A DNA stretch of 64,000 nt from Arthrobacter sp. zg-Y919. Its GTDB lineage: Bacteria; Actinomycetota; Actinomycetes; Actinomycetales; Micrococcaceae. The stretch is from contig NZ_CP126242.1 of NCBI RefSeq assembly GCF_030142045.1, forward strand, positions 930,001 to 994,000, in the 5' to 3' direction. Below the pieces are notes generated by a model. That model was not told the origin of the DNA and did not search any database. It saw only the letters and a program-made list of their open reading frames with translations. This document shows positions 1 through 64,000 of this stretch, piece by piece. A program made the translations under genes and the position numbers. Numbering within the stretch: position 1 is the first letter of the stretch; each line of letters opens with the position of its first letter.

Positions 1-670
1 AAGTGAAGCCGGCCCGGTCCAGCAGCTCCTTCAGTACCTCGGCCCGCACGAACTTCAGCGTGCTGCGGCTGACGAACCGTTCGCCGTCGGACCGGAAAAC
101 GGTGCGGTCCTCGAAGGTAACCAAAACACCGTCGGGCTGGTCTTCAGCCGCGATCAGCTCCCATTCCAGCTCCAGCGTTCCCGCTGAGGAATCCTGGATC
201 GCCGGTCCGGTCCTGCCGCTGTCCCACTCCAGCCAGGCCTTCGCCGTTGGATTGCGTGTCTCGAAATAGAAGGCTCCCCCGGGTACGAGCCGGGACCGGA
301 CGGCGGTCAGTGTCTCGAGAATCTCGGCCTCTGTCAGCAGGCACTGGAACGCGTGCCCGGTCATCAGGGCAGCATCAAACGGACCCGGAGGCAGATCCGG
401 CGCGGTGCCCTGCAGCCAGGTAACATTCCCGCTGCCGTCGCGCGAACGCGCCACCTCCAACATCCCGGAGGCCGGATCGACGCCGGTCAACGTGTGTCCC
501 GCCTGCGCCAGACGCACGGCGAAACTGCCGGTACCGCATCCGACGTCGGCAATCCGGAGCGGCTTATCGCCGATCAACCCTGCGTAGAAGTCGGTGTCCC
601 ACTGCCCGGCATTGTCTTCGTCATAGAGCGCCACCAGCCGCGGCTCGTTGTAGAACGTGTCAACCATCAT
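1..670 (-). CDS. Class I SAM-dependent methyltransferase (3' end outside window)
   Basis: The gene runs leftward off the window, so its C-terminus is missing (223 codons visible). The N-terminal part begins MMVDTFYNEP and contains the glycine-rich SAM-binding motif VGCGTGSFAV about 45 residues in, followed by an acidic TGVDPASGML strand end, the usual motif I and II layout of a Rossmann-fold methyltransferase. The later segment GHAFQCLL and GGAFYFETRNP fits the motif IV and V region of methyltransferase domain 25/11 proteins. Tandem ATG codons at 670 and 667 follow a GGGGGA Shine-Dalgarno-like run, so either may be used. The substrate cannot be told from sequence. It diverges from the TraR/DksA-like gene. 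Confidence 0.85.
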   Translation of the reverse strand, partial: MMVDTFYNEPRLVALYDEDNAGQWDTDFYAGLIGDKPLRIADVGCGTGSFAVRLAQAGHTLTGVDPASGMLEVARSRDGSGNVTWLQGTAPDLPPGPFDAALMTGHAFQCLLTEAEILETLTAVRSRLVPGGAFYFETRNPTAKAWLEWDSGRTGPAIQDSSAGTLELEWELIAAEDQPDGVLVTFEDRTVFRSDGERFVSRSTLKFVRAEVLKELLDRAGFT

Positions 671-763
671 TCCCCCGGATTTCGGACTGTTGACCCGAAT
701 CCTACCGGGATTAAGCCCTGAGGAAAGGGCGGTCCGGAGCAGCCGTTTTGCGCGTTCGAGCGG

Positions 764-778
764 CGGATAATTTATCCG
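764..778. promoter_or_regulatory. Perfect 15-bp palindrome in divergent intergenic region
   Basis: CGGATAA and TTATCCG flank a single T. It lies between the divergent methyltransferase and TraR/DksA-like genes, 40 bp before the ATG of the latter. It includes a GATAAT that could serve as a -10 element. An operator is inferred from position and symmetry only. Confidence 0.35.
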
Positions 779-817
779 ATGCATCCAGTGCAGCACTGAC
801 TCACAGGAGGAATACGC

Positions 818-1294
818 ATGCCTCGAAAAGCACCCCCGGCCCCGCGGAAGACTATCCACGGGACCTCCGGGCCCGGGCTGCCCTCGCAGTCGCCGCCCGC
901 GCCTCCCGCAGCGCAGACCGCGCCGCAGACTCCACCGGACCTGGACGCCGCCTACTTCGCCCGCCTGATCGATGAGCGGATGGAGCACACCCGAGAGCAG
1001 ATCAGTACGCTGACGGCCGTCATCCGGGAAGTCACGCTGGCCGCCAAGGATATTCCCGCAGACGACGAACATGATCCCGAAGGAACCACCGTGTCCGTGG
1101 AACGGGCCAACGAGGTGGCCCTGCTCGCCGCAGCGGAAACGTCCCTTCTGGAACTGATGGAGGCACGCGAACGCCTGAACACAGACGCTTACGGAATCTG
1201 TGAACGGTGCGGGACCCCCATCCCGGCAGCAAGGCTGGAGATCCGTCCAGAAACCCGTTTCTGCGTGGAGTGCGCGGCCGCCCGTCGCCGGTAG
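818..1294 (+). CDS. TraR/DksA-family C4 zinc-finger protein
   Basis: A 158-residue protein with a low-complexity Pro/Ala-rich N-terminus (residues 1-45), a predicted helical hairpin (about 50-130) and a C-terminal C4 zinc finger, CERCGTPIP followed by RFCVEC. This is the arrangement of the DksA/TraR family, whose members act on RNA polymerase through the secondary channel; short actinobacterial members often lack the acidic tip of true DksA, so its exact role is uncertain. The ATG is preceded by a strong AGGAGG at 803-808, which fixes the start. It is transcribed alone, divergent from the methyltransferase gene. Confidence 0.85.
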   Translation: MPRKAPPAPRKTIHGTSGPGLPSQSPPAPPAAQTAPQTPPDLDAAYFARLIDERMEHTREQISTLTAVIREVTLAAKDIPADDEHDPEGTTVSVERANEVALLAAAETSLLELMEARERLNTDAYGICERCGTPIPAARLEIRPETRFCVECAAARRR

Positions 1295-1422
1295 CGCGAC
1301 TGCCCAGCGGCCGCCCATGGCGCGGGACCATGTGCGCCGCCTCACCACTGTCCGGAGAGCCTCCCGGACGGGGATAGAATCTACGTGCACTTCAACCATG
1401 ACCTTAAGGATTCGTACCACGC

Positions 1423-1917
1423 ATGAGCATCACCATCCGGCTTGCCACCGAGGCTGACTATGAAGACATCCGCCGGATTACCCGTGAGGCTTACCTGCAC
1501 GGCAACCACATCGAAGCCGACAATCCGTACGTCAAGGAACTGGAAAACGTAGAGGACCGGGCCAAGCACACCGAGCTCTGGGTCGCCGAGCTCGACGGCA
1601 AGGTGGCCGCCTCCGCCGCCATCACCTACACCGGCCAGCCCTACACGGACATTGCCATTGAGGGTGAGCTGGAATTCCGGATGCTCGCCGTTGACCCCGC
1701 CCTCCAGCGCGGGGGAGTGGGCCGCGCGATGGTCAACGCCATCGTCGACTACGCCCGGAACAAGGAAGGCATCGAGGCGGTCAGCCTGACCAGCATGACC
1801 ACCATGAAGAAGGCGCACGCCCTTTACCTGTCCTGCGGGTTTGAACGGGTTCCGGAACGCGACTGGACTGTTCCCGGCGAGGACTACATTCTCTGGGTCT
1901 TCCGCAAGGCGGTTTAG
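1423..1917 (+). CDS. GNAT-family N-acetyltransferase
   Basis: A 164-residue single-domain GNAT enzyme that would transfer an acetyl group from acetyl-CoA to an amine. The acetyl-CoA pyrophosphate-binding motif A is visible as LAVDPALQRGGVGRAM (about residues 87-102), and the C-terminal motif B as ALYLSCGFERV. The substrate is unknown. The gene stands alone, with a terminator hairpin 25 bp downstream and gatC beginning 173 bp later. Confidence 0.85.
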   Translation: MSITIRLATEADYEDIRRITREAYLHGNHIEADNPYVKELENVEDRAKHTELWVAELDGKVAASAAITYTGQPYTDIAIEGELEFRMLAVDPALQRGGVGRAMVNAIVDYARNKEGIEAVSLTSMTTMKKAHALYLSCGFERVPERDWTVPGEDYILWVFRKAV

Positions 1918-1941
1918 TTCTCCGTCCAGCACACGGCCCCT

Positions 1942-1977
1942 GCCGTCCCGGCGCCCGACGGCGGCGGGACGGCTTTT
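1942..1977 (+). terminator. Intrinsic terminator after the acetyltransferase gene
   Basis: GCCGTCCCG (1942-1950) pairs with CGGGACGGC (1965-1973) across a GC-rich loop, followed by TTTT. Confidence 0.75.
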
Positions 1978-2090
1978 GCATGTCGGCGGGCATGTGGCGG
2001 CGGCCTCCATGCCGTGCCCCCGGACGCCGTAGACTGGAACCGATACCGGTGAAAGCCGAAACACGTTCCTATAAGACGCATGGGAGACTC

Positions 2091-2387
2091 ATGTCTGAGA
2101 TCAATCGTGAGGCTGTGGCGCATCTTGCGCGGCTGGCCCACATTGAGATGACCAACGACGAGCTGGACAAGATGGCCGGCGAACTCGATGTCATCGTGGA
2201 TTCGATCAAATCCGTAAGCGAAGTTGCCGGCGAGGACATCCCGGCCACCTCCCACCCCATCCCGCTGGTCAACGTCTTCCGCGAAGACGTTGTGGGCCAG
2301 ACGCTGACCAATGAAGAAGCCCTGTCCGGCGCCCCGGACAATGCCGCCGGCCGCTTCAAGGTCCCTGCCATCCTGGATGAGGAGTAA
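2091..2387 (+). CDS. gatC: Asp-tRNA(Asn)/Glu-tRNA(Gln) amidotransferase subunit C
   Basis: GatC is the small stabilising subunit of the GatCAB complex that converts Glu-tRNA(Gln) (and Asp-tRNA(Asn)) to the amidated form. The 98-residue product begins [20 protein letters not shown], the typical GatC N-terminus, and ends with the conserved-type segment [10 protein letters not shown]. The ATG at 2091 follows a GGGAGA; an in-frame codon further upstream would add residues unlike the family. It is first in a three-gene operon, with gatA starting 8 bp after its stop. Confidence 0.95.
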
Positions 2388-2395
2388 AAGCTTCC

Positions 2396-3898
2396 ATGAG
2401 TGAACTGATTACATCAAGCGCCGCACAGCTGGCCGCCAAGCTGGCCAGCGGTGAGGTATCCGCCGTCGAGGTTACGCAGGCCCACCTGGACCGCATCGCC
2501 GAGGTCGACGGCGCCATCAACGCCTTCCTGCACGTCAACACCGATGAAGCGCTGGCCGTTGCCGCCGACGTCGACAAGGCCCGCGCCAACGGCGAGGACC
2601 TGCACGAACTGGCCGGCGTGCCCATCGCCATCAAGGACCTCATCGTCACCAAGGGCCAGCCCACCACGGCAGGCTCCAAGATGCTCGAGGGCTGGATGAG
2701 CCCCTACGACGCCACGGTGATCTCGAAGATCCGTGCCGCCCGTATGCCGATGCTCGGCAAGACCAACCTGGACGAGTTCGCCATGGGCTCCTCCACGGAA
2801 CACTCCGCGTACGGCCCCACCCGCAACCCGTGGGACCTGGACCGCATCCCGGGCGGCTCCGGCGGCGGCTCAGCTGCCGCCGTCGCCGCCTTCGAAGCAC
2901 CGCTGGCGCTGGGCACCGACACCGGCGGATCCATCCGCCAGCCGGCCGCGGTCACCGGTTCAGTGGGCGTGAAGCCCACCTACGGCGGTGTCTCCCGCTA
3001 CGGTGCCATCGCCATGGCTTCCTCGCTGGACCAGATCGGCCCGGTCTCCCGCACCGTGCTGGACGCTGCCCTGCTGCAGGAACTCATCGGCGGCCACGAT
3101 CCCCGCGACTCCACCTCCCTCACGGATCCGGTGGGTGCACTGGCCGACGCCGCCCGCAACGGCAACGTTGCCGGCATGCGCATCGGCGTCATCAAGGAAC
3201 TGCAGGGCGAAGGCTACGAAGCCGGCGTACAGGCCCGCTTCACCGAGTCCCTCGACATGCTGCGGGATGCAGGAGCGGAAATCGTTGAGGTGTCCTGCCC
3301 CAACTTCAAGTACGCACTCGGTGCCTACTACCTGATCATGCCGTCCGAGGCCTCCTCGAACCTGGCCAAGTACGACGGCGTCCGGTACGGCATGCGCGAG
3401 CTGCCCGCCGAGCCGCCGCTGACCATCGAACGCGTTATGGGTGCCACCCGCGCCGCCGGCTTCGGCGACGAGGTCAAGCGCCGCATCATCCTGGGTACCT
3501 ACGCACTCTCCGCGGGCTACTACGACGCCTACTACGGCTCGGCCCAGAAGGTGCGCACCCTGATCCAGCGCGACTTCAACGCCGCGTTCGCCCAGGCCGA
3601 TGTGCTTATTTCCCCGACCTCGCCGAACACGGCCTTCAAGCTGGGGGAGAAGCTGGACGATCCGCTGGCGATGTACCTGAACGACGTCGCCACGATCCCG
3701 GCCAACATGGCCGGCGTTCCGGGTATCTCCATTCCCGGCGGCCTGTCCGACGGCCTGCCTGTCGGCATCCAGTTCCTGGCCCCGGCCCGCGAAGATGTCC
3801 GCCTTTACCGTGCCGGTGCCGCCCTTGAGCGCATGCTGGAACAGAAGTGGGGCGGCCCGCTGCTGGCCTCGGCACCCGTACTCGGAGGAGTGAAATAA
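2396..3898 (+). CDS. gatA: Asp-tRNA(Asn)/Glu-tRNA(Gln) amidotransferase subunit A
   Basis: Catalytic amidase subunit that hydrolyses glutamine and channels ammonia to GatB. The 500-residue protein has the amidase signature with Lys80 in [10 protein letters not shown], Ser155 in [12 protein letters not shown] and Ser179 in [12 protein letters not shown], matching the Ser-cisSer-Lys triad of the family. Length is normal. The stop codon is directly followed by the ATG of gatB, so the two are likely translationally coupled. Confidence 0.97.
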
Positions 3899-5416
3899 AT
3901 GTCCGTCCACATCCAGGATGAAACCCTGTCCTTCGAAGAGGCCATGGAGAAGTACGACCCGGTACTGGGGTTCGAGGTCCACGTGGAGCTGAACACCAAA
4001 ACCAAGATGTTCTCCGACGCCCCGAACATCTTCGGCGACGAGCCCAACACGGCCGTCACCCCGGTGGACCTGGGCATGCCCGGCGTCCTACCGGTCGTGA
4101 ACAAGAAGGCCGTGGAGTACTCGATCCTCATTGGGCTCGCGTTGAACTGCAAGATCGCTGAATCCTGCACCTTCGCCCGGAAGCAGTACTTCTACCCGGA
4201 CACACCTAAGAACTTCCAGACGTCCCAGTACGAAGACCCCATCGCGTACGACGGCTACCTGGACATTGAGCTTGAAGACGGCACCATGTTCCGCGTCGAG
4301 ATCGAACGCGCGCACATGGAAGAAGACGCCGGCAAGCTCACGCACATGGGCGGCGCCGCCGGACGTATCCAGGGTGCCGACTTCTCCCTGGTCGACTACA
4401 ACCGCGCCGGCGTGCCGCTGGTGGAAATTGTCACCAAGCCGATCGAGGGCGCCGGATCGCGTGCTCCCGAGCTGGCCAAGGCCTACGTGGCGGCCATCCG
4501 GGAAATCGTGAAGAACCTGGGTGTCTCCGATGCCAAGATGGAGCGCGGCAACGTCCGCTGCGACGCCAACGTTTCCCTGCGCCCGTACGGCCAGGAAAAG
4601 TTCGGCACGCGTTCGGAAACGAAGAACGTGAACTCGCTGCGCGCCGTCGAACGCGCCGTCCGCTTCGAGATCCAGCGCCACGCCGCCGTCCTGGACTCCG
4701 GCAACGAAATTGTGCAGGAAACCCGGCACTGGCACGAGGACACCCGTTCCACCACCTCGGGACGGCCGAAGTCCGACGCCGATGACTACCGGTACTTCCC
4801 GGAACCGGACCTGCTGCCCGTGGTCACCACCACGGAATGGATCGAAGAGCTGCGCTCCCGCCTGCCCGAGCCGCCGGCCGAGCGCCGCAAGCGGCTGAAG
4901 GAAGACTGGGGCTACTCCGACGCCGAGTTCCGCGACGTCGTCAACGCCGGAGTTATGGAAGCCATCGAGGAAACCATTGCCGCCGGCGCCTCCGCTCAGG
5001 TTGCCCGCAAGTGGTGGATGGGCGAAGTTGCCCGCCGCGCCAAGGAAGCCGAAGTGGACCCGGTGGACGTCGGCGTCACGCCCGAGCTGATCGTCGAACT
5101 GGACCGCCTGGTCCAGACCGGCAAGATCAACGACAAGCTGGCCCGCCAGGTCCTGGACGGCGTCCTCGCCGGCGAAGGCACCCCGGAGGAAGTCATCGAG
5201 AAGCGCGGCCTCGCCGTGGTGTCCGACGACGGCCCCCTGCTTGAGGCAATCGACGCAGCACTGGCGGCACAGCCGGATGTTGCGGACAAGATCCGCGGCG
5301 GCAAGGTCCAGGCCGTCGGCGCCATCGTCGGTGGTGTAATGAAGGCCACCCGCGGACAGGCCGACGCCGGCCGCGTGCGCGAGCTGATCCTGGAACGCCT
5401 CGGCGTACAGGGCTAA
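3899..5416 (+). CDS. gatB: Asp-tRNA(Asn)/Glu-tRNA(Gln) amidotransferase subunit B
   Basis: tRNA-binding and kinase-like subunit of GatCAB that activates the misacylated aminoacyl-tRNA. The 505-residue product opens with GFEVHVELNTKTKMFS, shows the conserved block GNVRCDANVSLRP and the DADDYRYFPEPDL signature around residue 300, and ends in a YqeY-like helical tail for tRNA contact (about residues 355-505). It is the last gene of the operon and is followed by a strong hairpin. Confidence 0.97.
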   Translation: MSVHIQDETLSFEEAMEKYDPVLGFEVHVELNTKTKMFSDAPNIFGDEPNTAVTPVDLGMPGVLPVVNKKAVEYSILIGLALNCKIAESCTFARKQYFYPDTPKNFQTSQYEDPIAYDGYLDIELEDGTMFRVEIERAHMEEDAGKLTHMGGAAGRIQGADFSLVDYNRAGVPLVEIVTKPIEGAGSRAPELAKAYVAAIREIVKNLGVSDAKMERGNVRCDANVSLRPYGQEKFGTRSETKNVNSLRAVERAVRFEIQRHAAVLDSGNEIVQETRHWHEDTRSTTSGRPKSDADDYRYFPEPDLLPVVTTTEWIEELRSRLPEPPAERRKRLKEDWGYSDAEFRDVVNAGVMEAIEETIAAGASAQVARKWWMGEVARRAKEAEVDPVDVGVTPELIVELDRLVQTGKINDKLARQVLDGVLAGEGTPEEVIEKRGLAVVSDDGPLLEAIDAALAAQPDVADKIRGGKVQAVGAIVGGVMKATRGQADAGRVRELILERLGVQG

Positions 5417-5437
5417 CGTACCGACAGATTGACGGGG

Positions 5438-5472
5438 GACCCCGGCAGGCATCGTGCCTGCCGGGGTCCTGC
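5438..5472 (+). terminator. Terminator of gatCAB
   Basis: A perfect 14-bp stem, GACCCCGGCAGGCA (5438-5451) with its complement at 5455-5468, and a TCG loop. A short T-rich stretch follows. Confidence 0.8.
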
Positions 5473-5514
5473 TGTTTCATGGCCGGGGGCACACTTCGCA
5501 GGTACGCTTTCGAA

Positions 5515-6414
5515 ATGGCCAACCTTCCCGCCGCCGAAATCTCCGCTGATCCCGCGCTGGTGCGGCAACTGGTGCTGGAACAGCATCCGGAGCTGGGCGG
5601 GCAGGCACTGCGGCAGGTGGCCAGTGGGTGGGACAACTACATATACCGCCTCGGAACCGAGTACGCGGTCCGGCTGCCGCGCCGCCGCTCTGCTGCCGGA
5701 CTGACCGCGAACGAACAGCGCTGGCTGCCGCAGCTGACCGCTGGTGTCCCCGTCCAGACCTCCGCCCCGCTGTATTGCGGAACCCCGTGCGAGCTCTACC
5801 CGTGGCCGTGGAACATCACCGCCTGGTTCGATGGCCAGGATGTTTCCCTGTCACCCCGCGACCGCAATGTTTCCCTGGCCGAGCCGCTGGCCGCTTTCCT
5901 CAACGCCTTCCACCGCCCGGCGCCACCGGATTTTCCCCGCAACGCGGTCAGGGGCGGGCCGTTGTCCGGGAGGGACGAAGCAGTGCAGGGCAGGTTGAAC
6001 AGCGGGATGGTGCCGCACGCCGCCCGGGTACAGGAACTCTGGGACGAGGCACAGAACATCCCGGCATGGACCGGCCCCCCGCTGTGGCTGCACGGAGACC
6101 TCCACCCGGCGAACCTTGTGGCCAAGGACAACACCCTGCAGGCCGTCATCGACTTCGGTGATCTCACTGCGGGCGACCCGGCCACCGACCTTGCCGCCGC
6201 GTGGCTGGTGTTCGACGCCGAAGGCCGGCAGAAGTTCCGCAGTGCCCTGGGCAGCCAGTACGACGGCGACCCTCACGTGTGGGAGCGGGCCCGCGGCTGG
6301 GCGGTCTGCATGGCTACGAACCTCCTGGCGAACTCCGATGACGCGCCCGGGCTGTACCTCGTGGGCTCGGAAACCCTGATGGAAATCCTCACCGGTGACC
6401 GGGAGAGGTTCTGA
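5515..6414 (+). CDS. Aminoglycoside phosphotransferase (APH) family kinase
   Basis: A 299-residue protein-kinase-like small-molecule phosphotransferase. The nucleotide-binding part contains WDNYIYRLGTEYAVRLPRR; the catalytic loop is LHGDLHPANLV (Asp and Asn of the Brenner motif) and the metal-binding segment is VIDFGDLTAGDPATDLA. Members phosphorylate antibiotics or ordinary metabolites, and the sequence does not tell which. The chosen ATG gives MANLPAAEIS; an in-frame ATG at 5479 would add 12 residues but sits in the gatB terminator region. The FAD oxidoreductase gene starts 20 bp downstream, suggesting co-transcription. Confidence 0.85.
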   Translation: MANLPAAEISADPALVRQLVLEQHPELGGQALRQVASGWDNYIYRLGTEYAVRLPRRRSAAGLTANEQRWLPQLTAGVPVQTSAPLYCGTPCELYPWPWNITAWFDGQDVSLSPRDRNVSLAEPLAAFLNAFHRPAPPDFPRNAVRGGPLSGRDEAVQGRLNSGMVPHAARVQELWDEAQNIPAWTGPPLWLHGDLHPANLVAKDNTLQAVIDFGDLTAGDPATDLAAAWLVFDAEGRQKFRSALGSQYDGDPHVWERARGWAVCMATNLLANSDDAPGLYLVGSETLMEILTGDRERF

Positions 6415-6434
6415 GCAGTGGAAAGGATCATCCT

Positions 6435-7592
6435 GTGAGCCAGGCAGAGGCTGAAACCCGGCACGAGGACCTTGAATGCGAGGTCCTGGTGATCGGAGGC
6501 GGAATCGCCGGACTGTCCCTGGCCGGCGAACTGGCCTCACGGCTGGGCGCCTCGCAGGGGGCATCGGGAAACGAGGCCGCCCGCGTGGTCCTCGTGGAAG
6601 CTGAACCGACACTGGGCTACCACACGTCCTCCCGCTCGGCCCGGCAGCTGATTCCCAGCTACGGCCCTCCGGCCATCCAGGACCTGACCCTTCGGACGCT
6701 GGCCTTGATCCGGGCGGCGGAGGCGCGCCTGCCGGAACCTATCCTGGCGCCGCGGAGCTTCCTGCTGATCGGAGACGAAGAAACCGTGCGGGACCGGGCA
6801 AGCGCCCATATGCATCCGGTCATGCAGGCTGAAGCCCTCGGACTGTCGCCGGAACTGAGGCCGGAGGCCTTCACCGCCGCAGGTTTAGACACAACCTCGG
6901 TGGCCTGCAACACGGACGCGCTGCTGGAATATCACCGGGCACGCCTCACAGCCGCCGGCGGACGGGTCCTGACCGGCCGGCGGGTGGAGTCGGCCCGCCG
7001 GACGGGGGAGGGGGATGCGCAGCGGTGGGAAGTCAGGTCTGCGGGGACACGGTTCCAGGCCCGGGTGGTAGTCAACGCCGCCGGTGCCTGGGCGGACACC
7101 ATTGCGGGAATCTTCGGGGCGGAACCACTCGCGCTCACGCCCTACCGGCGCACCGCCGCCGTCGTCGATGTTGAACGGCCGCTGGAAGCCGGGGCACCCA
7201 TGGTGGCCGACGCCGCCGACCGGTTCTACTACCGGCCCGAGGGTGGGCAGGTACTGATCTCTCCCGCCGAAAGGGAGCCGAGCGTGGCGGAGGATGCCAG
7301 GCACCGGGACACGGAGGTGCAGGCACTGGTGGATCTGATCAACAGCGTCACAACCATGGGCATTACCGGGGTCTCGCGCGCGTGGACCGGACTGCGGACC
7401 GAGGCGCCGGACGGGCTGCCCGTGGTGGGGTGGGACCCGGCGGTTCCAGGGTTTTTCTGGCTGGCGGGTCAGGGCGGTTACGGGTTCCAGACATCGTCCG
7501 CGATTGCAGAGCTGGCGGCGGGGATCCTGTGCGGTGAATCCGTCGGAAACGGCCCCGCCGAAGCACTGAGTCCCGCCCGTTCCAGAGTGTGA
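6435..7592 (+). CDS. FAD-dependent oxidoreductase (D-amino-acid/glycine oxidase family)
   Basis: A 385-residue flavoenzyme starting at GTG. The N-terminal dinucleotide-binding motif is VLVIGGGIAGLSLAGELAS, and the C-terminal FAD-contacting segment is GFFWLAGQGGYGFQTSSA. This is the DAO fold (PF01266), whose members oxidise amines or 2-hydroxy acids using oxygen or a quinone. The middle part carries VVNAAGAWADTIAG, typical of the family. The actual substrate is not recognisable. The gene directly follows the APH-type kinase. Confidence 0.85.
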   Translation: MSQAEAETRHEDLECEVLVIGGGIAGLSLAGELASRLGASQGASGNEAARVVLVEAEPTLGYHTSSRSARQLIPSYGPPAIQDLTLRTLALIRAAEARLPEPILAPRSFLLIGDEETVRDRASAHMHPVMQAEALGLSPELRPEAFTAAGLDTTSVACNTDALLEYHRARLTAAGGRVLTGRRVESARRTGEGDAQRWEVRSAGTRFQARVVVNAAGAWADTIAGIFGAEPLALTPYRRTAAVVDVERPLEAGAPMVADAADRFYYRPEGGQVLISPAEREPSVAEDARHRDTEVQALVDLINSVTTMGITGVSRAWTGLRTEAPDGLPVVGWDPAVPGFFWLAGQGGYGFQTSSAIAELAAGILCGESVGNGPAEALSPARSRV

Positions 7593-7743
7593 CCAAAGTC
7601 TCATCCTTTGGCGCGTAACGAATCAGCCAACGTGCGCGGGAATGGTCATTAGGCTCCCGAGACATGCCTAGAGTTAGTACCAAGCCCGTCCGCGAATGCT
7701 TCAATGCCTCGCAAAAAAGTCAGTGCCCGAAAGGTTAGTCTCA

Positions 7744-8664
7744 GTGCCAGATTTCTTGCCGCCGAAAGTTGTTGGCGTGCAGCAGCGTCCGCTTTATATC
7801 CGGGTACGTTCGATCCTGACAATTCTTAGTACCCTGTGGCTGGTTTTCGCTGTTATCGGCATCGGGTTCTTTTCGGGAGGGACCACGTCCCTCGCATTTT
7901 CGCTGATTCTTCTTTACGGCACAGGCGCGGCCCTGTTGGTCGTCATTTCGGCTCTTTACCGGGTCCTCACCCGTGCCGCCGTCCAGCGCGCGGAAGCTGT
8001 TCCCGAAGACAATGCCGCCGCTGTGTTCGTTGACACGACCAGGTCGGCAACCGAAGAGATCATGGCGGCCCTGCGCCCGGCAGCTCCCCATGGCCGGCCC
8101 GCCGTATCCGTGCGGATGCCCCAATCCGTGGACGCCGTGGACGTCGCTGCCGCCCTGGCGGCACGAACCGCCGTCATGACCTCCGCGGCTGCCGCGGACA
8201 AGGCCGCAGCCGCCGCCGCGGCGATGGTGGCCGGCGGGAAACCGGCAACGAGCAAGTCAGTTGTGAACAAGTCTGCCGTGAACAAATCGGCCACCAAGAA
8301 GAAAGCCGCACCGAAGCAGCCTTCCCAGCCGAAGAAAACCCAGGCGGGTAAGTCCCGCCCCGCCAACAACGCGGGATCGCGCGGCACGGGTGGCCAGGCC
8401 GGCACGGCGCCGAAAAAGGGTACCGGTGGCAAGAAGCCCGGTTCGGCGGGCAAAGGCTCATCCGCGGGCAAGGGCTCAAAGAACGGGACAGCCAGTGGGA
8501 CGAAGGGGCCTTCCGGGGCAGGCCGGTTGTCCATGACAGTAGCCGGCATCCGCACCGCCCAGCAGGACCTGCTGCCGCGGCTGGCCGGAGCTCCGTCCTG
8601 CCGCTTTCCCGGCGGCCCCGCAGGCTTGGGACCTGCAGGTCCGCATCAGCTCGTGGCCGCCTGA
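7744..8664 (+). CDS. Two-helix membrane protein with basic, histone-like C-terminal tail
   Basis: I do not recognise a named family. From GTG at 7744 (MPDFLPPKVVGV...; AAAGG about 10 bp upstream) the product is 306 residues; an in-frame ATG at 7696 would add 16 residues without a good ribosome site. Two hydrophobic segments lie near residues 24-45 and 52-75. After an Ala-rich stretch comes a long disordered tail (about residues 155-265) rich in Lys, Ala, Gly and Ser with repeated NKSA and KKGTGGKK-like motifs, as in H1-like proteins. A membrane anchor carrying a polycationic tail could bind DNA, RNA or wall polymers; this is inference. A hairpin terminator follows. Confidence 0.6.
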   Translation: MPDFLPPKVVGVQQRPLYIRVRSILTILSTLWLVFAVIGIGFFSGGTTSLAFSLILLYGTGAALLVVISALYRVLTRAAVQRAEAVPEDNAAAVFVDTTRSATEEIMAALRPAAPHGRPAVSVRMPQSVDAVDVAAALAARTAVMTSAAAADKAAAAAAAMVAGGKPATSKSVVNKSAVNKSATKKKAAPKQPSQPKKTQAGKSRPANNAGSRGTGGQAGTAPKKGTGGKKPGSAGKGSSAGKGSKNGTASGTKGPSGAGRLSMTVAGIRTAQQDLLPRLAGAPSCRFPGGPAGLGPAGPHQLVAA

Positions 8665-8895
8665 AGGCGAAATACTCAGGTAGCTATCAGGTTGCCTTCA
8701 GCGCCCACCCAGACGAGACGTTTATTGTCGTTAGTACCTCATAAGGGTGCGAGTGATGAATGGACCGAGTAGTGACCGGTCCGGACGCCGGCAGACTAGG
8801 TTGTTTCCCCCAACCAACCCAAGTCTGCCGGCGTTTTCCCTTTTAACCGGCTGATGGGGCCCAGACCCGGTTTGGGGCAACCCAGCCAGGCACAG
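8665..8895 (+). terminator. Intergenic region with long-looped terminator hairpin
   Basis: No gene is supported here. CGCCGGCAGACT (8786-8797) pairs perfectly with AGTCTGCCGGCG (8822-8833), the loop holds a second small pairing (GGTTG with CAACC), and TTTTCCCTTTT follows, so it should stop rightward transcription from the membrane-protein gene. The 90 bp before the hairpin show no convincing element. Confidence 0.65.
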
Positions 8896-9201
8896 TCATT
8901 CGGCGCGGAAATCCTCAAATTCCCCGGCAGCCGGGGAAAAGGATTCCTCGACGTTGGCCACGACTCCCGGTGCCTTCGGTCCGCGCAGAAATTCCAGCAG
9001 TCCGTCGAGCGCCGGCCCCCTGCCCTCGGCCACCACATGGACCGACCCGTCGGCTGCATTGGAGACGACGCCGGTCAGGCCCAGCTGTACCGCCTGGCGA
9101 AGCGTGCGGTACCGGAACCCCACACCCTGGACCTCTCCGGTGACCCGGGCAGTCAGTCGGCGGGCGGTTCCTTCCGGATGCTCTTCCTCGTTCATCCGCA
9201 T
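8896..9201 (-). CDS. acyP: Acylphosphatase
   Basis: A small enzyme hydrolysing carboxyl-phosphate bonds of acyl phosphates. The 101-residue sequence contains the family signature GEVQGVGFRYRT, where the Arg binds phosphate, and the catalytic Asn in GVVSNAADGSVHVVAEG. The true start may be the ATG at 9201 or at 9195 (MNEEEHPEG). A short acidic N-terminal extension precedes the usual roughly 90-residue domain. It is transcribed leftward, convergent with the membrane-protein gene. Confidence 0.92.
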   Translation of the reverse strand: MRMNEEEHPEGTARRLTARVTGEVQGVGFRYRTLRQAVQLGLTGVVSNAADGSVHVVAEGRGPALDGLLEFLRGPKAPGVVANVEESFSPAAGEFEDFRAE

Positions 9202-9290
9202 AGCCTAGCGCGGAGAAACACATGGGCAGCTGGTAAACCGGGAATCTCCGCACCCATGTTCTCCGCAATGCGTCCGGGTTGGGTTGTGGG

Positions 9291-9653
9291 ATGGGAAAAC
9301 TCATTTATTCGCTCTCCTCCACCTTGGACGGCTACAACTCAGACGCCCGGGGAGACTATTTCTGGGCCTTTCCCGGGGAAGCAGCGGTTGCGGCCATCAC
9401 CGAAGACATGGCCAATGTGACCACACATCTGTACGGACGGCGCATGTACGAAACGATGGCCATCTGGGAGACCGGTCCCTCCGCGGCGGAGGAGTCACCG
9501 GTATCGGCGGATTTCGCTGAATTCTGGAAACGGTCGCGGAAAGTGGTCTTTAGGAGGACCTTGGAAAATGTCTGGACGGAACGGACCCGGCTGGTCCGCG
9601 AACGGCGCTTCGAGGAGAACGGTATGGTCCAGGTCCGTTACGAACCCCGGTGA
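9291..9653 (+). CDS. RibD/DHFR-like protein with internal deletion (probable decayed gene)
   Basis: The 120-residue product begins MGKLIYSLSSTLDGY and contains YGRRMYETMAIWE, both characteristic of RibD-C-domain 'dihydrofolate reductase family' proteins, which are normally about 185-190 residues long. After RTRLVRE the sequence jumps directly to RRFEENGMVQVRYEPR, which corresponds to the last strand of the family. About 60 residues, including the usual GGP-type NADPH-binding segment, are missing while the frame is kept. An in-frame deletion is the simplest reading; the protein is unlikely to bind NADPH normally. Upstream in-frame TTG at 9279 was not chosen because MGKLIYS is the family N-terminus. 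Confidence 0.7.
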   Translation: MGKLIYSLSSTLDGYNSDARGDYFWAFPGEAAVAAITEDMANVTTHLYGRRMYETMAIWETGPSAAEESPVSADFAEFWKRSRKVVFRRTLENVWTERTRLVRERRFEENGMVQVRYEPR

Positions 9654-9695
9654 CCCTGCCGTGCCGGCCGGGTGGCATCCGGCACAATGGTGTCC

Positions 9696-10484
9696 ATGCG
9701 TGCTGCCTTCCCCTCCGCCCCCGCCGGATCCCTGGATCCGCATGCACGGCGGATGCTGGTCTTCGAAATCCTGATTGTGCTGGGACTTTCGCTCGGCAGG
9801 TCCGGGGTTTACGCCGTCGTCGAGCTCATCGAGAAGGCCACCCAGGCACCGCTGGGCGACCAGACCACCACACTGAATCCGGTCCTCGACGAGCGGCCCT
9901 ACTTCGACCTGGTGTACCAGTTGCTGGGCATATTCTTTTCGCTGCTGCCGGTGGCGCTGGTCCTGTTCCTGCTGACCGAACCCGGAAAATCCGCATTCCG
10001 CCGTCTCGGCTTTACGTTCGCCCGGCCGCTCCGCGACTTCGGGCTGGGCGTCGGGCTGGCTGCCGTGATCGGCGTCGGAACCCTCGGGGTGTATGCGGCC
10101 GGCCGGGCGCTGGGAATCACCACCGCCATCATCCCGGCGGCGCTGGACACCTACTGGTGGACGCTGCCCGTGCTGATCCTCTCCGCCATGCGGCATGCCG
10201 TGCTGGAGGAAGTGATTGTGGTGGGGTACCTGTTCCTGCGGCTGCGGCAGCTGGGCTGGGGGGCGCCGGCGGTTATCCTCACCAGCGCCCTGATCCGGGC
10301 CAGCTACCACCTGTACCAGGGGATCGGTCCGGGCATCGGCAACTTCCTGATGGGTCTGCTCTTCGGGTACGCCTACTACAAGACCCGCCGCGTGATGCCG
10401 CTGGTGATTGCGCACGCGCTGGTGGACATTGCCGGGTTTGTCGGGTTTGCCCTGTTCGGATCGGCTATCGGGATCGGCGACTGA
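9696..10484 (+). CDS. CPBP-family intramembrane metalloprotease
   Basis: A polytopic membrane protein of 262 residues with about 6-8 hydrophobic segments. The CPBP/Abi (Rce1-like) motifs are present: the diglutamate EE171-172 in VLEEVIVVGYLFLRL, His205 in RASYHLYQG, and His240 with Asp244 in VIAHALVDIAGF. Motif 1 lacks the Arg usually found after the glutamates (GY instead of RG), a variant. Such proteins cleave within membranes or take part in bacteriocin immunity. Alternative starts at 9687 (ATG) and 9672 (GTG) cannot be excluded. The gene is followed 20 bp later by the glycoside hydrolase gene. Confidence 0.85.
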   Translation: MRAAFPSAPAGSLDPHARRMLVFEILIVLGLSLGRSGVYAVVELIEKATQAPLGDQTTTLNPVLDERPYFDLVYQLLGIFFSLLPVALVLFLLTEPGKSAFRRLGFTFARPLRDFGLGVGLAAVIGVGTLGVYAAGRALGITTAIIPAALDTYWWTLPVLILSAMRHAVLEEVIVVGYLFLRLRQLGWGAPAVILTSALIRASYHLYQGIGPGIGNFLMGLLFGYAYYKTRRVMPLVIAHALVDIAGFVGFALFGSAIGIGD

Positions 10485-10504
10485 ACGTCACATAGGCTGG
10501 TCCG

Positions 10505-12316
10505 GTGACACTGATGACCCCGTGGGGCGAAGCATTGAACCCCGAATCCGTCCTGCCCGAATACCCCCGGCCGCAACTCGCCCGGGACAGTTACCTGAAC
10601 CTCAACGGCTACTGGCAGTACGCGTTCACTTCCGCCGGACAGGCGCAGGCACCGGACGACGGCGAGTGGGACGGCGAGATCCTGGTGCCGTTCTCACCCG
10701 AGGCCCCGCTGTCCGGAGTTCGCCGGCACCTGCAGCCGCAGCAGCTGCTCTGGTACCGGCGGACCCTGACCTTGCCGGAGGGCTTTGCAGGCGAACGGGT
10801 CCTGCTGCACTTCGGAGCCGTGGACTCCAGCTGCTGGGTCACCGTCAACGGCGTCCCGGTGGGCAGGCACGACGGCGGCTACCTGCCGTTCTCCCTCGAC
10901 ATCACCGACGCACTGGCCGCCGGTCCCGGTTCCCCCGGGGCCGAGCACGAAATCGTGGTCCGGGTGCGGGACCTGAGCAACACCGGATCCGCCAGCCGGG
11001 GCAAGCAGACGCTGGACCGCGGCGGCATTTGGTACACCGCGCAGTCCGGGATCTGGCAGACGGTCTGGCTGGAAGCCGTACCCCGGGTAAGCATCACACG
11101 TCTGGCGCTTGTGCCGGATCTGGGCTCCGTGACCGCCACGGTCCTGGTGGATGACGTCCGCCCAGCCCCGGACAGCACTGGCCTGCGGGCGGAAGTCACC
11201 GTATCCGCGCACGGGCAAACGGTGGCGGACGCCGTCGTCGTTCCCGGTGTCCCGGTGCGTCTTCCTGTGCCCGACCCGCACCTCTGGTCCCCGGAGGATC
11301 CGTTCCTCTACGACATCACTGTGCGCCTGCTCGCCGACGGGATCGAGGCCGACCGGGTCCGCAGCTACACAGGCCTGCGGACGGTGGGGATGGGGCGCGA
11401 CGGCGCCGGGCACCTGCGTTTGCTGCTGAACGGGCAGCCGTATTTCCACGTAGGTTTGCTGGATCAGGGGTACTGGCCGGACGGGCTCTACACGGCGCCG
11501 TCGGACGATGCCCTTGCCTCGGATATCCGTGCCGCGAAGGACCTGGGGTTCACGATGCTGCGCAAGCACATCAAGATCGAACCCCTGCGCTGGTACTACC
11601 ACGCGGACCGGCTGGGCATCCTGGTCTGGCAGGACCTGGTCAACGGCGGCAGCACCTACCGGCACTCCGTGGTCACTCCTCCCGCCCAGGAGGCAGCGCA
11701 CCTGCGCGATGATGACTATCCAACTTTCGGGCGGTCCGACGTGCAGGGCCGGGAACAGTTCCTGGCCGACCTGCGCGGCACGGTGGAGACGCTGGGCAAC
11801 AGTCCGTCGATCGCCGTGTGGGTGCCGTTCAACGAGGGATGGGGTCAATTCGACGCCAATGCCGTCACCGACCTGCTGCGCGGCCTGGACCCGACGCGGA
11901 CCATCGACCATGCCAGCGGCTGGCATGACCAGGGCGGGGGAGACCTCAAGAGCGTGCACGTGTATTTTGCGCCGTTCCGGCTGCGGAAGGGCTGGCTCGC
12001 CGGGGACCGCGCCGTCGTCCTGTCCGAATACGGCGGATACAGCCTGCGCATCCCCGGCCACACCTTCAACGACAAGGAGTTCGGCTACCGGCGCTTCCGG
12101 TCCCGGGGCGCCCTGGCCCGGGCCTACGAGCGGCTGCACCGGCGTCAGATCGAACCGGCCGTTGCTGGCGGACTGGCTGCAACGGTCTACACCCAGCTCA
12201 CCGACGTCGAGGACGAGGTGAACGGCCTGCTCACCTATGACCGCCGGGTGGTGAAGATTGATGCGGCGCTGGTGCGCCGGATCAATGCCCGGCTTATCCG
12301 GGCTGCGGGGCGCTGA
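10505..12316 (+). CDS. Glycoside hydrolase family 2 protein (beta-galactosidase/glucuronidase-like)
   Basis: A 603-residue enzyme with the three-domain GH2 order: N-terminal jelly-roll sugar-binding domain (about 25-190), immunoglobulin-like domain (about 195-290) and TIM barrel (about 295-600). The acid/base Glu444 lies in WVPFNEGWGQF and the likely nucleophile Glu508 in VVLSEYGGYS, as expected for retaining GH2 enzymes. There is no signal peptide, so it is cytoplasmic. Which sugar it cleaves is unknown. Start is GTG, with an in-frame ATG three codons later. The array of GGCAGCAGAA repeats begins 4 bp after its stop codon. Confidence 0.9.
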   Translation: MTLMTPWGEALNPESVLPEYPRPQLARDSYLNLNGYWQYAFTSAGQAQAPDDGEWDGEILVPFSPEAPLSGVRRHLQPQQLLWYRRTLTLPEGFAGERVLLHFGAVDSSCWVTVNGVPVGRHDGGYLPFSLDITDALAAGPGSPGAEHEIVVRVRDLSNTGSASRGKQTLDRGGIWYTAQSGIWQTVWLEAVPRVSITRLALVPDLGSVTATVLVDDVRPAPDSTGLRAEVTVSAHGQTVADAVVVPGVPVRLPVPDPHLWSPEDPFLYDITVRLLADGIEADRVRSYTGLRTVGMGRDGAGHLRLLLNGQPYFHVGLLDQGYWPDGLYTAPSDDALASDIRAAKDLGFTMLRKHIKIEPLRWYYHADRLGILVWQDLVNGGSTYRHSVVTPPAQEAAHLRDDDYPTFGRSDVQGREQFLADLRGTVETLGNSPSIAVWVPFNEGWGQFDANAVTDLLRGLDPTRTIDHASGWHDQGGGDLKSVHVYFAPFRLRKGWLAGDRAVVLSEYGGYSLRIPGHTFNDKEFGYRRFRSRGALARAYERLHRRQIEPAVAGGLAATVYTQLTDVEDEVNGLLTYDRRVVKIDAALVRRINARLIRAAGR

Positions 12317-12319
12317 GGG

Positions 12320-12406
12320 TTTTGCTGCCATTTTGAACATCTGCTGCCGTTCCAAAGCGGCAGCAGAACACGAAAGGGGCAGCAGAAACGGGAAGCGGCA
12401 GCAGGA
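12320..12406. repeat. 19-bp-periodic GGCAGCAGAA array, downstream copy
   Basis: Three direct units GGCAGCAGAA start at 12359, 12378 and 12397 (the last ends GA), exactly 19 bp apart, preceded by two inverted units (TGCTGCC at 12323 and TCTGCTGCC at 12340). Spacers are not conserved. The array fills the gap between the convergent GH2 and AbiEi-like genes and abuts the stop codon of the latter. A matching array lies at the other end of that gene. Confidence 0.85.
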
Positions 12407-13384
12407 TTAGCGCCGGCGAACCCTAGGGAGCCCGGCCCGCACAAGCAGTTGGACCATGCCGTCTGGATCCTGCGGACTACGGGTGATGTCTTCCCACGAC
12501 CAGCGGGCGAACCTTACGCCCATAGCCCTGATTGCGTCTTCACGCCGTTTCTCCTGAGTAAGTGTTTCCCACGACGGTCGCAGTGCCGTTACCTCGGCGG
12601 ACGCCAGAGCACCCCGGCCGTATTTGACGGCACCGTCGAACTCCCCGACGAGTCTCTGTTCGGACCAATAAAAGTCTGTCCGGCCTAAGAACTTCCCACC
12701 GGCCGAAAAGAACTCCTGCTGCAGTTCCGGCACGGGGAATCCCTGCCGGTAGAGAACTGCACGCGAGTAGGACTCACCTGGCGATTCCGACCGGCCATCG
12801 GCAAAGTCGATTACCTGGCGGGCCCGGCTGCGTTTGGCCTGGTCCGGAAGTAAGGCGGCGGTATTGAGCAGGTCACTCTTCCTGAGAGGTGCCAGCATGC
12901 GGACGGGATCGGGCCGCAGGACATGGTCCATGGCGGGAACCGCCCGCTGGAAAGGAAGATAGGCGGCCATATCGAGGACCGTCTGAATACGGGACGTAAG
13001 CTGTACTCCGTCTCGCTGCACCACAGGCGCCAGAAGCCTGCGCTCGGTCCAGCGGAGGTCACCGCGGCGCCGGCCGTGGGAGGTGCGGGAGGCCAACAGC
13101 ATGATATCCGGAGTGGCACCAATGACGGGGATACCCCAGATCACGGCCGCGGACTCCTGCACCAGAACCCTCTGCCCATGGCCTTTCTCAATGGCAGCTT
13201 TGATCCGCAACCGGTCGCGTTCCCAACGTGGAAGCTGGTCCCATGCGGCGGCGGCTACGTAGACACCTGGCCGCACCCGGACCACTTCACCGTTGCCGCA
13301 GCGGCGAGCGAGCGTGGACCTGCGGGCACCGCTGAGTGCGTCGTCGGCAGCGAAAAGGAACTCCGGATCCATGTGTTCAGGCAT
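12407..13384 (-). CDS. AbiEi-like winged-helix protein with C-terminal Vsr/DUF559-type nuclease domain
   Basis: A 325-residue protein. The N-terminal part (about 1-70; LARRCGNGEVVRVRPGVYVAAAAW) resembles the winged-helix of AbiEi-type antitoxin/regulator proteins. The C-terminal part (about 220-315) has the Vsr/DUF559 endonuclease-like pattern: FLGRTDFYWSEQRLVGEFDG followed by AVKYG, then EKRREDAIRAMGVRFARWSW, giving Asp, Glu and Lys positions of a PD-(D/E)XK fold. Such fusions are common, uncharacterised actinobacterial proteins. No AbiEii-like toxin gene is adjacent. In-frame ATG codons at 13384 and 13372 are the plausible starts; the frame is open to 13504 but that extension runs through the repeat array. 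Both flanks carry the same repeat family. Confidence 0.7.
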   Translation of the reverse strand: MPEHMDPEFLFAADDALSGARRSTLARRCGNGEVVRVRPGVYVAAAAWDQLPRWERDRLRIKAAIEKGHGQRVLVQESAAVIWGIPVIGATPDIMLLASRTSHGRRRGDLRWTERRLLAPVVQRDGVQLTSRIQTVLDMAAYLPFQRAVPAMDHVLRPDPVRMLAPLRKSDLLNTAALLPDQAKRSRARQVIDFADGRSESPGESYSRAVLYRQGFPVPELQQEFFSAGGKFLGRTDFYWSEQRLVGEFDGAVKYGRGALASAEVTALRPSWETLTQEKRREDAIRAMGVRFARWSWEDITRSPQDPDGMVQLLVRAGLPRVRRR

Positions 13385-13468
13385 ACCGGCACGCCGTGCT
13401 GGGGGCAGAGAGTGGCACCGGCGATTGTGGAAAACTGACCATTTCGCCAGGAATCGACCGGTTTCGAT

Positions 13469-13536
13469 TTCTGCTGCCGGTTTAAACCGGCAGCAGAAGA
13501 GCAAAACGGCAGCAGAACAGCAAACCGGCAGCAGAA
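13469..13536. repeat. 19-bp-periodic GGCAGCAGAA array, upstream copy
   Basis: An inverted unit TTCTGCTGCC (13469-13478) and a direct unit (13489-13498) form a perfect 30-bp palindrome centred on TTTAAA; further direct units start at 13508 and 13527, again 19 bp apart. The order (inverted unit then three direct units) is the same as at 12340-12406, while the 9-10-bp spacers differ. It sits about 85 bp upstream of the AbiEi-like start and 7 bp from the end of the VOC gene. Confidence 0.9.
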
Positions 13537-13543
13537 CCCAGAA

Positions 13544-14203
13544 CTAGATCTCGACGGGACCGTTCGCGGTGTCGAAGGTGACCGACATGATGCCCGGCGT
13601 GCCGGCAGGGGCAATCCAGGTGACGTCCACGTTCTCCAGCGGCTTCTCCACCGGATGGCCGAGCCAGTCGGTGACGCGGGCAGCGGATCCGGCGATGGTC
13701 AGCGACTTCAGCTTCACCGAGCCGGGCATGCCGGGGATCGCGTTGGAGGGGTGCAGTTCCTCGGTGTTGTCATCCCAGCGCAGCAGGTAGGGCACCTGCG
13801 GGTCGGCGATGAGACCGTTGATGCCGATCTGCCGCCAGGTGAGCTCCTGGCCGTCGGGGAATTTGCGGTTGCCCGGCACGGAGGACCGGCCCAGGCGTTC
13901 CTCGAAGGGGGAGAGATCGTCCACGGCAACACACCAGCCCATCCAGCCGCCGCCGCATTCGGAACGCTGGCGCACGGCCTGCCCGAAGGGCGCCTTGTCC
14001 GACGCCGGGTGGTTCAGTACCTCCACCACCTCGACGTACTGGTTGTTGGCCAGGGGCAGGATCATATTGCGGGTACCGAACCGGGGGTGGACGCCACCCT
14101 TCACGAAGTCGGCACCGAGAGCAGCGGCAATCCTCTCTGTGGTGGCCAGAAGACCGTCGGATTCACAGGCATAAGAAACATGGTCCAAGCGCATGCGGCC
14201 CAT
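13544..14203 (-). CDS. VOC-family (glyoxalase-like domain) protein
   Basis: A 219-residue member of the vicinal-oxygen-chelate superfamily, most like the Glyoxalase_3 type. It begins MGRMRLDHVSYACESD, with the strand-helix start and His typical of these modules, and continues FGTRNMILPLANNQYVEVVEVL, holding a Glu expected at a metal site. The C-terminal half (KLKSLTIAGSAARVTDWLG) looks like a second, weaker module. Substrate unknown. An in-frame ATG at 14194 is an alternative start. It is divergent from the methionine operon. Confidence 0.8.
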   Translation of the reverse strand: MGRMRLDHVSYACESDGLLATTERIAAALGADFVKGGVHPRFGTRNMILPLANNQYVEVVEVLNHPASDKAPFGQAVRQRSECGGGWMGWCVAVDDLSPFEERLGRSSVPGNRKFPDGQELTWRQIGINGLIADPQVPYLLRWDDNTEELHPSNAIPGMPGSVKLKSLTIAGSAARVTDWLGHPVEKPLENVDVTWIAPAGTPGIMSVTFDTANGPVEI

Positions 14204-14352
14204 TGTGGCACGTTGTGATACCCGTCTCGACCAAGGGATGCCTAAGTGCGGATTTTTTCCCTCTCCGGCACCAAACCGCCACCGTAGCGGCAGGTTTTTT
14301 CATGGTCCGTCACAGAGCTTGCAGAACGCCGATGTTTCGGTTTCCATTGGTG

Positions 14353-14475
14353 CAGGTCATGAGTGCCAGCAGATAGCCCCGGCTTGCTGGCCGGCAACCC
14401 TCCAACCGCGGTGGGGTGCCCCGGGTGAAGACCTGGCCGTACGCCAAACGGGCGTCCGGCAAGCGCGGGTCCCAC
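14353..14475 (+). ncRNA. SAM riboswitch (SAM-IV-like)
   Basis: The stretch carries GGTCATGAGTGCCAGC, then CCCCGGCTTGCTGGCCGG and CAACCC, then GTGGGGTGCCCCGGGTGAAG, which match what I know of the SAM-I/SAM-IV core in actinobacteria. The closing helix P1 is visible as CAGGTC (14353-14358) pairing with GACCTG (14430-14435); the following 40 bases (ACGCC...GGCGT) fit the downstream pseudoknot helices that distinguish SAM-IV. It lies 75-195 bp before the metY ATG in the right orientation, so S-adenosylmethionine would repress metY-metX. The right boundary is approximate. Confidence 0.85.
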
Positions 14476-14548
14476 GACCCCACCGGATATCCGGCGTACC
14501 CGGATGCACCCCGGCGGCGTTGTGCGGCCCCTGGTTTGAGGGAGCATC

Positions 14549-15865
14549 ATGAGTGCAGATTGGTCATTTGAAACCCGCCAGATCCACGTAGGCCAGGAGC
14601 CCGACGCCGTCACCGGCGCACGTGCCCTGCCCATCTACCAGACAACGTCCTTCGTTTTCCCCAGTGCCGAAGCCGCAGCCAACCGGTTTGCGCTGGCCGA
14701 ACTGGAACCCATTTACACCCGGATCGGCAACCCCACCCAGGAAGCGGTGGAAAACCGGATCGCGTCGCTGGAGGGCGGCGTCGGCGCCCTGCTGCTGGCT
14801 TCCGGACAGGCGGCGGAAACCTTCGCGCTGCTGAACGTGGCGCAGGCCGGCGACCATGTGGTCGCCAGCCCCAGCCTCTACGGCGGCACCTACAACCTGC
14901 TGAAGCACACCCTGAAGCGGTTCGGTATTGAAACCACCTTCGTGCAGGACCCGGACAACCTGGACCAATGGCGCGACGCCGTCCGGCCCAACACCAAGGC
15001 GTTCTTCGGCGAGGTGGTTTCCAACCCCCGGCAGGATGTCCTGGACCTGGAAGGCATCAGCGCCGTGGCCCATGACGCGGGCATTCCGCTGATTGTGGAC
15101 AACACGCTGTCGACGCCGTACCTGATCCGCCCGATCGAGTGGGGCGCCGACATTGTGGTCCACTCGGCCACCAAGTACCTCGGCGGACACGGAACCGCCA
15201 TTGCCGGCGTGATCGTGGATTCGGGCAACTTCGATTTCGCTGCCGATCCGGAGAAGTTCCCCGGCTTCAACACGCCCGATGAAAGCTACAACGGGCTCGT
15301 CTACGCCCGGGACCTGGGCGTCAACGGAGCGCTGGGGGCGAACCTCGCGTTCATCCTCAAGGCACGCGTCCAGCTGCTGCGCGACCTCGGATCCGCGGTG
15401 TCGCCCTTCAACGCCTTCCTGATTGCCCAGGGCCTGGAAACCCTGAGCCTGCGGATCGAACGGCACGTATCCAACGCCGTCGCCGTCGCGAACTGGCTGG
15501 AACAGCACGACGACGTCGTGTCCGTGGCGTACGCGGGCCTGGAGTCCAGTCCGTGGTTTGACCGTGGCCGCACCTACGGTCCGCGCGGCACCGGCGCCAT
15601 TGTCTCCTTCGAAATCGAGGGCGGCATAGACGCCGGCAAACGCTTCGTCGACGGACTGGAACTGCACTCGCACGTGGCCAATGTGGGGGACGTGCGCTCC
15701 CTGGTGATCCACCCGGCATCCACCACGCACAGCCAGCTCGGAGCTGAAGCGCAGCTGGCGGCCGGTGTCAGTCCGGGGCTGGTCCGCCTCTCCGTGGGCA
15801 TCGAACATATCGACGACATCCTCGCGGACCTCGACGCCGGGTTCCGGGCTGCCAAGGGAGCGTAG
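14549..15865 (+). CDS. metY: O-acetylhomoserine aminocarboxypropyltransferase (sulfhydrylase)
   Basis: PLP enzyme that makes homocysteine directly from O-acetylhomoserine and sulfide. The 438-residue length and the N-terminal FETRQIHVGQEPD are typical of MetY rather than of shorter cystathionine gamma-synthases. The PLP-binding lysine is in VHSATKYLGGHG, and YQTTSFVF plus RIGNPTQEAVENRIASLEGG are Cys/Met-metabolism family landmarks. A GAGGGA ribosome site precedes the ATG. It is led by a SAM-type riboswitch and followed 5 bp later by metX, so the two form one operon. Confidence 0.95.
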   Translation: MSADWSFETRQIHVGQEPDAVTGARALPIYQTTSFVFPSAEAAANRFALAELEPIYTRIGNPTQEAVENRIASLEGGVGALLLASGQAAETFALLNVAQAGDHVVASPSLYGGTYNLLKHTLKRFGIETTFVQDPDNLDQWRDAVRPNTKAFFGEVVSNPRQDVLDLEGISAVAHDAGIPLIVDNTLSTPYLIRPIEWGADIVVHSATKYLGGHGTAIAGVIVDSGNFDFAADPEKFPGFNTPDESYNGLVYARDLGVNGALGANLAFILKARVQLLRDLGSAVSPFNAFLIAQGLETLSLRIERHVSNAVAVANWLEQHDDVVSVAYAGLESSPWFDRGRTYGPRGTGAIVSFEIEGGIDAGKRFVDGLELHSHVANVGDVRSLVIHPASTTHSQLGAEAQLAAGVSPGLVRLSVGIEHIDDILADLDAGFRAAKGA

Positions 15866-15870
15866 GCTCC

Positions 15871-17019
15871 ATGACCCGGCACCCGGCACCCCAGGGCAAG
15901 TCCCTGCAGGTGCCACCGCTGCAGCACCCCACCGCTAAGGACGGGGTGCTGCAGTATGCCTCCATAGGGGGACTGGACCTGGAAACCGGTGGGTACCTGC
16001 CCGACGTCGTCCTCGCCTACGAGACGTGGGGCCAGCTGAACCCGGAGGCGGGCAATGCGGTCCTGGTTCCGCATGCCCTGACAGGAAGCAGCCATGTGGC
16101 GCGGGGGAGCAGCGGCGAGCCGGGCTGGTGGGAGGAGCTCGTGGGCCCGGGGCGGACCGTGGACACCAACCGGTACTTCGTGGTCTCGGTCAACATGCTC
16201 GGGGGGTGCTACGGATCCACCGGTCCGGCATCACCGGACCCGGACGGACTGCCCTGGGGGTCGAGGTTTCCGTTCGTCACCATCCGCGACTCGGTCCGGG
16301 CGGAGGCGCGGCTGGCGGACCGGCTCGGCATTGCCCGCTGGCATGCGGTGCTGGGTGGTTCCCTCGGGGGAGCGCGTGCCCTGGAATGGGCGGTGACCGA
16401 GCCGAACCGGGTGCTGCACTGCGGGGTGATCGCGGCGACGGCGGCCAGCACGGCAGAGCAGATCGCCTTCGCCCAGGCGCAGCTGACCGCGATCCGCCTC
16501 GATCCCGATTTCAACGGGGGCGACTACTACAACGGTTCCCCGCCGCTGGCCGGACTCGGGCTGGCCCGGCGGATCGCGCACATCACCTACCGGTCCGAAC
16601 CGGAGCTGGAATACCGGTTCGGCCGTTCCCCGCAGGGGGCCGAGGACCCGTTCGGAGCGGTATTCCCAGCGGGGAGGGGGCGGTATTCCGTGGAGAGCTA
16701 CCTGGACCACCAGGCCCGGAAGCTGGCCGGCCGGTTCGACGCGAACAGCTATCTGGTGCTCACCGAGGCCCTGGTCAGCCACGACGTCGCCCGGGGCAGG
16801 GGATCCCTCCGCGCCGCGCTCGCAGGCACAACCGCGGCTTTCTTTATTGCGGCGGTGGAATCGGACCGGTTGTACTTTCCCCAGCAGTCGGCGGACCTGG
16901 CCGCAGCCCTTCCCCGGGGGACCTCCGTCCACCTCATCCGGGCACCCATCGGGCACGACGGTTTCCTGACGAGCGTCCAGGAGATTTCCGGTGCCCTGAA
17001 GCGGGAGGTGTTCGGGTAG
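15871..17019 (+). CDS. metX: Homoserine O-acetyltransferase
   Basis: An alpha/beta-hydrolase-fold enzyme transferring acetyl from acetyl-CoA to homoserine, supplying the substrate of MetY. The 382-residue protein has the nucleophile elbow GGSLGGARALEWA (the family usually reads GGSMGG), NMLGGCYGSTGP, and the C-terminal catalytic His in PIGHDGFL. The expected Asp lies shortly before it in AAVESDRLYFP. GTG or TTG alternatives are not needed because ATG follows a GGGAG. Confidence 0.93.
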   Translation: MTRHPAPQGKSLQVPPLQHPTAKDGVLQYASIGGLDLETGGYLPDVVLAYETWGQLNPEAGNAVLVPHALTGSSHVARGSSGEPGWWEELVGPGRTVDTNRYFVVSVNMLGGCYGSTGPASPDPDGLPWGSRFPFVTIRDSVRAEARLADRLGIARWHAVLGGSLGGARALEWAVTEPNRVLHCGVIAATAASTAEQIAFAQAQLTAIRLDPDFNGGDYYNGSPPLAGLGLARRIAHITYRSEPELEYRFGRSPQGAEDPFGAVFPAGRGRYSVESYLDHQARKLAGRFDANSYLVLTEALVSHDVARGRGSLRAALAGTTAAFFIAAVESDRLYFPQQSADLAAALPRGTSVHLIRAPIGHDGFLTSVQEISGALKREVFG

Positions 17020-17079
17020 GCGGATGACAACAGGGACTTCCTCTTGCCCGCCGCAGCAAATCATGGGAGAACATTCCCC

Positions 17080-17520
17080 ATGGCAGATCGGATCTCTCTT
17101 TCCGGCCGGGCGCAGTGCACCCCGGAGGTTCTCTGGCACGTGCTCGTCGATAACCGGGCGGCCTGGTGGCCGGACATGGACTTCGCTCCGCACCCGGGTG
17201 CGCCCCTGAAGGAACGGTGGAGTGAGGACGGCGTGGAGCACACGGCCACCGGTACGGTACTGGCCGTCGCCCCGGGTCGGCTGCTTTCCTTCCGCTGGAC
17301 CGCACCCGAATGGGGTGCTCACACGGTAGTCAGTTTCGAACTGACCGATGAGGTCGATGCCACGGGGGTAGCGGTGACCGAGAGCGGCTTTGCGGGGCTC
17401 GACGCCGGAGTGGGCGCCGAACTGTCCGCAGCTCACCGGGAAGGGTGGGCCTTCCACCTGGCGAACCTCATTGAGCAGGCCGAAAAAACCGACCAGGCAC
17501 AGCATTCGGGCGGTTCCTGA
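17080..17520 (+). CDS. SRPBCC (AHSA1-like) domain protein
   Basis: A 146-residue START/Bet v1-like ligand-binding domain. The pattern VLWHVLVDNRAAWWPDMDF, then ERWSEDGVEHTATGTVLAVAPGRLLSFRW and a C-terminal amphipathic helix EGWAFHLANLIEQAEK fits the AHSA1 family (activator of Hsp90 ATPase homolog 1-like). No enzymatic function can be assigned. The ATG at 17080 is chosen because GGGAGA lies 9 bp upstream. It follows metX by 60 bp. Confidence 0.75.
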   Translation: MADRISLSGRAQCTPEVLWHVLVDNRAAWWPDMDFAPHPGAPLKERWSEDGVEHTATGTVLAVAPGRLLSFRWTAPEWGAHTVVSFELTDEVDATGVAVTESGFAGLDAGVGAELSAAHREGWAFHLANLIEQAEKTDQAQHSGGS

Positions 17521-17552
17521 CGAAGCACGGCGGAGTGCGCTAGCGTGGCGGC

Positions 17553-17864
17553 ATGATGGAGGAACGAGGCTCCCGCTGGTGGAAAAGGCTTCTTGTTGGG
17601 GCCGCCGTGCCCGTGACTGCCGGGGCACTGGTTGTTGCCGGCGTCGTGTTGGCCGTAACTGCTCCCCGGCCTGACTCCTTTGGCTGGTTTGCGTACAGTC
17701 CGCTGCAGGACGGCAGCCAAGGGCCGGGAAACCCGATGCTGGTTACGGGAACCATGCGGCTCGGGTACCTCCTGGCCGTTCTCGGGCTGGTGGTGGCGGC
17801 TTTCTGGGCAGGACTCCGGATCGGCAGGCGTCCGGTCCGAACCGCGGAGCAGACTGGTTCCTAG
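17553..17864 (+). CDS. Small membrane protein with two transmembrane helices
   Basis: A 103-residue protein of unknown family. Hydrophobic segments lie at about residues 13-36 (LLVGAAVPVTAGALVVAGVV) and 70-91 (GYLLAVLGLVVAAFWAGLRI), joined by a loop with aromatic residues and followed by a basic C-terminus. The orientation Arg/Lys-rich at both ends suggests cytoplasmic termini. Its 3' end overlaps the convergent lipase gene by 4 bp. Start may be either Met of the MM pair. Confidence 0.55.
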   Translation: MMEERGSRWWKRLLVGAAVPVTAGALVVAGVVLAVTAPRPDSFGWFAYSPLQDGSQGPGNPMLVTGTMRLGYLLAVLGLVVAAFWAGLRIGRRPVRTAEQTGS

Positions 17865-18712
17865 TCCGCAGACCCCTGCGGCATGCCCTGCCCGAACATC
17901 GGTCCGGCCTCGGGACGCTTCGCGGAAATCCCGTCGCCGGAGGACTGGTGGCGCACCCGGCGGACGACCCAGGGGAAGAGGAATTCCCGGGCCCAGACCA
18001 GGTCCTCGGAGCGGGCCGTGCGCCAGTTCTTGGCCGGCAGCGGCTTGGTCTCCAGGGGCTGCAGGGAGTGCGGTACATGCAGGGTATCCAGCACCATGGC
18101 AGCGATGGTGTGGTGTCCCAGCGGTGAGAAGTGCAGCCGGTCCGGTGCCCACATCTGCGGATCGCCCAGTTCACGCAGCGCCCACATGTCGGCGACGATG
18201 GCCTTATGCCGCTTGGCGACGGTCCGGAGGTTTTCGTTGTAAATGGCAGCCCGCCCGCGGACGGAACCCAATACGGGAGTGTTGCCCAGATCCGGACCGG
18301 TGAACAGCACCACCCCTGCACCGGAGGCCCGGAGCCGGGCAACCGCACCGTCCATACGTTCGGCGAGCCGGTCCGGATCTCCACCGGGGCGGATCACGTC
18401 ATTGCCGCCGGCGCAGATGGTGACCAGATCGGGCTGAAGGGCAAGGGCCGGTTCCAGCTGCTCATCAATAATCTGGTCCAGCAGCCTGCCCCGGACAGCG
18501 AGGTTGGCGTAGGCGAAATCCGGGTGTTCGGAGGCGAGTTCCTCTGCGACGCGGTCCGCCCAGCCGCGGTTCCCGCCCGGGCTGTCCGGGTTGGGATCCC
18601 CGATCCCTTCGGTAAAGGAATCACCCATCGCCACGAACCGCGTCCAGAGGTGCAGGGGAGGCTGTTCCGGCTGGGTTTCGGTGGAAAGGGCGGCAGCAGG
18701 CGGAGTACTCAC
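17861..18712 (-). CDS. SGNH/GDSL-family hydrolase
   Basis: A 283-residue esterase-like enzyme. Block I is VAMGDSFTEGIGDPNP with the nucleophilic Ser, block III is ICAGGNDVI with oxyanion-hole Asn, and block V is DRLHFSPLGHH containing the Asp-x-x-His pair. No signal peptide is evident, so action in the cytoplasm is likely. Start is GTG. It is divergent from the alpha/beta hydrolase gene at 18797, with an 84-bp intergenic region. Confidence 0.9.
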   Translation of the reverse strand: MSTPPAAALSTETQPEQPPLHLWTRFVAMGDSFTEGIGDPNPDSPGGNRGWADRVAEELASEHPDFAYANLAVRGRLLDQIIDEQLEPALALQPDLVTICAGGNDVIRPGGDPDRLAERMDGAVARLRASGAGVVLFTGPDLGNTPVLGSVRGRAAIYNENLRTVAKRHKAIVADMWALRELGDPQMWAPDRLHFSPLGHHTIAAMVLDTLHVPHSLQPLETKPLPAKNWRTARSEDLVWAREFLFPWVVRRVRHQSSGDGISAKRPEAGPMFGQGMPQGSAD

Positions 18713-18796
18713 CGCTCAATACTGACAAACGGCCCTTCGGCTACGCGACCGTAGGTTTTAAACAGGTTGTAAATACCGGCATGCCAGAATAAAAGC

Positions 18797-19459
18797 ATGA
18801 CGAAATCCGCGTGGAATCCTGTTGTCCTCTGGTCAAAACCCGAAGCCGAACGGGCAGGTACCCCGCTGCTGGTGCTGTTCCATGGCTACCTGGCCAACGA
18901 AGAGGACCTGATGGGGCTGGCCGATTATCTGCCGGCGGAGTTCACCATCGCCTCCGTCCGGGCGCCGCAGGCACAGGGCCCCGGGTACACCTGGTTCCCG
19001 CTGATGAGCGAGGCCGACTACTCAGTCGACGCGGTGGTGGAGTCCGTGGCGGATGTCGCGGCGTGGCTGGACACGGTTAAGGACGGCCACACCAGCGTCA
19101 CCCTGCTGGGCTTCTCCATGGGGATGGCGGTGGCCACCACGCTGCTGCGCCACCGCCCCCGGGACTTCGCCGCCGTCGTCGGGCTTTCCGGGTTTGTTGT
19201 CCCATCGCAGGACAATCCGTTCTTCCACGACGACGACCTGCAGCCTGGCGGCGTGCCGTTCTTCTGGGGCCGCGACCAGGCAGACCCGGTCATCGACGCA
19301 CCGCGGATCGAATACACGCACGCGTGGCTCAATGCCCACACCGCGCTGACCAAGATCCTCTACTCGAACATGGGCCACGGCATCAACATGCAGGAACTGG
19401 GCCATGTGAAGGAGTTCCTGGTGCACACGGTGCTGCGCGCCGGCAACCGGGTGGGTTAG
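18797..19459 (+). CDS. Alpha/beta hydrolase (phospholipase/carboxylesterase family)
   Basis: A 220-residue hydrolase with nucleophile elbow LLGFSMGMAVATTLL, oxyanion-region LLVLFHGYLANEEDL, the expected Asp in GRDQADPVID and His in YSNMGHGINMQELG. These are marks of the abhydrolase_2 (phospholipase/carboxylesterase) group. The substrate is unknown. It ends overlapping the convergent S4 gene by 4 bp. Confidence 0.85.
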   Translation: MTKSAWNPVVLWSKPEAERAGTPLLVLFHGYLANEEDLMGLADYLPAEFTIASVRAPQAQGPGYTWFPLMSEADYSVDAVVESVADVAAWLDTVKDGHTSVTLLGFSMGMAVATTLLRHRPRDFAAVVGLSGFVVPSQDNPFFHDDDLQPGGVPFFWGRDQADPVIDAPRIEYTHAWLNAHTALTKILYSNMGHGINMQELGHVKEFLVHTVLRAGNRVG

Positions 19460-19686
19460 CCCTCGCGGGTAATCCGCAGCGTCTCACCGTTGACGGACAC
19501 CACATCACCGGCATGCAGCTGGCGGCCGCGGCGCTCTTCGATGTCGCCGTTCACCTTCACCATGCCGTCTTCGATCAGCTGTTTGGCCTCGATGCCGTCT
19601 TCGGCCAGATTGGCAAGCTTGAGCAGCTGGCCCAGGCGGATCATTTCGTCACGAATGGGCAGGTCTTGGGGATTGGGGGAACTCAT
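19456..19686 (-). CDS. S4-domain RNA-binding protein (YbcJ-like)
   Basis: A 76-residue protein consisting essentially of one S4 domain: IRLGQLLKLANLAEDGIEAKQ, then LIEDGMVKVNGDIEERRGRQLHAGDVV. Stand-alone S4 proteins of this kind bind structured RNA; a role in ribosome or tRNA biology is inferred from the family. Convergent with the alpha/beta hydrolase. Confidence 0.85.
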   Translation of the reverse strand: MSSPNPQDLPIRDEMIRLGQLLKLANLAEDGIEAKQLIEDGMVKVNGDIEERRGRQLHAGDVVSVNGETLRITREG

Positions 19687-19775
19687 GCCTCCATTCTGCC
19701 CGATTTTGCCGCCCCGGCCTTCCCGAAGACGGCCGGCGTGAGCGGTAGGGTGGTCGGGTGCCTCATGCTGTGCGG

Positions 19776-20804
19776 ATGTCCCCGCTGATCGGTCTGCCCC
19801 TGTCCCTACTGGCCGGAGTTGCCATTCCGTCCCAGGCCCGCGTCAACGGCGCCCTGGGGGAGCGGCTCGACGACGGCCTGGCCGCCGCGCTGGTCAGCTT
19901 TGTGGTCGGACTGGTGGTTATGGTCATCATCAGCCTGGCCCTGCCCCGCGGCCGCGCCGGAGCCGGACAGCTGATTCCCTCGCTGCGGGAACGCCGGTTC
20001 CCCCGGTACTACGTCCTGGCCGGCATGATCGGCGGATACTTCGTCCTGTCGCAGACCCTCACCGTCGCCGTGCTGGGTGTTGCGGTGTTCACCGTGGCTG
20101 CCGTCGCCGGACAGACCCTGACCGGACTGGTGGTTGACCGGCTCGGCATCGGACCGGCCGGCAAGAAGGCACTGACAGTGATGCGCGTGGTCGGAGCGGT
20201 GCTGACCATCGCTGCGGTGGCGTGGGCAGTCAGCCCGAAGCTGGGCGGCGGGTCGGAGCCATCCGAATGGCTCCTGCCGGTGCTGCTGCCCCTGACGGCC
20301 GGCATGCTGATGAGCTTCCAGCAGGCCATGAACGGTACTACCGGCATGCATTACGGCACCCCCATCACGGCCACGCTCGTGAACTTCATCGCCGGCACCG
20401 TCCTGCTGGCCGTGATGTGGGGAATCAAGGTCGCCGTGTCGGGAGCCGGCAATCCGCTCCCGGGGGAATGGTGGCTCTACCTGGGCGGGCCGTTGGGTTG
20501 CATCTTCATCGGCGTCGGCGCCCTATTGGTCCGCAGCCTGGGTGTGCTGCTCACCAGCCTCGGCCTCATCGGCGGGCAGCTGATCGGCTCGCTCCTGCTG
20601 GATATTGTCTTCCCCGCACCGGGCAGCGTGGTGGTGGCAGCCACTGTGCTCGGGACCCTGCTGACCCTCCTCGCCATCGTGCTGGCCACGCTGCCGTGGA
20701 ACATGCCCGGCGGCGGGCCGTTCCGCCGTCGTCGTACCGGGACAACAGGGGCCGGGAACGTGCCGTCCCGGGACCGGAACGCCGCGCCCAAGCCGCCCCG
20801 GTAG
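19776..20804 (+). CDS. DMT-superfamily transporter, tandem YdcZ (DUF606) type
   Basis: A 342-residue membrane protein with about 10 hydrophobic helices arranged as two similar halves. Each half starts with a motif of the YdcZ family: GVAIPSQARVNGALGERL near the N-terminus and GMLMSFQQAMNGTTGMHYG near residue 190. The C-terminus is a basic, disordered tail. Substrate unknown; YdcZ-type proteins are regarded as small-molecule exporters. ATG at 19776 gives MSPLIGLPLS; an in-frame GTG at 19758 would add six residues. Confidence 0.8.
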   Translation: MSPLIGLPLSLLAGVAIPSQARVNGALGERLDDGLAAALVSFVVGLVVMVIISLALPRGRAGAGQLIPSLRERRFPRYYVLAGMIGGYFVLSQTLTVAVLGVAVFTVAAVAGQTLTGLVVDRLGIGPAGKKALTVMRVVGAVLTIAAVAWAVSPKLGGGSEPSEWLLPVLLPLTAGMLMSFQQAMNGTTGMHYGTPITATLVNFIAGTVLLAVMWGIKVAVSGAGNPLPGEWWLYLGGPLGCIFIGVGALLVRSLGVLLTSLGLIGGQLIGSLLLDIVFPAPGSVVVAATVLGTLLTLLAIVLATLPWNMPGGGPFRRRRTGTTGAGNVPSRDRNAAPKPPR

Positions 20805-20959
20805 GTCCGCGGGCGCTGTCGCCTTAAGCTGGTAGTTGTAGCTTTGCCCGGCGGCGAACTTCCGTGCACCCTTTTGGTGGTGGCGCGGATGCCAAAGGGA
20901 CCAGAAGAGGACCGCACCCAGCGGCCCTCTAGACACGAAAAGAACGGCGGTACCATTCC
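20805..20959 (+). other. glyS leader region with a hairpin
   Basis: No gene here. CCCTTTTGG (near 20869) can pair with CCAAAGGG (near 20892) around a 14-base loop with one bulge. No T-box specifier or antiterminator consensus was recognised. Promoter not identified with confidence. Confidence 0.3.
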
Positions 20960-22347
<1,388 letters not shown>

Positions 22348-22348
<1 letters not shown>

Positions 22349-23253
22349 TGGCTATCTCGTTCCGCGAATGGCGTGAAGATGACGACCTGAAACTCAACCA
22401 GCTCTGGGGCGACCCGGAAAGCGCGCAGGCCGGGCAGTTCCGTGCCGTGCTGCGGCCCTCGTCCAACGAGCCGTGGAGCCGCTGCATCGTGGCCGAAGAC
22501 GACGGTATCCCGGTAGCCGCCGGCGTCGTCTACGAAACGAGCCTGCATCCGGACCGGCTGTGGGCCTACGTTGAGGTTGCCCGGGAAAACCGGCGCACCG
22601 GACTGGGCAGCACCCTGCTCGACATGCTGCGCAAGGAAGCCGAGTCCGCGCCGTCGGGCGTGCGGAAGCTGCGCGCGAAGGTGGAGCCGGGCACCCCTGC
22701 CGCCGCGTTCGCCGAGGCCGCCGGATTGACTCTGATCCAGCGTTCCTGCGTGGTTTTGGTGGAGCCGGGCCGGCTGAAGCTGCCCGTGTTCACCGATGAC
22801 GGACCCCAGCTGGATGAGGCAGCCACCGGTTCGGTGGAGCTCACCCAGGCCGTGGTCCAGTTCTACAACGCGGTACACGGCTGGGACCGCGCCGACATGA
22901 ACCTCGGCCGCGCCCAGCAGATGCTGCTCAACGATGCCACCGGTGCCTCCGGCGCCGTGGTGCTGCGTGACAAGCCGAAGAAGGACGGCGGCAAGATCGC
23001 CGCCTTCGCCGTGAGCTACACGCAGGAACGCACGGATGAGCCCGCCGACGTCCTGGTCGGGTACGACACCACCCTGGACCTCGACGAGGCACAGGCCGCG
23101 GTCGAGTCCCTGGTGGCCATGCTGGCCTACCAGTACCCGGTGCAGCTGGAAGTGGACGAATCCATGACCGCCGTGGTGCGGGCACTGGAACCGCTGATCA
23201 AGGCCGGCGTCGCCCGGCAGATCGGCAGCGAAACGCTGATCCTCAGCGACTAG
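22348..23253 (+). CDS. GNAT-family N-acetyltransferase (two-domain)
   Basis: A 301-residue protein whose N-terminal half is a clear GNAT domain with motif A VEVARENRRTGLGSTLLDML. The C-terminal half (about 160-300) looks like a second, degenerate GNAT module (QQMLLNDATGASGAVVL..., YPVQLEVDESMTAVVRALEPLI), as in mycothiol-synthase-like tandem GNAT proteins. The start codon overlaps the glyS stop (TAATG), implying translational coupling. A hairpin follows the gene. Confidence 0.8.
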
Positions 23254-23267
23254 CACCCAGCACCACA

Positions 23268-23302
23268 GGAGGCGGTCCCGGCAAAATGCCGGGGCCGCCT
23301 CC
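23268..23302 (+). terminator. Terminator-like hairpin after the glyS operon
   Basis: GGAGGCGGTCCCGGC (23268-23282) pairs with GCCGGGGCCGCCTCC (23288-23302), 15 bp with one G-T pair, loop AAAAT. No T-run follows, a form common in high-GC actinobacteria. Confidence 0.65.
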
Positions 23303-23368
23303 TGCGCGTTGGGCACATCAGCTGCGGCGCGGCATTCCGGATTTGCATCGGCTTGCGAGAATAGTCAG

Positions 23369-24541
23369 GTGACTGTTTTATCTCCGGAACTCAAGCTTGA
23401 ACTTCCCCCGCTGCAGCTGGGCCCCATCACCGTGGACACCCCGGTGATCCTGGCGCCCATGGCCGGCATCACCAACAAGGCCTTCCGCCGGCTCTGCCGC
23501 GAATACGGCGGTGGACTCTACGTGACTGAAATGGTCACCTCCCGCGCCCTGGTGGAACGCTCGCCCGAGTCCATGCGGATCATCAAGCACGACGACGACG
23601 AAAAGGTCCGGTCGGTCCAGCTCTACGGCGTGGACCCCAAGACTGTCGGTGCAGCCGTCCGCCTCCTGGTCGAGGAGGACCGCGCCGACCACATTGACCT
23701 GAACTTCGGCTGCCCGGTCCCCAAGGTCACCCGAAAGGGCGGCGGCTCCGCCCTGCCCTGGAAGCTGGACCTGTTCACCGCGATTGTGCAGACCGCCGTG
23801 AAGGAAGCTTCCCGGGGAAACGTGCCGCTGACCATCAAGATGCGCAAGGGCATTGACGAGGACCACCTGACCTTCCTCGACGCCGGCCGGATCGCCCGTG
23901 ATTCCGGCGTGGCCGCGGTGACCCTGCACGGCCGCACGGCATCGCAGTTCTACTCCGGCAAGGCCGACTGGTCCGCCATTGCCGAGCTGCGTGAAGCCCT
24001 GCCGGACATGAACGTGCTGGGCAACGGCGACATCTGGTCCGCCGAGGACGCCATCCGCATGGTGCGCGAAACCGGTGTGGACGGCGTCGTCATCGGACGC
24101 GGCTGCCAGGGCCGCCCGTGGCTGTTCGGCGACCTGGAAGCGGCCTTCGAGGGGCGCTCCGAACGGCACCGGCCGGGATTGAAACAGGTGTCCGACAGTG
24201 TGTACCGGCACGCCGAACTGCTGGTGGAGACCTTCGGCGACGAAGTCATTGCCCTGCGGGACATCCGCAAGCACATGGCCTGGTACTTCAAGGGCTACGT
24301 AGTCGGGGGAGACCTCCGCGCTAAACTGGCGACGGTACCGTCCCTGGCGGTGCTCCGTGAACTGCTGGACCAGCTGGACCCCGATGCACCGTACCCCGGC
24401 ACAGACGCCGAGGGGCCGCGCGGACGGGCCGGAACACCCAAAAAGACAGCGCTGCCGGAAGGCTGGCTGGACGGGCGGGAACTTAACGCCGCCCAGAAAT
24501 CCATCATTTCCGCAGCCGAACTCGACATATCAGGCGGCTAA
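23369..24541 (+). CDS. dusB: tRNA-dihydrouridine synthase
   Basis: FMN enzyme reducing uridine to dihydrouridine in tRNA. The 390-residue product has VILAPMAGITNKAFRRLCRE at the FMN site, the Dus signature DLNFGCPVPKVTRKGGGSA with the catalytic Cys, and the FMN phosphate-binding VLGNGDIWSAEDA and GVVIGRGCQGRPWLF segments. GTG at 23369 is chosen as start because family similarity begins there; an upstream in-frame ATG at 23309 would add 20 unrelated residues. dgt starts 8 bp after its stop. Confidence 0.95.
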   Translation: MTVLSPELKLELPPLQLGPITVDTPVILAPMAGITNKAFRRLCREYGGGLYVTEMVTSRALVERSPESMRIIKHDDDEKVRSVQLYGVDPKTVGAAVRLLVEEDRADHIDLNFGCPVPKVTRKGGGSALPWKLDLFTAIVQTAVKEASRGNVPLTIKMRKGIDEDHLTFLDAGRIARDSGVAAVTLHGRTASQFYSGKADWSAIAELREALPDMNVLGNGDIWSAEDAIRMVRETGVDGVVIGRGCQGRPWLFGDLEAAFEGRSERHRPGLKQVSDSVYRHAELLVETFGDEVIALRDIRKHMAWYFKGYVVGGDLRAKLATVPSLAVLRELLDQLDPDAPYPGTDAEGPRGRAGTPKKTALPEGWLDGRELNAAQKSIISAAELDISGG

Positions 24542-24549
24542 AGCACCCC

Positions 24550-25833
24550 ATGACCTTCCCGCAGGCAGTCCAGACCGCTGGCTACACCGACGTTGACCTG
24601 GCCCGTTGGGTCCAGGAACCGGCGAAGAACACCAACCGCACCCAGTTCGGCCGCGACCGGGCACGGGTGCTGCATTCCTCCGCGCTGCGCCGGCTCGGCG
24701 CCAAGACCCAGGTGGTCGCCCCGGACACGGACGACTTTGTCCGCACCCGGCTGACGCACAGCCTCGAAGTGGCGCAGGTGGGCCGCGAACTGGGCAACGC
24801 ACTGGGCTGCGACCCCGACGTCGTCGACGCCGCCTGCCTCTCCCACGACCTGGGGCACCCGCCCTTCGGGCACAACGGCGAGACCGCCCTGAACGATATT
24901 GCGCATATGATCGGCGGCTTCGAGGGCAACGCGCAGACGCTGCGGCTGCTGACCCGCCTGGAACCGAAGATCATTGCTCCGGACGGCACCCCGGCAGGGT
25001 TGAACCTGACCCGCGCCAGCCTGGACGCCGCCACCAAGTACCCCTGGTCCATTGCGGACGCCCCGCTGGTGAACGGCCACCGCACCACGAAATTCGGTGT
25101 CTACGAGGATGACCTGCCCGTTTTCACCTGGCTGCGCGACGGCGCTCCGGCCGGCCGCTCCTGCCTCGAGGCCCAGGTGATGGACCTCGCGGATGACATC
25201 TCGTACTCCGTGCACGACGTCGAGGACGCCATCGTGGCCGGCCATGTGCAGCTCAAATGGCTGGACAACCCCGACCAGCGCGCCCGCGTGGTGGGCTACA
25301 CCCAGCAGTGGTACCTGCCCGGCGTCGAGGCTGCCGCGATTGAGGCTGCCCTCGCACGGTTGGAAGCCACCAATGTCTGGGTGCGCGAGTCCGACGGCAG
25401 CCGCCGGGCCATGGCCGCGCTCAAGGACATGACCAGCCAGCTGATCGGCCGGTTCTGCAACAGCGCACTGGAGGCCACCCGCGGCATTTACGGCACCGAT
25501 CCGCTGACCCGGTACAACGCCGAAATGGTGGTCCCCGAGGGCACCCAGCTGGAAATCGCGGTGATGAAGGGGCTGGCGACCACGTTCGTTATGACCACCG
25601 ACCAGCGCCAGCCGCTGTACGAGCGCCAGCGCGAAATCCTCACCGCCCTCGTCGCCCAGCTGGAAGCCACCGGCGACCGCCACTTGGAGCCCATGTTCGC
25701 GGCGGACTGGCGGGACGCGGCCGACGACGGCGCCCGGCTGCGCGTCGTCGTCGACCAGGTGGCTTCGCTGACGGATGGTTCGGCACTCGCCCTGCACGAG
25801 CGGCTCGTAGGCCCGGTCCCGGCGCTCTGGTAG
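24550..25833 (+). CDS. dgt: Deoxyguanosinetriphosphate triphosphohydrolase-like protein
   Basis: HD-domain dNTP triphosphohydrolase, 427 residues. The metal-binding HD motif appears as RLTHSLEVAQVGREL with CLSHDLGHPPFGHNGE, and the later Asp in VMDLADDISYSVHDVEDA. The substrate set of actinobacterial members is broader than dGTP alone. It forms an operon with dusB. In many relatives dnaG follows directly, but here a large adhesin gene lies between. Confidence 0.93.
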   Translation: MTFPQAVQTAGYTDVDLARWVQEPAKNTNRTQFGRDRARVLHSSALRRLGAKTQVVAPDTDDFVRTRLTHSLEVAQVGRELGNALGCDPDVVDAACLSHDLGHPPFGHNGETALNDIAHMIGGFEGNAQTLRLLTRLEPKIIAPDGTPAGLNLTRASLDAATKYPWSIADAPLVNGHRTTKFGVYEDDLPVFTWLRDGAPAGRSCLEAQVMDLADDISYSVHDVEDAIVAGHVQLKWLDNPDQRARVVGYTQQWYLPGVEAAAIEAALARLEATNVWVRESDGSRRAMAALKDMTSQLIGRFCNSALEATRGIYGTDPLTRYNAEMVVPEGTQLEIAVMKGLATTFVMTTDQRQPLYERQREILTALVAQLEATGDRHLEPMFAADWRDAADDGARLRVVVDQVASLTDGSALALHERLVGPVPALW

Positions 25834-25957
25834 GAATCCCCGCCTGCTCTCTGGTGGAGGGGCAGCTGGACCGTTAGCCTGTGGCGCGGGGTGGTCCAGC
25901 GTTCGGTGATTCACTATTGCCGGGCGGTCGGCCGGACACGCGCACCAGAGGACCGCT

Positions 25958-28900
25958 ATGAGCACTCAGCAGACACCCCGTTCCCGCCAACCACGTCGCG
26001 TCAGGGACGGAAGTCGAAGGTTCCGCTCCCGGAGCCTCCTGGTTTTCCTGCTGGGCCTGGCGATGTTACCGCTGGGGCTGCCCGCGCAGGCCGCCGTGGA
26101 TCCCGGGCCTCTTCTGGGTGCGCCTCCTGGCAGCAACACGAACACGGACATCGTGATCACGTCGCTCGGCGCCGGGACAAGGGTGCAGGGAGGGTTGCCG
26201 CCCCTGGGGCAAACCTGGCCCATTGATGCGTATCCCGACGGTGTTCCGGCCGGGTACCAGACGGAAAACGTAAGCTTTGCCGGCATCATCAATACCCAGG
26301 ACGCCAGCGGCACCACCACGGCCGAGATGTACTGCATCGACCTCCGCACCTCCACACGGGTCGGTATCGGCTACGGAAACGGCAGCTGGGACGAGTCCAA
26401 CGTCCCCAACATCGGATACGTCAACCGGATCCTGAACAACTATTATCCGAGCACGAATCTTCCGGCGGGCGTGAACAACAACACGCGGGCCGCGGCCGTG
26501 CAGGCTGCCATCTGGTTTTTCACGGACGGATATGTGGTGAACCGGCAAAGCTCTCTCTACCCGATTGTGGCTTCGATCGTGAATGCCACCATTGACGCCG
26601 GGCCGTTGGAGGAGCCCGACCCTCCGGCCATTGCCATCACACCGCCCACCACGGGAGCCCCCGTGACCGGTGTTGCCGGGCCGCACACGGTGACGTCGGA
26701 AGCGGATGAAATCGAGGTGACGATCGATGAAGGGTTCAGCCTCTACGCTGATGCCGAAGGTACTGTGCCGCTCAATAGTCCCGTGCCCAGCGGAACGCAG
26801 TTCTGGGTGCGAAGCGATACCGGCGCCACGGGCCCGGCAAACATCTCGGCACGTGCGGCCGTCACCGTACCCACGGGCAACGTCTATCTATACGACGCCG
26901 GGACTGCGGGGGTGGAGAACGCGCAGAAGCTGATCCTGGCGGTCACCCGGGAGCTCAGCTCCAACGCGACGGCGGCCGCCGCGTTCACCGAAGTGGGATC
27001 GCTGACCGTTACCAAGTCCATTGTCGGCCCTGCAGCAGGCAGCCAGGGTGCCGTGGTGATCAGTATCGACTGCGGCACTGATAACCAGTTCACCTTTAGC
27101 ATCGAGGCGGAGACCACCGGAACGCCGTCGCAGACCTTTAATGACATTCCCGCGGGGTCTACCTGCACCATTACCGAACCCACCACCGGAGCCAACGAAA
27201 GCGTCCAGGTGAGCACCATCCTGCCCGGCGCGGTCACCATCGTGTCCGGAACGACGGCGACGGCGGCGGTCACCGACACCTACACCTTCACGCCGGGAAC
27301 GCTGGTGGTCACGAAAACCAATACCGGGGAGGCCGCCGGGGCCCAGGATGAGGTGACGATTTCTGTCGTCTGCACCCTGGACGGGGCCACCGTCCTGGAC
27401 ACCACGGTCACCATTCCGGAGGGGACCATTACCCCGGAGGCGGCCGAGTTCCCCGACCTTGCCGCCGGCACCAGCTGCACCGTGACGGAAACGGTTGACG
27501 GTTCAACCGCTGCTGTGGCCGTCACTGTGACCGGGGAAGGGACCGTAACGGTTCCGGCCGCGGGCAGCGTTACCGCCGCACTGGCGAATGACTACACCTT
27601 CACTACCGGAACCCTCGCCGTCCGCAAGGACATCGCCGGGACCGGGGCGGGCCGGCAGGGCGCCGTCACGCTGCAGGTGACCTGCTCCTCCGGCCTGAAC
27701 CAAACCTTCACCATCCCGGCCGGAACCATCGAACCCACCACCGAGGAATTTGAGGGCCTTCCCTCCGGCACCACCTGCACGGTTACGGAGACCGCTAACG
27801 GGGCCACGACCGAGGTCAGCGTGACCACGGCTGTGACTCCTGCCGGCGGTGCCGTGACCATTCCTGCCGGTGACGGCGTGGAAGTGGTCTATACAGACAC
27901 CTACACGGTGAACCCGGGCGCCCTGATCGTCGACAAGGTGATTGCCGGACCGGCAGCACGGCAGCAGGGCCCCATCACCGTGGAGGTCATCTGCACCGCT
28001 GGCGGACAAGAGGTGATACGGCAGGGCATCACCATCGAAGCAGGTGCCGGAGGAACCGTTCCCGGCACAGTCAGCGGAATTCCGGAAGGTGCCAGCTGCG
28101 GGGTCACCGAACCCGTTACGGGTGAAACTCCCGCGGTGGGCGTCACCGTGGACCTGCCGGAAGACGTAACCATAGCCGCCGGGGGAACAGCGGAAGCTAC
28201 CATCACCAACACTTACGTGGTGAACCCCGGCACCTTGAACGTCACCAAAGTCATTGCCGGTGCGGGGGCCGGGAACCAGGAATCCGTGGAGGTCGATGTC
28301 CTGTGCACCCTGGATGGGGCCACAGTGTTCGAGGAGGTTTCCCAGGTGCCGGCCGGGACCACCGAAAACGTCGGGGCGCAGTTCTCGAATATCCCGGCAG
28401 GTGCCTCCTGTGCCATTACGGAACCGGTGACTGGGGCCACCGCCGCGGTCACCGTGAGCACCGAATTGCCCTCGGACATCGAAATTCTCGCCGGCGATAC
28501 CGTCGACGCGACGGTGACGAATACCTACAGCTTGCTTCCGGGTGTCCTAGTGGTCACCAAAGTCATCACCGGGGCTGCTGCGGGCGAACAAGGTGAAGTC
28601 GTCCTGGAAGTCCGGTGCGGCACGGACGGGTCCGTCCTGGACGAGACGGTAACCATTCCTGCCGGCACCACAGGAGAGGTGACCACCGAGTTTGCGGGCC
28701 TCACCGCCGGCAGTGAATGCGTCGTCACTGAGACCAGCACGGGTGCAACCTCAACTGTGGAGGTGGAATCCACGTTGCCCGCAGCGGTGACGGTAGTGGC
28801 CAGCGACACTGTGACGGCCGTGGTCACCAACAGCTACGAATTCGCTGCCCGGCCCGCATTTGTTCGTCCCGAGCTGCAGCCCGCCCGTCCGGACCTGCCG

Positions 28901-29008
28901 GCTACCGGTGCCACCTCGGTTGCAGGTCCGCTGGCTCTGGCCGCCGGGCTGCTCCTGAGCGGGGGGCTGGGAATCTACCTCAGCCGCCGTCGGCAGGCAG
29001 AGGAGTAA
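25958..29008 (+). CDS. Cell-wall-anchored thioester adhesin with six DUF5979-type repeats
   Basis: A 1016-residue secreted surface protein. Residues 1-46 form a long signal peptide with an Arg-rich start and cleavage likely after AQA. Residues about 95-215 resemble a thioester domain: Cys126 in AEMYCIDLRT and Gln182 in AAAVQAAIWFFTDGY are placed to form the internal Cys-Gln thioester that can react with host or surface amines. From about 349 to 960 there are six repeats of about 100 residues, each opening with a variant of LVVTKVIAGPAAGxQG and holding two cysteines (for example VVCTLDG and TSCTVTET). The end has a sortase signal, LPATG at 980-984, a hydrophobic helix and SRRRQAEE. GAGG lies before the ATG. 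A terminator follows. Confidence 0.88.
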   Translation: MSTQQTPRSRQPRRVRDGSRRFRSRSLLVFLLGLAMLPLGLPAQAAVDPGPLLGAPPGSNTNTDIVITSLGAGTRVQGGLPPLGQTWPIDAYPDGVPAGYQTENVSFAGIINTQDASGTTTAEMYCIDLRTSTRVGIGYGNGSWDESNVPNIGYVNRILNNYYPSTNLPAGVNNNTRAAAVQAAIWFFTDGYVVNRQSSLYPIVASIVNATIDAGPLEEPDPPAIAITPPTTGAPVTGVAGPHTVTSEADEIEVTIDEGFSLYADAEGTVPLNSPVPSGTQFWVRSDTGATGPANISARAAVTVPTGNVYLYDAGTAGVENAQKLILAVTRELSSNATAAAAFTEVGSLTVTKSIVGPAAGSQGAVVISIDCGTDNQFTFSIEAETTGTPSQTFNDIPAGSTCTITEPTTGANESVQVSTILPGAVTIVSGTTATAAVTDTYTFTPGTLVVTKTNTGEAAGAQDEVTISVVCTLDGATVLDTTVTIPEGTITPEAAEFPDLAAGTSCTVTETVDGSTAAVAVTVTGEGTVTVPAAGSVTAALANDYTFTTGTLAVRKDIAGTGAGRQGAVTLQVTCSSGLNQTFTIPAGTIEPTTEEFEGLPSGTTCTVTETANGATTEVSVTTAVTPAGGAVTIPAGDGVEVVYTDTYTVNPGALIVDKVIAGPAARQQGPITVEVICTAGGQEVIRQGITIEAGAGGTVPGTVSGIPEGASCGVTEPVTGETPAVGVTVDLPEDVTIAAGGTAEATITNTYVVNPGTLNVTKVIAGAGAGNQESVEVDVLCTLDGATVFEEVSQVPAGTTENVGAQFSNIPAGASCAITEPVTGATAAVTVSTELPSDIEILAGDTVDATVTNTYSLLPGVLVVTKVITGAAAGEQGEVVLEVRCGTDGSVLDETVTIPAGTTGEVTTEFAGLTAGSECVVTETSTGATSTVEVESTLPAAVTVVASDTVTAVVTNSYEFAARPAFVRPELQPARPDLPATGATSVAGPLALAAGLLLSGGLGIYLSRRRQAEE

Positions 29009-29022
29009 CGGATAAGGACACA

Positions 29023-29076
29023 ACAGCGGGGGCGTTCCCGGCCGGCTTCGGACGGCAGGGACGCCCCCGTTGCTGT
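29023..29076 (+). terminator. Terminator of the adhesin gene
   Basis: ACAGCGGGGGCGTTCCC (29023-29039) pairs with GGGACGCCCCCGTTGCTGT (29058-29076) with small bulges. It separates the adhesin gene from dnaG. Confidence 0.7.
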
Positions 29077-29120
29077 GCCGGGAGGGCGCCGGTTTGGCGG
29101 GGAAGAATAGACTGGTTGTT

Positions 29121-31205
29121 ATGGCCGGACTGATCAAGCGTGAAGATATCGATGAAGTGCGGCTGCGCACTGACATCAAGGCAGTGATCGACGGTTATGT
29201 GACCTTGAAATCGGCGGGCATCGGCTCCTTCAAGGGGCTGTGCCCCTTCCACGATGAGCGCTCGCCGTCGTTCCATGTCCGGCCGCAGGTGGGCTCCTAC
29301 CACTGCTTCGGCTGCGGGGAGAGCGGCGACGTCATCTCCTTCGTGCAGAAGATGGACCACGGCACCTTCTCCGAAACGGTGGAGAAACTTGCCGCCCGGC
29401 TGGGCTACGAACTGCACTACGAAGACGGCGGCACGGGTCCGCGCCGTGAAGACGTGGGCAAGCGCCAGCGCCTGCTGGATGCACACAAGGTGGCAGCGGA
29501 GTTCTTCCGCAGCCAGCTGGGCACGCAGGGCGCCGCAGCGGCCCGGAATTTCCTGCAGGAACGCGGCTTCGACCCGTCAGCGGCCGAACATTTCGGCGTC
29601 GGCTACGCACCCCAGGGCTGGGATTCGCTGCTCAAGCACCTCACGTCCAAGGGCTTCACCCGCGAAGAGCTGGCTGAGACGGGCATGTTTTCCACGGGTT
29701 CGGACGCCTCGCGGTTCTATGACCGGTTCCGCGGCCGGCTGATCTGGCCGATCCGGGACCTAACCGGCGCCGTGATCGGCTTCGGCGCGCGCAAGCTCTA
29801 CGAAGACGACCAGGGCCCGAAGTACCTCAACACCCCGGAAACCCCGCTCTACAAGAAGTCCCAGGTGCTCTACGGGATCGACCTCGCCAAGCGGGACATT
29901 GCCAAGACCCGGCAGATCGTCGTCGTCGAGGGCTATACCGACGTGATGGCCTGCCACCTGGCCGGCATCACCACCGCCGTCGCCACCTGCGGCACGGCGT
30001 TCGGCACCGACCACATCAAGATCGCCCGCCGGCTGCTTTCCGACGACGGCACCGGGGGAGAGGTCATCTTCACCTTCGACGGCGACGCCGCCGGACAGAA
30101 AGCCGCCCTGCGTGCCTTCGAAGAGGACCAGCGGTTCACTGCGCAGACCTACGTGGCCGTGGACCCCAACGGTATGGACCCCTGCGACATCCGGCAGACC
30201 CACGGCGACTCGGCGGTAGCCGAGCTGATCCATTCCCGCCGCCCCTTGTTCGAGTTCGCCATCCGGTCAACGCTGCGCAAGTTCGATCTCAACACGGTGG
30301 AAGGCCGCATCTCGGCCCTGCGTGCCGCGGCGCCGGTGGTCGCGGACATCCGTGATCCGGCCATGCGGCCGGCATACGCGCGGGAGCTCGCCGGCTGGCT
30401 GGGTACCGACGTCGACGACGTCACCCGGGCGGTCAACGCCGCAGCGAAGCGCGGTAAGACCGGAGACAGCTCCGGCCAGCAGATACCGGCCGGACGCCGC
30501 CAGGACGGACAGCAGAACTCGCAGCAGTTCTCTCAGCGCGGCCAGCAGCAGACCGGGCAGCAGACCGGGCAGCAGTATGGGGGACAGCAGCGCGGCGGCC
30601 AGCAGCAGTACGGCCAGCAGCGCGGGGGACAGGCACAGTACGGCCAGCGCGATGACCGACAGCAGTACGGCCAGCGCGGGGGACAGCAGCAGTACGGCCA
30701 GCAGCAGGAACCGGAGGCCGCGCCCGCTTTCGGCCGTCCGGATCCGAATGATCCTGCCGCCAGGATGGAACGCCAGGCGCTGGAAGTCGCCCTGCAGCAG
30801 CCGGGCATGCTGGACGCCGGGCAGTGGGAACGCTTCAAGGCAGCCCGGTTTACCGTGCCCGCCTATGTCGCCGTCCACGACGCGGTCCGTGCGGCAGGGG
30901 AAGCCGGCGACTCACCTGCCGCCTGGGTGGAGCGGGTACGCGAGGAGCTGCCGGACGCACTGCGTGGTTTCGTCAGCGAATTGGCTGTCACACCGCTGCC
31001 CGCACGGGACGCCGATGCGCTGCTGCTGTACTGCCGTGACATCCTGAACCGGCTCTTTGAGCTGCAGGTGACGCACCTCAAGGCGGAGAAGCTGGGCCAG
31101 CTGCAGCGCCTGGATCCCAACGCCGATCCGGAACTGTTCCACCAGCTCAACCGGGAACTTATGGAGCTCGAGACGCAGCGCCGCGCACTGCGCGGAGACC
31201 AGTAA
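29121..31205 (+). CDS. dnaG: DNA primase
   Basis: Synthesises RNA primers at the replication fork. The 694-residue protein has an N-terminal zinc ribbon (CPFHDERSPSF with CFGCGESGD), the primase core around LIWPIRDLTGAVIGFGAR, and TOPRIM acidic motifs VVVEGYTDVMACHLAG and FTFDGDAAGQKAA. The C-terminal helicase-binding domain (about 540-694) is joined through an unusual linker at residues about 453-535 made of Gln, Gly and Tyr with repeated YGQ units. ATG at 29121 (MAGLIKREDIDEVR) is the family N-terminus; an upstream in-frame start would add 17 residues. Confidence 0.95.
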   Translation: MAGLIKREDIDEVRLRTDIKAVIDGYVTLKSAGIGSFKGLCPFHDERSPSFHVRPQVGSYHCFGCGESGDVISFVQKMDHGTFSETVEKLAARLGYELHYEDGGTGPRREDVGKRQRLLDAHKVAAEFFRSQLGTQGAAAARNFLQERGFDPSAAEHFGVGYAPQGWDSLLKHLTSKGFTREELAETGMFSTGSDASRFYDRFRGRLIWPIRDLTGAVIGFGARKLYEDDQGPKYLNTPETPLYKKSQVLYGIDLAKRDIAKTRQIVVVEGYTDVMACHLAGITTAVATCGTAFGTDHIKIARRLLSDDGTGGEVIFTFDGDAAGQKAALRAFEEDQRFTAQTYVAVDPNGMDPCDIRQTHGDSAVAELIHSRRPLFEFAIRSTLRKFDLNTVEGRISALRAAAPVVADIRDPAMRPAYARELAGWLGTDVDDVTRAVNAAAKRGKTGDSSGQQIPAGRRQDGQQNSQQFSQRGQQQTGQQTGQQYGGQQRGGQQQYGQQRGGQAQYGQRDDRQQYGQRGGQQQYGQQQEPEAAPAFGRPDPNDPAARMERQALEVALQQPGMLDAGQWERFKAARFTVPAYVAVHDAVRAAGEAGDSPAAWVERVREELPDALRGFVSELAVTPLPARDADALLLYCRDILNRLFELQVTHLKAEKLGQLQRLDPNADPELFHQLNRELMELETQRRALRGDQ

Positions 31206-31227
31206 CGGCCAGGGTTCCTCCGGCCGG

Positions 31228-31248
31228 GCGCCGATTTCGTTTCGGCGC
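31228..31248 (+). terminator. Hairpin after dnaG
   Basis: GCGCCGA (31228-31234) pairs with TCGGCGC (31242-31248), loop TTTCGTT. No T-run. It lies between dnaG and the first tRNA-Asn; a TAAAGT at about 31259-31264 just after it could be the -10 of the tRNA promoter. Confidence 0.45.
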
Positions 31249-31278
31249 GGAATCTCTGTAAAGTAAAACCTGCCGCTT

Positions 31279-31351
31279 TCCCCCGTAGCTCAATTGGCAG
31301 AGCATTCGACTGTTAATCGAAGGGTTACTGGTTCGAGTCCAGTCGGGGGAG
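31279..31351 (+). tRNA. tRNA-Asn (GTT), copy 1
   Basis: A 73-nt cloverleaf: acceptor TCCCCCG with CGGGGGA, D-loop AGCTCAATTGGCAGAGC, anticodon arm TTCGA-CTGTTAA-TCGAA with GTT at 31312-31314, T-arm CTGGTTCGAGTCCAG. Discriminator G; CCA is not encoded. Followed by a strong terminator. Confidence 0.97.
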
Positions 31352-31360
31352 CAACGATAA

Positions 31361-31400
31361 GACCCCTGGCCTGCAGACATGCAGGTCAGGGGTCTTTTTT
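31361..31400 (+). terminator. Intrinsic terminator after tRNA-Asn copy 1
   Basis: GACCCCTGGCCTGCA (31361-31375) pairs with TGCAGGTCAGGGGTC (31380-31394) across GACA, followed by six T. Confidence 0.92.
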
Positions 31401-31486
31401 GTGCCTGCTGAACAGGTCCGGGTGGCAGGGACTCGCCTCCGGTTCGGATGCACCGGCAACGTCCTGTATAGTTGAGGACGCCGCTT

Positions 31487-31559
31487 TCCCCCGTAGCTCA
31501 ATTGGCAGAGCATTCGACTGTTAATCGAAGGGTTACTGGTTCGAGTCCAGTCGGGGGAG
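31487..31559 (+). tRNA. tRNA-Asn (GTT), copy 2
   Basis: Identical in all 73 positions to copy 1, together with the seven bases before (GCCGCTT) and CAACG after it. An extended -10-like TGTATAGT ends 15 bp upstream. It has its own promoter and terminator, so the two genes are separate transcription units. Confidence 0.97.
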
Positions 31560-31565
31560 CAACGC

Positions 31566-31611
31566 AAAGGGTCTGTGACCGGGTTTTCCCCGGCGCAGGC
31601 CCTTTTTCTTT
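31566..31611 (+). terminator. Intrinsic terminator after tRNA-Asn copy 2
   Basis: AAAGGGTCTGTG pairs with CGCAGGCCCTTT around a GC-rich loop that itself holds CCGGG/CCCCGG, followed by TTTTTCTTT. Confidence 0.8.
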
Positions 31612-31730
31612 GCCCGCGGACGGCGCTCCCGGAGCGACCCGTGGGGGAGTGCCCGTTGGCGTTACCCGCGTACCGCACCCGGCAACGGAGCGGCCCTGAT
31701 CGGCGGCCGGAAGAGCGCTTCGGCTACCGT

Positions 31731-31746
31731 GCATGCACAAGCATGC
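31731..31746. promoter_or_regulatory. Paired GCATGC palindromes before the sugar porter gene
   Basis: Two copies of the palindrome GCATGC are separated by ACAA. A second symmetric stretch, GTGTTTTGACAC (31770-31781), follows. They lie 45-95 bp before the transporter start and may be operator sites; no regulator gene is adjacent. Confidence 0.35.
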
Positions 31747-31772
31747 TTAGGGTTATGCGTAGGCTTAAGTGT

Positions 31773-31788
31773 TTTGACACCAGTCACG
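31773..31788. promoter_or_regulatory. Weak Crp/GlxR-like site before the sugar porter gene
   Basis: TTTGACACCAGTCACG matches TGTGA-N6-TCACA at eight of ten defined bases. It overlaps the GTGT/ACAC palindrome, about 40 bp before the ATG. Low confidence by itself. Confidence 0.3.
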
Positions 31789-31826
31789 TGTACGCAGCAA
31801 GTTGAAGAGAAAACGAGGAACGGTCG

Positions 31827-33263
31827 ATGGGTGCGACTCAGCCAGGACCTAACAAGGGCGGATCCGAACGGATAGCCCACCCCGGCAAGGTGATCGGTGT
31901 CACCGTTGCCGCAGCGGTGGGTGGTCTGCTGTTCGGCTTCGATACCGCCGTCATTAACGGTGCCGTGGATGCCATTGGTGAGGAGTTCACCCTTAGCCCG
32001 GGCATCCTTGGTTTTACCGTAGCCATCACCCTGCTCGGCTGCGCTGCCGGCGCATGGTTCGCCGGCCAGCTGGCGGACAAGCTGGGCCGCAAATTGGTTA
32101 TGGTCGGCGCCGCCATACTGTTTGCCGCCAACTCCGTGGGGTCGGCCCTGGCCTTCTCCGAATGGGACCTCATGCTCTGGCGGCTGATCGGCGGCCTCGC
32201 CATCGGTACCGCGTCAGTGATCGCCCCCGGCTACATCGCGGAAGTGGCGCCCGCGAAATGGCGCGGCGCCCTGGGCTCCGTCCAGCAGCTGGCCATCACC
32301 CTCGGCATCTTCGCTGCCCTGCTGTCCGACGCGTTCCTGGCCAATACCGCCGGCAGTGCGCTCGGCGAACTTTGGTGGGGCCTGCCCGCCTGGCGCTGGA
32401 TGCTGCTGGTCGGCGTCTTTCCCGCCATCGTCTACGGTGTCCTGGCACTGACCATTCCGGAATCCCCGCAGTACCTGGTCCGGAAGAACCGGGACGCGGA
32501 AGCAGCCAAGGTCCTCACCAGTATTTCCGGCGTGACGGACACGGACCGCAAGATCGCCGACATCCGTGAGAGCTTCAAGAGTCCCCAGCCGACGTTCCGC
32601 GACCTGCGCGGCCCCCGCTTCGGACTCCAGCCCATCCTCTGGGTCGGTATGGCCATTGCAGCGTTCCAGCAGCTGGTCGGCATCAATGCGATCTTCTACT
32701 ACTCCACCACCCTGTGGCGGTCCGTGGGCTTCAGCGAGAGCGATTCATTCACGACGTCGGTGATCACCTCGATCGTGAACGTGCTGATGACCCTGGTCGC
32801 GATTGCCTTCGTGGACCGCATCGGCCGGCGCAAGCTGCTGATGATCGGCTCGGCGGGCATGTTCGTGGGCCTGCTGGCAGCCACGGTTTCGTTCTTCCAG
32901 GCTGTGGACGTAGACGGTGAGGTGTCGCTCCCCGGCATCTGGGGGCCGGTCGCCCTGGTCGGAGCGAACCTTTTTGTGGTCTTCTTTGCGGCCACCTGGG
33001 GTCCGGTCATGTGGGTGACGCTCGGCGAGGTTTTCCCGAACAACATCCGGTCGCTGGCCCTGGGCCTGGGCGCCATGGTCAACTGGATCTTCAATTTCAT
33101 CGTTACCCTTGCCTTCCCGTGGGTCAGCGATAACTTCGGGGTCTGGATCATGTACGCCATCTTTACCGCATTCGCAGTGCTGTCCTTCTGGTTCGTGAAG
33201 ACGAAACTTCCAGAGCTGTCCGGCCGCGAGCTCGAGGACCGCGAGGGCCTCGAAACGTCCTGA
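31827..33263 (+). CDS. Sugar porter family MFS transporter
   Basis: A 478-residue, 12-helix permease. It shows the sugar-porter landmarks: GGLLFGFDTAVINGAV in helix 1, AGQLADKLGRKLVMV after helix 2, RLIGGLAIGTASVIAPGYIAE in helix 4, PESPQYLV before the central loop, QQLVGINAIFYYS in helix 7 and DRIGRRKLLMIG after helix 8. This family imports hexoses, pentoses or inositol by proton symport; the particular sugar cannot be told. It is a single-gene unit with palindromic sites upstream. Confidence 0.93.
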   Translation: MGATQPGPNKGGSERIAHPGKVIGVTVAAAVGGLLFGFDTAVINGAVDAIGEEFTLSPGILGFTVAITLLGCAAGAWFAGQLADKLGRKLVMVGAAILFAANSVGSALAFSEWDLMLWRLIGGLAIGTASVIAPGYIAEVAPAKWRGALGSVQQLAITLGIFAALLSDAFLANTAGSALGELWWGLPAWRWMLLVGVFPAIVYGVLALTIPESPQYLVRKNRDAEAAKVLTSISGVTDTDRKIADIRESFKSPQPTFRDLRGPRFGLQPILWVGMAIAAFQQLVGINAIFYYSTTLWRSVGFSESDSFTTSVITSIVNVLMTLVAIAFVDRIGRRKLLMIGSAGMFVGLLAATVSFFQAVDVDGEVSLPGIWGPVALVGANLFVVFFAATWGPVMWVTLGEVFPNNIRSLALGLGAMVNWIFNFIVTLAFPWVSDNFGVWIMYAIFTAFAVLSFWFVKTKLPELSGRELEDREGLETS

Positions 33264-33322
33264 CCTGCACATGATGCTGATGTGCTGGCAGTTATCGCTG
33301 AGGAGAATGGTAATTTGGGGTT

Positions 33323-34150
33323 ATGGCAACGGTGAATACTCAACAGACGGAGGCTGGGCGCATGAACCGCTCCGCTAGCACTCGGACGCAGCGCACGGCA
33401 GGAAGCTCGTCGCTGGTGGGGCTGGCGAAGGTTCTGGCCCGCCTGACACCGCGTCAGCTGAATGACGAGTTTGCCCTCGCCACAGCGGAAATGAAGCAGA
33501 AGGGCATCAAAGCCGGCATCGCGGCGGCCTTTATAGTGGTGGCGCTGCTGATGGTTGCTGCGCTGGCCATTTCCCTGCTCGTGGCCGCCATCCTGGCGCT
33601 TTCACTGGTCCTCCCGGGCTGGCTGGCCGGTCTGCTGGTCGCCGCGCTCTTCCTTGTGATCGCAGGCATCGCCGGGTTTATCGGCTACAGCCGCTTCAAG
33701 AAGGCACTGCCCCTGCTTCCCGAAGAGGCCATCCGCGGCGTGCGCTACGACGTCGGCGTGCTGAAGGAAGGCCGCAGCTTCGACCCGGCAACCCTGGACA
33801 AGCCCAAGGAGCCGAAGGAGAAGAAGGACAAGAAGGCGGAGAAGGCCGACCAGCCCGAAGGCCCGAAGCCGCCCACGCCCGAGGAACTGCGCACCCGTGC
33901 CCGGCAGCGCCGCGAGCACCTCGCCGCCGTCCGTGACGGACTGGGCGAAAAGGTCGACGTCAAGGCACGCATCAAGGAGCTGAAATCCCGCCGCGCCGCC
34001 GCATCACGCGGCACCGGGGACAGCACCGGTGCGCCGTCCACGTCGGACGATGTCCTGGCCATGATCAAGGAACGCTGGCAGCCGCTGTCGGTAATGGCCG
34101 CATCCCTGCTTGCACTGCTCATCATGTTCCGGCGGCTCGCACAAAAGTAA
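33323..34150 (+). CDS. Phage-holin-family (DUF1469/Holin-X-like) membrane protein
   Basis: A 275-residue chromosomal membrane protein. The first part (about 30-60) is a helical stretch QLNDEFALATAEMKQKGIKAG, followed by two adjacent transmembrane helices (about 62-85 and 90-113), the layout of the actinobacterial Holin-X family. A charged Lys/Glu/Pro region (about 155-185) and a third hydrophobic helix near the C-terminus (VMAASLLALLIMF) follow. Despite the name, no phage genes are nearby and a housekeeping envelope role is more likely. ATG at 33362 is an alternative start. Confidence 0.7.
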   Translation: MATVNTQQTEAGRMNRSASTRTQRTAGSSSLVGLAKVLARLTPRQLNDEFALATAEMKQKGIKAGIAAAFIVVALLMVAALAISLLVAAILALSLVLPGWLAGLLVAALFLVIAGIAGFIGYSRFKKALPLLPEEAIRGVRYDVGVLKEGRSFDPATLDKPKEPKEKKDKKAEKADQPEGPKPPTPEELRTRARQRREHLAAVRDGLGEKVDVKARIKELKSRRAAASRGTGDSTGAPSTSDDVLAMIKERWQPLSVMAASLLALLIMFRRLAQK

Positions 34151-34186
34151 GCTGTACTCGTACATCTTTGACGAGGGGAACGGACC

Positions 34187-34822
34187 GTGATCAGATTCAT
34201 CGGTGCCGGAGCGCGTCCCGATACGGAAATCACCGTATTGGAACGGTTCTGGACCATACCGAATCTGGTCACGGTCCTTCGCTTTCTCGGCATCCCCCTG
34301 TTTGTGTTGTTCGTCAGCCAGGACCGCTATGGGAGCGCCTTCCTGACCCTGGCAGCGGTGGGGTGCACGGACTGGGTGGACGGATATCTGGCCCGCCGGC
34401 TGAACCAGGTTTCCACGACGGGTCAGTGGCTGGACCCCGTGGCGGACCGCGTCGCGCTCATCATCGTGGCGGCCACCTTCGTGGTGGACGGCATTGCCCC
34501 GGCCTGGCTGATCCTCAGCATCGCCATTCCCGACGCCCTCCTGACCATCAACTCGCTGCTGCTCTTCCGGGGCAGCCCCCAGGTGGAGGTCAGCATCCTT
34601 GGCAAGATCCGCACCGCGCTGCTGGTCCTTGGCACGCTCCTGCTGCTGCTGGACCGGGTTGAAGGGTTTGGGTTCCGGGAGCTGGCGTCCGCCGGCCTGC
34701 TTATGCTCGCCCTGGGGTGCATCGGCCATGTCGCAGCCTCCGCCGGATACCTGGTCGCCGCCTGGCGGAAGTATCTGCACCAGCGCGGGCACGCCACGGC
34801 CGGAACCGGCCATGCACCCTAG
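34187..34822 (+). CDS. CDP-alcohol phosphatidyltransferase family protein
   Basis: A 211-residue membrane enzyme with the full signature DWVDGYLARRLNQ followed by VSTTGQWLDPVADR, that is D-x2-DG-x2-AR-x8-G-x3-D-x3-D, in which the Asp residues bind metal and the CDP-alcohol. It would transfer a phosphatidyl group from CDP-diacylglycerol to an alcohol such as glycerol phosphate or inositol phosphate; which one is not clear. Start is GTG after GAGGGG. It is followed by a transporter gene 48 bp later and then a glycosyltransferase. Confidence 0.88.
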   Translation: MIRFIGAGARPDTEITVLERFWTIPNLVTVLRFLGIPLFVLFVSQDRYGSAFLTLAAVGCTDWVDGYLARRLNQVSTTGQWLDPVADRVALIIVAATFVVDGIAPAWLILSIAIPDALLTINSLLLFRGSPQVEVSILGKIRTALLVLGTLLLLLDRVEGFGFRELASAGLLMLALGCIGHVAASAGYLVAAWRKYLHQRGHATAGTGHAP

Positions 34823-34870
34823 GACTCCATCCCTCCGGCCGGTAGCCGCGCCAACCCCGGGAGCGCGACG

Positions 34871-35800
34871 ATGGTAGGCATCGCCGTCGCCTGCGCCCTG
34901 GCCAGCGCCTTCTTCCTTGCCTTCGGCGCCCAGCGCCAGGGAAGCGCAGTCAGCGCCGACACCGGCGGGCTGTCCCTGAACTCGTCCCAGATCACCCGCC
35001 TGCTGCGCAATCCCCGCTGGCTTTTTGGCCTTCTCCTGCTGGGCACCGGCATGGCCCTGAATGTGGCCGCGCTGTCCATGGCTCCGCTGACGGTCGTGCA
35101 GCCCATCGGTTCCATTGCGCTGGTGATCACCACCGTGGTGAATTCACGGGACCAGGGCCTGCACCTGAACCGCATCACCGTCGCAGCGATCACGGCGTGC
35201 GTGGCCGGCAGCATGCTGTTCGTGTCGCTGGCCATCCTCGTGACGCGCACCGAACAGGTGGTGGAGCCCCGGCAGGAAATAACCATTGTCCTCATCCTCG
35301 CCGTCGTTGTGGTTTTCTTCGGCGGCCTGAACCTGGTCTTCGGCAAGCGGCTCAAGGCCATTGCCCACATCCTCGGTGCCGGCGTGCTCTTCGGGTTCGT
35401 GGCCGTCCTGACCAAGGTCATCGCCGGCGACCTGCTGAACCCCAACGGCCGGTTCCTGCTGAACGTCCCGTGGTACACCATCGTGGCCATTGCCGCTGCC
35501 GGTGCGCTGGGATCCTGGTTTGTGCAGAACGCGTACTCGAGCGGCCCGCCGGACCTGGTGATCGCCGGACTGACGGTGATCGACCCGATGGTGGGGATCG
35601 CCATCGGCATCGGAGTCCTGCACGAACTGCGCCCGGATGTCCCGGCCGTCGCCGCCGTGGCCATGTCGATTGCTGCGCTCATTGCTATTGTTGGGGTCGT
35701 TGCCCTTTCGAGGTACCACCCTGACGTCATCAAGCGTCGGAACGAAGAGCGGAGGCGGCAAAAGCCGGCCTCAAAGAATCCGAAAGCAGGACCTTCATAG
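34871..35800 (+). CDS. DMT-superfamily (EamA/NIPA-like) transporter
   Basis: A 309-residue protein with nine or ten hydrophobic helices and a basic C-terminal tail. ALASAFFLAFGAQRQGSAV at the start and the helix-3/4 segment NVAALSMAPLTVVQPIGSIALVITT resemble NIPA-type and EamA-type carriers. Substrate unknown. Its TAG stop shares a base with the GTG of the glycosyltransferase (TAGTG), indicating an operon. Confidence 0.8.
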   Translation: MVGIAVACALASAFFLAFGAQRQGSAVSADTGGLSLNSSQITRLLRNPRWLFGLLLLGTGMALNVAALSMAPLTVVQPIGSIALVITTVVNSRDQGLHLNRITVAAITACVAGSMLFVSLAILVTRTEQVVEPRQEITIVLILAVVVVFFGGLNLVFGKRLKAIAHILGAGVLFGFVAVLTKVIAGDLLNPNGRFLLNVPWYTIVAIAAAGALGSWFVQNAYSSGPPDLVIAGLTVIDPMVGIAIGIGVLHELRPDVPAVAAVAMSIAALIAIVGVVALSRYHPDVIKRRNEERRRQKPASKNPKAGPS

Positions 35801-36993
35801 TGACCGACGCCCCGGTAGACAAACCGCTGACGATCCTCATTGCCTGTGACACATACCCTCCCCACCTGAACGGCGCCGCCCAGTTCGGCTTCCGGCTGGC
35901 CCAGGGAATGCACGGGCTCGGGCACAATGTGCACGTCCTGGCGCCGAACGACGTCGACGGCGGGAGCCGCAGCGACCTCGACGGTGAATGGCCGGTCCAC
36001 CGCCTGCGTTCCCACGGAGTTCCCACCCACGAGTACTGGCGGATCTGCCTGCCGTGGGAGATCAAGAAGGAAATCACACTGCTGTTCGACCGGGTGCAGC
36101 CCGACGTCGTGCACATCCAGTGCCACTACATGGTGGGGGAGTACACCCTCTACGAGGCCCGCAAGCGCGGCATCCGCGTGATCGCGACCAACCACTTCAT
36201 GCCGGCGAACCTGGACCCGTTCCTGCCGTTCCCGAAATGGCTCAAGCGGATTGTGGCCACCAACTCCTGGAAGGACATGGGCAAGGTGATGGGCCAGGCC
36301 CAGGTAGTCACCACGCCTACGCCGCTGGCTGCCGAAGCAATGCACCGCCACGCCTTCCTGCACGACGTGATGCCGCTCTCCAACGGGATTGATGCATCGG
36401 TTTACGAGCTGCATGAGGGTGAGCAGATCACCCCGCACGAGGCTCCCACGGTCCTCTTTGTCGGCCGGCTAGCCGAAGAAAAACACGTGGACGTGCTGAT
36501 TGACGCCGTCGCCAAGACCCCCACCCACCTGGGCGTGCGGGCGGAGATTATCGGCGGCGGCGAGGTCCGCACTGCCTTGGAAGCCCAGGTGCAGCGGCTG
36601 GGCCTGCAGGACCGGGTGGTCTTCCGCGGGTTGGTCTCCGATGAGGAACTGCGCGAGGCGTACCTCCGGGCGGATCTGTTCTGCATGCCCGGCACCGCCG
36701 AACTGCAGTCCCTGGTCACGCTGGAGGCCATGTCGGCCTCGAAGCCAGTGCTGCTGGCTGACGCGATGGCCTTGCCCCATCTGGTGGACAAGGGCCGCAA
36801 CGGGTACCTCTTCACGCCGGGGGACAGCGACGAGCTGTCCGGCCGCATCACGGAGATCCTGGAACTGCCCCCGGAGCAGCGGCGGGAAATGGGCAAGTTC
36901 AGCCGCGAGATGGTGGACCGGCACAGCCTGCAGGCCACGCTGGCCACCTTTGAAGGCCTCTACCGCGGGAAACCGGCGGAAGGCGTCGTGTGA
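35800..36993 (+). CDS. GT4-type glycosyltransferase (GT-B fold)
   Basis: A 397-residue cytoplasmic glycosyltransferase. The acceptor half starts ILIACDTYPPHLNGAAQFG; the donor half contains VLFVGRLAEEKHVDVLIDAV and the family's EX7E motif in GTAELQSLVTLEAMSASKPVL, with both Glu residues present. Most relatives add mannose or glucose to lipids or sugars. The coupling to the transporter gene and the nearby CDP-alcohol phosphatidyltransferase make a role in membrane glycolipid synthesis plausible, by inference only. Confidence 0.87.
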   Translation: MTDAPVDKPLTILIACDTYPPHLNGAAQFGFRLAQGMHGLGHNVHVLAPNDVDGGSRSDLDGEWPVHRLRSHGVPTHEYWRICLPWEIKKEITLLFDRVQPDVVHIQCHYMVGEYTLYEARKRGIRVIATNHFMPANLDPFLPFPKWLKRIVATNSWKDMGKVMGQAQVVTTPTPLAAEAMHRHAFLHDVMPLSNGIDASVYELHEGEQITPHEAPTVLFVGRLAEEKHVDVLIDAVAKTPTHLGVRAEIIGGGEVRTALEAQVQRLGLQDRVVFRGLVSDEELREAYLRADLFCMPGTAELQSLVTLEAMSASKPVLLADAMALPHLVDKGRNGYLFTPGDSDELSGRITEILELPPEQRREMGKFSREMVDRHSLQATLATFEGLYRGKPAEGVV

Positions 36994-37053
36994 ACTGATT
37001 GGTTGTCCAGTCCCCGGACCCACTAGGATGGCATCGTTGCCTTTTGGGCATCC

Positions 37054-37127
37054 GGGGCTGTAGCTCAGCTGGTCAGAGCAGCGGACTCATAATCCGTGGG
37101 TCGTGGGTTCAAGCCCCACCAGCCCTA
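37054..37127 (+). tRNA. tRNA with CAT anticodon (elongator Met or Ile2)
   Basis: A 74-nt cloverleaf: acceptor GGGGCTG with CAGCCCT (first pair G-U), D-arm AGCTCAGCTGGTCAGAGC, anticodon arm GCGGA-CTCATAA-TCCGT with CAT at 37088-37090, T-arm CGTGGGTTCAAGCCCCAC, discriminator A. It lacks the three G-C pairs of an initiator anticodon stem. Methionine elongator and lysidine-modified Ile2 cannot be separated by eye. Confidence 0.93.
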
Positions 37128-37132
37128 CAGGC

Positions 37133-37167
37133 AAAACCCGCCAGGTCATGTACCTGGCGGGTTTTTT
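37133..37167 (+). terminator. Intrinsic terminator after the CAT tRNA
   Basis: AAAACCCGCCAGGT (37133-37146) pairs with ACCTGGCGGGTTTT (37152-37165) and continues into more T. Confidence 0.92.
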
Positions 37168-37242
37168 CATTGGAGATTCCCTGCCCCGGCAGGCCGCGTG
37201 GTGCCCTGGCGGGAACAAATCCGGCTGGACGTTGTGATCGTT

Positions 37243-37258
37243 GTTACTCGTGGGTAAC
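37243..37258. promoter_or_regulatory. Inverted repeat before the acyl-CoA dehydrogenase gene
   Basis: GTTAC and GTAAC flank TCGTGG. It is 68 bp before the ATG. The form resembles TetR- or GntR-type operators of fatty-acid genes, but I cannot name the regulator. Confidence 0.4.
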
Positions 37259-37326
37259 ATGGTCCCTGCCGGTTCCCGAAGGGTTCCAGCAGATCACCGA
37301 TGATCAGCAGCGAAGGAATATTTTCC

Positions 37327-38511
37327 ATGGGAATTATCGACGTCGACAACCTTCCGTACCCGGACGGCGACTTCTACGCATTCGAGGACCTGCTCACTGA
37401 TAAGGAGCGCGACCGCCTGCACGAAATCCGTGCCTGGCTCGCAGCAGAGGTCAAGCCGCATGCAGCGGACTGGTGGAACGCCGGTGAATTCCCGCACCAC
37501 ATGATCCCCAAGCTTGCCGAACTGGACGTTATGAGCCCGGTGTACCGCCAGGGCTACTCCAACCTCTTCGCCGGTCTCTGCCACGCAGAAGTGACCCGCG
37601 CCGACACGTCCTTCGCCACCTTCCTCGGCGTCCATGACGGTCTCTTCACCGGCTCCATTGAAGCGCTGGCCTCCGAGGAGCAGAAGGCAGCCTGGCTCCC
37701 GGACATCTACGCCATGAAGAAGATCGGCGCGTTCGGCCTGACCGAACCGCTGGGCGGATCCGACGTCGCCGGCGGCACCCGCACCACCGCCCGCCGCGAG
37801 GGGGACAACTGGATCCTCAACGGTGAAAAGCGCTGGATCGGCAATGCCACGTTCTCCGACTGGGTAGTCATCTACGCCCGCGACCTTGAAGACAACCAGG
37901 TCAAGGGCTTCCTCGTGGACACCAAGACCCCCGGCTACAGCGCAACCAAGATCGAAAACAAGATTGCCCTGCGGACGGTACAGAACGCGGACATCGTCCT
38001 CGACAACGTTGTGGTGAGCGATGACTTCCACCTCAAGGGCGCCAACAGCTTCCGTGACACCAACAAGGTCCTGAAGGTCACCCGCCTGGCTGTCGCCTGG
38101 CAGGCAGTCGGCCAGCAGATGGCCGCCTTCGACGTCGCCCGCAAGTACGCCGTGGAGCGCAAGCAGTTCGGCAAGCCGCTGGCATCCTTCCAGCTGGTGC
38201 AGGAACAGCTGGTGAAGATACTGGGCAACACCGTCGCCTCACTGGGCATGATGGTGCGCCTGGCACAGCTCGAAGACCTGGGACAGGCCAAGGACGAACA
38301 GTCCGCCCTGGCCAAGGCCTTCACCACCGCCCGGATGCGCGAATCCGTAGCCCTGGGACGCAGCATCCTGGGCGGCAACGGCATTGTCACCGACTACGGC
38401 ATGGCGAAGATCTTCGCCGACGCCGAAGCAATCTACTCGTACGAAGGCACGTATGAGATCAACACTCTGGTCACCGGACGCGCGATCACCGGAGTGGCTG
38501 CGTTCGTCTAG
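37327..38511 (+). CDS. Acyl-CoA dehydrogenase (glutaryl-CoA dehydrogenase-like)
   Basis: A 394-residue FAD enzyme for alpha-beta oxidation of an acyl-CoA. The signature GAFGLTEPLGGSDVAGGTRTTARR binds FAD and acyl chain, and the catalytic Glu is expected in IYSYEGTYEINTLVTGRAITG near the C-terminus, whose NTLVTGRAITG ending is typical of glutaryl-CoA-dehydrogenase-like members. ATG at 37327 (MGIIDVDNLPYP) follows GAAGGA. It is a single-gene unit closed by a strong terminator shared with the convergent M23 gene. Confidence 0.9.
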   Translation: MGIIDVDNLPYPDGDFYAFEDLLTDKERDRLHEIRAWLAAEVKPHAADWWNAGEFPHHMIPKLAELDVMSPVYRQGYSNLFAGLCHAEVTRADTSFATFLGVHDGLFTGSIEALASEEQKAAWLPDIYAMKKIGAFGLTEPLGGSDVAGGTRTTARREGDNWILNGEKRWIGNATFSDWVVIYARDLEDNQVKGFLVDTKTPGYSATKIENKIALRTVQNADIVLDNVVVSDDFHLKGANSFRDTNKVLKVTRLAVAWQAVGQQMAAFDVARKYAVERKQFGKPLASFQLVQEQLVKILGNTVASLGMMVRLAQLEDLGQAKDEQSALAKAFTTARMRESVALGRSILGGNGIVTDYGMAKIFADAEAIYSYEGTYEINTLVTGRAITGVAAFV

Positions 38512-38548
38512 CCCTCCCGGGATCCCGTCTGCGGGACCAGTAAAGAAC

Positions 38549-38581
38549 CCCGGCCGGGTCCTGCACAAGGACCCGGCCGGG
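38549..38581. terminator. Shared terminator between convergent genes
   Basis: CCCGGCCGGGTCCT (38549-38562) pairs perfectly with AGGACCCGGCCGGG (38568-38581). It lies between the acyl-CoA dehydrogenase stop and the M23 stop, so it can serve both strands. Confidence 0.75.
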
Positions 38582-38585
38582 ACGT

Positions 38586-39161
38586 TTAACGGGACGGCAC
38601 CGGCAGCAGCACCGAGGGCCGCCGGTCGGAAACATAATTCAGCGGATCGACGTAGTCCCCGTCCAGGCGCACTCCCCAGTGCAGGCATGCCAGGCTGCAG
38701 TGCGCTCCGGAGCCGACCGACCCGATCGCGGTGCCTTTAGTCACTTCCGTGCCCACCGGAACGGAAGCCTCGACGGGTTCGAAACTGCTCTTCAGGCCGC
38801 CGCCGTGGTCAATCGTCAGGACCGGCCGGTCCACCACCCGGCCGGCAAAGACAACGAGTCCGTCCGCCGGGGCCAGTATCTCCATGCCGTTGGAGGCTGC
38901 GAGATCCACTCCCCGGTGTCCCGCAAGCCACGGCTGCGCCGGAGGATCAAAGTAGCGGATACGGGTGGGTGCCGGGTCCAGCGGCCAGTCCCAGGGCGGC
39001 GAATACGCGGCAGCCGTGCCTGGGGTTGGAACGGCAGCCTGACCGGGGGCGGAAACAGCAGAGGAAGCGGGGTCCGCGGGGGCGGGGTCCGCCGTCGCCG
39101 CCGGTGCCAGTGCGGCCGCAGCCAACACCGCGGCAAGCAGCAGCGGATGGGGTTGGTTCAT
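38586..39161 (-). CDS. Secreted M23-fold protein with degenerate catalytic site
   Basis: A 191-residue exported protein: signal peptide about 1-24 (LLLAAVLAAAALAPAATA), a Pro/Ala-rich linker to about residue 60, then a LytM/M23 domain. The zinc ligands of GHRGVDLA (His and Asp) and the second His of the HxH motif are present, but the motif reads CLHWG, with Cys in place of the first His, and the loop that normally reads YAHL is SSFEP. Both catalytic His positions of LytM are therefore missing, so it may bind rather than cut peptidoglycan, or regulate an amidase. Confidence 0.82.
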   Translation of the reverse strand: MNQPHPLLLAAVLAAAALAPAATADPAPADPASSAVSAPGQAAVPTPGTAAAYSPPWDWPLDPAPTRIRYFDPPAQPWLAGHRGVDLAASNGMEILAPADGLVVFAGRVVDRPVLTIDHGGGLKSSFEPVEASVPVGTEVTKGTAIGSVGSGAHCSLACLHWGVRLDGDYVDPLNYVSDRRPSVLLPVPSR

Positions 39162-39619
39162 TTGGCAAGAGTGCGCCCGGACGGGTTCCGTCAGATCCCA
39201 ACCCGGGCGGCCTGTGGAGCGCGGGGGGACCGAAGCCGGGCGGGGAGGCAGGGTGCAGGAGCGGGGGAAGGAGCAGCCGGGCGCTGTAGTACACTTGACG
39301 GAGCAGCTTGCTGTGCCATGGGACCCTGCCCGGACGCTCGCGTCCGGATCTGGTCCAGGTTCAGCCCCTGGGGATTTACCCCCGGGGATTGAATAACAGG
39401 CACGGAAATCTGACTACGCGTGTCCCAATTATCTCCGCCACGGCGGGGGTGCATCTCCAACGGTCCGGCAACGCCGGCAGGGGAAGCATGCTGAAGCCCT
39501 CAGGGGTAACGGCTGATGGACACCAGGAGCTCCGCCCGCCCGGGCGTACAGCTAAAACCGTCAATTGGCAGTAGGACCAGTGCGCCGTGCGCACGGCTGC
39601 TGCCGGAAGGAGTGACGAC
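39162..39619 (+). promoter_or_regulatory. Long structured leader region upstream of rpsB
   Basis: About 450 bp without a supportable gene. A promoter-like TAGTAC/TTGACG stretch is seen around 39287-39300. After it come a hairpin CCGGACG-CTCG-CGTCCGG (around 39331-39348), a CCCCTGGGG-TTTA-CCCCCGGGG hairpin (around 39366-39388) and further GC-rich stems up to the GGAAGGA ribosome site. A leader of this length before a ribosomal-protein gene suggests autoregulation, which is inference. Confidence 0.4.
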
Positions 39620-40525
39620 ATGCCCGTCGTTACCATGCGCCAGCTGCTCGACAGCGGCGTTCACTTTGGTCACCAGACCCGCCGTTGGAACCCGAAGATG
39701 AAGCGTTTCATCTTCACCGAGCGCAACGGCATCTACATCATTGACCTGCAGCAGTCGCTGTCCTACATCGACCGTGCCTTCGAGTTCGTCAAGGCCACTG
39801 TCGCCCACGGCGGAACCGTCCTGTTCGTCGGCACCAAGAAGCAGGCACAGGAAGCCATCGCAGAGCAGGCCACCCGTGTTGGCCAGCCCTACGTGAACCA
39901 GCGTTGGCTCGGTGGCATGCTCACCAACTTCCAGACTGTCGCCAAGCGCATCCAGCGCATGAAGGAACTCGAAGAGATCAACTTCGACGACGTTGCTTCC
40001 TCCGGCCACACGAAGAAGGAGCTGCTGCTCCTCCGTCGTGAACTGACCAAGCTGGAAACCAACCTCGGCGGCATCCGCAACCTGACCAAGGCTCCGTCCC
40101 TGCTCTGGATTGTTGACACGCAGAAGGAACACCTCGCCATTGACGAGGCCAAGAAGCTGAACATCCCCGTTGTTGCCATCCTGGACAGCAACTGCGATCC
40201 GGACGACGTCGACTTCCCGATCCCGGGCAACGACGACGCCATCCGCTCCGTGAACCTGCTGACCCGCGTCATTGCCGACGCCGTGGCTGAGGGCCTGATC
40301 GTCCGCCACAACAAGTCCGGCAACACGGAAGCTCCGGCTGAGCCGCTGGCCGAGTGGGAGCGCGAGCTCCTCGAAGGCGCTGCTGAGACCCCGGCCGCTG
40401 ACGCCGCTGCTGAAGCTCCGGCCGCTGAAGCTGCCGAAGCTCCCGCCGCCGAAGCTGCTGAGGCTCCCGCCGCTGACGTCGACGCCATCGTTGACGCCCC
40501 GGCAGCCGAAGTAACCGAGAAGTAA
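39620..40525 (+). CDS. rpsB: 30S ribosomal protein S2
   Basis: Starts [21 protein letters not shown], the S2 N-terminus, and contains [12 protein letters not shown] and the family block [14 protein letters not shown]. Length is 301 residues, longer than the roughly 240-260 usual, because of an acidic C-terminal tail (from about residue 235) made of [16 protein letters not shown] repeats, a feature seen in several actinobacteria. A GGAAGGA ribosome site lies 7 bp before the ATG. tsf follows after a 129-bp gap with a large hairpin. Confidence 0.97.
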
Positions 40526-40576
40526 AGAACGTATTTCCTGAGTCCGGGGATCGATTCCCACGGACCTTAGGTTGTG

Positions 40577-40609
40577 GTGCGGCTGGCCGGTATAACCGGC
40601 CAGCCGCAC
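40577..40609 (+). other. 15-bp hairpin between rpsB and tsf
   Basis: GTGCGGCTGGCCGGT (40577-40591) pairs perfectly with ACCGGCCAGCCGCAC (40595-40609), loop ATA, no T-run. It could attenuate tsf relative to rpsB or mark an RNA-processing site. Confidence 0.7.
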
Positions 40610-40654
40610 TGGCAGAACCGCACCAATACTTATTACGGGAGGACTGGAGTCCAA

Positions 40655-41494
40655 ATGGCGAACTACACTGCTGCTGATATCAAGGCACTGCGCGAACGCA
40701 CCGGCGCAGGCATGATGGATGTAAAGAAGGCTCTGGACGAGGCTAACGGCGATGCCGACAAGGCCATGGAGCTTATCCGCATCAAGGGCCTGAAGGGTGC
40801 GACCAAGCGTGAAGGCCGTTCCACCGCTGAGGGCCTGGTTGCTGCCAAGGTCATCGACGGCACCGTCGGCGTCATGGTCGAACTGAACTGCGAGACTGAC
40901 TTCGTAGCCAAGTCCCCGAAGTTCATCGAGCTGGCCGACAAGGTCCTGGCCGCTGCTGTTGAGTCCGCTGCCGGCGACGCCGAAACCCTCCTCGCTTTCA
41001 ACGTCGACGGCAAGCCGCTGTCCGAGGTTGTTGTCGAAGAAGGCGCCATCCTCGGCGAGAAGGTTGTTGTCCGCCGCGTGGCACGCATCGAAGGCAAGAC
41101 TGTCGACGCTTACCTGCACAAGACCTCCAAGGATCTTCCGGCGCAGGTCGGCGTGCTGTTCGCTGTTGACGGCGAAGGCGCAGAAGCTGCAACCGCAGCC
41201 CACGACATTGCCGTGCACACCGCTGCATACGCTCCGACCTACCTGACCCGCGACGAAGTTCCGGCAGAAACGGTCGAGAACGAACGCCGCATCGCTGACG
41301 AGACGGCCCGCGCCGAGGGCAAGCCCGAAGGCGCACTGGCGAAGATCGTGGAAGGCCGCCTGACCGGTTTCTTCAAGGAAATCGTCCTGGTGGACCAGCC
41401 GTTCGCCAAGGACGCTAAGAAGACCGTAGGCAAGGTGCTCGAAGAAGCCGGTGTTGCACCGGCAGGCTTCGCCCGCTTCCGTGTAGGCGCCTAA
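40655..41494 (+). CDS. tsf: Elongation factor Ts
   Basis: Nucleotide-exchange factor for EF-Tu. The 279-residue protein begins MANYTAADIKALRERTGAGM and has MDVKKALDEANGD, then the core signature ELNCETDFVAKSPKFIELA. The ATG at 40655 lies 11 bp after GGGAGGA; an open upstream extension is not family-like. A strong terminator follows. Confidence 0.97.
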   Translation: MANYTAADIKALRERTGAGMMDVKKALDEANGDADKAMELIRIKGLKGATKREGRSTAEGLVAAKVIDGTVGVMVELNCETDFVAKSPKFIELADKVLAAAVESAAGDAETLLAFNVDGKPLSEVVVEEGAILGEKVVVRRVARIEGKTVDAYLHKTSKDLPAQVGVLFAVDGEGAEAATAAHDIAVHTAAYAPTYLTRDEVPAETVENERRIADETARAEGKPEGALAKIVEGRLTGFFKEIVLVDQPFAKDAKKTVGKVLEEAGVAPAGFARFRVGA

Positions 41495-41540
41495 TTATTT
41501 AGGCAGCAACGGCTTCGACGGAAACGTCATCAAGACAGAG

Positions 41541-41570
41541 GGGGTGGTCACCGAGGTGACCACCCCTTTT
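41541..41570 (+). terminator. Intrinsic terminator after tsf
   Basis: GGGGTGGTCACC (41541-41552) pairs with GGTGACCACCCC (41555-41566), followed by TTTT. Confidence 0.9.
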
Positions 41571-41629
41571 GCCTGTCCAGAACAGCTCACTAGTCTTAAA
41601 GCAGTAAGCACCTATGCCCGGGAGGCACA

Positions 41630-42361
41630 ATGGCCCACGTACTGAAAGAAACCGATTCCCCGCGACGACGGGTCCTGCTGAAGCTCTCCGGCGAGGTGTT
41701 CGGCGGCGGCAAGCTGGGTGTGGATCCCGACACGGTGCGGGCAGTGGCGAAGCAGATCGCAGCGACTGTCGGTGAAGTGGAGGTGGCCATCGTCGTCGGC
41801 GGCGGAAACTTCTTCCGCGGCGCCGAACTGTCCACCAGCGGCATGGACCGCTCCCGCGCGGACTACATGGGCATGCTTGGCACAGTTATGAACTGCCTTG
41901 CCCTGCAGGATTTCCTGGAGCAGGCCGGCGTCGAGACCCGGGTCCAGAGCGCCATCACGATGGGACAGGTTGCCGAGGCGTACATCCCGCGGCGCGCCAT
42001 CCGGCACCTGGAAAAGGGCCGCGTTGTCATTTTCGGAGCCGGTGCCGGACTGCCCTACTTCTCCACGGATACTGTTGCCGCGCAGCGTGCCCTCGAAGTC
42101 CACGCCGACGAGGTCCTCATGGCCAAGAGCGGCGTTGACGGTGTCTACACCGCCGACCCCAACAAGGATGCCAGCGCAGTGCGGCTCCAGACCCTGACCT
42201 ACGACGACGCCCTGCGCCAGGACATCCGGGTGATGGACCAGACGGCCATGACCATGTGCAAGGACAACGACCTGGACATGGTGGTCTTTGGCATGGAGGG
42301 TGAAGGCAACGTGACCCGCGCCATCCGTGGGGAGAAGATCGGCACCATCGTTTCGAACTAG
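41630..42361 (+). CDS. pyrH: UMP kinase
   Basis: Hexameric bacterial UMP kinase of the amino-acid-kinase fold, making UDP. The 243-residue protein has [15 protein letters not shown] at the start, [27 protein letters not shown] and the DVRVMDQT-like [15 protein letters not shown] near the end. ATG follows GGGAGG. It is set apart from tsf by a terminator and from frr by 292 bp. Confidence 0.97.
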
Positions 42362-42653
42362 GGTCCGGTGATGGTCCCTGCGGGACCTGGAACGGCGACA
42401 ACGAAATCCCCTCGGCCGCAGGCGGCCTCCGGAATTTAAAGCCGCCTTCCTCCAGGTCCCTACGGGACCGAGCGGGCCCCCTGATTTCGAAACGCAATAC
42501 CTTGTTCTCCGCAGCGGGGCGGTTGCCGTTCAACCTCCAGCCCTGAGGCGGGGCTCGGTGCAGGGAACCCGCACCCTTTTGGCTTAGGATGATATTAGAG
42601 TCCAGCCACTAAGCGGGTAGCGCTTTGTGGACACTGTTTTATGAGGAGAGACC
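42362..42653. repeat. Structured intergenic region with nested inverted repeats
   Basis: No gene is supported. GGTCCCTGCGGGACCTGGA (42373-42391) is an inverted copy, with two mismatches, of TCCAGGTCCCTACGGGACC (42451-42469); inside it GGCGGC (42421-42426) pairs with GCCGCC (42441-42446); CGAAATC (42402-42408) is inverted at 42483-42489. Nearer frr, TTAGGAT and GATATT (42584-42597) could be -10 elements. Confidence 0.6.
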
Positions 42654-43211
42654 GTGATCGAAGACACCTTGAAAGAGGCCGCCGACAAGATGGACAAGGC
42701 GGTGGAGGTCGCTAAGGAAGACTTCGCTGCTGTCCGCACGGGCCGCGCCAACCCGGCACTGTTCAACCGGGTGCTGGTGGACTACTACGGTTCCCCGACC
42801 CAGCTGCAGCAGCTGGCGTCGTTCGCCACGCCGGACGCACGTACCCTGCTTATCACTCCGTACGATGTCTCCGCCCTGCGGGCCATCGAGCGGGCACTGA
42901 GCGACTCCGAAGTGGGAGCCAATCCGTCCAACGACGGCAAGGTCATCCGGGTCATCATGCCCGAGCTGACGCAGGACCGCCGTAAGGAATACGTCAAGAT
43001 CGTCCGCGGCAAGGCTGAGGATGCGAAGGTCTCCGTCCGTAACATCCGCCGCAAGGCCAAGGACGGCATTGACCGCCTGGTCAAGGACAGCGAGGTGGGC
43101 GAGGACGACGGCGCCCGCGCTGAAAAGGATCTTGATGCCCTGACCAAGGCGCACACCGATTCCATCGATGAGCTCCTCAAGCGCAAGGAAGCCGAGCTTC
43201 TCGAGGTCTGA
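42654..43211 (+). CDS. frr: Ribosome recycling factor
   Basis: Splits post-termination ribosomes with EF-G. The 185-residue product shows [38 protein letters not shown] and the C-terminal helix [21 protein letters not shown]. Start is GTG after GAGGAGA. The stop codon overlaps the ATG of cdsA (TGATG). Confidence 0.97.
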
Positions 43212-44176
43212 TGAGTGACGCCCAGCCTCCCACCCAGGCTGGCGGTTCACCGTCCGTCGAGACAGTTCCGGCAGCAAAGGCCACGGACATGAGCGCAGCT
43301 GAACCCGGACAGGTCCGGAGCCGCCGCTCCCGCGACCGCCGGGGTACGGACAAGCCCGTGAAGGTCTCACGAGCCGGACGAAACCTGCCTGCAGCCATTG
43401 CCGTAGGCGTGATCCTGCTGGGGTCACTGCTGATCGGTCTGCTTTTCTTCCCGTTCGCGATTGTGATCATCGCCGTCGGCTTCGCCGCCGTCGGCGTCTG
43501 GGAAGTCAACCGTGCCCTCGAGGTCCGCGGCATGAAGGTGCCGCAGGTGCCGGTCCTGGTCGGCTCCGTCGCGCTGCCGTTTGCGGCGTTCTTCGGCGGG
43601 ACCGAGGCCTTGGCGTTTGCCATGGTGGCAACCGCCGTCGCAATCCTCCTGTGGCGCAGCATCGACACTGCCGCTGAAGCGATCCAGAGCATCCTCGCGG
43701 GAATCTTCGTGGTTCTCTGGGTGCCGTTCCTGCTGAGCTTCGCCCTGTTGCTGCTGCGCGAACCGGACGGACAAATCAGCGTTGCGGTGCTGCTCCTGCT
43801 TGTGGTTTCCAATGACACGTTCGGCTACCTGGTAGGCGCGTTCTTCGGCAAGCATCCGATGGCGCCGAAGATCAGCCCGAAAAAGTCCTGGGAAGGCTTT
43901 GCGGGATCCGCCGTCGGCGCCGCCGTCGTAGGCGTTGGTGCCGCGGTCCTGTTCCTGGACCAGCCCTGGTGGTTCGGCGTGGTTCTAGCCGTCGCCACCG
44001 TTGCTGCAGCCACTGCCGGTGATTTCTCCGAGTCCATGGTCAAGCGGGAACTCGGAGTGAAGGACATGTCCAACCTCCTGCCGGGCCATGGCGGAGTGAT
44101 GGACCGGCTGGATTCAGTCGTCTTCGCTTCTCCGGTGGTCTTCCTGCTGTCGGTCCTGCTTTCCTCCGTTTCCTAG
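43211..44176 (+). CDS. cdsA: Phosphatidate cytidylyltransferase
   Basis: Membrane enzyme making CDP-diacylglycerol. The signature SMVKRELGVKDMSNLLPGHG followed by GVMDRLD is complete near the C-terminus. The 321-residue protein has an extra disordered, Arg-rich N-terminus of about 55 residues before seven or eight hydrophobic helices. It is coupled to frr. Confidence 0.95.
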   Translation: MSDAQPPTQAGGSPSVETVPAAKATDMSAAEPGQVRSRRSRDRRGTDKPVKVSRAGRNLPAAIAVGVILLGSLLIGLLFFPFAIVIIAVGFAAVGVWEVNRALEVRGMKVPQVPVLVGSVALPFAAFFGGTEALAFAMVATAVAILLWRSIDTAAEAIQSILAGIFVVLWVPFLLSFALLLLREPDGQISVAVLLLLVVSNDTFGYLVGAFFGKHPMAPKISPKKSWEGFAGSAVGAAVVGVGAAVLFLDQPWWFGVVLAVATVAAATAGDFSESMVKRELGVKDMSNLLPGHGGVMDRLDSVVFASPVVFLLSVLLSSVS

Positions 44177-44358
44177 GCCGGCCGGCGTAAAACCGTAACG
44201 GTCCGGCAACGTCCGGTGTGCCTTGGCAGGTCCTTTGGTGCGGGCATCGTAAGATGTTTCACAGTTTTTAGACGTTGCCCGGCAGGAATCCTGTGGTAGA
44301 AAACCGGCTCCACCGGCAACGACTCCATAGGCAATAACCACAGAGGAACAGTAAATTC

Positions 44359-44937
44359 ATGGACGATGCGCGGCAGGCCAGTGCCCCTTTCGAACGGGTG
44401 GGACGAAGGGACTACGGCTACAACATCCGCCAGGTCGATGAGTTCCTGACCAAGGCCCGGAACTACTACAACTCCGATTCGACATCGGCCCACCGGGTCA
44501 CCAGCGCCGATGTCCGGTCCATGGCCTTCGATCCGGCCAAGGGCGGCTACGAGCCGCAGGCGGTGGACGCCGCCCTGGACCGCCTGGAGGATGTCTTCGC
44601 GCAGCGCGAGCGTGACCACCTCATTGCCGAGCGCGGAGAAGAAGCGTGGCTGCTGCAGATCGGCCGGATGTCCGCAGTGCTCCGGGCCCGGCTGCACCGC
44701 AAGCCGGGGGAGCGGTTCCGCCGGCCGGCCAAGAAGCGCGTGACCAGCTACAACGTCAAGGACGTTGATGCCCTGTGCAACGAGCTCCTCGGCTACTTTG
44801 AACATGACCGGCCGCTCAGTGTTGACGTGGTGCGCCGCGCCGTCTTCCGCGAGACGAAGGGTGGCCAGGGCTACGAGGAAAGCCAGGTGGACGCCTTCCT
44901 GGACCGCGTCGTCGAACTGATGGCGTCCATAGACTAA
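44359..44937 (+). CDS. DivIVA-domain protein
   Basis: A 192-residue protein with repeated short DivIVA-like motifs (GYNIRQVDEFLTKARNYY, GGYEPQAVDAALDRLEDVF, SYNVKDVDALCNELLGYF and GYEESQVDAFLDRVVELM), each pairing an aromatic/Gly turn with a short helix. Such proteins associate with polar growth or division machinery. Here there is no long coiled coil, so it is not the canonical Wag31. GAGG lies upstream. Convergent with the symporter gene. Confidence 0.75.
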   Translation: MDDARQASAPFERVGRRDYGYNIRQVDEFLTKARNYYNSDSTSAHRVTSADVRSMAFDPAKGGYEPQAVDAALDRLEDVFAQRERDHLIAERGEEAWLLQIGRMSAVLRARLHRKPGERFRRPAKKRVTSYNVKDVDALCNELLGYFEHDRPLSVDVVRRAVFRETKGGQGYEESQVDAFLDRVVELMASID

Positions 44938-44957
44938 GAACGCCCCACGTCCCGCGC

Positions 44958-46478
44958 CTACGGCGTTCCGGCCCCCGGCCGGTCCCGGTCGAGGGGCTCC
45001 GGGGTATGCAGCCGGGCCAGGAATTTGGCCGCACCGCCCGGCGTGGAACCGCCAGTCATCCGGGACACCAGCACCATCACGCCAAACGCCGCAGGCACTG
45101 TCCACGCAGCAGGCTGCTCGATCCAGGCGGGAATTGCCGCGCCGGTCCGGGGCAGGACGGCGCCGGCCGCCATCGCACCGCCGCACAGCAGTGCACCCGT
45201 CAGCATCCCCGCACCGGCACCGGGTGCCGTCAGCCGGCGCCACCAGACCCCGAGCACGAGCAGGGGGCAGAGGGTGGACGCGGTGAACGCAAACACCATG
45301 CCGACGCTCCCCGCCAGCGCCGAGGATTCGGTGAGCAGGGCAATGCCCAGCGGTACGACGGCGGCCAGCACGGCTGAGACCCGGAACCCGCGGACGCTGC
45401 CGCGGAAGAATTCCTGGCTGATCACCCCCGCCAGTGAGACGGTCAGTCCGCTGCTCGTGGAGAGGAACGCGGCAAACGCTCCGGCAGTGACCAAAGCTGC
45501 CAGCAGGTCCCCGGAGGCCCCGTCGAAAACACGCCCGGGCAGCAGCAGCACGGTGGAGTCCGACGCCCCCTCGGCCGCAAGGTCCGGGGCATAGATCCTG
45601 CCCAGCACCCCGTAGGTGATCGGGAAGATGTAGAACAGCGAGAGCAGGCCCAGGACAATCAGCGTGGTCCGCCGGGCGGACGCTCCGTCCGGGTTGGTGT
45701 AAAAACGCACCAGCACGTGCGGAAGGCCCAGGGTGCCGCAGAGCAGGGCGATGCTCAGGGAAATGTTCCGGTAGAGCGGTGCATGCGTTTCCGGGTTCAA
45801 CGCCTCGGCCAGGAGCTGCCCGCCGTCGGCCCCCGGCGGTCCGTCGCCGGCAAGCCGGAACAGAATGAAGAGCACCGGCACCGCAATGGCCACCAGTTTC
45901 AGCCAGTACTGGAAGGCCTGGACAAACGTAATGGAGCGCATTCCTCCGGTCACCACGCTCAGGCAGACGACGCCGGTCACTACCAGGCAGCCGATCCACG
46001 CGGGCAGCCCGGTGGTGATGCGCATGGTGAGGGCCGCGCCGTGCATCTGCGGCACGATGTACAGCCAGCCGATTGTGATCACCAGCAGGCTGGTCAGCCT
46101 CCGCACCGGAAGGGACTCCAGCCGGGCGGCGGCGAAGTCCGGAACCGTGTAGGCCCCGGAGCGGCGCAGCGGAGCCGCCACGAAGAGCAGGAGCATCAGG
46201 TAGCCGCCGGTATAGCCGATGGGGAACCACAACGCATCCACGCCGGAAGCGACAATCAGGCCGGCCACCCCCAGGAAGCTGGCCGCCGAGAGGTATTCAC
46301 CGCCGATGGCCGACGCATTCCACCAGGGCTTCACGGTGCGTGATGCTACGTAGAAGTCGCTGGTGGTCCGTGAAATCCGCAGTCCGTAGAACCCGATCAG
46401 CAGTGTTGCGGCGCAGACCAGGGCCAGCGCTGTGTAGCCGATGCCGGGGCTCATAGCCGCTGCCGTGTCCAAGGCCAC
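44958..46478 (-). CDS. Sodium/solute symporter (SSS family, ActP/MctC-like)
   Basis: A polytopic carrier of 506 residues with about 13 hydrophobic helices. It has the SSS family start SDFYVASRTVKPWWNASAIGGEYLSAASFLG and the block GGMRSITFVQAFQYWLKL. Acetate, pyruvate or other short acids are likely substrates by analogy with ActP and MctC. GTG at 46478 begins right after the stop of the small upstream gene; ATG at 46454 is the alternative. It is the last gene of a four-gene leftward run (kinase, regulator, small protein, symporter). Confidence 0.87.
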   Translation of the reverse strand: MALDTAAAMSPGIGYTALALVCAATLLIGFYGLRISRTTSDFYVASRTVKPWWNASAIGGEYLSAASFLGVAGLIVASGVDALWFPIGYTGGYLMLLLFVAAPLRRSGAYTVPDFAAARLESLPVRRLTSLLVITIGWLYIVPQMHGAALTMRITTGLPAWIGCLVVTGVVCLSVVTGGMRSITFVQAFQYWLKLVAIAVPVLFILFRLAGDGPPGADGGQLLAEALNPETHAPLYRNISLSIALLCGTLGLPHVLVRFYTNPDGASARRTTLIVLGLLSLFYIFPITYGVLGRIYAPDLAAEGASDSTVLLLPGRVFDGASGDLLAALVTAGAFAAFLSTSSGLTVSLAGVISQEFFRGSVRGFRVSAVLAAVVPLGIALLTESSALAGSVGMVFAFTASTLCPLLVLGVWWRRLTAPGAGAGMLTGALLCGGAMAAGAVLPRTGAAIPAWIEQPAAWTVPAAFGVMVLVSRMTGGSTPGGAAKFLARLHTPEPLDRDRPGAGTP

Positions 46479-46480
46479 TG

Positions 46481-46861
46481 CTACTGCCCGTCCATCAGGT
46501 CGCGGTACCGGTTTTCGTTGCGCTGGGCGCTGAGCACGTAGAGCAGACCGCAGCCGATGACGAGCGGATACACACCGACGCCGAGCAGGATCCACGGTGC
46601 GGGGACGCCGAAGACCGACAGTTCGGCGATCACCGGCAGGAACGCCAGCAGCACCGGGACACCAAGAAGGATCAGCAGGAATCCGCCGCCGACCACCAGT
46701 GCCAGTCGGAGCTGGCTGCGGATCAGCGAGCCGATGATCAGCTCGCCCACCTCGGACTGTTCATCAAGTTCCCGGGACACGGGGAAGGGTGCCGCCCCGG
46801 TGCCGGGCGCGGTGACGCGGATCCGCTCCGGCACCGGATCCGGGGTTGACTGCCCGTTCAC
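46481..46861 (-). CDS. Small two-helix membrane protein, symporter partner
   Basis: A 126-residue protein with two transmembrane helices (about residues 50-73 and 88-110) and cytoplasmic charged ends. Position directly upstream of an SSS symporter is that of DUF485-type partners (YjcH), although sequence similarity to the DUF485 protein at 49046 is not obvious. GTG at 46861 overlaps the stop of the LytTR regulator gene (GTGA), so translation should be coupled. Confidence 0.7.
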   Translation of the reverse strand: MNGQSTPDPVPERIRVTAPGTGAAPFPVSRELDEQSEVGELIIGSLIRSQLRLALVVGGGFLLILLGVPVLLAFLPVIAELSVFGVPAPWILLGVGVYPLVIGCGLLYVLSAQRNENRYRDLMDGQ

Positions 46862-47598
46862 TGCGTGGGCCGGACGCGGCCGGCGTCGAGCGTGGTGCGC
46901 ACTGCCGGCAGATGCCGCCGGCTGACTGGCAGGTCCACGTCGCCCAGCCGCACACTGGTCCGGCCGCCCGTCAGCCGTACCTGGCGGATGTGGCTCCGCG
47001 CCACCAGGAACGACCGGTGGATCCGCACGAAACCGGCACCGGCCCACTGTTCTTCCAGATCCGCCAGCGGTACCCGGATCAGGTAGCTCGCGTCCGCGGT
47101 GTGCAGCCGGGCGTAATCACCCTGCGCCTGGACGTAGCGGATCTCCCCGCGCGGGATGATTTTGGTCGTGGCACCCTGGACTACGGTGACGACGTCGGCG
47201 TCTTCGGGCTCGGCGTCGGAAACGGTCTCGCAGATCCGCCGCACGGACTCGGCCAGCCGCTCCGGCCGGACCGGTTTAAGCAGGTAGTCCAGTGCGGCCA
47301 GGTCGAAGGCGTGCAGGGCCTGGTCCTCGTCCGCGGTCACAAAGACGACGGCGGGGGGACGTTCCCGCCGGCCCAGCGCCTTCGCAATCTCCAGTCCGGA
47401 GAGGGCGGGCATGTGGATGTCGAGGAACACGGCGTCGACGTCGCGGGTCTCTATCTCGTGCAGTGCCTGGGCGCCGCTGGCGGCCCGGTGGACCGTGCCG
47501 ATGCGGGCATCCTGGCCCAGGAGGTAGGCGAGCTCCTCGACGGCGGGGGCTTCGTCGTCGGCCACTACGACGGTGAGCGGCCGGAGGGGTTTGCGCAT
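46858..47598 (-). CDS. LytTR-family response regulator
   Basis: A 246-residue regulator with an N-terminal receiver domain (about 9-125) whose phosphoacceptor Asp is in AVFLDIHMPALSG, conserved Lys in DYLLKPVRPE, and a C-terminal LytTR DNA-binding domain (about 145-240; IRYVQAQGDYARLHT and FVRIHRSFLVARSHI). It would pair with the kinase gene 10 bp upstream in the same operon. The symporter cotranscribed with it is the obvious target. Confidence 0.92.
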   Translation of the reverse strand: MRKPLRPLTVVVADDEAPAVEELAYLLGQDARIGTVHRAASGAQALHEIETRDVDAVFLDIHMPALSGLEIAKALGRRERPPAVVFVTADEDQALHAFDLAALDYLLKPVRPERLAESVRRICETVSDAEPEDADVVTVVQGATTKIIPRGEIRYVQAQGDYARLHTADASYLIRVPLADLEEQWAGAGFVRIHRSFLVARSHIRQVRLTGGRTSVRLGDVDLPVSRRHLPAVRTTLDAGRVRPTQ

Positions 47599-47608
47599 GG
47601 TGAACAGG

Positions 47609-48820
47609 TTACGCGTTCGTGGGGCGGTTCTCGGGCTGCGACTTGGGAACACGCATGGTGATCAGGGTTCCGGCGCCGGGGGCAGTGTCAATGACCAGCC
47701 CGTGGTTTTCGCCGTATACCTGCCGCAGCCGCACGTCCACGTTGCGAAGACCCACGTGGTCGCCGTCGGCATGCCCGGCCAGGACGGAGCGGAGGTAGTC
47801 GGGGTCCATGCCCACTCCGTTGTCTTCGATGGTGATCACCGCGTCCGCGCCGGCGTCGACGGCGGCAATGCTGATCCGTCCCTGTCCGTCTTTGGTTTCC
47901 AGGCCGTGGCGGACAGAGTTTTCCACCAGCGGCTGCAGGGACAGGAACGGGATGACCGTGCCCAGCACCTCGGGGGCAATCTGCAGGGCGACCTTCAGCC
48001 GTTCCCCAAAGCGCGCCCGCTCCAGCAGCAGGTACCGGTCAACCGATTCCAGTTCCTGGGCGATGGTGGTGAAGTTGCCGTGCCGGCGGAACGAATAGCG
48101 GGTGAAATCGGCGAACTCGACCACAAGTTCCCGGGCACGGGAAGGATCGGTATTGATATAGGAAGCGATGGCGTTCAGCGAGTTGTAGATGAAGTGCGGG
48201 CTGATCTGCGCCCGGAGCGCCCGGACTTCGGCCTCCATCAGCTGGGCCCGGGAGGCATCGAGCTCGGCCAGCTCCACCTGCGTGGCAAGCCAGGCCGCCA
48301 CCTCGTTCACCGCCCGGACAAGTCCGGCACGGACCTCCGGGGCGAAGATGGCGACGGTTCCCACCGTCTGGCCGTTCACCGGCAGGGGGGAGATCAACAG
48401 TTCGCGGCCGGTGTCCTGCAGTCCGAGGGCCCGCAGCGCGGCACCACGGAAGACCCGGGTCCGGCCGGAACCCAGGACCAGTGCCGCAGCGGCCAGCAGC
48501 CGCTCCCGGCGGAAGGGCGAGTCATTGACCGTGCCGTCCCAGGCCAGGACGGCCGACGCGTCCGTGATCACCAGCGTGTCGCAGCCCAACAAGTCACGCA
48601 GGTGACGGCTGGCCCGGCCCGCCCCGGCGGGGGTCAGCCCGGCGCGCAGATGTGCGGACGCGAGCGAGGCGGTGTGGAGGGTGGCGTAGGTGGCCCGCTC
48701 GGCGTCGGACCCCAGATCCCGCTGCGAGCGGCTGAGCCGGAAACCGAGGGTGCCCACCGCTGCCACTGTCAGGACGGCTATGGCGCAGACCAGGGCGATG
48801 TCGACGGCGGGACTCAGCAT
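47609..48820 (-). CDS. LytS-type sensor histidine kinase
   Basis: A 403-residue kinase with one N-terminal transmembrane helix (about 5-27), a GAF-like sensor region (about 45-175), the His_kinase box QISPHFIYNSLNAIASYI with the phosphoacceptor His, and an ATPase domain (LVENSVRHGLETKDGQG, VITIEDNGVGMDP). It lacks the multi-helix sensor of BtsS or LytS, so the signal is probably read by the GAF domain. It diverges from the acetate-type symporter operon, 225 bp away. Confidence 0.92.
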   Translation of the reverse strand: MLSPAVDIALVCAIAVLTVAAVGTLGFRLSRSQRDLGSDAERATYATLHTASLASAHLRAGLTPAGAGRASRHLRDLLGCDTLVITDASAVLAWDGTVNDSPFRRERLLAAAALVLGSGRTRVFRGAALRALGLQDTGRELLISPLPVNGQTVGTVAIFAPEVRAGLVRAVNEVAAWLATQVELAELDASRAQLMEAEVRALRAQISPHFIYNSLNAIASYINTDPSRARELVVEFADFTRYSFRRHGNFTTIAQELESVDRYLLLERARFGERLKVALQIAPEVLGTVIPFLSLQPLVENSVRHGLETKDGQGRISIAAVDAGADAVITIEDNGVGMDPDYLRSVLAGHADGDHVGLRNVDVRLRQVYGENHGLVIDTAPGAGTLITMRVPKSQPENRPTNA

Positions 48821-48957
48821 GGACCAACCCTAACGTCCCGGAGCCCGCACTGCCGTTTAGCGCTGTTGAGTGCTGTTCGGCGCCGTTCACCGCATGGAAC
48901 TGACCGTTCACCGACGCAGAGCGCGCCGGGCGGACACGGACGCCGCGGGTGTAGGAA

Positions 48958-48973
48958 AGTGATGAGCGTCACA
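48958..48973. promoter_or_regulatory. Crp/GlxR-like site before the DUF485-symporter operon
   Basis: AGTGATGAGCGTCACA matches TGTGA-N6-TCACA at nine of ten defined positions. It is 73 bp before the ATG of the DUF485 gene, in the divergent region with the kinase gene. Confidence 0.6.
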
Positions 48974-49045
48974 GCTTGCACAGCGTCGTGTCCTGACCTC
49001 CACAGGTGGATGCCGCGCCGAGCGGGCCCCTATGAAGGAGGAACA

Positions 49046-49417
49046 ATGGCTGAAGAGCAGCCGGTTTCACACGCTGCGCACCCGGAACAGGTGGACTTCC
49101 GGGAAGTCCAGAGCTCGCCCGAGTTCCAGGAACTGCGCAAGCGCCAGCGCAGCTTTATTTTCCCGATGGCCGTGGTTTTCCTGGTCTGGTATTTCGCCTA
49201 CGTCCTGCTGGCCGATTACGCGCACGGGTTTATGTCCACCCCAGTGATCGGGAACATCAACATGGGCCTGATCCTCGGCCTGCTGCAGTTCGTGAGCACG
49301 TTCGGTATCACCATGTGGTACGTCAGCTACGCCAACCGCAAGATGGACCCCATCGCGGCGGACCTCCGCCGTGACCTTGAGGCACACGGAGTGCGCCGCC
49401 CGGAGGAGACCAAGTGA
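49046..49417 (+). CDS. DUF485 membrane protein (YjcH-like)
   Basis: A 123-residue protein with two transmembrane helices. The sequence LRKRQRSFIFPMAVVFLVWY, then NINMGLILGLLQFVSTFGIT and YANRKMDPIAADLR are the recognised DUF485 pattern, found as a partner of acetate symporters. ATG at 49046 lies 6 bp after AAGGAGG. The stop overlaps the GTG of the symporter gene by four bases. Confidence 0.93.
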   Translation: MAEEQPVSHAAHPEQVDFREVQSSPEFQELRKRQRSFIFPMAVVFLVWYFAYVLLADYAHGFMSTPVIGNINMGLILGLLQFVSTFGITMWYVSYANRKMDPIAADLRRDLEAHGVRRPEETK

Positions 49418-51042
49418 ACAGCCTGCACATTTCCGCCGCCACCGAAGTCACGGCGGAGTCCATCAAGGACACCGGACTGCTGAACATGATCATCTTCGGC
49501 GTGTTCGTTGCCGTCACCCTCGTGGTGGTGCTTCGCGCGAGCCGCAACAACAAGACGGCCGCCGACTACTACGCGGCCGGCCGGTCCTTCACGGGCCCGC
49601 AGAACGGCACCGCCATTGCCGGCGACTACCTCTCGGCCGCCTCCTTCCTGGGTATTGTCGGAGCCATCGCGGTCAACGGCTACGACGGCTTCCTGTATTC
49701 GATCGGGTTCCTCGTCGCCTGGCTGGTGGCACTGCTCCTTGTCGCCGAAATGCTCCGCAACACAGGCAAGTTCACGATGGCGGATGTGCTGTCGTTCCGC
49801 CTCAAGCAGCGTCCTGTCCGCATCGCCGCAGCCATCACGACGCTCGCTGTCTGCTTCTTCTACCTGCTGGCGCAGATGGCAGGCGCCGGCGGTCTGGTGT
49901 CCCTGCTGATAGGTATTGACAGCAAGGTCGGACAGTCTGTGGTGATCAGCGTCGTCGGCGCCCTGATGATCATCTACGTACTGGTCGGAGGCATGAAGGG
50001 CACCACCTGGGTGCAGATCATCAAGGCCTTCCTGCTGATTACCGGTGCGGCCGTCATGACGGTGTGGGTCCTGGCCCTGCACGGGTTCAACCTCTCGGAG
50101 CTCCTTGGAGCGGCCGTCGAGACGACCGGCAACGCCGCCATCCTGGATCCGGGGCTGCAGTACGGCAAGTCGGAGACCTCCAAGCTGGACTTTGTCTCCC
50201 TCGGACTGGCCCTGGTGCTCGGCACCGCAGCCTTGCCGCACGTGTTGATGCGCTTCTACACCGTTCCCACGGCAAAGGAAGCCCGCCGTTCGGTCGTGTG
50301 GGCCATCTGGCTGATCGGCATCTTCTACCTGTTCACGCTGGTTCTCGGCTACGGAGCCGCGGCCCTGATCGGTTCGGAAGCCATCGCGAGCGCTCCAGGC
50401 GGAGTGAACTCGGCAGCACCGCTGCTGGCCTTCGCACTGGGTGGACCGGTGCTGCTGGGACTGATCTCCGCCGTTGCCTTCGCCACCATCCTCGCGGTGG
50501 TTGCCGGCCTGACCATCACGGCAGCAGCGTCCTTCGCCCACGACATCTACGCCAACGTCATCCGCAAGGGTGAGGTCGACGCAGACGGGGAGGTGAAGGT
50601 AGCCCGCACCACGGTGGTGGTGATCGGCATCATCTCGATCCTGGGCGGCATTGGTGCACAGGGGCAGAATGTCGCCTTCCTGGTGGCCCTCGCCTTCGCA
50701 GTGGCGGCCAGTGCCAACCTGCCCACGATCATCTACTCGCTCTACTGGAGGAAGTTCTCCACGCAGGGTGCCCTGTGGAGCATGTACGGCGGCCTCGGGT
50801 CGGCAATCCTGCTCATTGCGTTCTCGCCCGTGGTTTCAGGTGCGGAAACCTCCATGATCGCCGGTATGGACTTCCAGTGGTTCCCGCTCAACAACCCCGG
50901 AATCGTTTCCATCCCGCTGGCCTTCTTCCTGGGCTGGCTGGGCACGGTGTTGGATAAGAACACCGAATCCGCCGTCAAGCAGGCGGAAATGGAAGTCCGG
51001 TCCCTGACCGGCGTCGGCGCCGAGAAGGCCGTGGACCACTAA
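49414..51042 (+). CDS. Cation/acetate (monocarboxylate) symporter, ActP/MctC type
   Basis: A 542-residue SSS-family permease with about 13 helices. Landmarks include AADYYAAGRSFTGPQNGTAI, GDYLSAASFLGIVGAIAVNG, GGMKGTTWVQIIKAFLLI and the long GAQGQNVAFLVALAFAVAAS, close to the ActP/MctC pattern. It should take up acetate, propionate or pyruvate with sodium or protons. It is coupled to the DUF485 gene and ends at a long hairpin shared with lrp. Confidence 0.9.
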   Translation: MNSLHISAATEVTAESIKDTGLLNMIIFGVFVAVTLVVVLRASRNNKTAADYYAAGRSFTGPQNGTAIAGDYLSAASFLGIVGAIAVNGYDGFLYSIGFLVAWLVALLLVAEMLRNTGKFTMADVLSFRLKQRPVRIAAAITTLAVCFFYLLAQMAGAGGLVSLLIGIDSKVGQSVVISVVGALMIIYVLVGGMKGTTWVQIIKAFLLITGAAVMTVWVLALHGFNLSELLGAAVETTGNAAILDPGLQYGKSETSKLDFVSLGLALVLGTAALPHVLMRFYTVPTAKEARRSVVWAIWLIGIFYLFTLVLGYGAAALIGSEAIASAPGGVNSAAPLLAFALGGPVLLGLISAVAFATILAVVAGLTITAAASFAHDIYANVIRKGEVDADGEVKVARTTVVVIGIISILGGIGAQGQNVAFLVALAFAVAASANLPTIIYSLYWRKFSTQGALWSMYGGLGSAILLIAFSPVVSGAETSMIAGMDFQWFPLNNPGIVSIPLAFFLGWLGTVLDKNTESAVKQAEMEVRSLTGVGAEKAVDH

Positions 51043-51063
51043 AGGTCCCGTTCAACCGCAGTA

Positions 51064-51099
51064 CAAAGGCAGGCTCCGCTTAGGCGGGGCCTGCCTTTG
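51064..51099. terminator. Shared terminator of symporter and lrp-type genes
   Basis: CAAAGGCAGGCTCCGC (51064-51079) pairs with GCGGGGCCTGCCTTTG (51084-51099), loop TTAG, with one T-G pair. It includes the last codons of the leftward Lrp gene, so it works on both strands. Confidence 0.8.
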
Positions 51100-51568
51100 T
51101 TGCAGCAGCGCCGCGGTGCAGCAGGGGAGCGGTACGCAGGGGAATGAGTTCACCCATGGCCAGGTTGGTGTCGCAGCGTTCGACGCCCTCAACGGCCAGG
51201 ATCTGTTTGTTGATGCGGAACAGGTCCTCGGCGTCCGCGGCCACCACGCGCAGCAGGAGATCGGCATCACCGGTGAGGCCGTGGGCCTCCGTCACCTCCG
51301 GCAGGCCGGCCAGGTCCGCCGTGATCCGGGCCAGGCTGGGTTGATGGACATGCACATGGACAAAGGCCATCAGCGGATAGCCGAGCGCGGCAGTGCTGAT
51401 CCGCCGTTCAAACGGCAGGAACGCCCCCTTGCGTTCCAGGCCCGCCAGCCGGGCCTGGACAGTGTTGCGCGAGAGGCCGAGTTCCGCTGCCAGGGCCACC
51501 GCCGTCCGGGTTGAATCCTCCGTGAGGGCCAGCAGAAGCCGGAGGTCGGTGGCGTCTAGGGGCTGCAT
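51080..51568 (-). CDS. Lrp/AsnC-family transcriptional regulator
   Basis: A 162-residue regulator: N-terminal helix-turn-helix (LDATDLRLLLALTEDSTRTA, ELGLSRNTVQARLAGLERKG) and a C-terminal RAM ligand-binding domain (VTEAHGLTGDADLLLRVVA). Lrp proteins of this class often bind branched-chain amino acids. The gene is divergent from the branched-chain oxoacid dehydrogenase operon, making that operon the likely target. ATG at 51568 gives MQPLDATDLRLL; upstream in-frame extension is not family-like. Confidence 0.92.
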   Translation of the reverse strand: MQPLDATDLRLLLALTEDSTRTAVALAAELGLSRNTVQARLAGLERKGAFLPFERRISTAALGYPLMAFVHVHVHQPSLARITADLAGLPEVTEAHGLTGDADLLLRVVAADAEDLFRINKQILAVEGVERCDTNLAMGELIPLRTAPLLHRGAAATKAGPA

Positions 51569-51651
51569 AGTGCGCAACGCTAGCACGGGGATTTTCCCCT
51601 TTATAGGGCAGGATGCCCAGTTTTTCCGGGAATGGTTGTGCCGGGTGCCGG

Positions 51652-51669
51652 GTGTGAGTAGGGTCACAC
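51652..51669. promoter_or_regulatory. Perfect Crp/GlxR-like palindrome before the bkd operon
   Basis: GTGTGAGTAGGGTCACAC has 6-bp perfect arms and contains the full TGTGA-N6-TCACA consensus at 51653-51668. It lies 78 bp before the E1alpha start and 84 bp from the Lrp gene start. Confidence 0.7.
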
Positions 51670-51746
51670 TTACCCGGGCAATGGAGCCCGGGCATCGGTT
51701 TGGTCCCGCCACCCAGGGGCCGAAACACGGAAGGATGCGTATCCAA

Positions 51747-52880
51747 GTGTCCCTGCATTCCCCGGTGCGGCACCCGGAAAACTCCGGCAGCACACCCACC
51801 GACCCCTACGTCCAGCTGATCACTCCGGACGGTGTCCGCACCCCGGACCCCCTCTATGACCGATGGGTCCAGGACATCGACGGTGCCCGCCTGCGGGAGC
51901 TGTACATCGATATGGCCGTCATCCGCCGGATCGACACCGAAGCCACCGCCCTGCAGCGGCAGGGCGAACTGGGGTTGTGGCCGCCGCTGCTCGGCCAGGA
52001 AGCCGCACAGATCGGGTCGGGACGCTCGCTGCGAACCTCGGACTTCGTTTTCTCCAGCTACCGTGAGAACGGCGTCGCCTACTGCCGCGGGGTGGGCATG
52101 GAGGACCTGATGCGGGTCTGGCGCGGCAACGCTGCCGCAGGCTGGGACCCCTACACAGTTAACATGGCACCCACTCAGGTGATCATCGGTGCCCAGGCAC
52201 TGCATGCCGCCGGCTATGCCATGGGCATCACGCGTGACGGTTCCGACGACGCCGCCGTCAGCTACTTCGGCGACGGAGCCACCAGCCAGGGGGACGTCAA
52301 CGAAGCCATGGTCTTCGCCGCCAGCTTCAGCGCCCCCGTGGTCTTCTTCTGCACCAACAACCAATGGGCGATTTCCGAGCCGGTGACCCTGCAGGCCCAG
52401 GTCCCCATCGCCAACCGCGCCCCCGGTTTCGGCATCCCGTCCATCCGGGTGGACGGCAACGACGTGCTGGCCGTGATGGCCGCCACCCGGGAAGCCTTGG
52501 ACCGTGCCCGCAGCGGCAACGGACCCACCTTCATTGAAGCCGTGACTTACCGGATGGGTCCGCACACCACGGCGGACGATCCCACCCGCTACCGCGACGA
52601 CGCCGAACTGGAACAGTGGCGCGCCAAGGATCCGCTGTCCCGGGTCCAGGCACTGCTGGCGTCCATGGGACTTTTCACCGACGAATTCGCGGCGGAGGCC
52701 CGCACCCGTGCCGACACCGCAGCCGCCGAGCTGCGTGCGGCCTGCCTGGGCATGCCCGACCCTGTACCCGCGGACGTTTTCGCCCATGTCTATTCCGAGC
52801 CGCACTCCTGGCTGGACCGCCAGCAGGAGCAGTACTCGCGCTATCTCAGCGCTTTCGCCGGCGAGGAGAACCGTAAATGA
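51747..52880 (+). CDS. bkdA: Branched-chain 2-oxoacid dehydrogenase E1 component, alpha subunit
   Basis: Thiamine-diphosphate-dependent decarboxylase half-subunit. The ThDP motif is SYFGDGATSQGDVNEAMVFA ending with CTNNQW (GDG to NN), and YRENGVAYCRG and MGPHTTADDPTRYR, the phosphorylation-loop region, follow the branched-chain pattern. From GTG at 51747 the product is 377 residues, with GGAAGGA 11 bp upstream; ATG at 51735 is in frame but too close to that site. The stop overlaps the start of the beta-subunit gene. A pyruvate- rather than oxoisovalerate-specific enzyme cannot be excluded by sequence, but the cluster favours branched-chain acids. Confidence 0.9.
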   Translation: MSLHSPVRHPENSGSTPTDPYVQLITPDGVRTPDPLYDRWVQDIDGARLRELYIDMAVIRRIDTEATALQRQGELGLWPPLLGQEAAQIGSGRSLRTSDFVFSSYRENGVAYCRGVGMEDLMRVWRGNAAAGWDPYTVNMAPTQVIIGAQALHAAGYAMGITRDGSDDAAVSYFGDGATSQGDVNEAMVFAASFSAPVVFFCTNNQWAISEPVTLQAQVPIANRAPGFGIPSIRVDGNDVLAVMAATREALDRARSGNGPTFIEAVTYRMGPHTTADDPTRYRDDAELEQWRAKDPLSRVQALLASMGLFTDEFAAEARTRADTAAAELRAACLGMPDPVPADVFAHVYSEPHSWLDRQQEQYSRYLSAFAGEENRK

Positions 52881-53896
52881 CCAGCATGACTTTCGGCCGG
52901 GCGATCACCGCCGGCCTGCGGCGCGCAATGGAGCAGGATCCCAAGGTCCTGATTATGGGTGAGGACGTTGGCAAACTCGGCGGCGTCTTCCGGATCACCG
53001 ACGGACTCCAGCAGGACTTCGGGCCGCAGCGGGTGGTGGATACCCCGCTCGCCGAGTCGGGAATCATGGGTACCGCCGTCGGCCTGGCCTTCCGCGGCTA
53101 CCGGCCCGTGGTGGAGATCCAGTTCGACGGGTTCATCTACCCGGCCTTCGACCAGATTGTGTCCCAGGTGGCGAAGATGCATTACCGCACCCGTGGAGCC
53201 GTGAAGCTGCCGCTGACCATCCGTGTTCCGTTCGGCGGCGGCATCGGCTCACCGGAACATCACTCGGAATCACCCGAAGCCTATTTCACCCATACCTCCG
53301 GGCTGCGCGTGATCAGTGTGTCCAATCCCCAGGACGCGTACACGATGATCCAGCAGGCCATCGCCTCCGATGACCCGGTGCTCTACTTCGAACCGAAGCG
53401 CCGCTACCACGTGAAAGGGGAGGTGGATGAGGCCGCAGCCGCGCAGCTGCCCATGGGTGCCGCCCGCGTGGTGAGCGAAGGCAGCGACGTCACGCTGGTG
53501 GCCTACGGGCCGCTTGTTCCCACCGCCCGCGATGCCGCGGTGGCTGCCTCGGATGAGGGAGTCTCCATTGAAGTGATTGACCTGCGGTCGCTGGCGCCCA
53601 TCGATTTCGCCACCGTGGAGGCATCCGTCCGGAAAACCGGCCGGCTGGTGGTCACGCATGAGGCTGCCCAGTCCGGCGGACTCGGTGCCGAGATTGCGGC
53701 CAGCATCACCGAACGCTGCTTCGAGTACCTGGAGCACGCCCCGGTGCGGGTGACGGGTTTCGATATCCCGTATCCGCCGGCCCGGCTCGAATCCCATCAT
53801 CTTCCGGACCTCGACCGGATCCTCGACGGAGTGGACTGCGTCCTGGACCGGCCCAGCTCCCTGTCCGGTGCGGTCTCCGGATCGGCGGCGGGCTGA
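52877..53896 (+). CDS. bkdB: Branched-chain 2-oxoacid dehydrogenase E1 component, beta subunit
   Basis: A 339-residue transketolase-like subunit that completes the E1 heterotetramer. It starts MTSMTFGRAITAGLRRAMEQ, with MGEDVGKLGGVFRITDGL, PFGGGIGSPEHHSESPEAYF and VIDLRSLAPIDFATVEASV as family blocks. ATGA overlap with the alpha gene and TGATG overlap with the E2 gene show tight translational coupling. Confidence 0.93.
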   Translation: MTSMTFGRAITAGLRRAMEQDPKVLIMGEDVGKLGGVFRITDGLQQDFGPQRVVDTPLAESGIMGTAVGLAFRGYRPVVEIQFDGFIYPAFDQIVSQVAKMHYRTRGAVKLPLTIRVPFGGGIGSPEHHSESPEAYFTHTSGLRVISVSNPQDAYTMIQQAIASDDPVLYFEPKRRYHVKGEVDEAAAAQLPMGAARVVSEGSDVTLVAYGPLVPTARDAAVAASDEGVSIEVIDLRSLAPIDFATVEASVRKTGRLVVTHEAAQSGGLGAEIAASITERCFEYLEHAPVRVTGFDIPYPPARLESHHLPDLDRILDGVDCVLDRPSSLSGAVSGSAAG

Positions 53897-55269
53897 TGCT
53901 GCGCGAATTCCGCCTTCCGGATCTGGGGGAGGGGCTCACCGAATCCGAGATCCTGAACTGGCACGTCAATGTGGGGGACAACGTCGAGCTGAACCAGGTA
54001 ATTGCCGATGTGGAGACCGCCAAGGCCATAGTCGAGCTCCCGTCACCGTACGCCGGAATCGTGGCCCGCCTGCACGAACAGGCCGGGACCGTGGTCGAGG
54101 TCGGGTCGCCGATCGTGTCCTTCGAGGTGGCCGCGGGTGCGGACGCGCCCGACGCCGCCGGGGAACCCGTGCCGGGAAAACGGGAGCCGAACCTGGTGGG
54201 CTACGGGGCCATGCCGGATGCCACCGGGCGGCCGGCCCGACGGCGGCGGCCGGCTTCCGGACCCGCACCTGCACCCGCAGCACCACCTGCTCCCGCAGCA
54301 CCACCTGCTCCCGCCGCACCACCTGAACCTGTTCCGTCACCTGTACCCGCACCCGACCCGATGGCCGCACCGTCCCGGGAGCGGCCGCGGTCCACGCCGC
54401 CGGTCCGCAAGCTGGCCCGGGACATGGGGGTGGACCTCACCCAGGTGCAGGGATCGGGACCCGGCGGACTCGTGGTGCGTGCCGACGTCGTCCGCGCTGC
54501 TTCACCGGCGGCTCCACCCGACGCCACCTTGCCGATCACCGGGCCACCGGCGCCGGCAGCAGCGCCGGAACGGGAGGAGCGGATACCGGTCTCAGGCATG
54601 CGGAAGCACACTGCGGCCGCCATGGTCGCGAGTGCCTTTACGGCGCCGCACGCCACTGTCTTCCTCACCGTGGATGTCACTCCCACCATGGACCTGCTGG
54701 CGCGGCTCCGGCAGCAGCCGGCCTTCAACGGGGTGAAGCTGTCCCCGCTGACGCTGGCAGCCAAGGCGGTCTGTCTCGGGGTGCGGCGCTTTCCTGCACT
54801 GAACTCGCGGTGGGACGAGCAGGCGCGGGAAATCATCACTTACAACTACGTGAACCTCGGCATTGCCGCGGCTACGCCGCGCGGGCTGATGGTTCCGAAT
54901 ATCAAGGATGCCCAGACGCTGAGCCTGCACGGACTTGCCACTGCGGTGACGTCGCTGGCGCAGACAGCACGGGACGGGAAAACCCAGCCGGCGGACCTGG
55001 CCGGCGGAACCATCTCCATCTCCAATGTGGGGGTGTTCGGCGTCGACGCCGGAACGCCCATCCTGAATCCCGGTGAAGCAGGCATCCTGGCACTGGGGGC
55101 GGTCCGGCGGCAGCCGTGGGAGTACGAAGGGGCCGTTGCCCTGCGATCGGTGATGACGCTGAGCCTGTCCTTCGACCACCGTTTGGTGGACGGCGAGCAG
55201 GGGGCAGGGTTCCTGGCCGACGTGGGGGCCGTGCTGGCCGAGCCCGCACTGGCGCTCGCCATGGCCTAG
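53896..55269 (+). CDS. bkdC: 2-oxoacid dehydrogenase E2 (dihydrolipoamide acyltransferase)
   Basis: A 457-residue E2 with one lipoyl domain (1-80; lipoyl Lys43 in DVETAKAIVEL), a Pro/Ala-rich linker, an E3-binding domain (about 165-205; PPVRKLARDMGVDLTQVQG), a second linker, and the catalytic acyltransferase domain (about 225-457) with His428 and Asp432 in FDHRLVDGEQGAGF. No E3 gene follows; the dihydrolipoamide dehydrogenase must be encoded elsewhere. A hairpin terminator ends the operon. Confidence 0.93.
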   Translation: MLREFRLPDLGEGLTESEILNWHVNVGDNVELNQVIADVETAKAIVELPSPYAGIVARLHEQAGTVVEVGSPIVSFEVAAGADAPDAAGEPVPGKREPNLVGYGAMPDATGRPARRRRPASGPAPAPAAPPAPAAPPAPAAPPEPVPSPVPAPDPMAAPSRERPRSTPPVRKLARDMGVDLTQVQGSGPGGLVVRADVVRAASPAAPPDATLPITGPPAPAAAPEREERIPVSGMRKHTAAAMVASAFTAPHATVFLTVDVTPTMDLLARLRQQPAFNGVKLSPLTLAAKAVCLGVRRFPALNSRWDEQAREIITYNYVNLGIAAATPRGLMVPNIKDAQTLSLHGLATAVTSLAQTARDGKTQPADLAGGTISISNVGVFGVDAGTPILNPGEAGILALGAVRRQPWEYEGAVALRSVMTLSLSFDHRLVDGEQGAGFLADVGAVLAEPALALAMA

Positions 55270-55286
55270 CCCTGCATTAACGCAGG

Positions 55287-55323
55287 CAGGGCCCGGACCG
55301 GATCAGCTCCGGTACGGGCCCTG
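55287..55323. terminator. Terminator between E2 and a convergent acetyltransferase gene
   Basis: CAGGGCCCG pairs with CGGGCCCTG and CCGGA with TCCGG inside 55287-55323, with a small internal loop. Confidence 0.75.
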
Positions 55324-55348
55324 CTCGTTTGGAACCAGGGTGGGGAGC

Positions 55349-55816
55349 CTAGTTCAGCTCGAGTTCGAGTTCCTTCACGACGGCGCCGCGGGCATTCGCG
55401 AAGCCCTGCGTTTCACCGATGACGGTGAAGCCGTATTTCTCCAGGATGCGGATGGAGCTGGCGTTGTCCGCAACGGCGCGTGCGCGGATGGGACGTTCGG
55501 TGAACTCTTCGAGGAAGAGCCCCACCGCCGCGGTGGTCAGGCCCTGGCCCCAGTGCTCCTTGTCGATCCAGTAGCTGATCTCGGGGATGTCCCCATCCCG
55601 GTAGGCGAGGATGCTGCCTACCACCTCGCCGTCCGCCACGATGGTGCGCACGGTGATGGCCGGGTCATTGAGGATGCTCTGCCAGTGATGGTCAAAAACG
55701 CCGCGGTCCGCCGGGTTCTTGGCACTGAACGCAGCCATATGGTTGGCACTCGGGTCCAGCTGGTGGGAGAAGAACTCCTCCAGGTCGGCGGGAACTACGG
55801 CACGAAGCTCAATCAC
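55349..55816 (-). CDS. GNAT-family N-acetyltransferase (RimJ/RimL-like)
   Basis: A 155-residue GNAT domain: motif A region ISYWIDKEHWGQGLTTAAVGL and motif B ASIRILEKYGFTVIGE (read as NASSIRILEKYGF) are clear, and LRAVVPADLEEFFSHQLDP opens the domain. GTG at 55816 is chosen since domain similarity starts there; an upstream ATG at 55906 would add 30 residues that overlap the TetR gene. The substrate is unknown. Confidence 0.8.
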   Translation of the reverse strand: MIELRAVVPADLEEFFSHQLDPSANHMAAFSAKNPADRGVFDHHWQSILNDPAITVRTIVADGEVVGSILAYRDGDIPEISYWIDKEHWGQGLTTAAVGLFLEEFTERPIRARAVADNASSIRILEKYGFTVIGETQGFANARGAVVKELELELN

Positions 55817-55881
55817 GGCAGGTCTTTCTGCTCGGGGGGGGTGGAGTTCAACCTGCCGGGAAGGGCCGGCAGGACTTGCAG

Positions 55882-56511
55882 CTACTGGGCGTTCAACGCC
55901 GCCCACGCCATTCTATCGAGCAGCGAACGCAGCTTTGCCGTGTCACGGGCGCTTGTGCTCCCGTGGACGGAATGGGACGTGGAATTGATCAGGCCGAAGA
56001 TGCCCTGCGCCCGGCGGCGCAGCAGCGGAAGGTCGGAGCCCGGATGCAGAGCGGACAAGGCATCCACCCAGACCTCTACATACTGGCGCTGCAGCGAGCG
56101 GACCCGCCGCTCATCGTTTTCGGGCAGGCTGCCGAGATCCCGGTCCTGGACCCGGATCACGTCCGCCTGTCGGAGGGCGAAGTCGACCTGGAATTCCACC
56201 AGGCCGCGCAGTGCGATTTCCGGTGTCGCTGATTCGGCGACCACCGCCTTCCCGCCCTCGAGCAGATCCTGGCTGACTCCGATCAGCAGGGCGGAGAGCA
56301 CCGCGGGCTTGCCGCTGAAGTGCCGGTACACCGCCGGTCCGCTGACACCTGCGGCGGCGCCGAGCTCCTCAATGGAGACCCCGTTGTAGCCGCGCTCGGC
56401 AAAGAGAGCCGCGGCGGCGTCGAGCATCGCTGCCCGCCGTGAGGCTTTCGCCTGGCTGCGGCCCGTTATCCGGACCGCGTCATTAGCTGCTTGGTCACTT
56501 GCTACGTCCAT
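55882..56511 (-). CDS. TetR-family transcriptional regulator
   Basis: A 209-residue repressor with an N-terminal helix-turn-helix (AALFAERGYNGVSIEELGAA, then GVSGPAVYRHFSGKPAVL) and a helical ligand-binding domain. ATG at 56511 follows AGGAGGG; an in-frame ATG at 56538 lies upstream of that site. It is divergent from the acyl-CoA carboxylase operon and the region between contains two copies of an operator-like palindrome, so it probably represses that operon and itself. Confidence 0.92.
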   Translation of the reverse strand: MDVASDQAANDAVRITGRSQAKASRRAAMLDAAAALFAERGYNGVSIEELGAAAGVSGPAVYRHFSGKPAVLSALLIGVSQDLLEGGKAVVAESATPEIALRGLVEFQVDFALRQADVIRVQDRDLGSLPENDERRVRSLQRQYVEVWVDALSALHPGSDLPLLRRRAQGIFGLINSTSHSVHGSTSARDTAKLRSLLDRMAWAALNAQ

Positions 56512-56564
56512 TCCCACCCTCCTGATTGGATCGCGCATTTATCCCCATTGTGGTGGACACCTCA

Positions 56565-56607
56565 GTTATTAACCAATAACCTGACTTGGGTTAGGGGTTA
56601 TTAACCC
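56565..56607. promoter_or_regulatory. Twin operator between TetR gene and carboxylase operon
   Basis: GTTATTAACCAATAAC (56565-56580) and GGGTTATTAACCC (56595-56607) share the palindromic core GTTATTAAC; the two cores start at 56565 and 56597, 32 bp apart, about three helical turns. The sites lie 40-80 bp before the carboxylase start codon. Confidence 0.7.
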
Positions 56608-56647
56608 AGCTTAGTGCACGGTTATCCCTCGCCACTGTTGCAGAAAG

Positions 56648-58258
56648 ATGTCAATGGAGACACTGAAATCCGGGCTGGACACAGCTGCGGCGTCCTTTAT
56701 GGAAAACACCGCGGCGCAGCAGGCCCTGGCACAAGAGCTGCGCGGGCGGCTGGCCGCGGCCGCCGTCGGCGGACCGGAGCTGTCCCGCGAGCGGCACACG
56801 GCACGGGGAAAACTGCTGCCCCGGGAGCGCGTTGCCCGGCTGCTGGACGAGGGCAGCCCCTTCCTGGAGGTCGCGCCGCTGGCCGCCACCGACATGTACG
56901 ACGGCGAGTGCCCCGGAGCGGGCCTGATCGCCGGCATCGGACTGGTGCAGGGCCGCCAGGTGATGGTCCTGTCCAATGACGCCACGGTCAAGGGCGGCAC
57001 CTACTATCCAATGACCGTCAAAAAGCACCTGCGGGCCCAGGAAATTGCCTTGGAGAACCGGCTGCCGTGCATTTATCTCGTTGACTCCGGTGGAGCTTTC
57101 CTGCCCCGCCAGGATGAGGTGTTTCCCGACCGGGAGCATTTCGGCCGGATTTTCTTCAACCAGGCACAAATGTCCGCCGCGAAAATTCCGCAGGTCGCCG
57201 CCGTCCTCGGTTCCTGCACCGCGGGCGGTGCCTACGTTCCCGCGATGAGCGATGAAACCGTGATTGTGCGCAACCAGGGCACCATCTTCCTGGGCGGTCC
57301 GCCGCTGGTCAAAGCTGCCATCGGCGAGATCGTGACCGCGGAGGAGCTGGGCGGCGGAGACATCCACTCACGCATCAGCGGGGTCACCGACCACCTGGCC
57401 GAGAATGACACCCACGCCCTGGAGATCGTCCGCAGCATCGTGGAGACGTTTCCCCGGCAGGACCCCGTGATGGACCTGGCCGAGGTCCGGCCGCCGGCCT
57501 ATGACCCGGAGGAAATCTACGGCGTCGTGCCCACCGATCTGCAGACCCCGTACGACGTGCGCGAACTGATTGCCCGCTTGGTGGACGCCAGCGAGTTCCA
57601 CGAGTTCAAGAAGGAGTACGGCACCACCCTGGTGACCGGATTCGCCCGGCTGCACGGCCACCGGATCGGCATCGTGGCAAACAACGGGGTGCTGTTCAGC
57701 GAATCCGCACTCAAGGGCGCCCACTTCATTGAGCTGTGCGACCAGCGCGGCATCCCCCTGGTCTTCCTCCAGAACATCTCCGGCTTCATGGTGGGCCGGG
57801 ACTATGAAGCCGGCGGCATCGCCAAGAACGGCGCCAAGATGGTCACCGCCGTCGCCACCTGCAGGGTTCCCAAGCTGACGGTGGTGGTGGGCGGATCCTT
57901 CGGGGCCGGCAACTACTCCATGTGCGGACGCGCCTACTCGCCGCGTTTCCTGTGGATGTGGCCGGCGGCCCGGATCTCCGTGATGGGCGGCGCCCAGGCC
58001 TCCTCGGTCCTGGCCACCGTCAAGCGGGACCAGATTGAGGGCCGCGGCGGGGAATGGTCCGCCGAGGAAGAGGAAGCGTTCCGGGCTCCCATCCGCGAAA
58101 CCTATGAAACCCAGGGCAACCCGTATTACTCGACGGCCCGGCTCTGGGACGACGGCATCATCGACCCCCTCGATACCCGCACCGTCCTGGGCCTGGCCCT
58201 GGACGTCTGCGCCAATGCGCCTCTGCCGGAGACTTCCTTCGGCCTGTTCCGGATGTGA
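56648..58258 (+). CDS. accD1: Acyl-CoA carboxylase carboxyltransferase (beta) subunit, methylcrotonyl-CoA type
   Basis: A 536-residue carboxyltransferase of the crotonase fold. The N-terminal half contains [20 protein letters not shown], and [20 protein letters not shown], typical of 3-methylcrotonyl-CoA carboxylase beta subunits; the C-terminal half has the [20 protein letters not shown] block. It would move CO2 from biotin to the acyl-CoA. First gene of a long operon; the biotin subunit gene follows after 6 bp. ATG at 56654 (two codons later) is also possible. Confidence 0.93.
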
Positions 58259-58264
58259 GCGACT

Positions 58265-60451
58265 ATGACCCCGCAGCCCTATAACGCCGCACCGCTCTTC
58301 GACACTGTCCTCGTCGCGAACCGCGGTGAAATCGCCTGCCGCGTGATCCGCACCCTGCGGGCGCTGGGGATCCGTTCGGTGGCCGTCTACAGCGACGACG
58401 ACGCCGGTGCCCGCCATGTGCGTGAGGCCGACGTCGCGGTCCGGCTCGGCCCGGCGCCGGCGCGGCAGAGCTACCTGTCCGTGGACGCCGTCCTGGCCGC
58501 CTGCCGCAGCACCGGAGCGCAGGCGGTACACCCCGGATACGGCTTCCTGAGCGAAAACGCCGATTTCGCCTCCGCCCTGGCGGACGCCGGGATCACCTTC
58601 ATCGGCCCGCCCGTAGGCTCGCTCGAGCTGATGGGGGACAAGATCTCCGCCAAGAACCATGTGAAGGCCCACGGGGTGCCGGTGGTCCCGGGCATTGCGG
58701 AACCGGGCCTGGACGATGCCCGGCTGCGGGAGGCAGCGGCCGGCGTCGGCTATCCCCTCCTGATCAAACCGTCGGCCGGCGGCGGCGGAAAAGGCATGCA
58801 GGCAGTGCTGGCGCCCGAAGACCTGCCGGCGGCACTGCAGACCGCCCGGCGGGTCGCGGCCTCGGCCTTCGGCGACGACACGCTGTTCCTGGAGCGGCTG
58901 ATTGCCTCACCCCGGCATATCGAGGTGCAGATCCTCGCGGACACGCACGGGAACGTGATCCATCTGGGGGAGCGGGAGTGCTCCCTGCAGCGCCGGCACC
59001 AGAAGGTCATCGAGGAGGCACCTTCGGTGCTGCTGGACGCCGCCACCCGGGAGCGCATCGGCGAGGCCGCCTGCAACGCCGCCCGGTCCGTGGACTACAC
59101 CGGCGCCGGCACCGTGGAGTTCCTGGTCTCCGACGCCGCTCCCGACGAGTTCTTCTTTATGGAGATGAACACCCGCCTCCAGGTGGAACACCCGGTCACC
59201 GAAATGGTCACGGGAGTGGACCTGGTCGCCGAGCAGGTCCGGATTTCCGCTGGGCATCCGCTGTCCCTCAAGCAGGAGGACGTGGTCCTCACCGGGCATG
59301 CGGTGGAAGCCCGGATCTACGCCGAGGACCCGCAGCGGGACTTCCTGCCGACGTCGGGGTCCGTGCAGTGGCTGCGGGAGCCCGTTGGCGAGGGCATCCG
59401 CGTGGACTCCTCGCTGCTGCCCGGGCTGGCCGTCTCCTCGAGCTATGACCCGATGCTGGCCAAGGTCATTGCCTGGGGTCCGGACCGAGCCGCCGCGCTG
59501 ACCCGCCTGGACACCGCGCTCGCGGATACGGCCGTGCTGGGCATCGGAACCAACGTGGAATACCTCCGGCTGCTGCTGGCCGATCCCGATGTGAGGGCCG
59601 GACGGCTGGACACCACCCTGATCGAACGGCGGCTGCCCGGGCTGAAGTTCCGGTCCCCGCAGCTGCCCGAGTTCGCCGCCGCCGCGCTGCTGTATCTGCA
59701 GCGCTTGGCCGTGGCAGGCGCGGGTGCGGGCACGGGGTCGCCCTGGCGGCGGGCGGACGGCTGGCGGATCGGCGGCAGCGGCGCCGGCGGTCCGGACGGG
59801 CAGGGAAATGCCGGCGGGGCGCCCCTGCATCTGGTGTTCGCCGCCCCCGTACCGGACGGCGACGACGTCAGCGTGAGCGTGACCGGCACTGCCGCACAGG
59901 CGACGGTACGGATCGGTGGGACCGTGCACAGGGCGGCCCTGCTGGGCGGAACCGGGACCGCGTCAGAGGCACGCGTACGCCTCACCCTGGACGGCGTCCT
60001 GCATTCCTTCACGGCTGCCACCGAACCGGACACCGGTGCCTTCTGGCTGGCAGGTGCGAGCGCCGGGGAACTGTTCACCGTGCGCCTGCGGCTGCGCAGC
60101 CGCCGGGAACAGCTGGACCGCTCCACCGCGGCGGCCGGCCGGGAAGCGGGCGAAGCCGACCCGGTGGTGCGCTCGCCGATGCCAGGAACCGTGGTGGCCG
60201 TAGCCGTGGCGGACGGTACCCGCGTGCTGGCCGGAGCGCCGCTGCTCAGTGTGGAGGCCATGAAGATGGAACACCAGCTGCGGGCTCCGATGGACGGCAT
60301 TGTCCATCTCAGCCTGAAACCCGGAGACCTGGTGAAAGCCGACCAGGTCCTCGCAACACTCATACCGGAGCCCGCATCCGGCACCACAGTCCCCACCGAC
60401 CCGCACACCGAGCCCCACACCGAGCAAGGAGCAGACCATGCCCGACTTTGA
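58265..60451 (+). CDS. accA1: Acyl-CoA carboxylase biotin-carrying (alpha) subunit
   Basis: A 728-residue fusion of biotin carboxylase (1-450: [20 protein letters not shown], the ATP loop [10 protein letters not shown] and [18 protein letters not shown]) and a C-terminal biotinyl carrier domain (about 635-705) with biotin-accepting Lys667 in EAMKMEHQL. The middle region (about 480-630) is the BT-like domain that binds the beta subunit. The length fits methylcrotonyl-CoA carboxylase alpha. Its last 14 bp overlap the acyl-CoA dehydrogenase gene. Confidence 0.94.
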
Positions 60452-61601
60452 ACTCAGCGAGGAATACCAGGATCTCTCCGATACGGTGCGCGACTTCGCC
60501 GACGAAGTCATTGCCCCCGTGTCCGCCCAGCACGACGCGGAACATAGCTTCCCGTACAAGGTGATCTCCCAGATGGGGGAGATGGGACTGTTCGGGCTGC
60601 CCTTCCCGGAGGAGTACGGCGGAATGGGCGGGGACTACTTCGCCCTCGCGCTCGCACTCGAGCAGATTGCCCGTGTGGACCAGTCCGTGGCCATCACCCT
60701 GGAAGCCGGGGTGTCCTTGGGTGCCATGCCCATCTACCGGTTCGGCAACGAAGAGCAGAAGCAGCAGTGGCTGCCCCTGCTGGCCAGCGGTGAAGCGCTC
60801 GCCGGGTTCGGCCTCACCGAACGCGAGGCAGGTTCCGACGCCGGCGGCACCAAGACCACCGCCCGGCTCGAGGACGGGCAGTGGGTGATCAACGGCAGCA
60901 AGGAGTTCATCACCAACTCCGGCACGGACATCACCCGCCTGGTGACGGTCACCGCCGTCACGGATACCGTCACGGAACCGGACGGTTCGGTGCGGAAGCT
61001 GATCTCGACCATCCTGGTGCCTACCGAAACCCCGGGCTTCACGGCCGAAAAACCGTACAACAAGGTGGGGTGGAATGCCTCCGACACGCATCCACTGACG
61101 CTCACCGACGTCCGGGTGCCCGAAGCCAACCTGCTGGGTGCCCGCGGCCGGGGCTTCGCGAACTTCCTCCAGATCCTGGACGAGGGCCGCATCGCCATCG
61201 CGGCCCTGGCCACCGGTGCCGCGCAGGGGTGCGTGGACGAGTCCCTGCGCTACGCCAAGGAACGCGAGGCCTTCGGAGCGGCCATCGGCACCTATCAGTC
61301 CATCTCCTTCAAGATTGCGCGCATGCAGGCCCGGGCGCACACCGCCCGGCTGGCTTATTACGACGCCGCCGCCCGCATGCTGGCCGGCCGCCCGTTCAAG
61401 ACGCAGGCCGCCATCGCCAAGATGGTGGCTGGGGAAGCAGCCATGGACAACGCCCGTGACGCCACGCAGATCTTCGGCGGCTATGGCTTCATCAACGAGT
61501 TCCCCGTGGCCCGCCACTACCGCGATTCCAAGATCCTCGAAATCGGCGAGGGCACTACTGAGGTGCAGCTGATGCTGATTGCCCGCAGTATGGGCCTGTG
61601 A
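60438..61601 (+). CDS. Acyl-CoA dehydrogenase of the leucine/branched-chain cluster
   Basis: A 387-residue FAD enzyme. [19 protein letters not shown] is the first family signature, and the second, [20 protein letters not shown], leads to [11 protein letters not shown]. The Glu in EGT sits where medium- and short-chain enzymes have their catalytic base, while classic isovaleryl-CoA dehydrogenases carry Gly or Ala there, so 2-methyl-branched or short acyl-CoAs are equally possible substrates. In mycobacteria the gene at this position is fadE19. It overlaps the biotin subunit gene. Confidence 0.9.
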
Positions 61602-61613
61602 CAGGAGACAGCC

Positions 61614-61649
61614 ATGGACCTCACTGAGCAGGAACGGACAAAGCCATGA
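61614..61649 (+). CDS. Possible 11-codon leader peptide coupled to the CoA-transferase gene
   Basis: ATG with AGGAGA 6 bp upstream opens an 11-residue frame, [11 protein letters not shown], whose TGA overlaps the next gene's start as ATGA. It is too short to recognise; translation would deliver ribosomes to the CoA-transferase start, which has only a weak ribosome site of its own. Confidence 0.35.
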   Translation: MDLTEQERTKP

Positions 61650-62431
61650 TCAACAAGGTGTACCCCGATGCGGCCGCCGCCGTCGCCGACATCCCGGACG
61701 GCGCTTCACTGGCTGTGGGCGGCTTCGGTCTCTGCGGCATCCCGGTGGCGCTGATCGACGCGCTGCATAACGCCGGCACCACCGGCCTGGAGACCGTGAG
61801 CAACAACTGCGGCGTGGATGACTGGGGTCTGGGCCGGCTGCTCGCCGACCACCGGATCAGGCGCACCACGAGCTCCTACGTGGGCGAGAACAAGGAATTC
61901 GCCCGCCAGTTCCTGGCCGGGGAGCTGGAAGTGGTCCTCACCCCGCAGGGCACCCTCGCCGAGAAGCTGCGCGCCGGCGGCGCGGGCATCCCCGCGTTCT
62001 ATACCCCTGCCGGAGTGGGCACCCAGGTGTCCGACGGCGGCCTGCCGCAGAAGTACGACGCCGAGGGTGGCGTGGCGCTGGCCTCAGCACCGAAGGAGGT
62101 CCGCAGCTTCGGCGGCGCGGACTACGTGCTGGAGGAATCCCTGACACCGGACTTCGCCCTGGTCCACGCAGCCAAGGGGGACCGGCACGGCAACCTGGTG
62201 TTCCACGCGGCCGCCATGAACTTCAACCCGCTCTGCGCCATGGCCGGGCGGATCACCATTGCCGAGGTCGAGGAACTGGTGGAACCCGGGGAGCTGGACC
62301 CCGAACACATCCACGTTCCGGGAATCTTCGTGCAGCGGGTAGTCCTGGCCCCCGCCGGCGAGAAGCGCATTGAAAAGCGGACGGTCACGGCCGCCGCCGA
62401 CGACGGCACCAACGGAAGCAAGGAGGGCTGA
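61646..62431 (+). CDS. scoA: 3-oxoacid CoA-transferase, subunit A
   Basis: Moves CoA from succinyl-CoA to acetoacetate. The 261-residue subunit has the glycine-rich motif [21 protein letters not shown] and [16 protein letters not shown], both typical of alpha subunits. It is followed after 1 bp by subunit B, and together they would convert acetoacetate released by the lyase to acetoacetyl-CoA. Confidence 0.93.
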
Positions 62432-62432
62432 G

Positions 62433-63074
62433 ATGGCACTGACCCGCCAGGAACTGGCCGCCCGGGTCGCCCGGGAACTGCACGACGGCCAATACGTGAA
62501 CCTGGGCATCGGCATGCCCACCCTGATTCCCAACTACATCCCCGAGGGGGTGGAAGTGGTGCTGCACTCCGAAAACGGCATCCTCGGCGTCGGGCCGTAT
62601 CCCACCGAAGAGCAGCTGGATCCGGACCTGATCAATGCCGGTAAGGAAACCGTCACCGTGAACAGTGGTGCCTCCTTCTTCGACTCCGGTGCGTCGTTCG
62701 GCATGGTGCGCGGCGGGCATGTGGATGTTGCCGTTCTGGGCGCCATGGAAGTGGCGGCGAACGGCGACCTGGCCAACTGGATGGTGCCCGGGAAGATGGT
62801 CAAGGGCATGGGTGGGGCCATGGACCTGGTGTTCGGTGCCAAGCGGGTGATCGTGATGATGGAACATCTCGACCGGACGGGCCAGCCCAAGATCGTGCGC
62901 GAATGTTCCCTGCCGCTGACCGGAAAGGGATGCGTGGACCTGATCGTCACCGACCTGGCCGTGATCGAGGTGGGGCCCGAGGGGCTGGTGCTGCGCGAGA
63001 CCGCCCCCGGCGTCAGCGTCGAGGACGTGGTTGCGGGCACCGGTGCGCCGCTGGAGGTGTCCCTTGACGTATGA
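62433..63074 (+). CDS. scoB: 3-oxoacid CoA-transferase, subunit B
   Basis: A 213-residue catalytic subunit. The active-site Glu is in [16 protein letters not shown], preceded by [21 protein letters not shown] at 62433 follows AGGAGGG; the longer open frame begins inside scoA. The end overlaps one possible TTG start of the hydratase gene. Confidence 0.94.
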
Positions 63075-63105
63075 GGAGCCCGACGCCGGCACCGAGGAAG
63101 TGGCG

Positions 63106-63612
63106 ATGGCGCCCCGGGTCGTTGAGCAGCGCGGCCTCTGGTACGAGGAGTTCGAACCGGGAACCCTGTACCGGCACCGGCCCGGCCGTACCGTCACCGA
63201 GGCGGACAACGTCCTGTTCACCACCCTGACCATGAACACCCAGGGACTGCACCTGGATGCCGCCTACAGCGGGCAGCAGCCCTTTGGCCAGCGGCTGGTG
63301 AACTCCATGTTTACGCTGGCCACCATGGTCGGCCAGTCGGTGGGGCAGCTGACCCAGGGCACCCTGGTGGCGCAGCTGGGGCTGGGGGAGATCAGCTTCC
63401 CGCATCCGCTCTTCCATGGGGACACCCTCTACACCGAAACCGAAGTGGTGGATAAGCGGCTCTCATCCTCCCGGCCAGGCCAAGGGATTGTGACGCTTGC
63501 CCACACCGGCCGGAACCAGAACGGAGACGTGGTGGGGAGGTGCACCCGGACCGCCCTGATGTGGACGGCCGAGGGATACGAAGCGCAGGAGGCAGGTGCA
63601 GGCACGCGATAG
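63106..63612 (+). CDS. MaoC-family hydratase (hotdog fold)
   Basis: A 168-residue single hotdog-domain protein. GRTVTEADNVLFTTLTMNTQ and LHLDAAYSGQQPFGQRLVNS hold the hydratase-2-type Asp and His, and SFPHPLFHGDTLYTETEV follows. It resembles the mycobacterial hydratase next to the CitE gene. ATG at 63106 follows GAGGAAG; TTG at 63064 is also preceded by GGAGG and would add 14 residues. Proposed role is hydration of an unsaturated dicarboxyl-CoA in leucine or itaconate breakdown, by inference. Confidence 0.82.
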   Translation: MAPRVVEQRGLWYEEFEPGTLYRHRPGRTVTEADNVLFTTLTMNTQGLHLDAAYSGQQPFGQRLVNSMFTLATMVGQSVGQLTQGTLVAQLGLGEISFPHPLFHGDTLYTETEVVDKRLSSSRPGQGIVTLAHTGRNQNGDVVGRCTRTALMWTAEGYEAQEAGAGTR

Positions 63613-63657
63613 GTTGGATATCCGTCAGTACAACCGGAAACACCGAGGAGTCTCACC

Positions 63658-64000
63658 ATGACCACCTTCCCCATGGGACCAGCGCTGCTTTTCTGCCCGG
63701 GGGACCGGCCGGAACGCTTCGGCAAGGCTGCCGAGCGGGCAGACGCGGTCATCCTGGACCTCGAAGATGCCGTGGCTCCGCGGGACAAGGAAGCTGCCCG
63801 GAAGAACCTCATCGCCGCGGACCTGGACCCCGAAAGCACCATCGTCCGGGTCAACCCCCTCGGGACCGAAGACTTCGAGCGGGACCTCGCCGCCCTGTAC
63901 CAGACCCCGTACCGCACCGTGATGCTGGCCAAGACGGAGGACGGACCCGCCGTCGCCCGGGCGCTCGCAGGCTTCACCGTCGTCGCACTGCTTGAAACAG
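63658..64000 (+). CDS. citE: CitE-type CoA-ester lyase (5' part; runs off the window)
   Basis: The first 114 codons are visible. MTTFPMGPALLFCPGDRPERF, AVILDLEDAVAPRDKEAAR and TIVRVNPLGTEDFERDL are the HpcH/HpaI-citrate-lyase-beta pattern; the Asp and Glu of DLEDAV bind magnesium. CGAGGAG precedes the ATG. In mycobacteria the equivalent gene encodes a beta-hydroxyacyl-CoA lyase acting on hydroxymethylglutaryl- and citramalyl-CoA. It is transcribed with the upstream genes. Confidence 0.88.
   Translation, partial: MTTFPMGPALLFCPGDRPERFGKAAERADAVILDLEDAVAPRDKEAARKNLIAADLDPESTIVRVNPLGTEDFERDLAALYQTPYRTVMLAKTEDGPAVARALAGFTVVALLET

Follow-up and report, generated by a model that had tools for sequence, protein, structure and literature searches.

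A predicted nuclease gene bracketed by phased palindromic arrays: a candidate REPtron-like unit in an actinobacterial genus and its relatives

In the window (the whole 64,000-nucleotide stretch of DNA from Arthrobacter sp. zg-Y919 that was analysed) arrays of the repeat GGCAGCAGAA, set in 19-bp phase and made up of a hairpin and direct units, lie at both exact ends of a gene of 321 aa (Table 1). Its product is probably an AbiEi-like winged helix at the N-terminus joined to a PD-(D/E)XK-like nuclease domain, and the sequence comparisons described here make it likely that this protein recognises the palindrome bracketing its own gene. The reading that we favour, with a probability that we put at roughly 0.45, is that gene and arrays form a REPtron-like unit whose enzyme is unrelated to the known REP transposases and in which cutting and repair would copy and convert the palindromes. 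Autoregulation and a homing-like behaviour of the cassette are weighed against it below; the three are not mutually exclusive.

Table 1. Positions of the features at the array-bracketed locus, numbered from the first letter of the window.
Feature	Position	Strand	Remarks
GH2 (glycoside hydrolase family 2) protein, neighbour	10505..12316	+	convergent with nuclease gene
Downstream (3′) array	12320..12406	.	inverted units 12320, 12339; direct units 12359, 12378, 12397; hairpin centre near 12353
Predicted nuclease gene, 321 aa	12407..13372	-	ORF; start ATG 13372 by orthologue alignment A1
Alternative in-frame start (MPEH), chosen in the original prediction	13373..13384	-	ORF, alignment
TTTTCCACA box	13426..13434	-	upstream of start codon, between 5′ array and start
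Upstream (5′) array	13469..13536	.	perfect 30-bp palindrome 13469-13498, then direct units 13508, 13527
Glyoxalase_3 (VOC-like) protein, neighbour	13544..14197	-	upstream, in tandem

The original prediction had set a phased array at either end of this gene, and the coordinates given there proved exact. Both stand above chance in shuffles and resamples: the window holds 21 near-matches to the unit (at most one mismatch) against a mean of 4.73 in shuffles, with none of 100 shuffles as high, and four pairs of GGCAGCAG[AG]A at the 19-bp step against none in 200 order-1 resamples. TRF gave a period of 19 at both arrays, and both fold better than shuffled sequence, with z values of -4.5 and -4.3 (for either array, 1 of 200 shuffles did as well). 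In the 5′ array the inverted unit at 13469 and the direct units at 13489, 13508 and 13527 are all exact. In the 3′ array the direct unit at 12397 (GGCAGCAGGA) has one mismatch, as does each of the inverted units at 12320 and 12339, which are 19 bp apart; with inverted units at both of these positions the downstream array holds two of them. The same plan had been proposed for both ends, and this stands for the direct units at 19-bp steps but not for the number of inverted units. The unit at 12397-12406 directly adjoins the stop codon of the gene, which lies on the minus strand and ends at 12407. At the other end the ORF is open as far as 13504, and the gene end first given, 13384, has been replaced by the ATG at 13372, which the alignment with orthologues prefers. 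No terminator-like sites were found at the two window arrays, and each of the five matches to known RNA families fell under its gathering score. No AbiEii nucleotidyltransferase toxin gene adjoins the nuclease gene, whose neighbours encode the GH2 hydrolase and the glyoxalase-like (Glyoxalase_3) protein, in agreement with the proposal of a unit with no separate toxin gene.

The two domains are recognised with different ease. The window protein matches AbiEi_4 weakly (17.6 bits, cut-off 25), and the same profile matches 20 of 23 orthologues at E <= 0.1; the PADLOC AbiEi profile matches all 23 at that threshold, the window protein with E 4e-6. The DUF559 profile matches 3 of the 23 orthologues at E <= 0.1 and leaves the window protein unmatched, as does NCBIfam, and a profile search for relatives of solved structure found none up to E = 5. 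The AbiEi part of the predicted AbiEi-like and Vsr/DUF559-like fusion is thus weakly borne out among the orthologues, the window protein itself lying below the AbiEi_4 cut-off and its DUF559 part having no profile match. The C-terminal part carries a motif of the form GES..SR - LQ - D..W - GEFDG..KY - EK.RE, and the residues invariant across 29 diverse homologues include E200, S201, R204, D233, W236, G243, E244, D246, G247, K250, Y251, E274, R277, E278 and R290. A putative nuclease domain was assigned because of this conserved motif and because of homology to paralogues that match PF18741 or PF04480. The conserved D...E-x-D-G pattern of the family resembles that of Vsr/DUF559, and by this likeness we read D233, E244-x-D246 and K250 as a putative PD-(D/E)XK-like site.

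The paralogues form a second, diverged AbiEi/REase branch in the same genomes, with EYEGAGHS or a similar sequence in place of GEFDGAVKY. The two branches were aligned by hhalign with 99.8% probability across 289 columns; five of five paralogues match the restriction-endonuclease family PF18741 (MTES_1575), below its cut-off, and two of five match PF04480 (DUF559), once above the cut-off. Nine of the 12 paralogues L268-L279, from 12 genomes of the genus of the window, have a palindrome (score >= 14) on at least one side. As the paralogues had been meant as a negative control and were bracketed themselves (the remaining eight loci of that control set belong to the same family), control windows and 62 other genes were used. 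Among eight bracketed paralogues examined, four (in G001, G004, G006 and G011) have palindromes on both sides, and by eye these do not resemble the arrays that flank the window-type gene of the genome concerned, which suggests that one enzyme may go with one palindrome.

Orthologues of the window gene are present in 28 of the 29 genomes (species) of the genus, each beside the same glyoxalase (VOC) gene, which is found in all 29 and lies no more than about 0.85 kb from the orthologue in the 28. The GH2 end on the other side was recognised by motif at 21 of the 23 loci examined, and three of the nuclease copies look frameshifted (G009, G022 and G027). Read across the genus, the flanks mostly consist of a palindrome and direct units of about 19 bp in a sequence that is specific to the species; the predicted GGCAGCAGAA repeat is a real array, and at the same time one species' version of a palindrome family that varies between genomes. 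A strict ungapped palindrome scan (score >= 12) of the 28 loci was positive at the 3′ end in 15 and at the 5′ end in 14 (8 loci have one at both ends, 21 at one end or more and 7 at neither), with the split genes of G009 and G027, which displace the scan windows, both counted as misses; tandem arrays are visible by eye in some of the loci missed (G020, G007). Five further palindromes lie elsewhere within these loci, that of G009 about 140 bp upstream of its gene. In G028, the one genome of the 29 without the gene, GH2 and VOC are separated by other sequence that has no palindrome and is not a clean empty site. A recent insertion of gene and arrays is unsupported, with the gene in place beside VOC in 28 of 29 species and G028 different in sequence.

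Direct-repeat extensions of several hundred bp were seen on the arrays of G005, G007, G010 and G024, and in the 5′ flanks of L045 (G007), L046 (G024) and L057 (G005), upstream of the gene, they are very long, at roughly 400-800 bp. Two copies of the 3′ palindrome in G020 enclose an alpha/beta hydrolase gene (identified by Pfam; L047:556-1377). The 3′ flank of G016 (L059) likewise has a palindrome on each side of a stretch that resembles the G020 insert. It is as if the palindromes in these two 3′ flanks bracketed added genes.

Similarity between arrays was compared with that between the proteins in a set of 23 orthologues without internal stops. Array similarity was correlated with nuclease similarity given VOC (partial Mantel test, 5′ array r 0.46, 3′ array r 0.48, p 2e-4; for the 3′ test three genomes with almost no 3′ flank were left out and the G020 flank includes the inserted gene). 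The reverse test, of array against VOC given nuclease, gave r 0.29 (5′, p 2e-4) and 0.19 (3′, p 0.017), so that descent accounts for part of the array similarity. By 8-mers, the two flanks of the same genome had a similarity of 0.176 (n=19, range 0 to 0.53) compared with 0.070 for flanks of different genomes (n=418). Among the 29 genome pairs with a VOC protein identity of 97% or more, mean identity is 69.5% (54.0-95.2) for the nucleases and 90.6% for the GH2 proteins. For G012 and G013 the values are 98.6% for VOC and 58.3% for the nuclease, and G019 compared with G010 and G020 has 100% identity in VOC, 94.3% and 98.5% in GH2, and 66.1% and 65.5% in the nuclease. In a windowed alignment of G019 with G010, identity drops at the GH2 stop and climbs again at the nuclease start; the left boundary between G019 and G020 was taken from blastn because G020 carries the inserted gene. 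The arrays of G019 and G020 have a similarity of 0.14 at the 3′ end and 0.77 at the 5′ end. G019 is thus the clearest case: the nuclease gene and the 3′ array were exchanged and the 5′ array kept its old type, which speaks against a strict pairing of enzyme and array on both sides of the gene. Both array types occur in G017 and G019. Taken together, these alignments support the view that the flanking arrays change along with the nuclease allele. This, and the co-occurrence of gene and arrays in the genus and beyond, upholds the earlier idea of a nuclease- or regulator-like gene tied to the repeats that flank it.

Copies of the palindromes are also dispersed through the genomes of the genus. 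A covariance model, R1, gave 7-68 matches in each of the 28 gene-bearing genomes and two in G028, the single genome on which the gene-less comparison depends (E <= 0.1); the genome of the window has 24, both strands counted. These counts are lower bounds (150 of 4,126-6,239 candidates were scored per genome), and they cover both strands with nearly every site matched twice, so that the number of sites is about half. The model was trained on 18 flank palindromes, is biased to the genomes that supplied them and was searched in the 29 genomes of the genus. Three of the 18 are inexact in their outer arms, more palindromic than the real sequences, and the whole-genome counts rest on this version; in the corrected alignment (A5) 76.9% of cells are paired compared with 78.1% before, the covariation is as before, and the corrected model (R2) found the same sites as R1 in 20 loci of the genus and two weak matches rather than one in 23 loci outside it. 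G009, with its frameshifted nuclease, still has 66 R1 matches. Exact words of array type B occur 10-33 times each in G009, G010, G017, G019, G020 and G021, four times in G027, once each in G016 and G025 and not in the other 20 genomes, G028 included; the reversed-pattern control for type B gave none in any genome. The type-A word is present in 12 of the 29. A sample of 20 dispersed copies, picked from among the matches listed, has 14 that are intergenic, where 20% of the DNA is non-coding, and six inside ORFs; six of the intergenic copies lie between convergent, five between tandem and three between divergent genes (genes were called here, as for the 62 control genes and for 88 control genes mentioned below, with a crude GC3-based caller).

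In the 3.08-Mb genome of the window itself, the strict array (two exact units) is found at four places, both gene ends and two more, the latter both between convergent ORFs. One ORF next to another array copy (L009:5856-6929, minus strand) encodes what we take to be a TetR-type regulator fused to a NUDIX domain. With further sites elsewhere in the genome, the repeats are more like a small REP family than like sites belonging to the gene alone; a reading as private binding sites was rejected because of the two other strict arrays and the dispersed palindrome family. Arrays scattered at hundreds of unrelated loci had been named in the original prediction as the observation that would speak against it; dispersal there is, to several to a few dozen sites per genome and not to hundreds. 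No hidden RAYT turned up, Y1_Tnp (PF01797) being found in none of the 29 genomes of the genus and in five of 14 control genomes.

Outside the genus, the profile of the protein family has hits at E <= 1e-20 in 200 genomes out of 295 from the bacterial family, spread over 24 of 32 genera. The 80 named loci analysed are the best 80 of 118 relatives, related species included, with 16 in the genus of the window and 64 outside it (other Arthrobacter, Pseudarthrobacter, Rhodococcus, Naasia, Actinomyces, Cryobacterium, Nakamurella and others). Palindromes of score >= 14 within 400 bp were found upstream of 29, downstream of 32 and on both sides of 16 of the 80, and at the 64 outside loci upstream of 21, downstream of 23, on both sides of 11 and on at least one side of 33; among controls they were found in 33 of 869 windows, and on some side of 12 and both sides of none of the 62 control genes. 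An exact word of at least 13 bp common to both flanks is present at 38 of 79 loci (L188, at a contig edge, was left out) compared with four of 62 control genes (Fisher p 2e-8), one of 79 pairs of far windows and 12 of 400 pairs taken across loci. For the loci outside the genus alone the figures are 31 of 63 against 4 of 62 (p 4e-8), and together with the 21 of 28 loci in the genus they answer in the affirmative the question, raised with the original prediction, of whether arrays and protein family co-occur. The VOC neighbour is kept at 7 of 92 loci outside the genus (some genes counted twice). Dispersal was followed at two places. In G166 the gene accounts for two of the six sites of the cognate word, which is absent from 15 other genomes. 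The one palindrome word tried in genus g10 gives 0-4 matches per genome over 23 genomes, ten of which have none, near a background of about one, and it is present once in three of four genomes outside g10; every match is at the gene in G184 and G241 and none is at the gene in G289 and G295. Given the rarity of this one word in g10, dispersal is not universal.

The space between the 5′ array and the start codon holds a further conserved element, the box TTNTCCACA, which we take to be close to the DnaA-box consensus. It is present in 20 of 23 orthologues, mostly about 50-60 bp upstream of the start, and lies within 200 bp upstream at 49 of the 79 named loci, 35 of these being among the 63 outside the genus, compared with none of 869 control windows and none of 88 control genes. 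The eight paralogues have no copy in the 300 bp upstream, even in a slightly looser form.

Among known systems the closest likeness is to REP/REPIN-RAYT units, in which an enzyme gene is flanked by palindromes with dispersed, mostly extragenic copies, several enzyme types each have their own repeat and co-evolution of the two has been proposed; RAYTs are Y1 HuH transposases and their REPs bear a GTAG (or CGTC) tag at one end of the palindrome (PMC3116915, PMC3733652, PMC8266576). The present locus shares with them an enzyme gene flanked by the repeat, in the window and at one end or more of most loci of the genus, and a repeat that is dispersed and mostly extragenic in the genus, if at six sites in G166 and rarely, for one word, in g10. 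It differs in that the enzyme is an AbiEi and PD-(D/E)XK-like protein in genomes free of Y1_Tnp, and in that GTAG, CTAC, CGTC and GACG are absent from the two window arrays. The main text of PMC3733652 makes no mention of Actinobacteria. RepRanger (PMC12306157) includes an Arthrobacter in its table of REP-like sequences, and neither 'RAYT' nor 'nuclease' occurs in its main text. From DUF559/MTES_1575 (Vsr-like) proteins the window branch differs by its GEFDG..KY; in the titles and opening lines of abstracts of the open-access literature we found no palindrome association of DUF559 and nothing on AbiEi-DUF559, Vsr or Arthrobacter endonuclease-palindrome pairing. If the REPtron-like reading holds, the AbiEi-type winged helix would bind the palindrome and the nuclease domain would nick or cut it, probably as a hairpin extruded during replication; repair would then copy the palindrome to new sites and convert existing copies, and the same recombination at the arrays would swap the nuclease allele between relatives. 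This reading sits less easily with the near-background frequency of the g10 word, the many matches in G009 despite its frameshifted gene, the fact that VOC also tracks the arrays, the unswapped 5′ array of G019, the presence of both types in G017 and G019, and a contrast with G028 that comes from one genome.

It is possible, though in our view rather unlikely, that the arrays serve autoregulation, the winged helix binding the palindromes as operators and repressing its own promoter from the 5′ palindrome, with the 3′ palindrome as a second operator or a terminator and the dispersed copies as a regulon or passive by-products. AbiEi antitoxins are known to autoregulate by binding inverted repeats (PMC7319586), and the AbiEi-type winged helix (weakly matched in the window protein, by AbiEi profiles in all 23 orthologues at E <= 0.1), the inverted repeats beside the gene, the conserved TTNTCCACA box between 5′ array and start codon, and the rarity of the g10 word with its confinement to the gene in G184 and G241 would all fit such a role. 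Compared with the AbiE type IV toxin-antitoxin systems, on the other hand, the locus has no adjoining AbiEii gene, a C-terminal nuclease-like motif, and repeats at both ends and dispersed, and autoregulation leaves the 3′-end palindromes, the long direct-repeat extensions, the genus-wide dispersed matches, the conserved nuclease motif and the allele exchange unexplained. Least probable of all, we consider, is an account in which the palindromes are terminators of the usual kind, or extragenic repeats that play a passive part and happen to gather near a fast-evolving gene. Their position at gene ends, the 6 of 14 intergenic copies between convergent genes and the one-sided palindromes of 12 of the 62 control genes are what such a view would expect, but there is no terminator-like site at the two window arrays, two-sided palindromes occur at 16 of 80 loci and at none of the 62 control genes, and neither the covariation with the nuclease nor the palindrome types particular to the paralogues would follow from it.

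Free-standing homing endonucleases with a Vsr-like fold combine a nuclease gene with allele replacement at a fixed locus. A nuclease-like gene, allele replacement and a fixed locus are found here too, and gene and palindromes might therefore move as a homing-like cassette, the nuclease cutting an allele with a different palindrome and repair replacing the resident cassette. The nuclease divergence beside near-identical VOC genes in G019 compared with G010 and G020 and in G012 compared with G013, the hydrolase gene between 3′ palindromes in G020 and the similar bracketing in G016 are consistent with this. We nevertheless think it improbable as a full account, in that the repeats bracket an intact gene on both sides, a clean empty site did not turn up in the genus, where the locus is fixed and old, with 7 of 92 loci outside it still having the VOC neighbour, and a fast-diverging gene with ordinary recombination could look the same. 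The REPtron-like reading can be widened to a new palindrome-spreading class, widespread in Actinobacteria, in which AbiEi-winged-helix/PD-(D/E)XK nucleases with their own palindromes copy these intergenically, drive their own allele replacement and are possibly timed to replication by the DnaA-box-like element; we offer this wider version tentatively and hold it to be more doubtful than the unit itself.

REPs are the classic dispersed repeats of bacteria, and in PMC3116915, PMC3733652 and PMC8266576 the enzymes dedicated to them are Y1 transposases. If the reading proposed here is true, a second, unrelated class of enzyme would have cognate palindromes, and such partnerships would have arisen more than once. 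A large and so far uncharacterised family of nuclease-like proteins in Actinobacteria would also gain a function, and would provide many natural enzyme-site pairs in which to study the evolution of DNA recognition.
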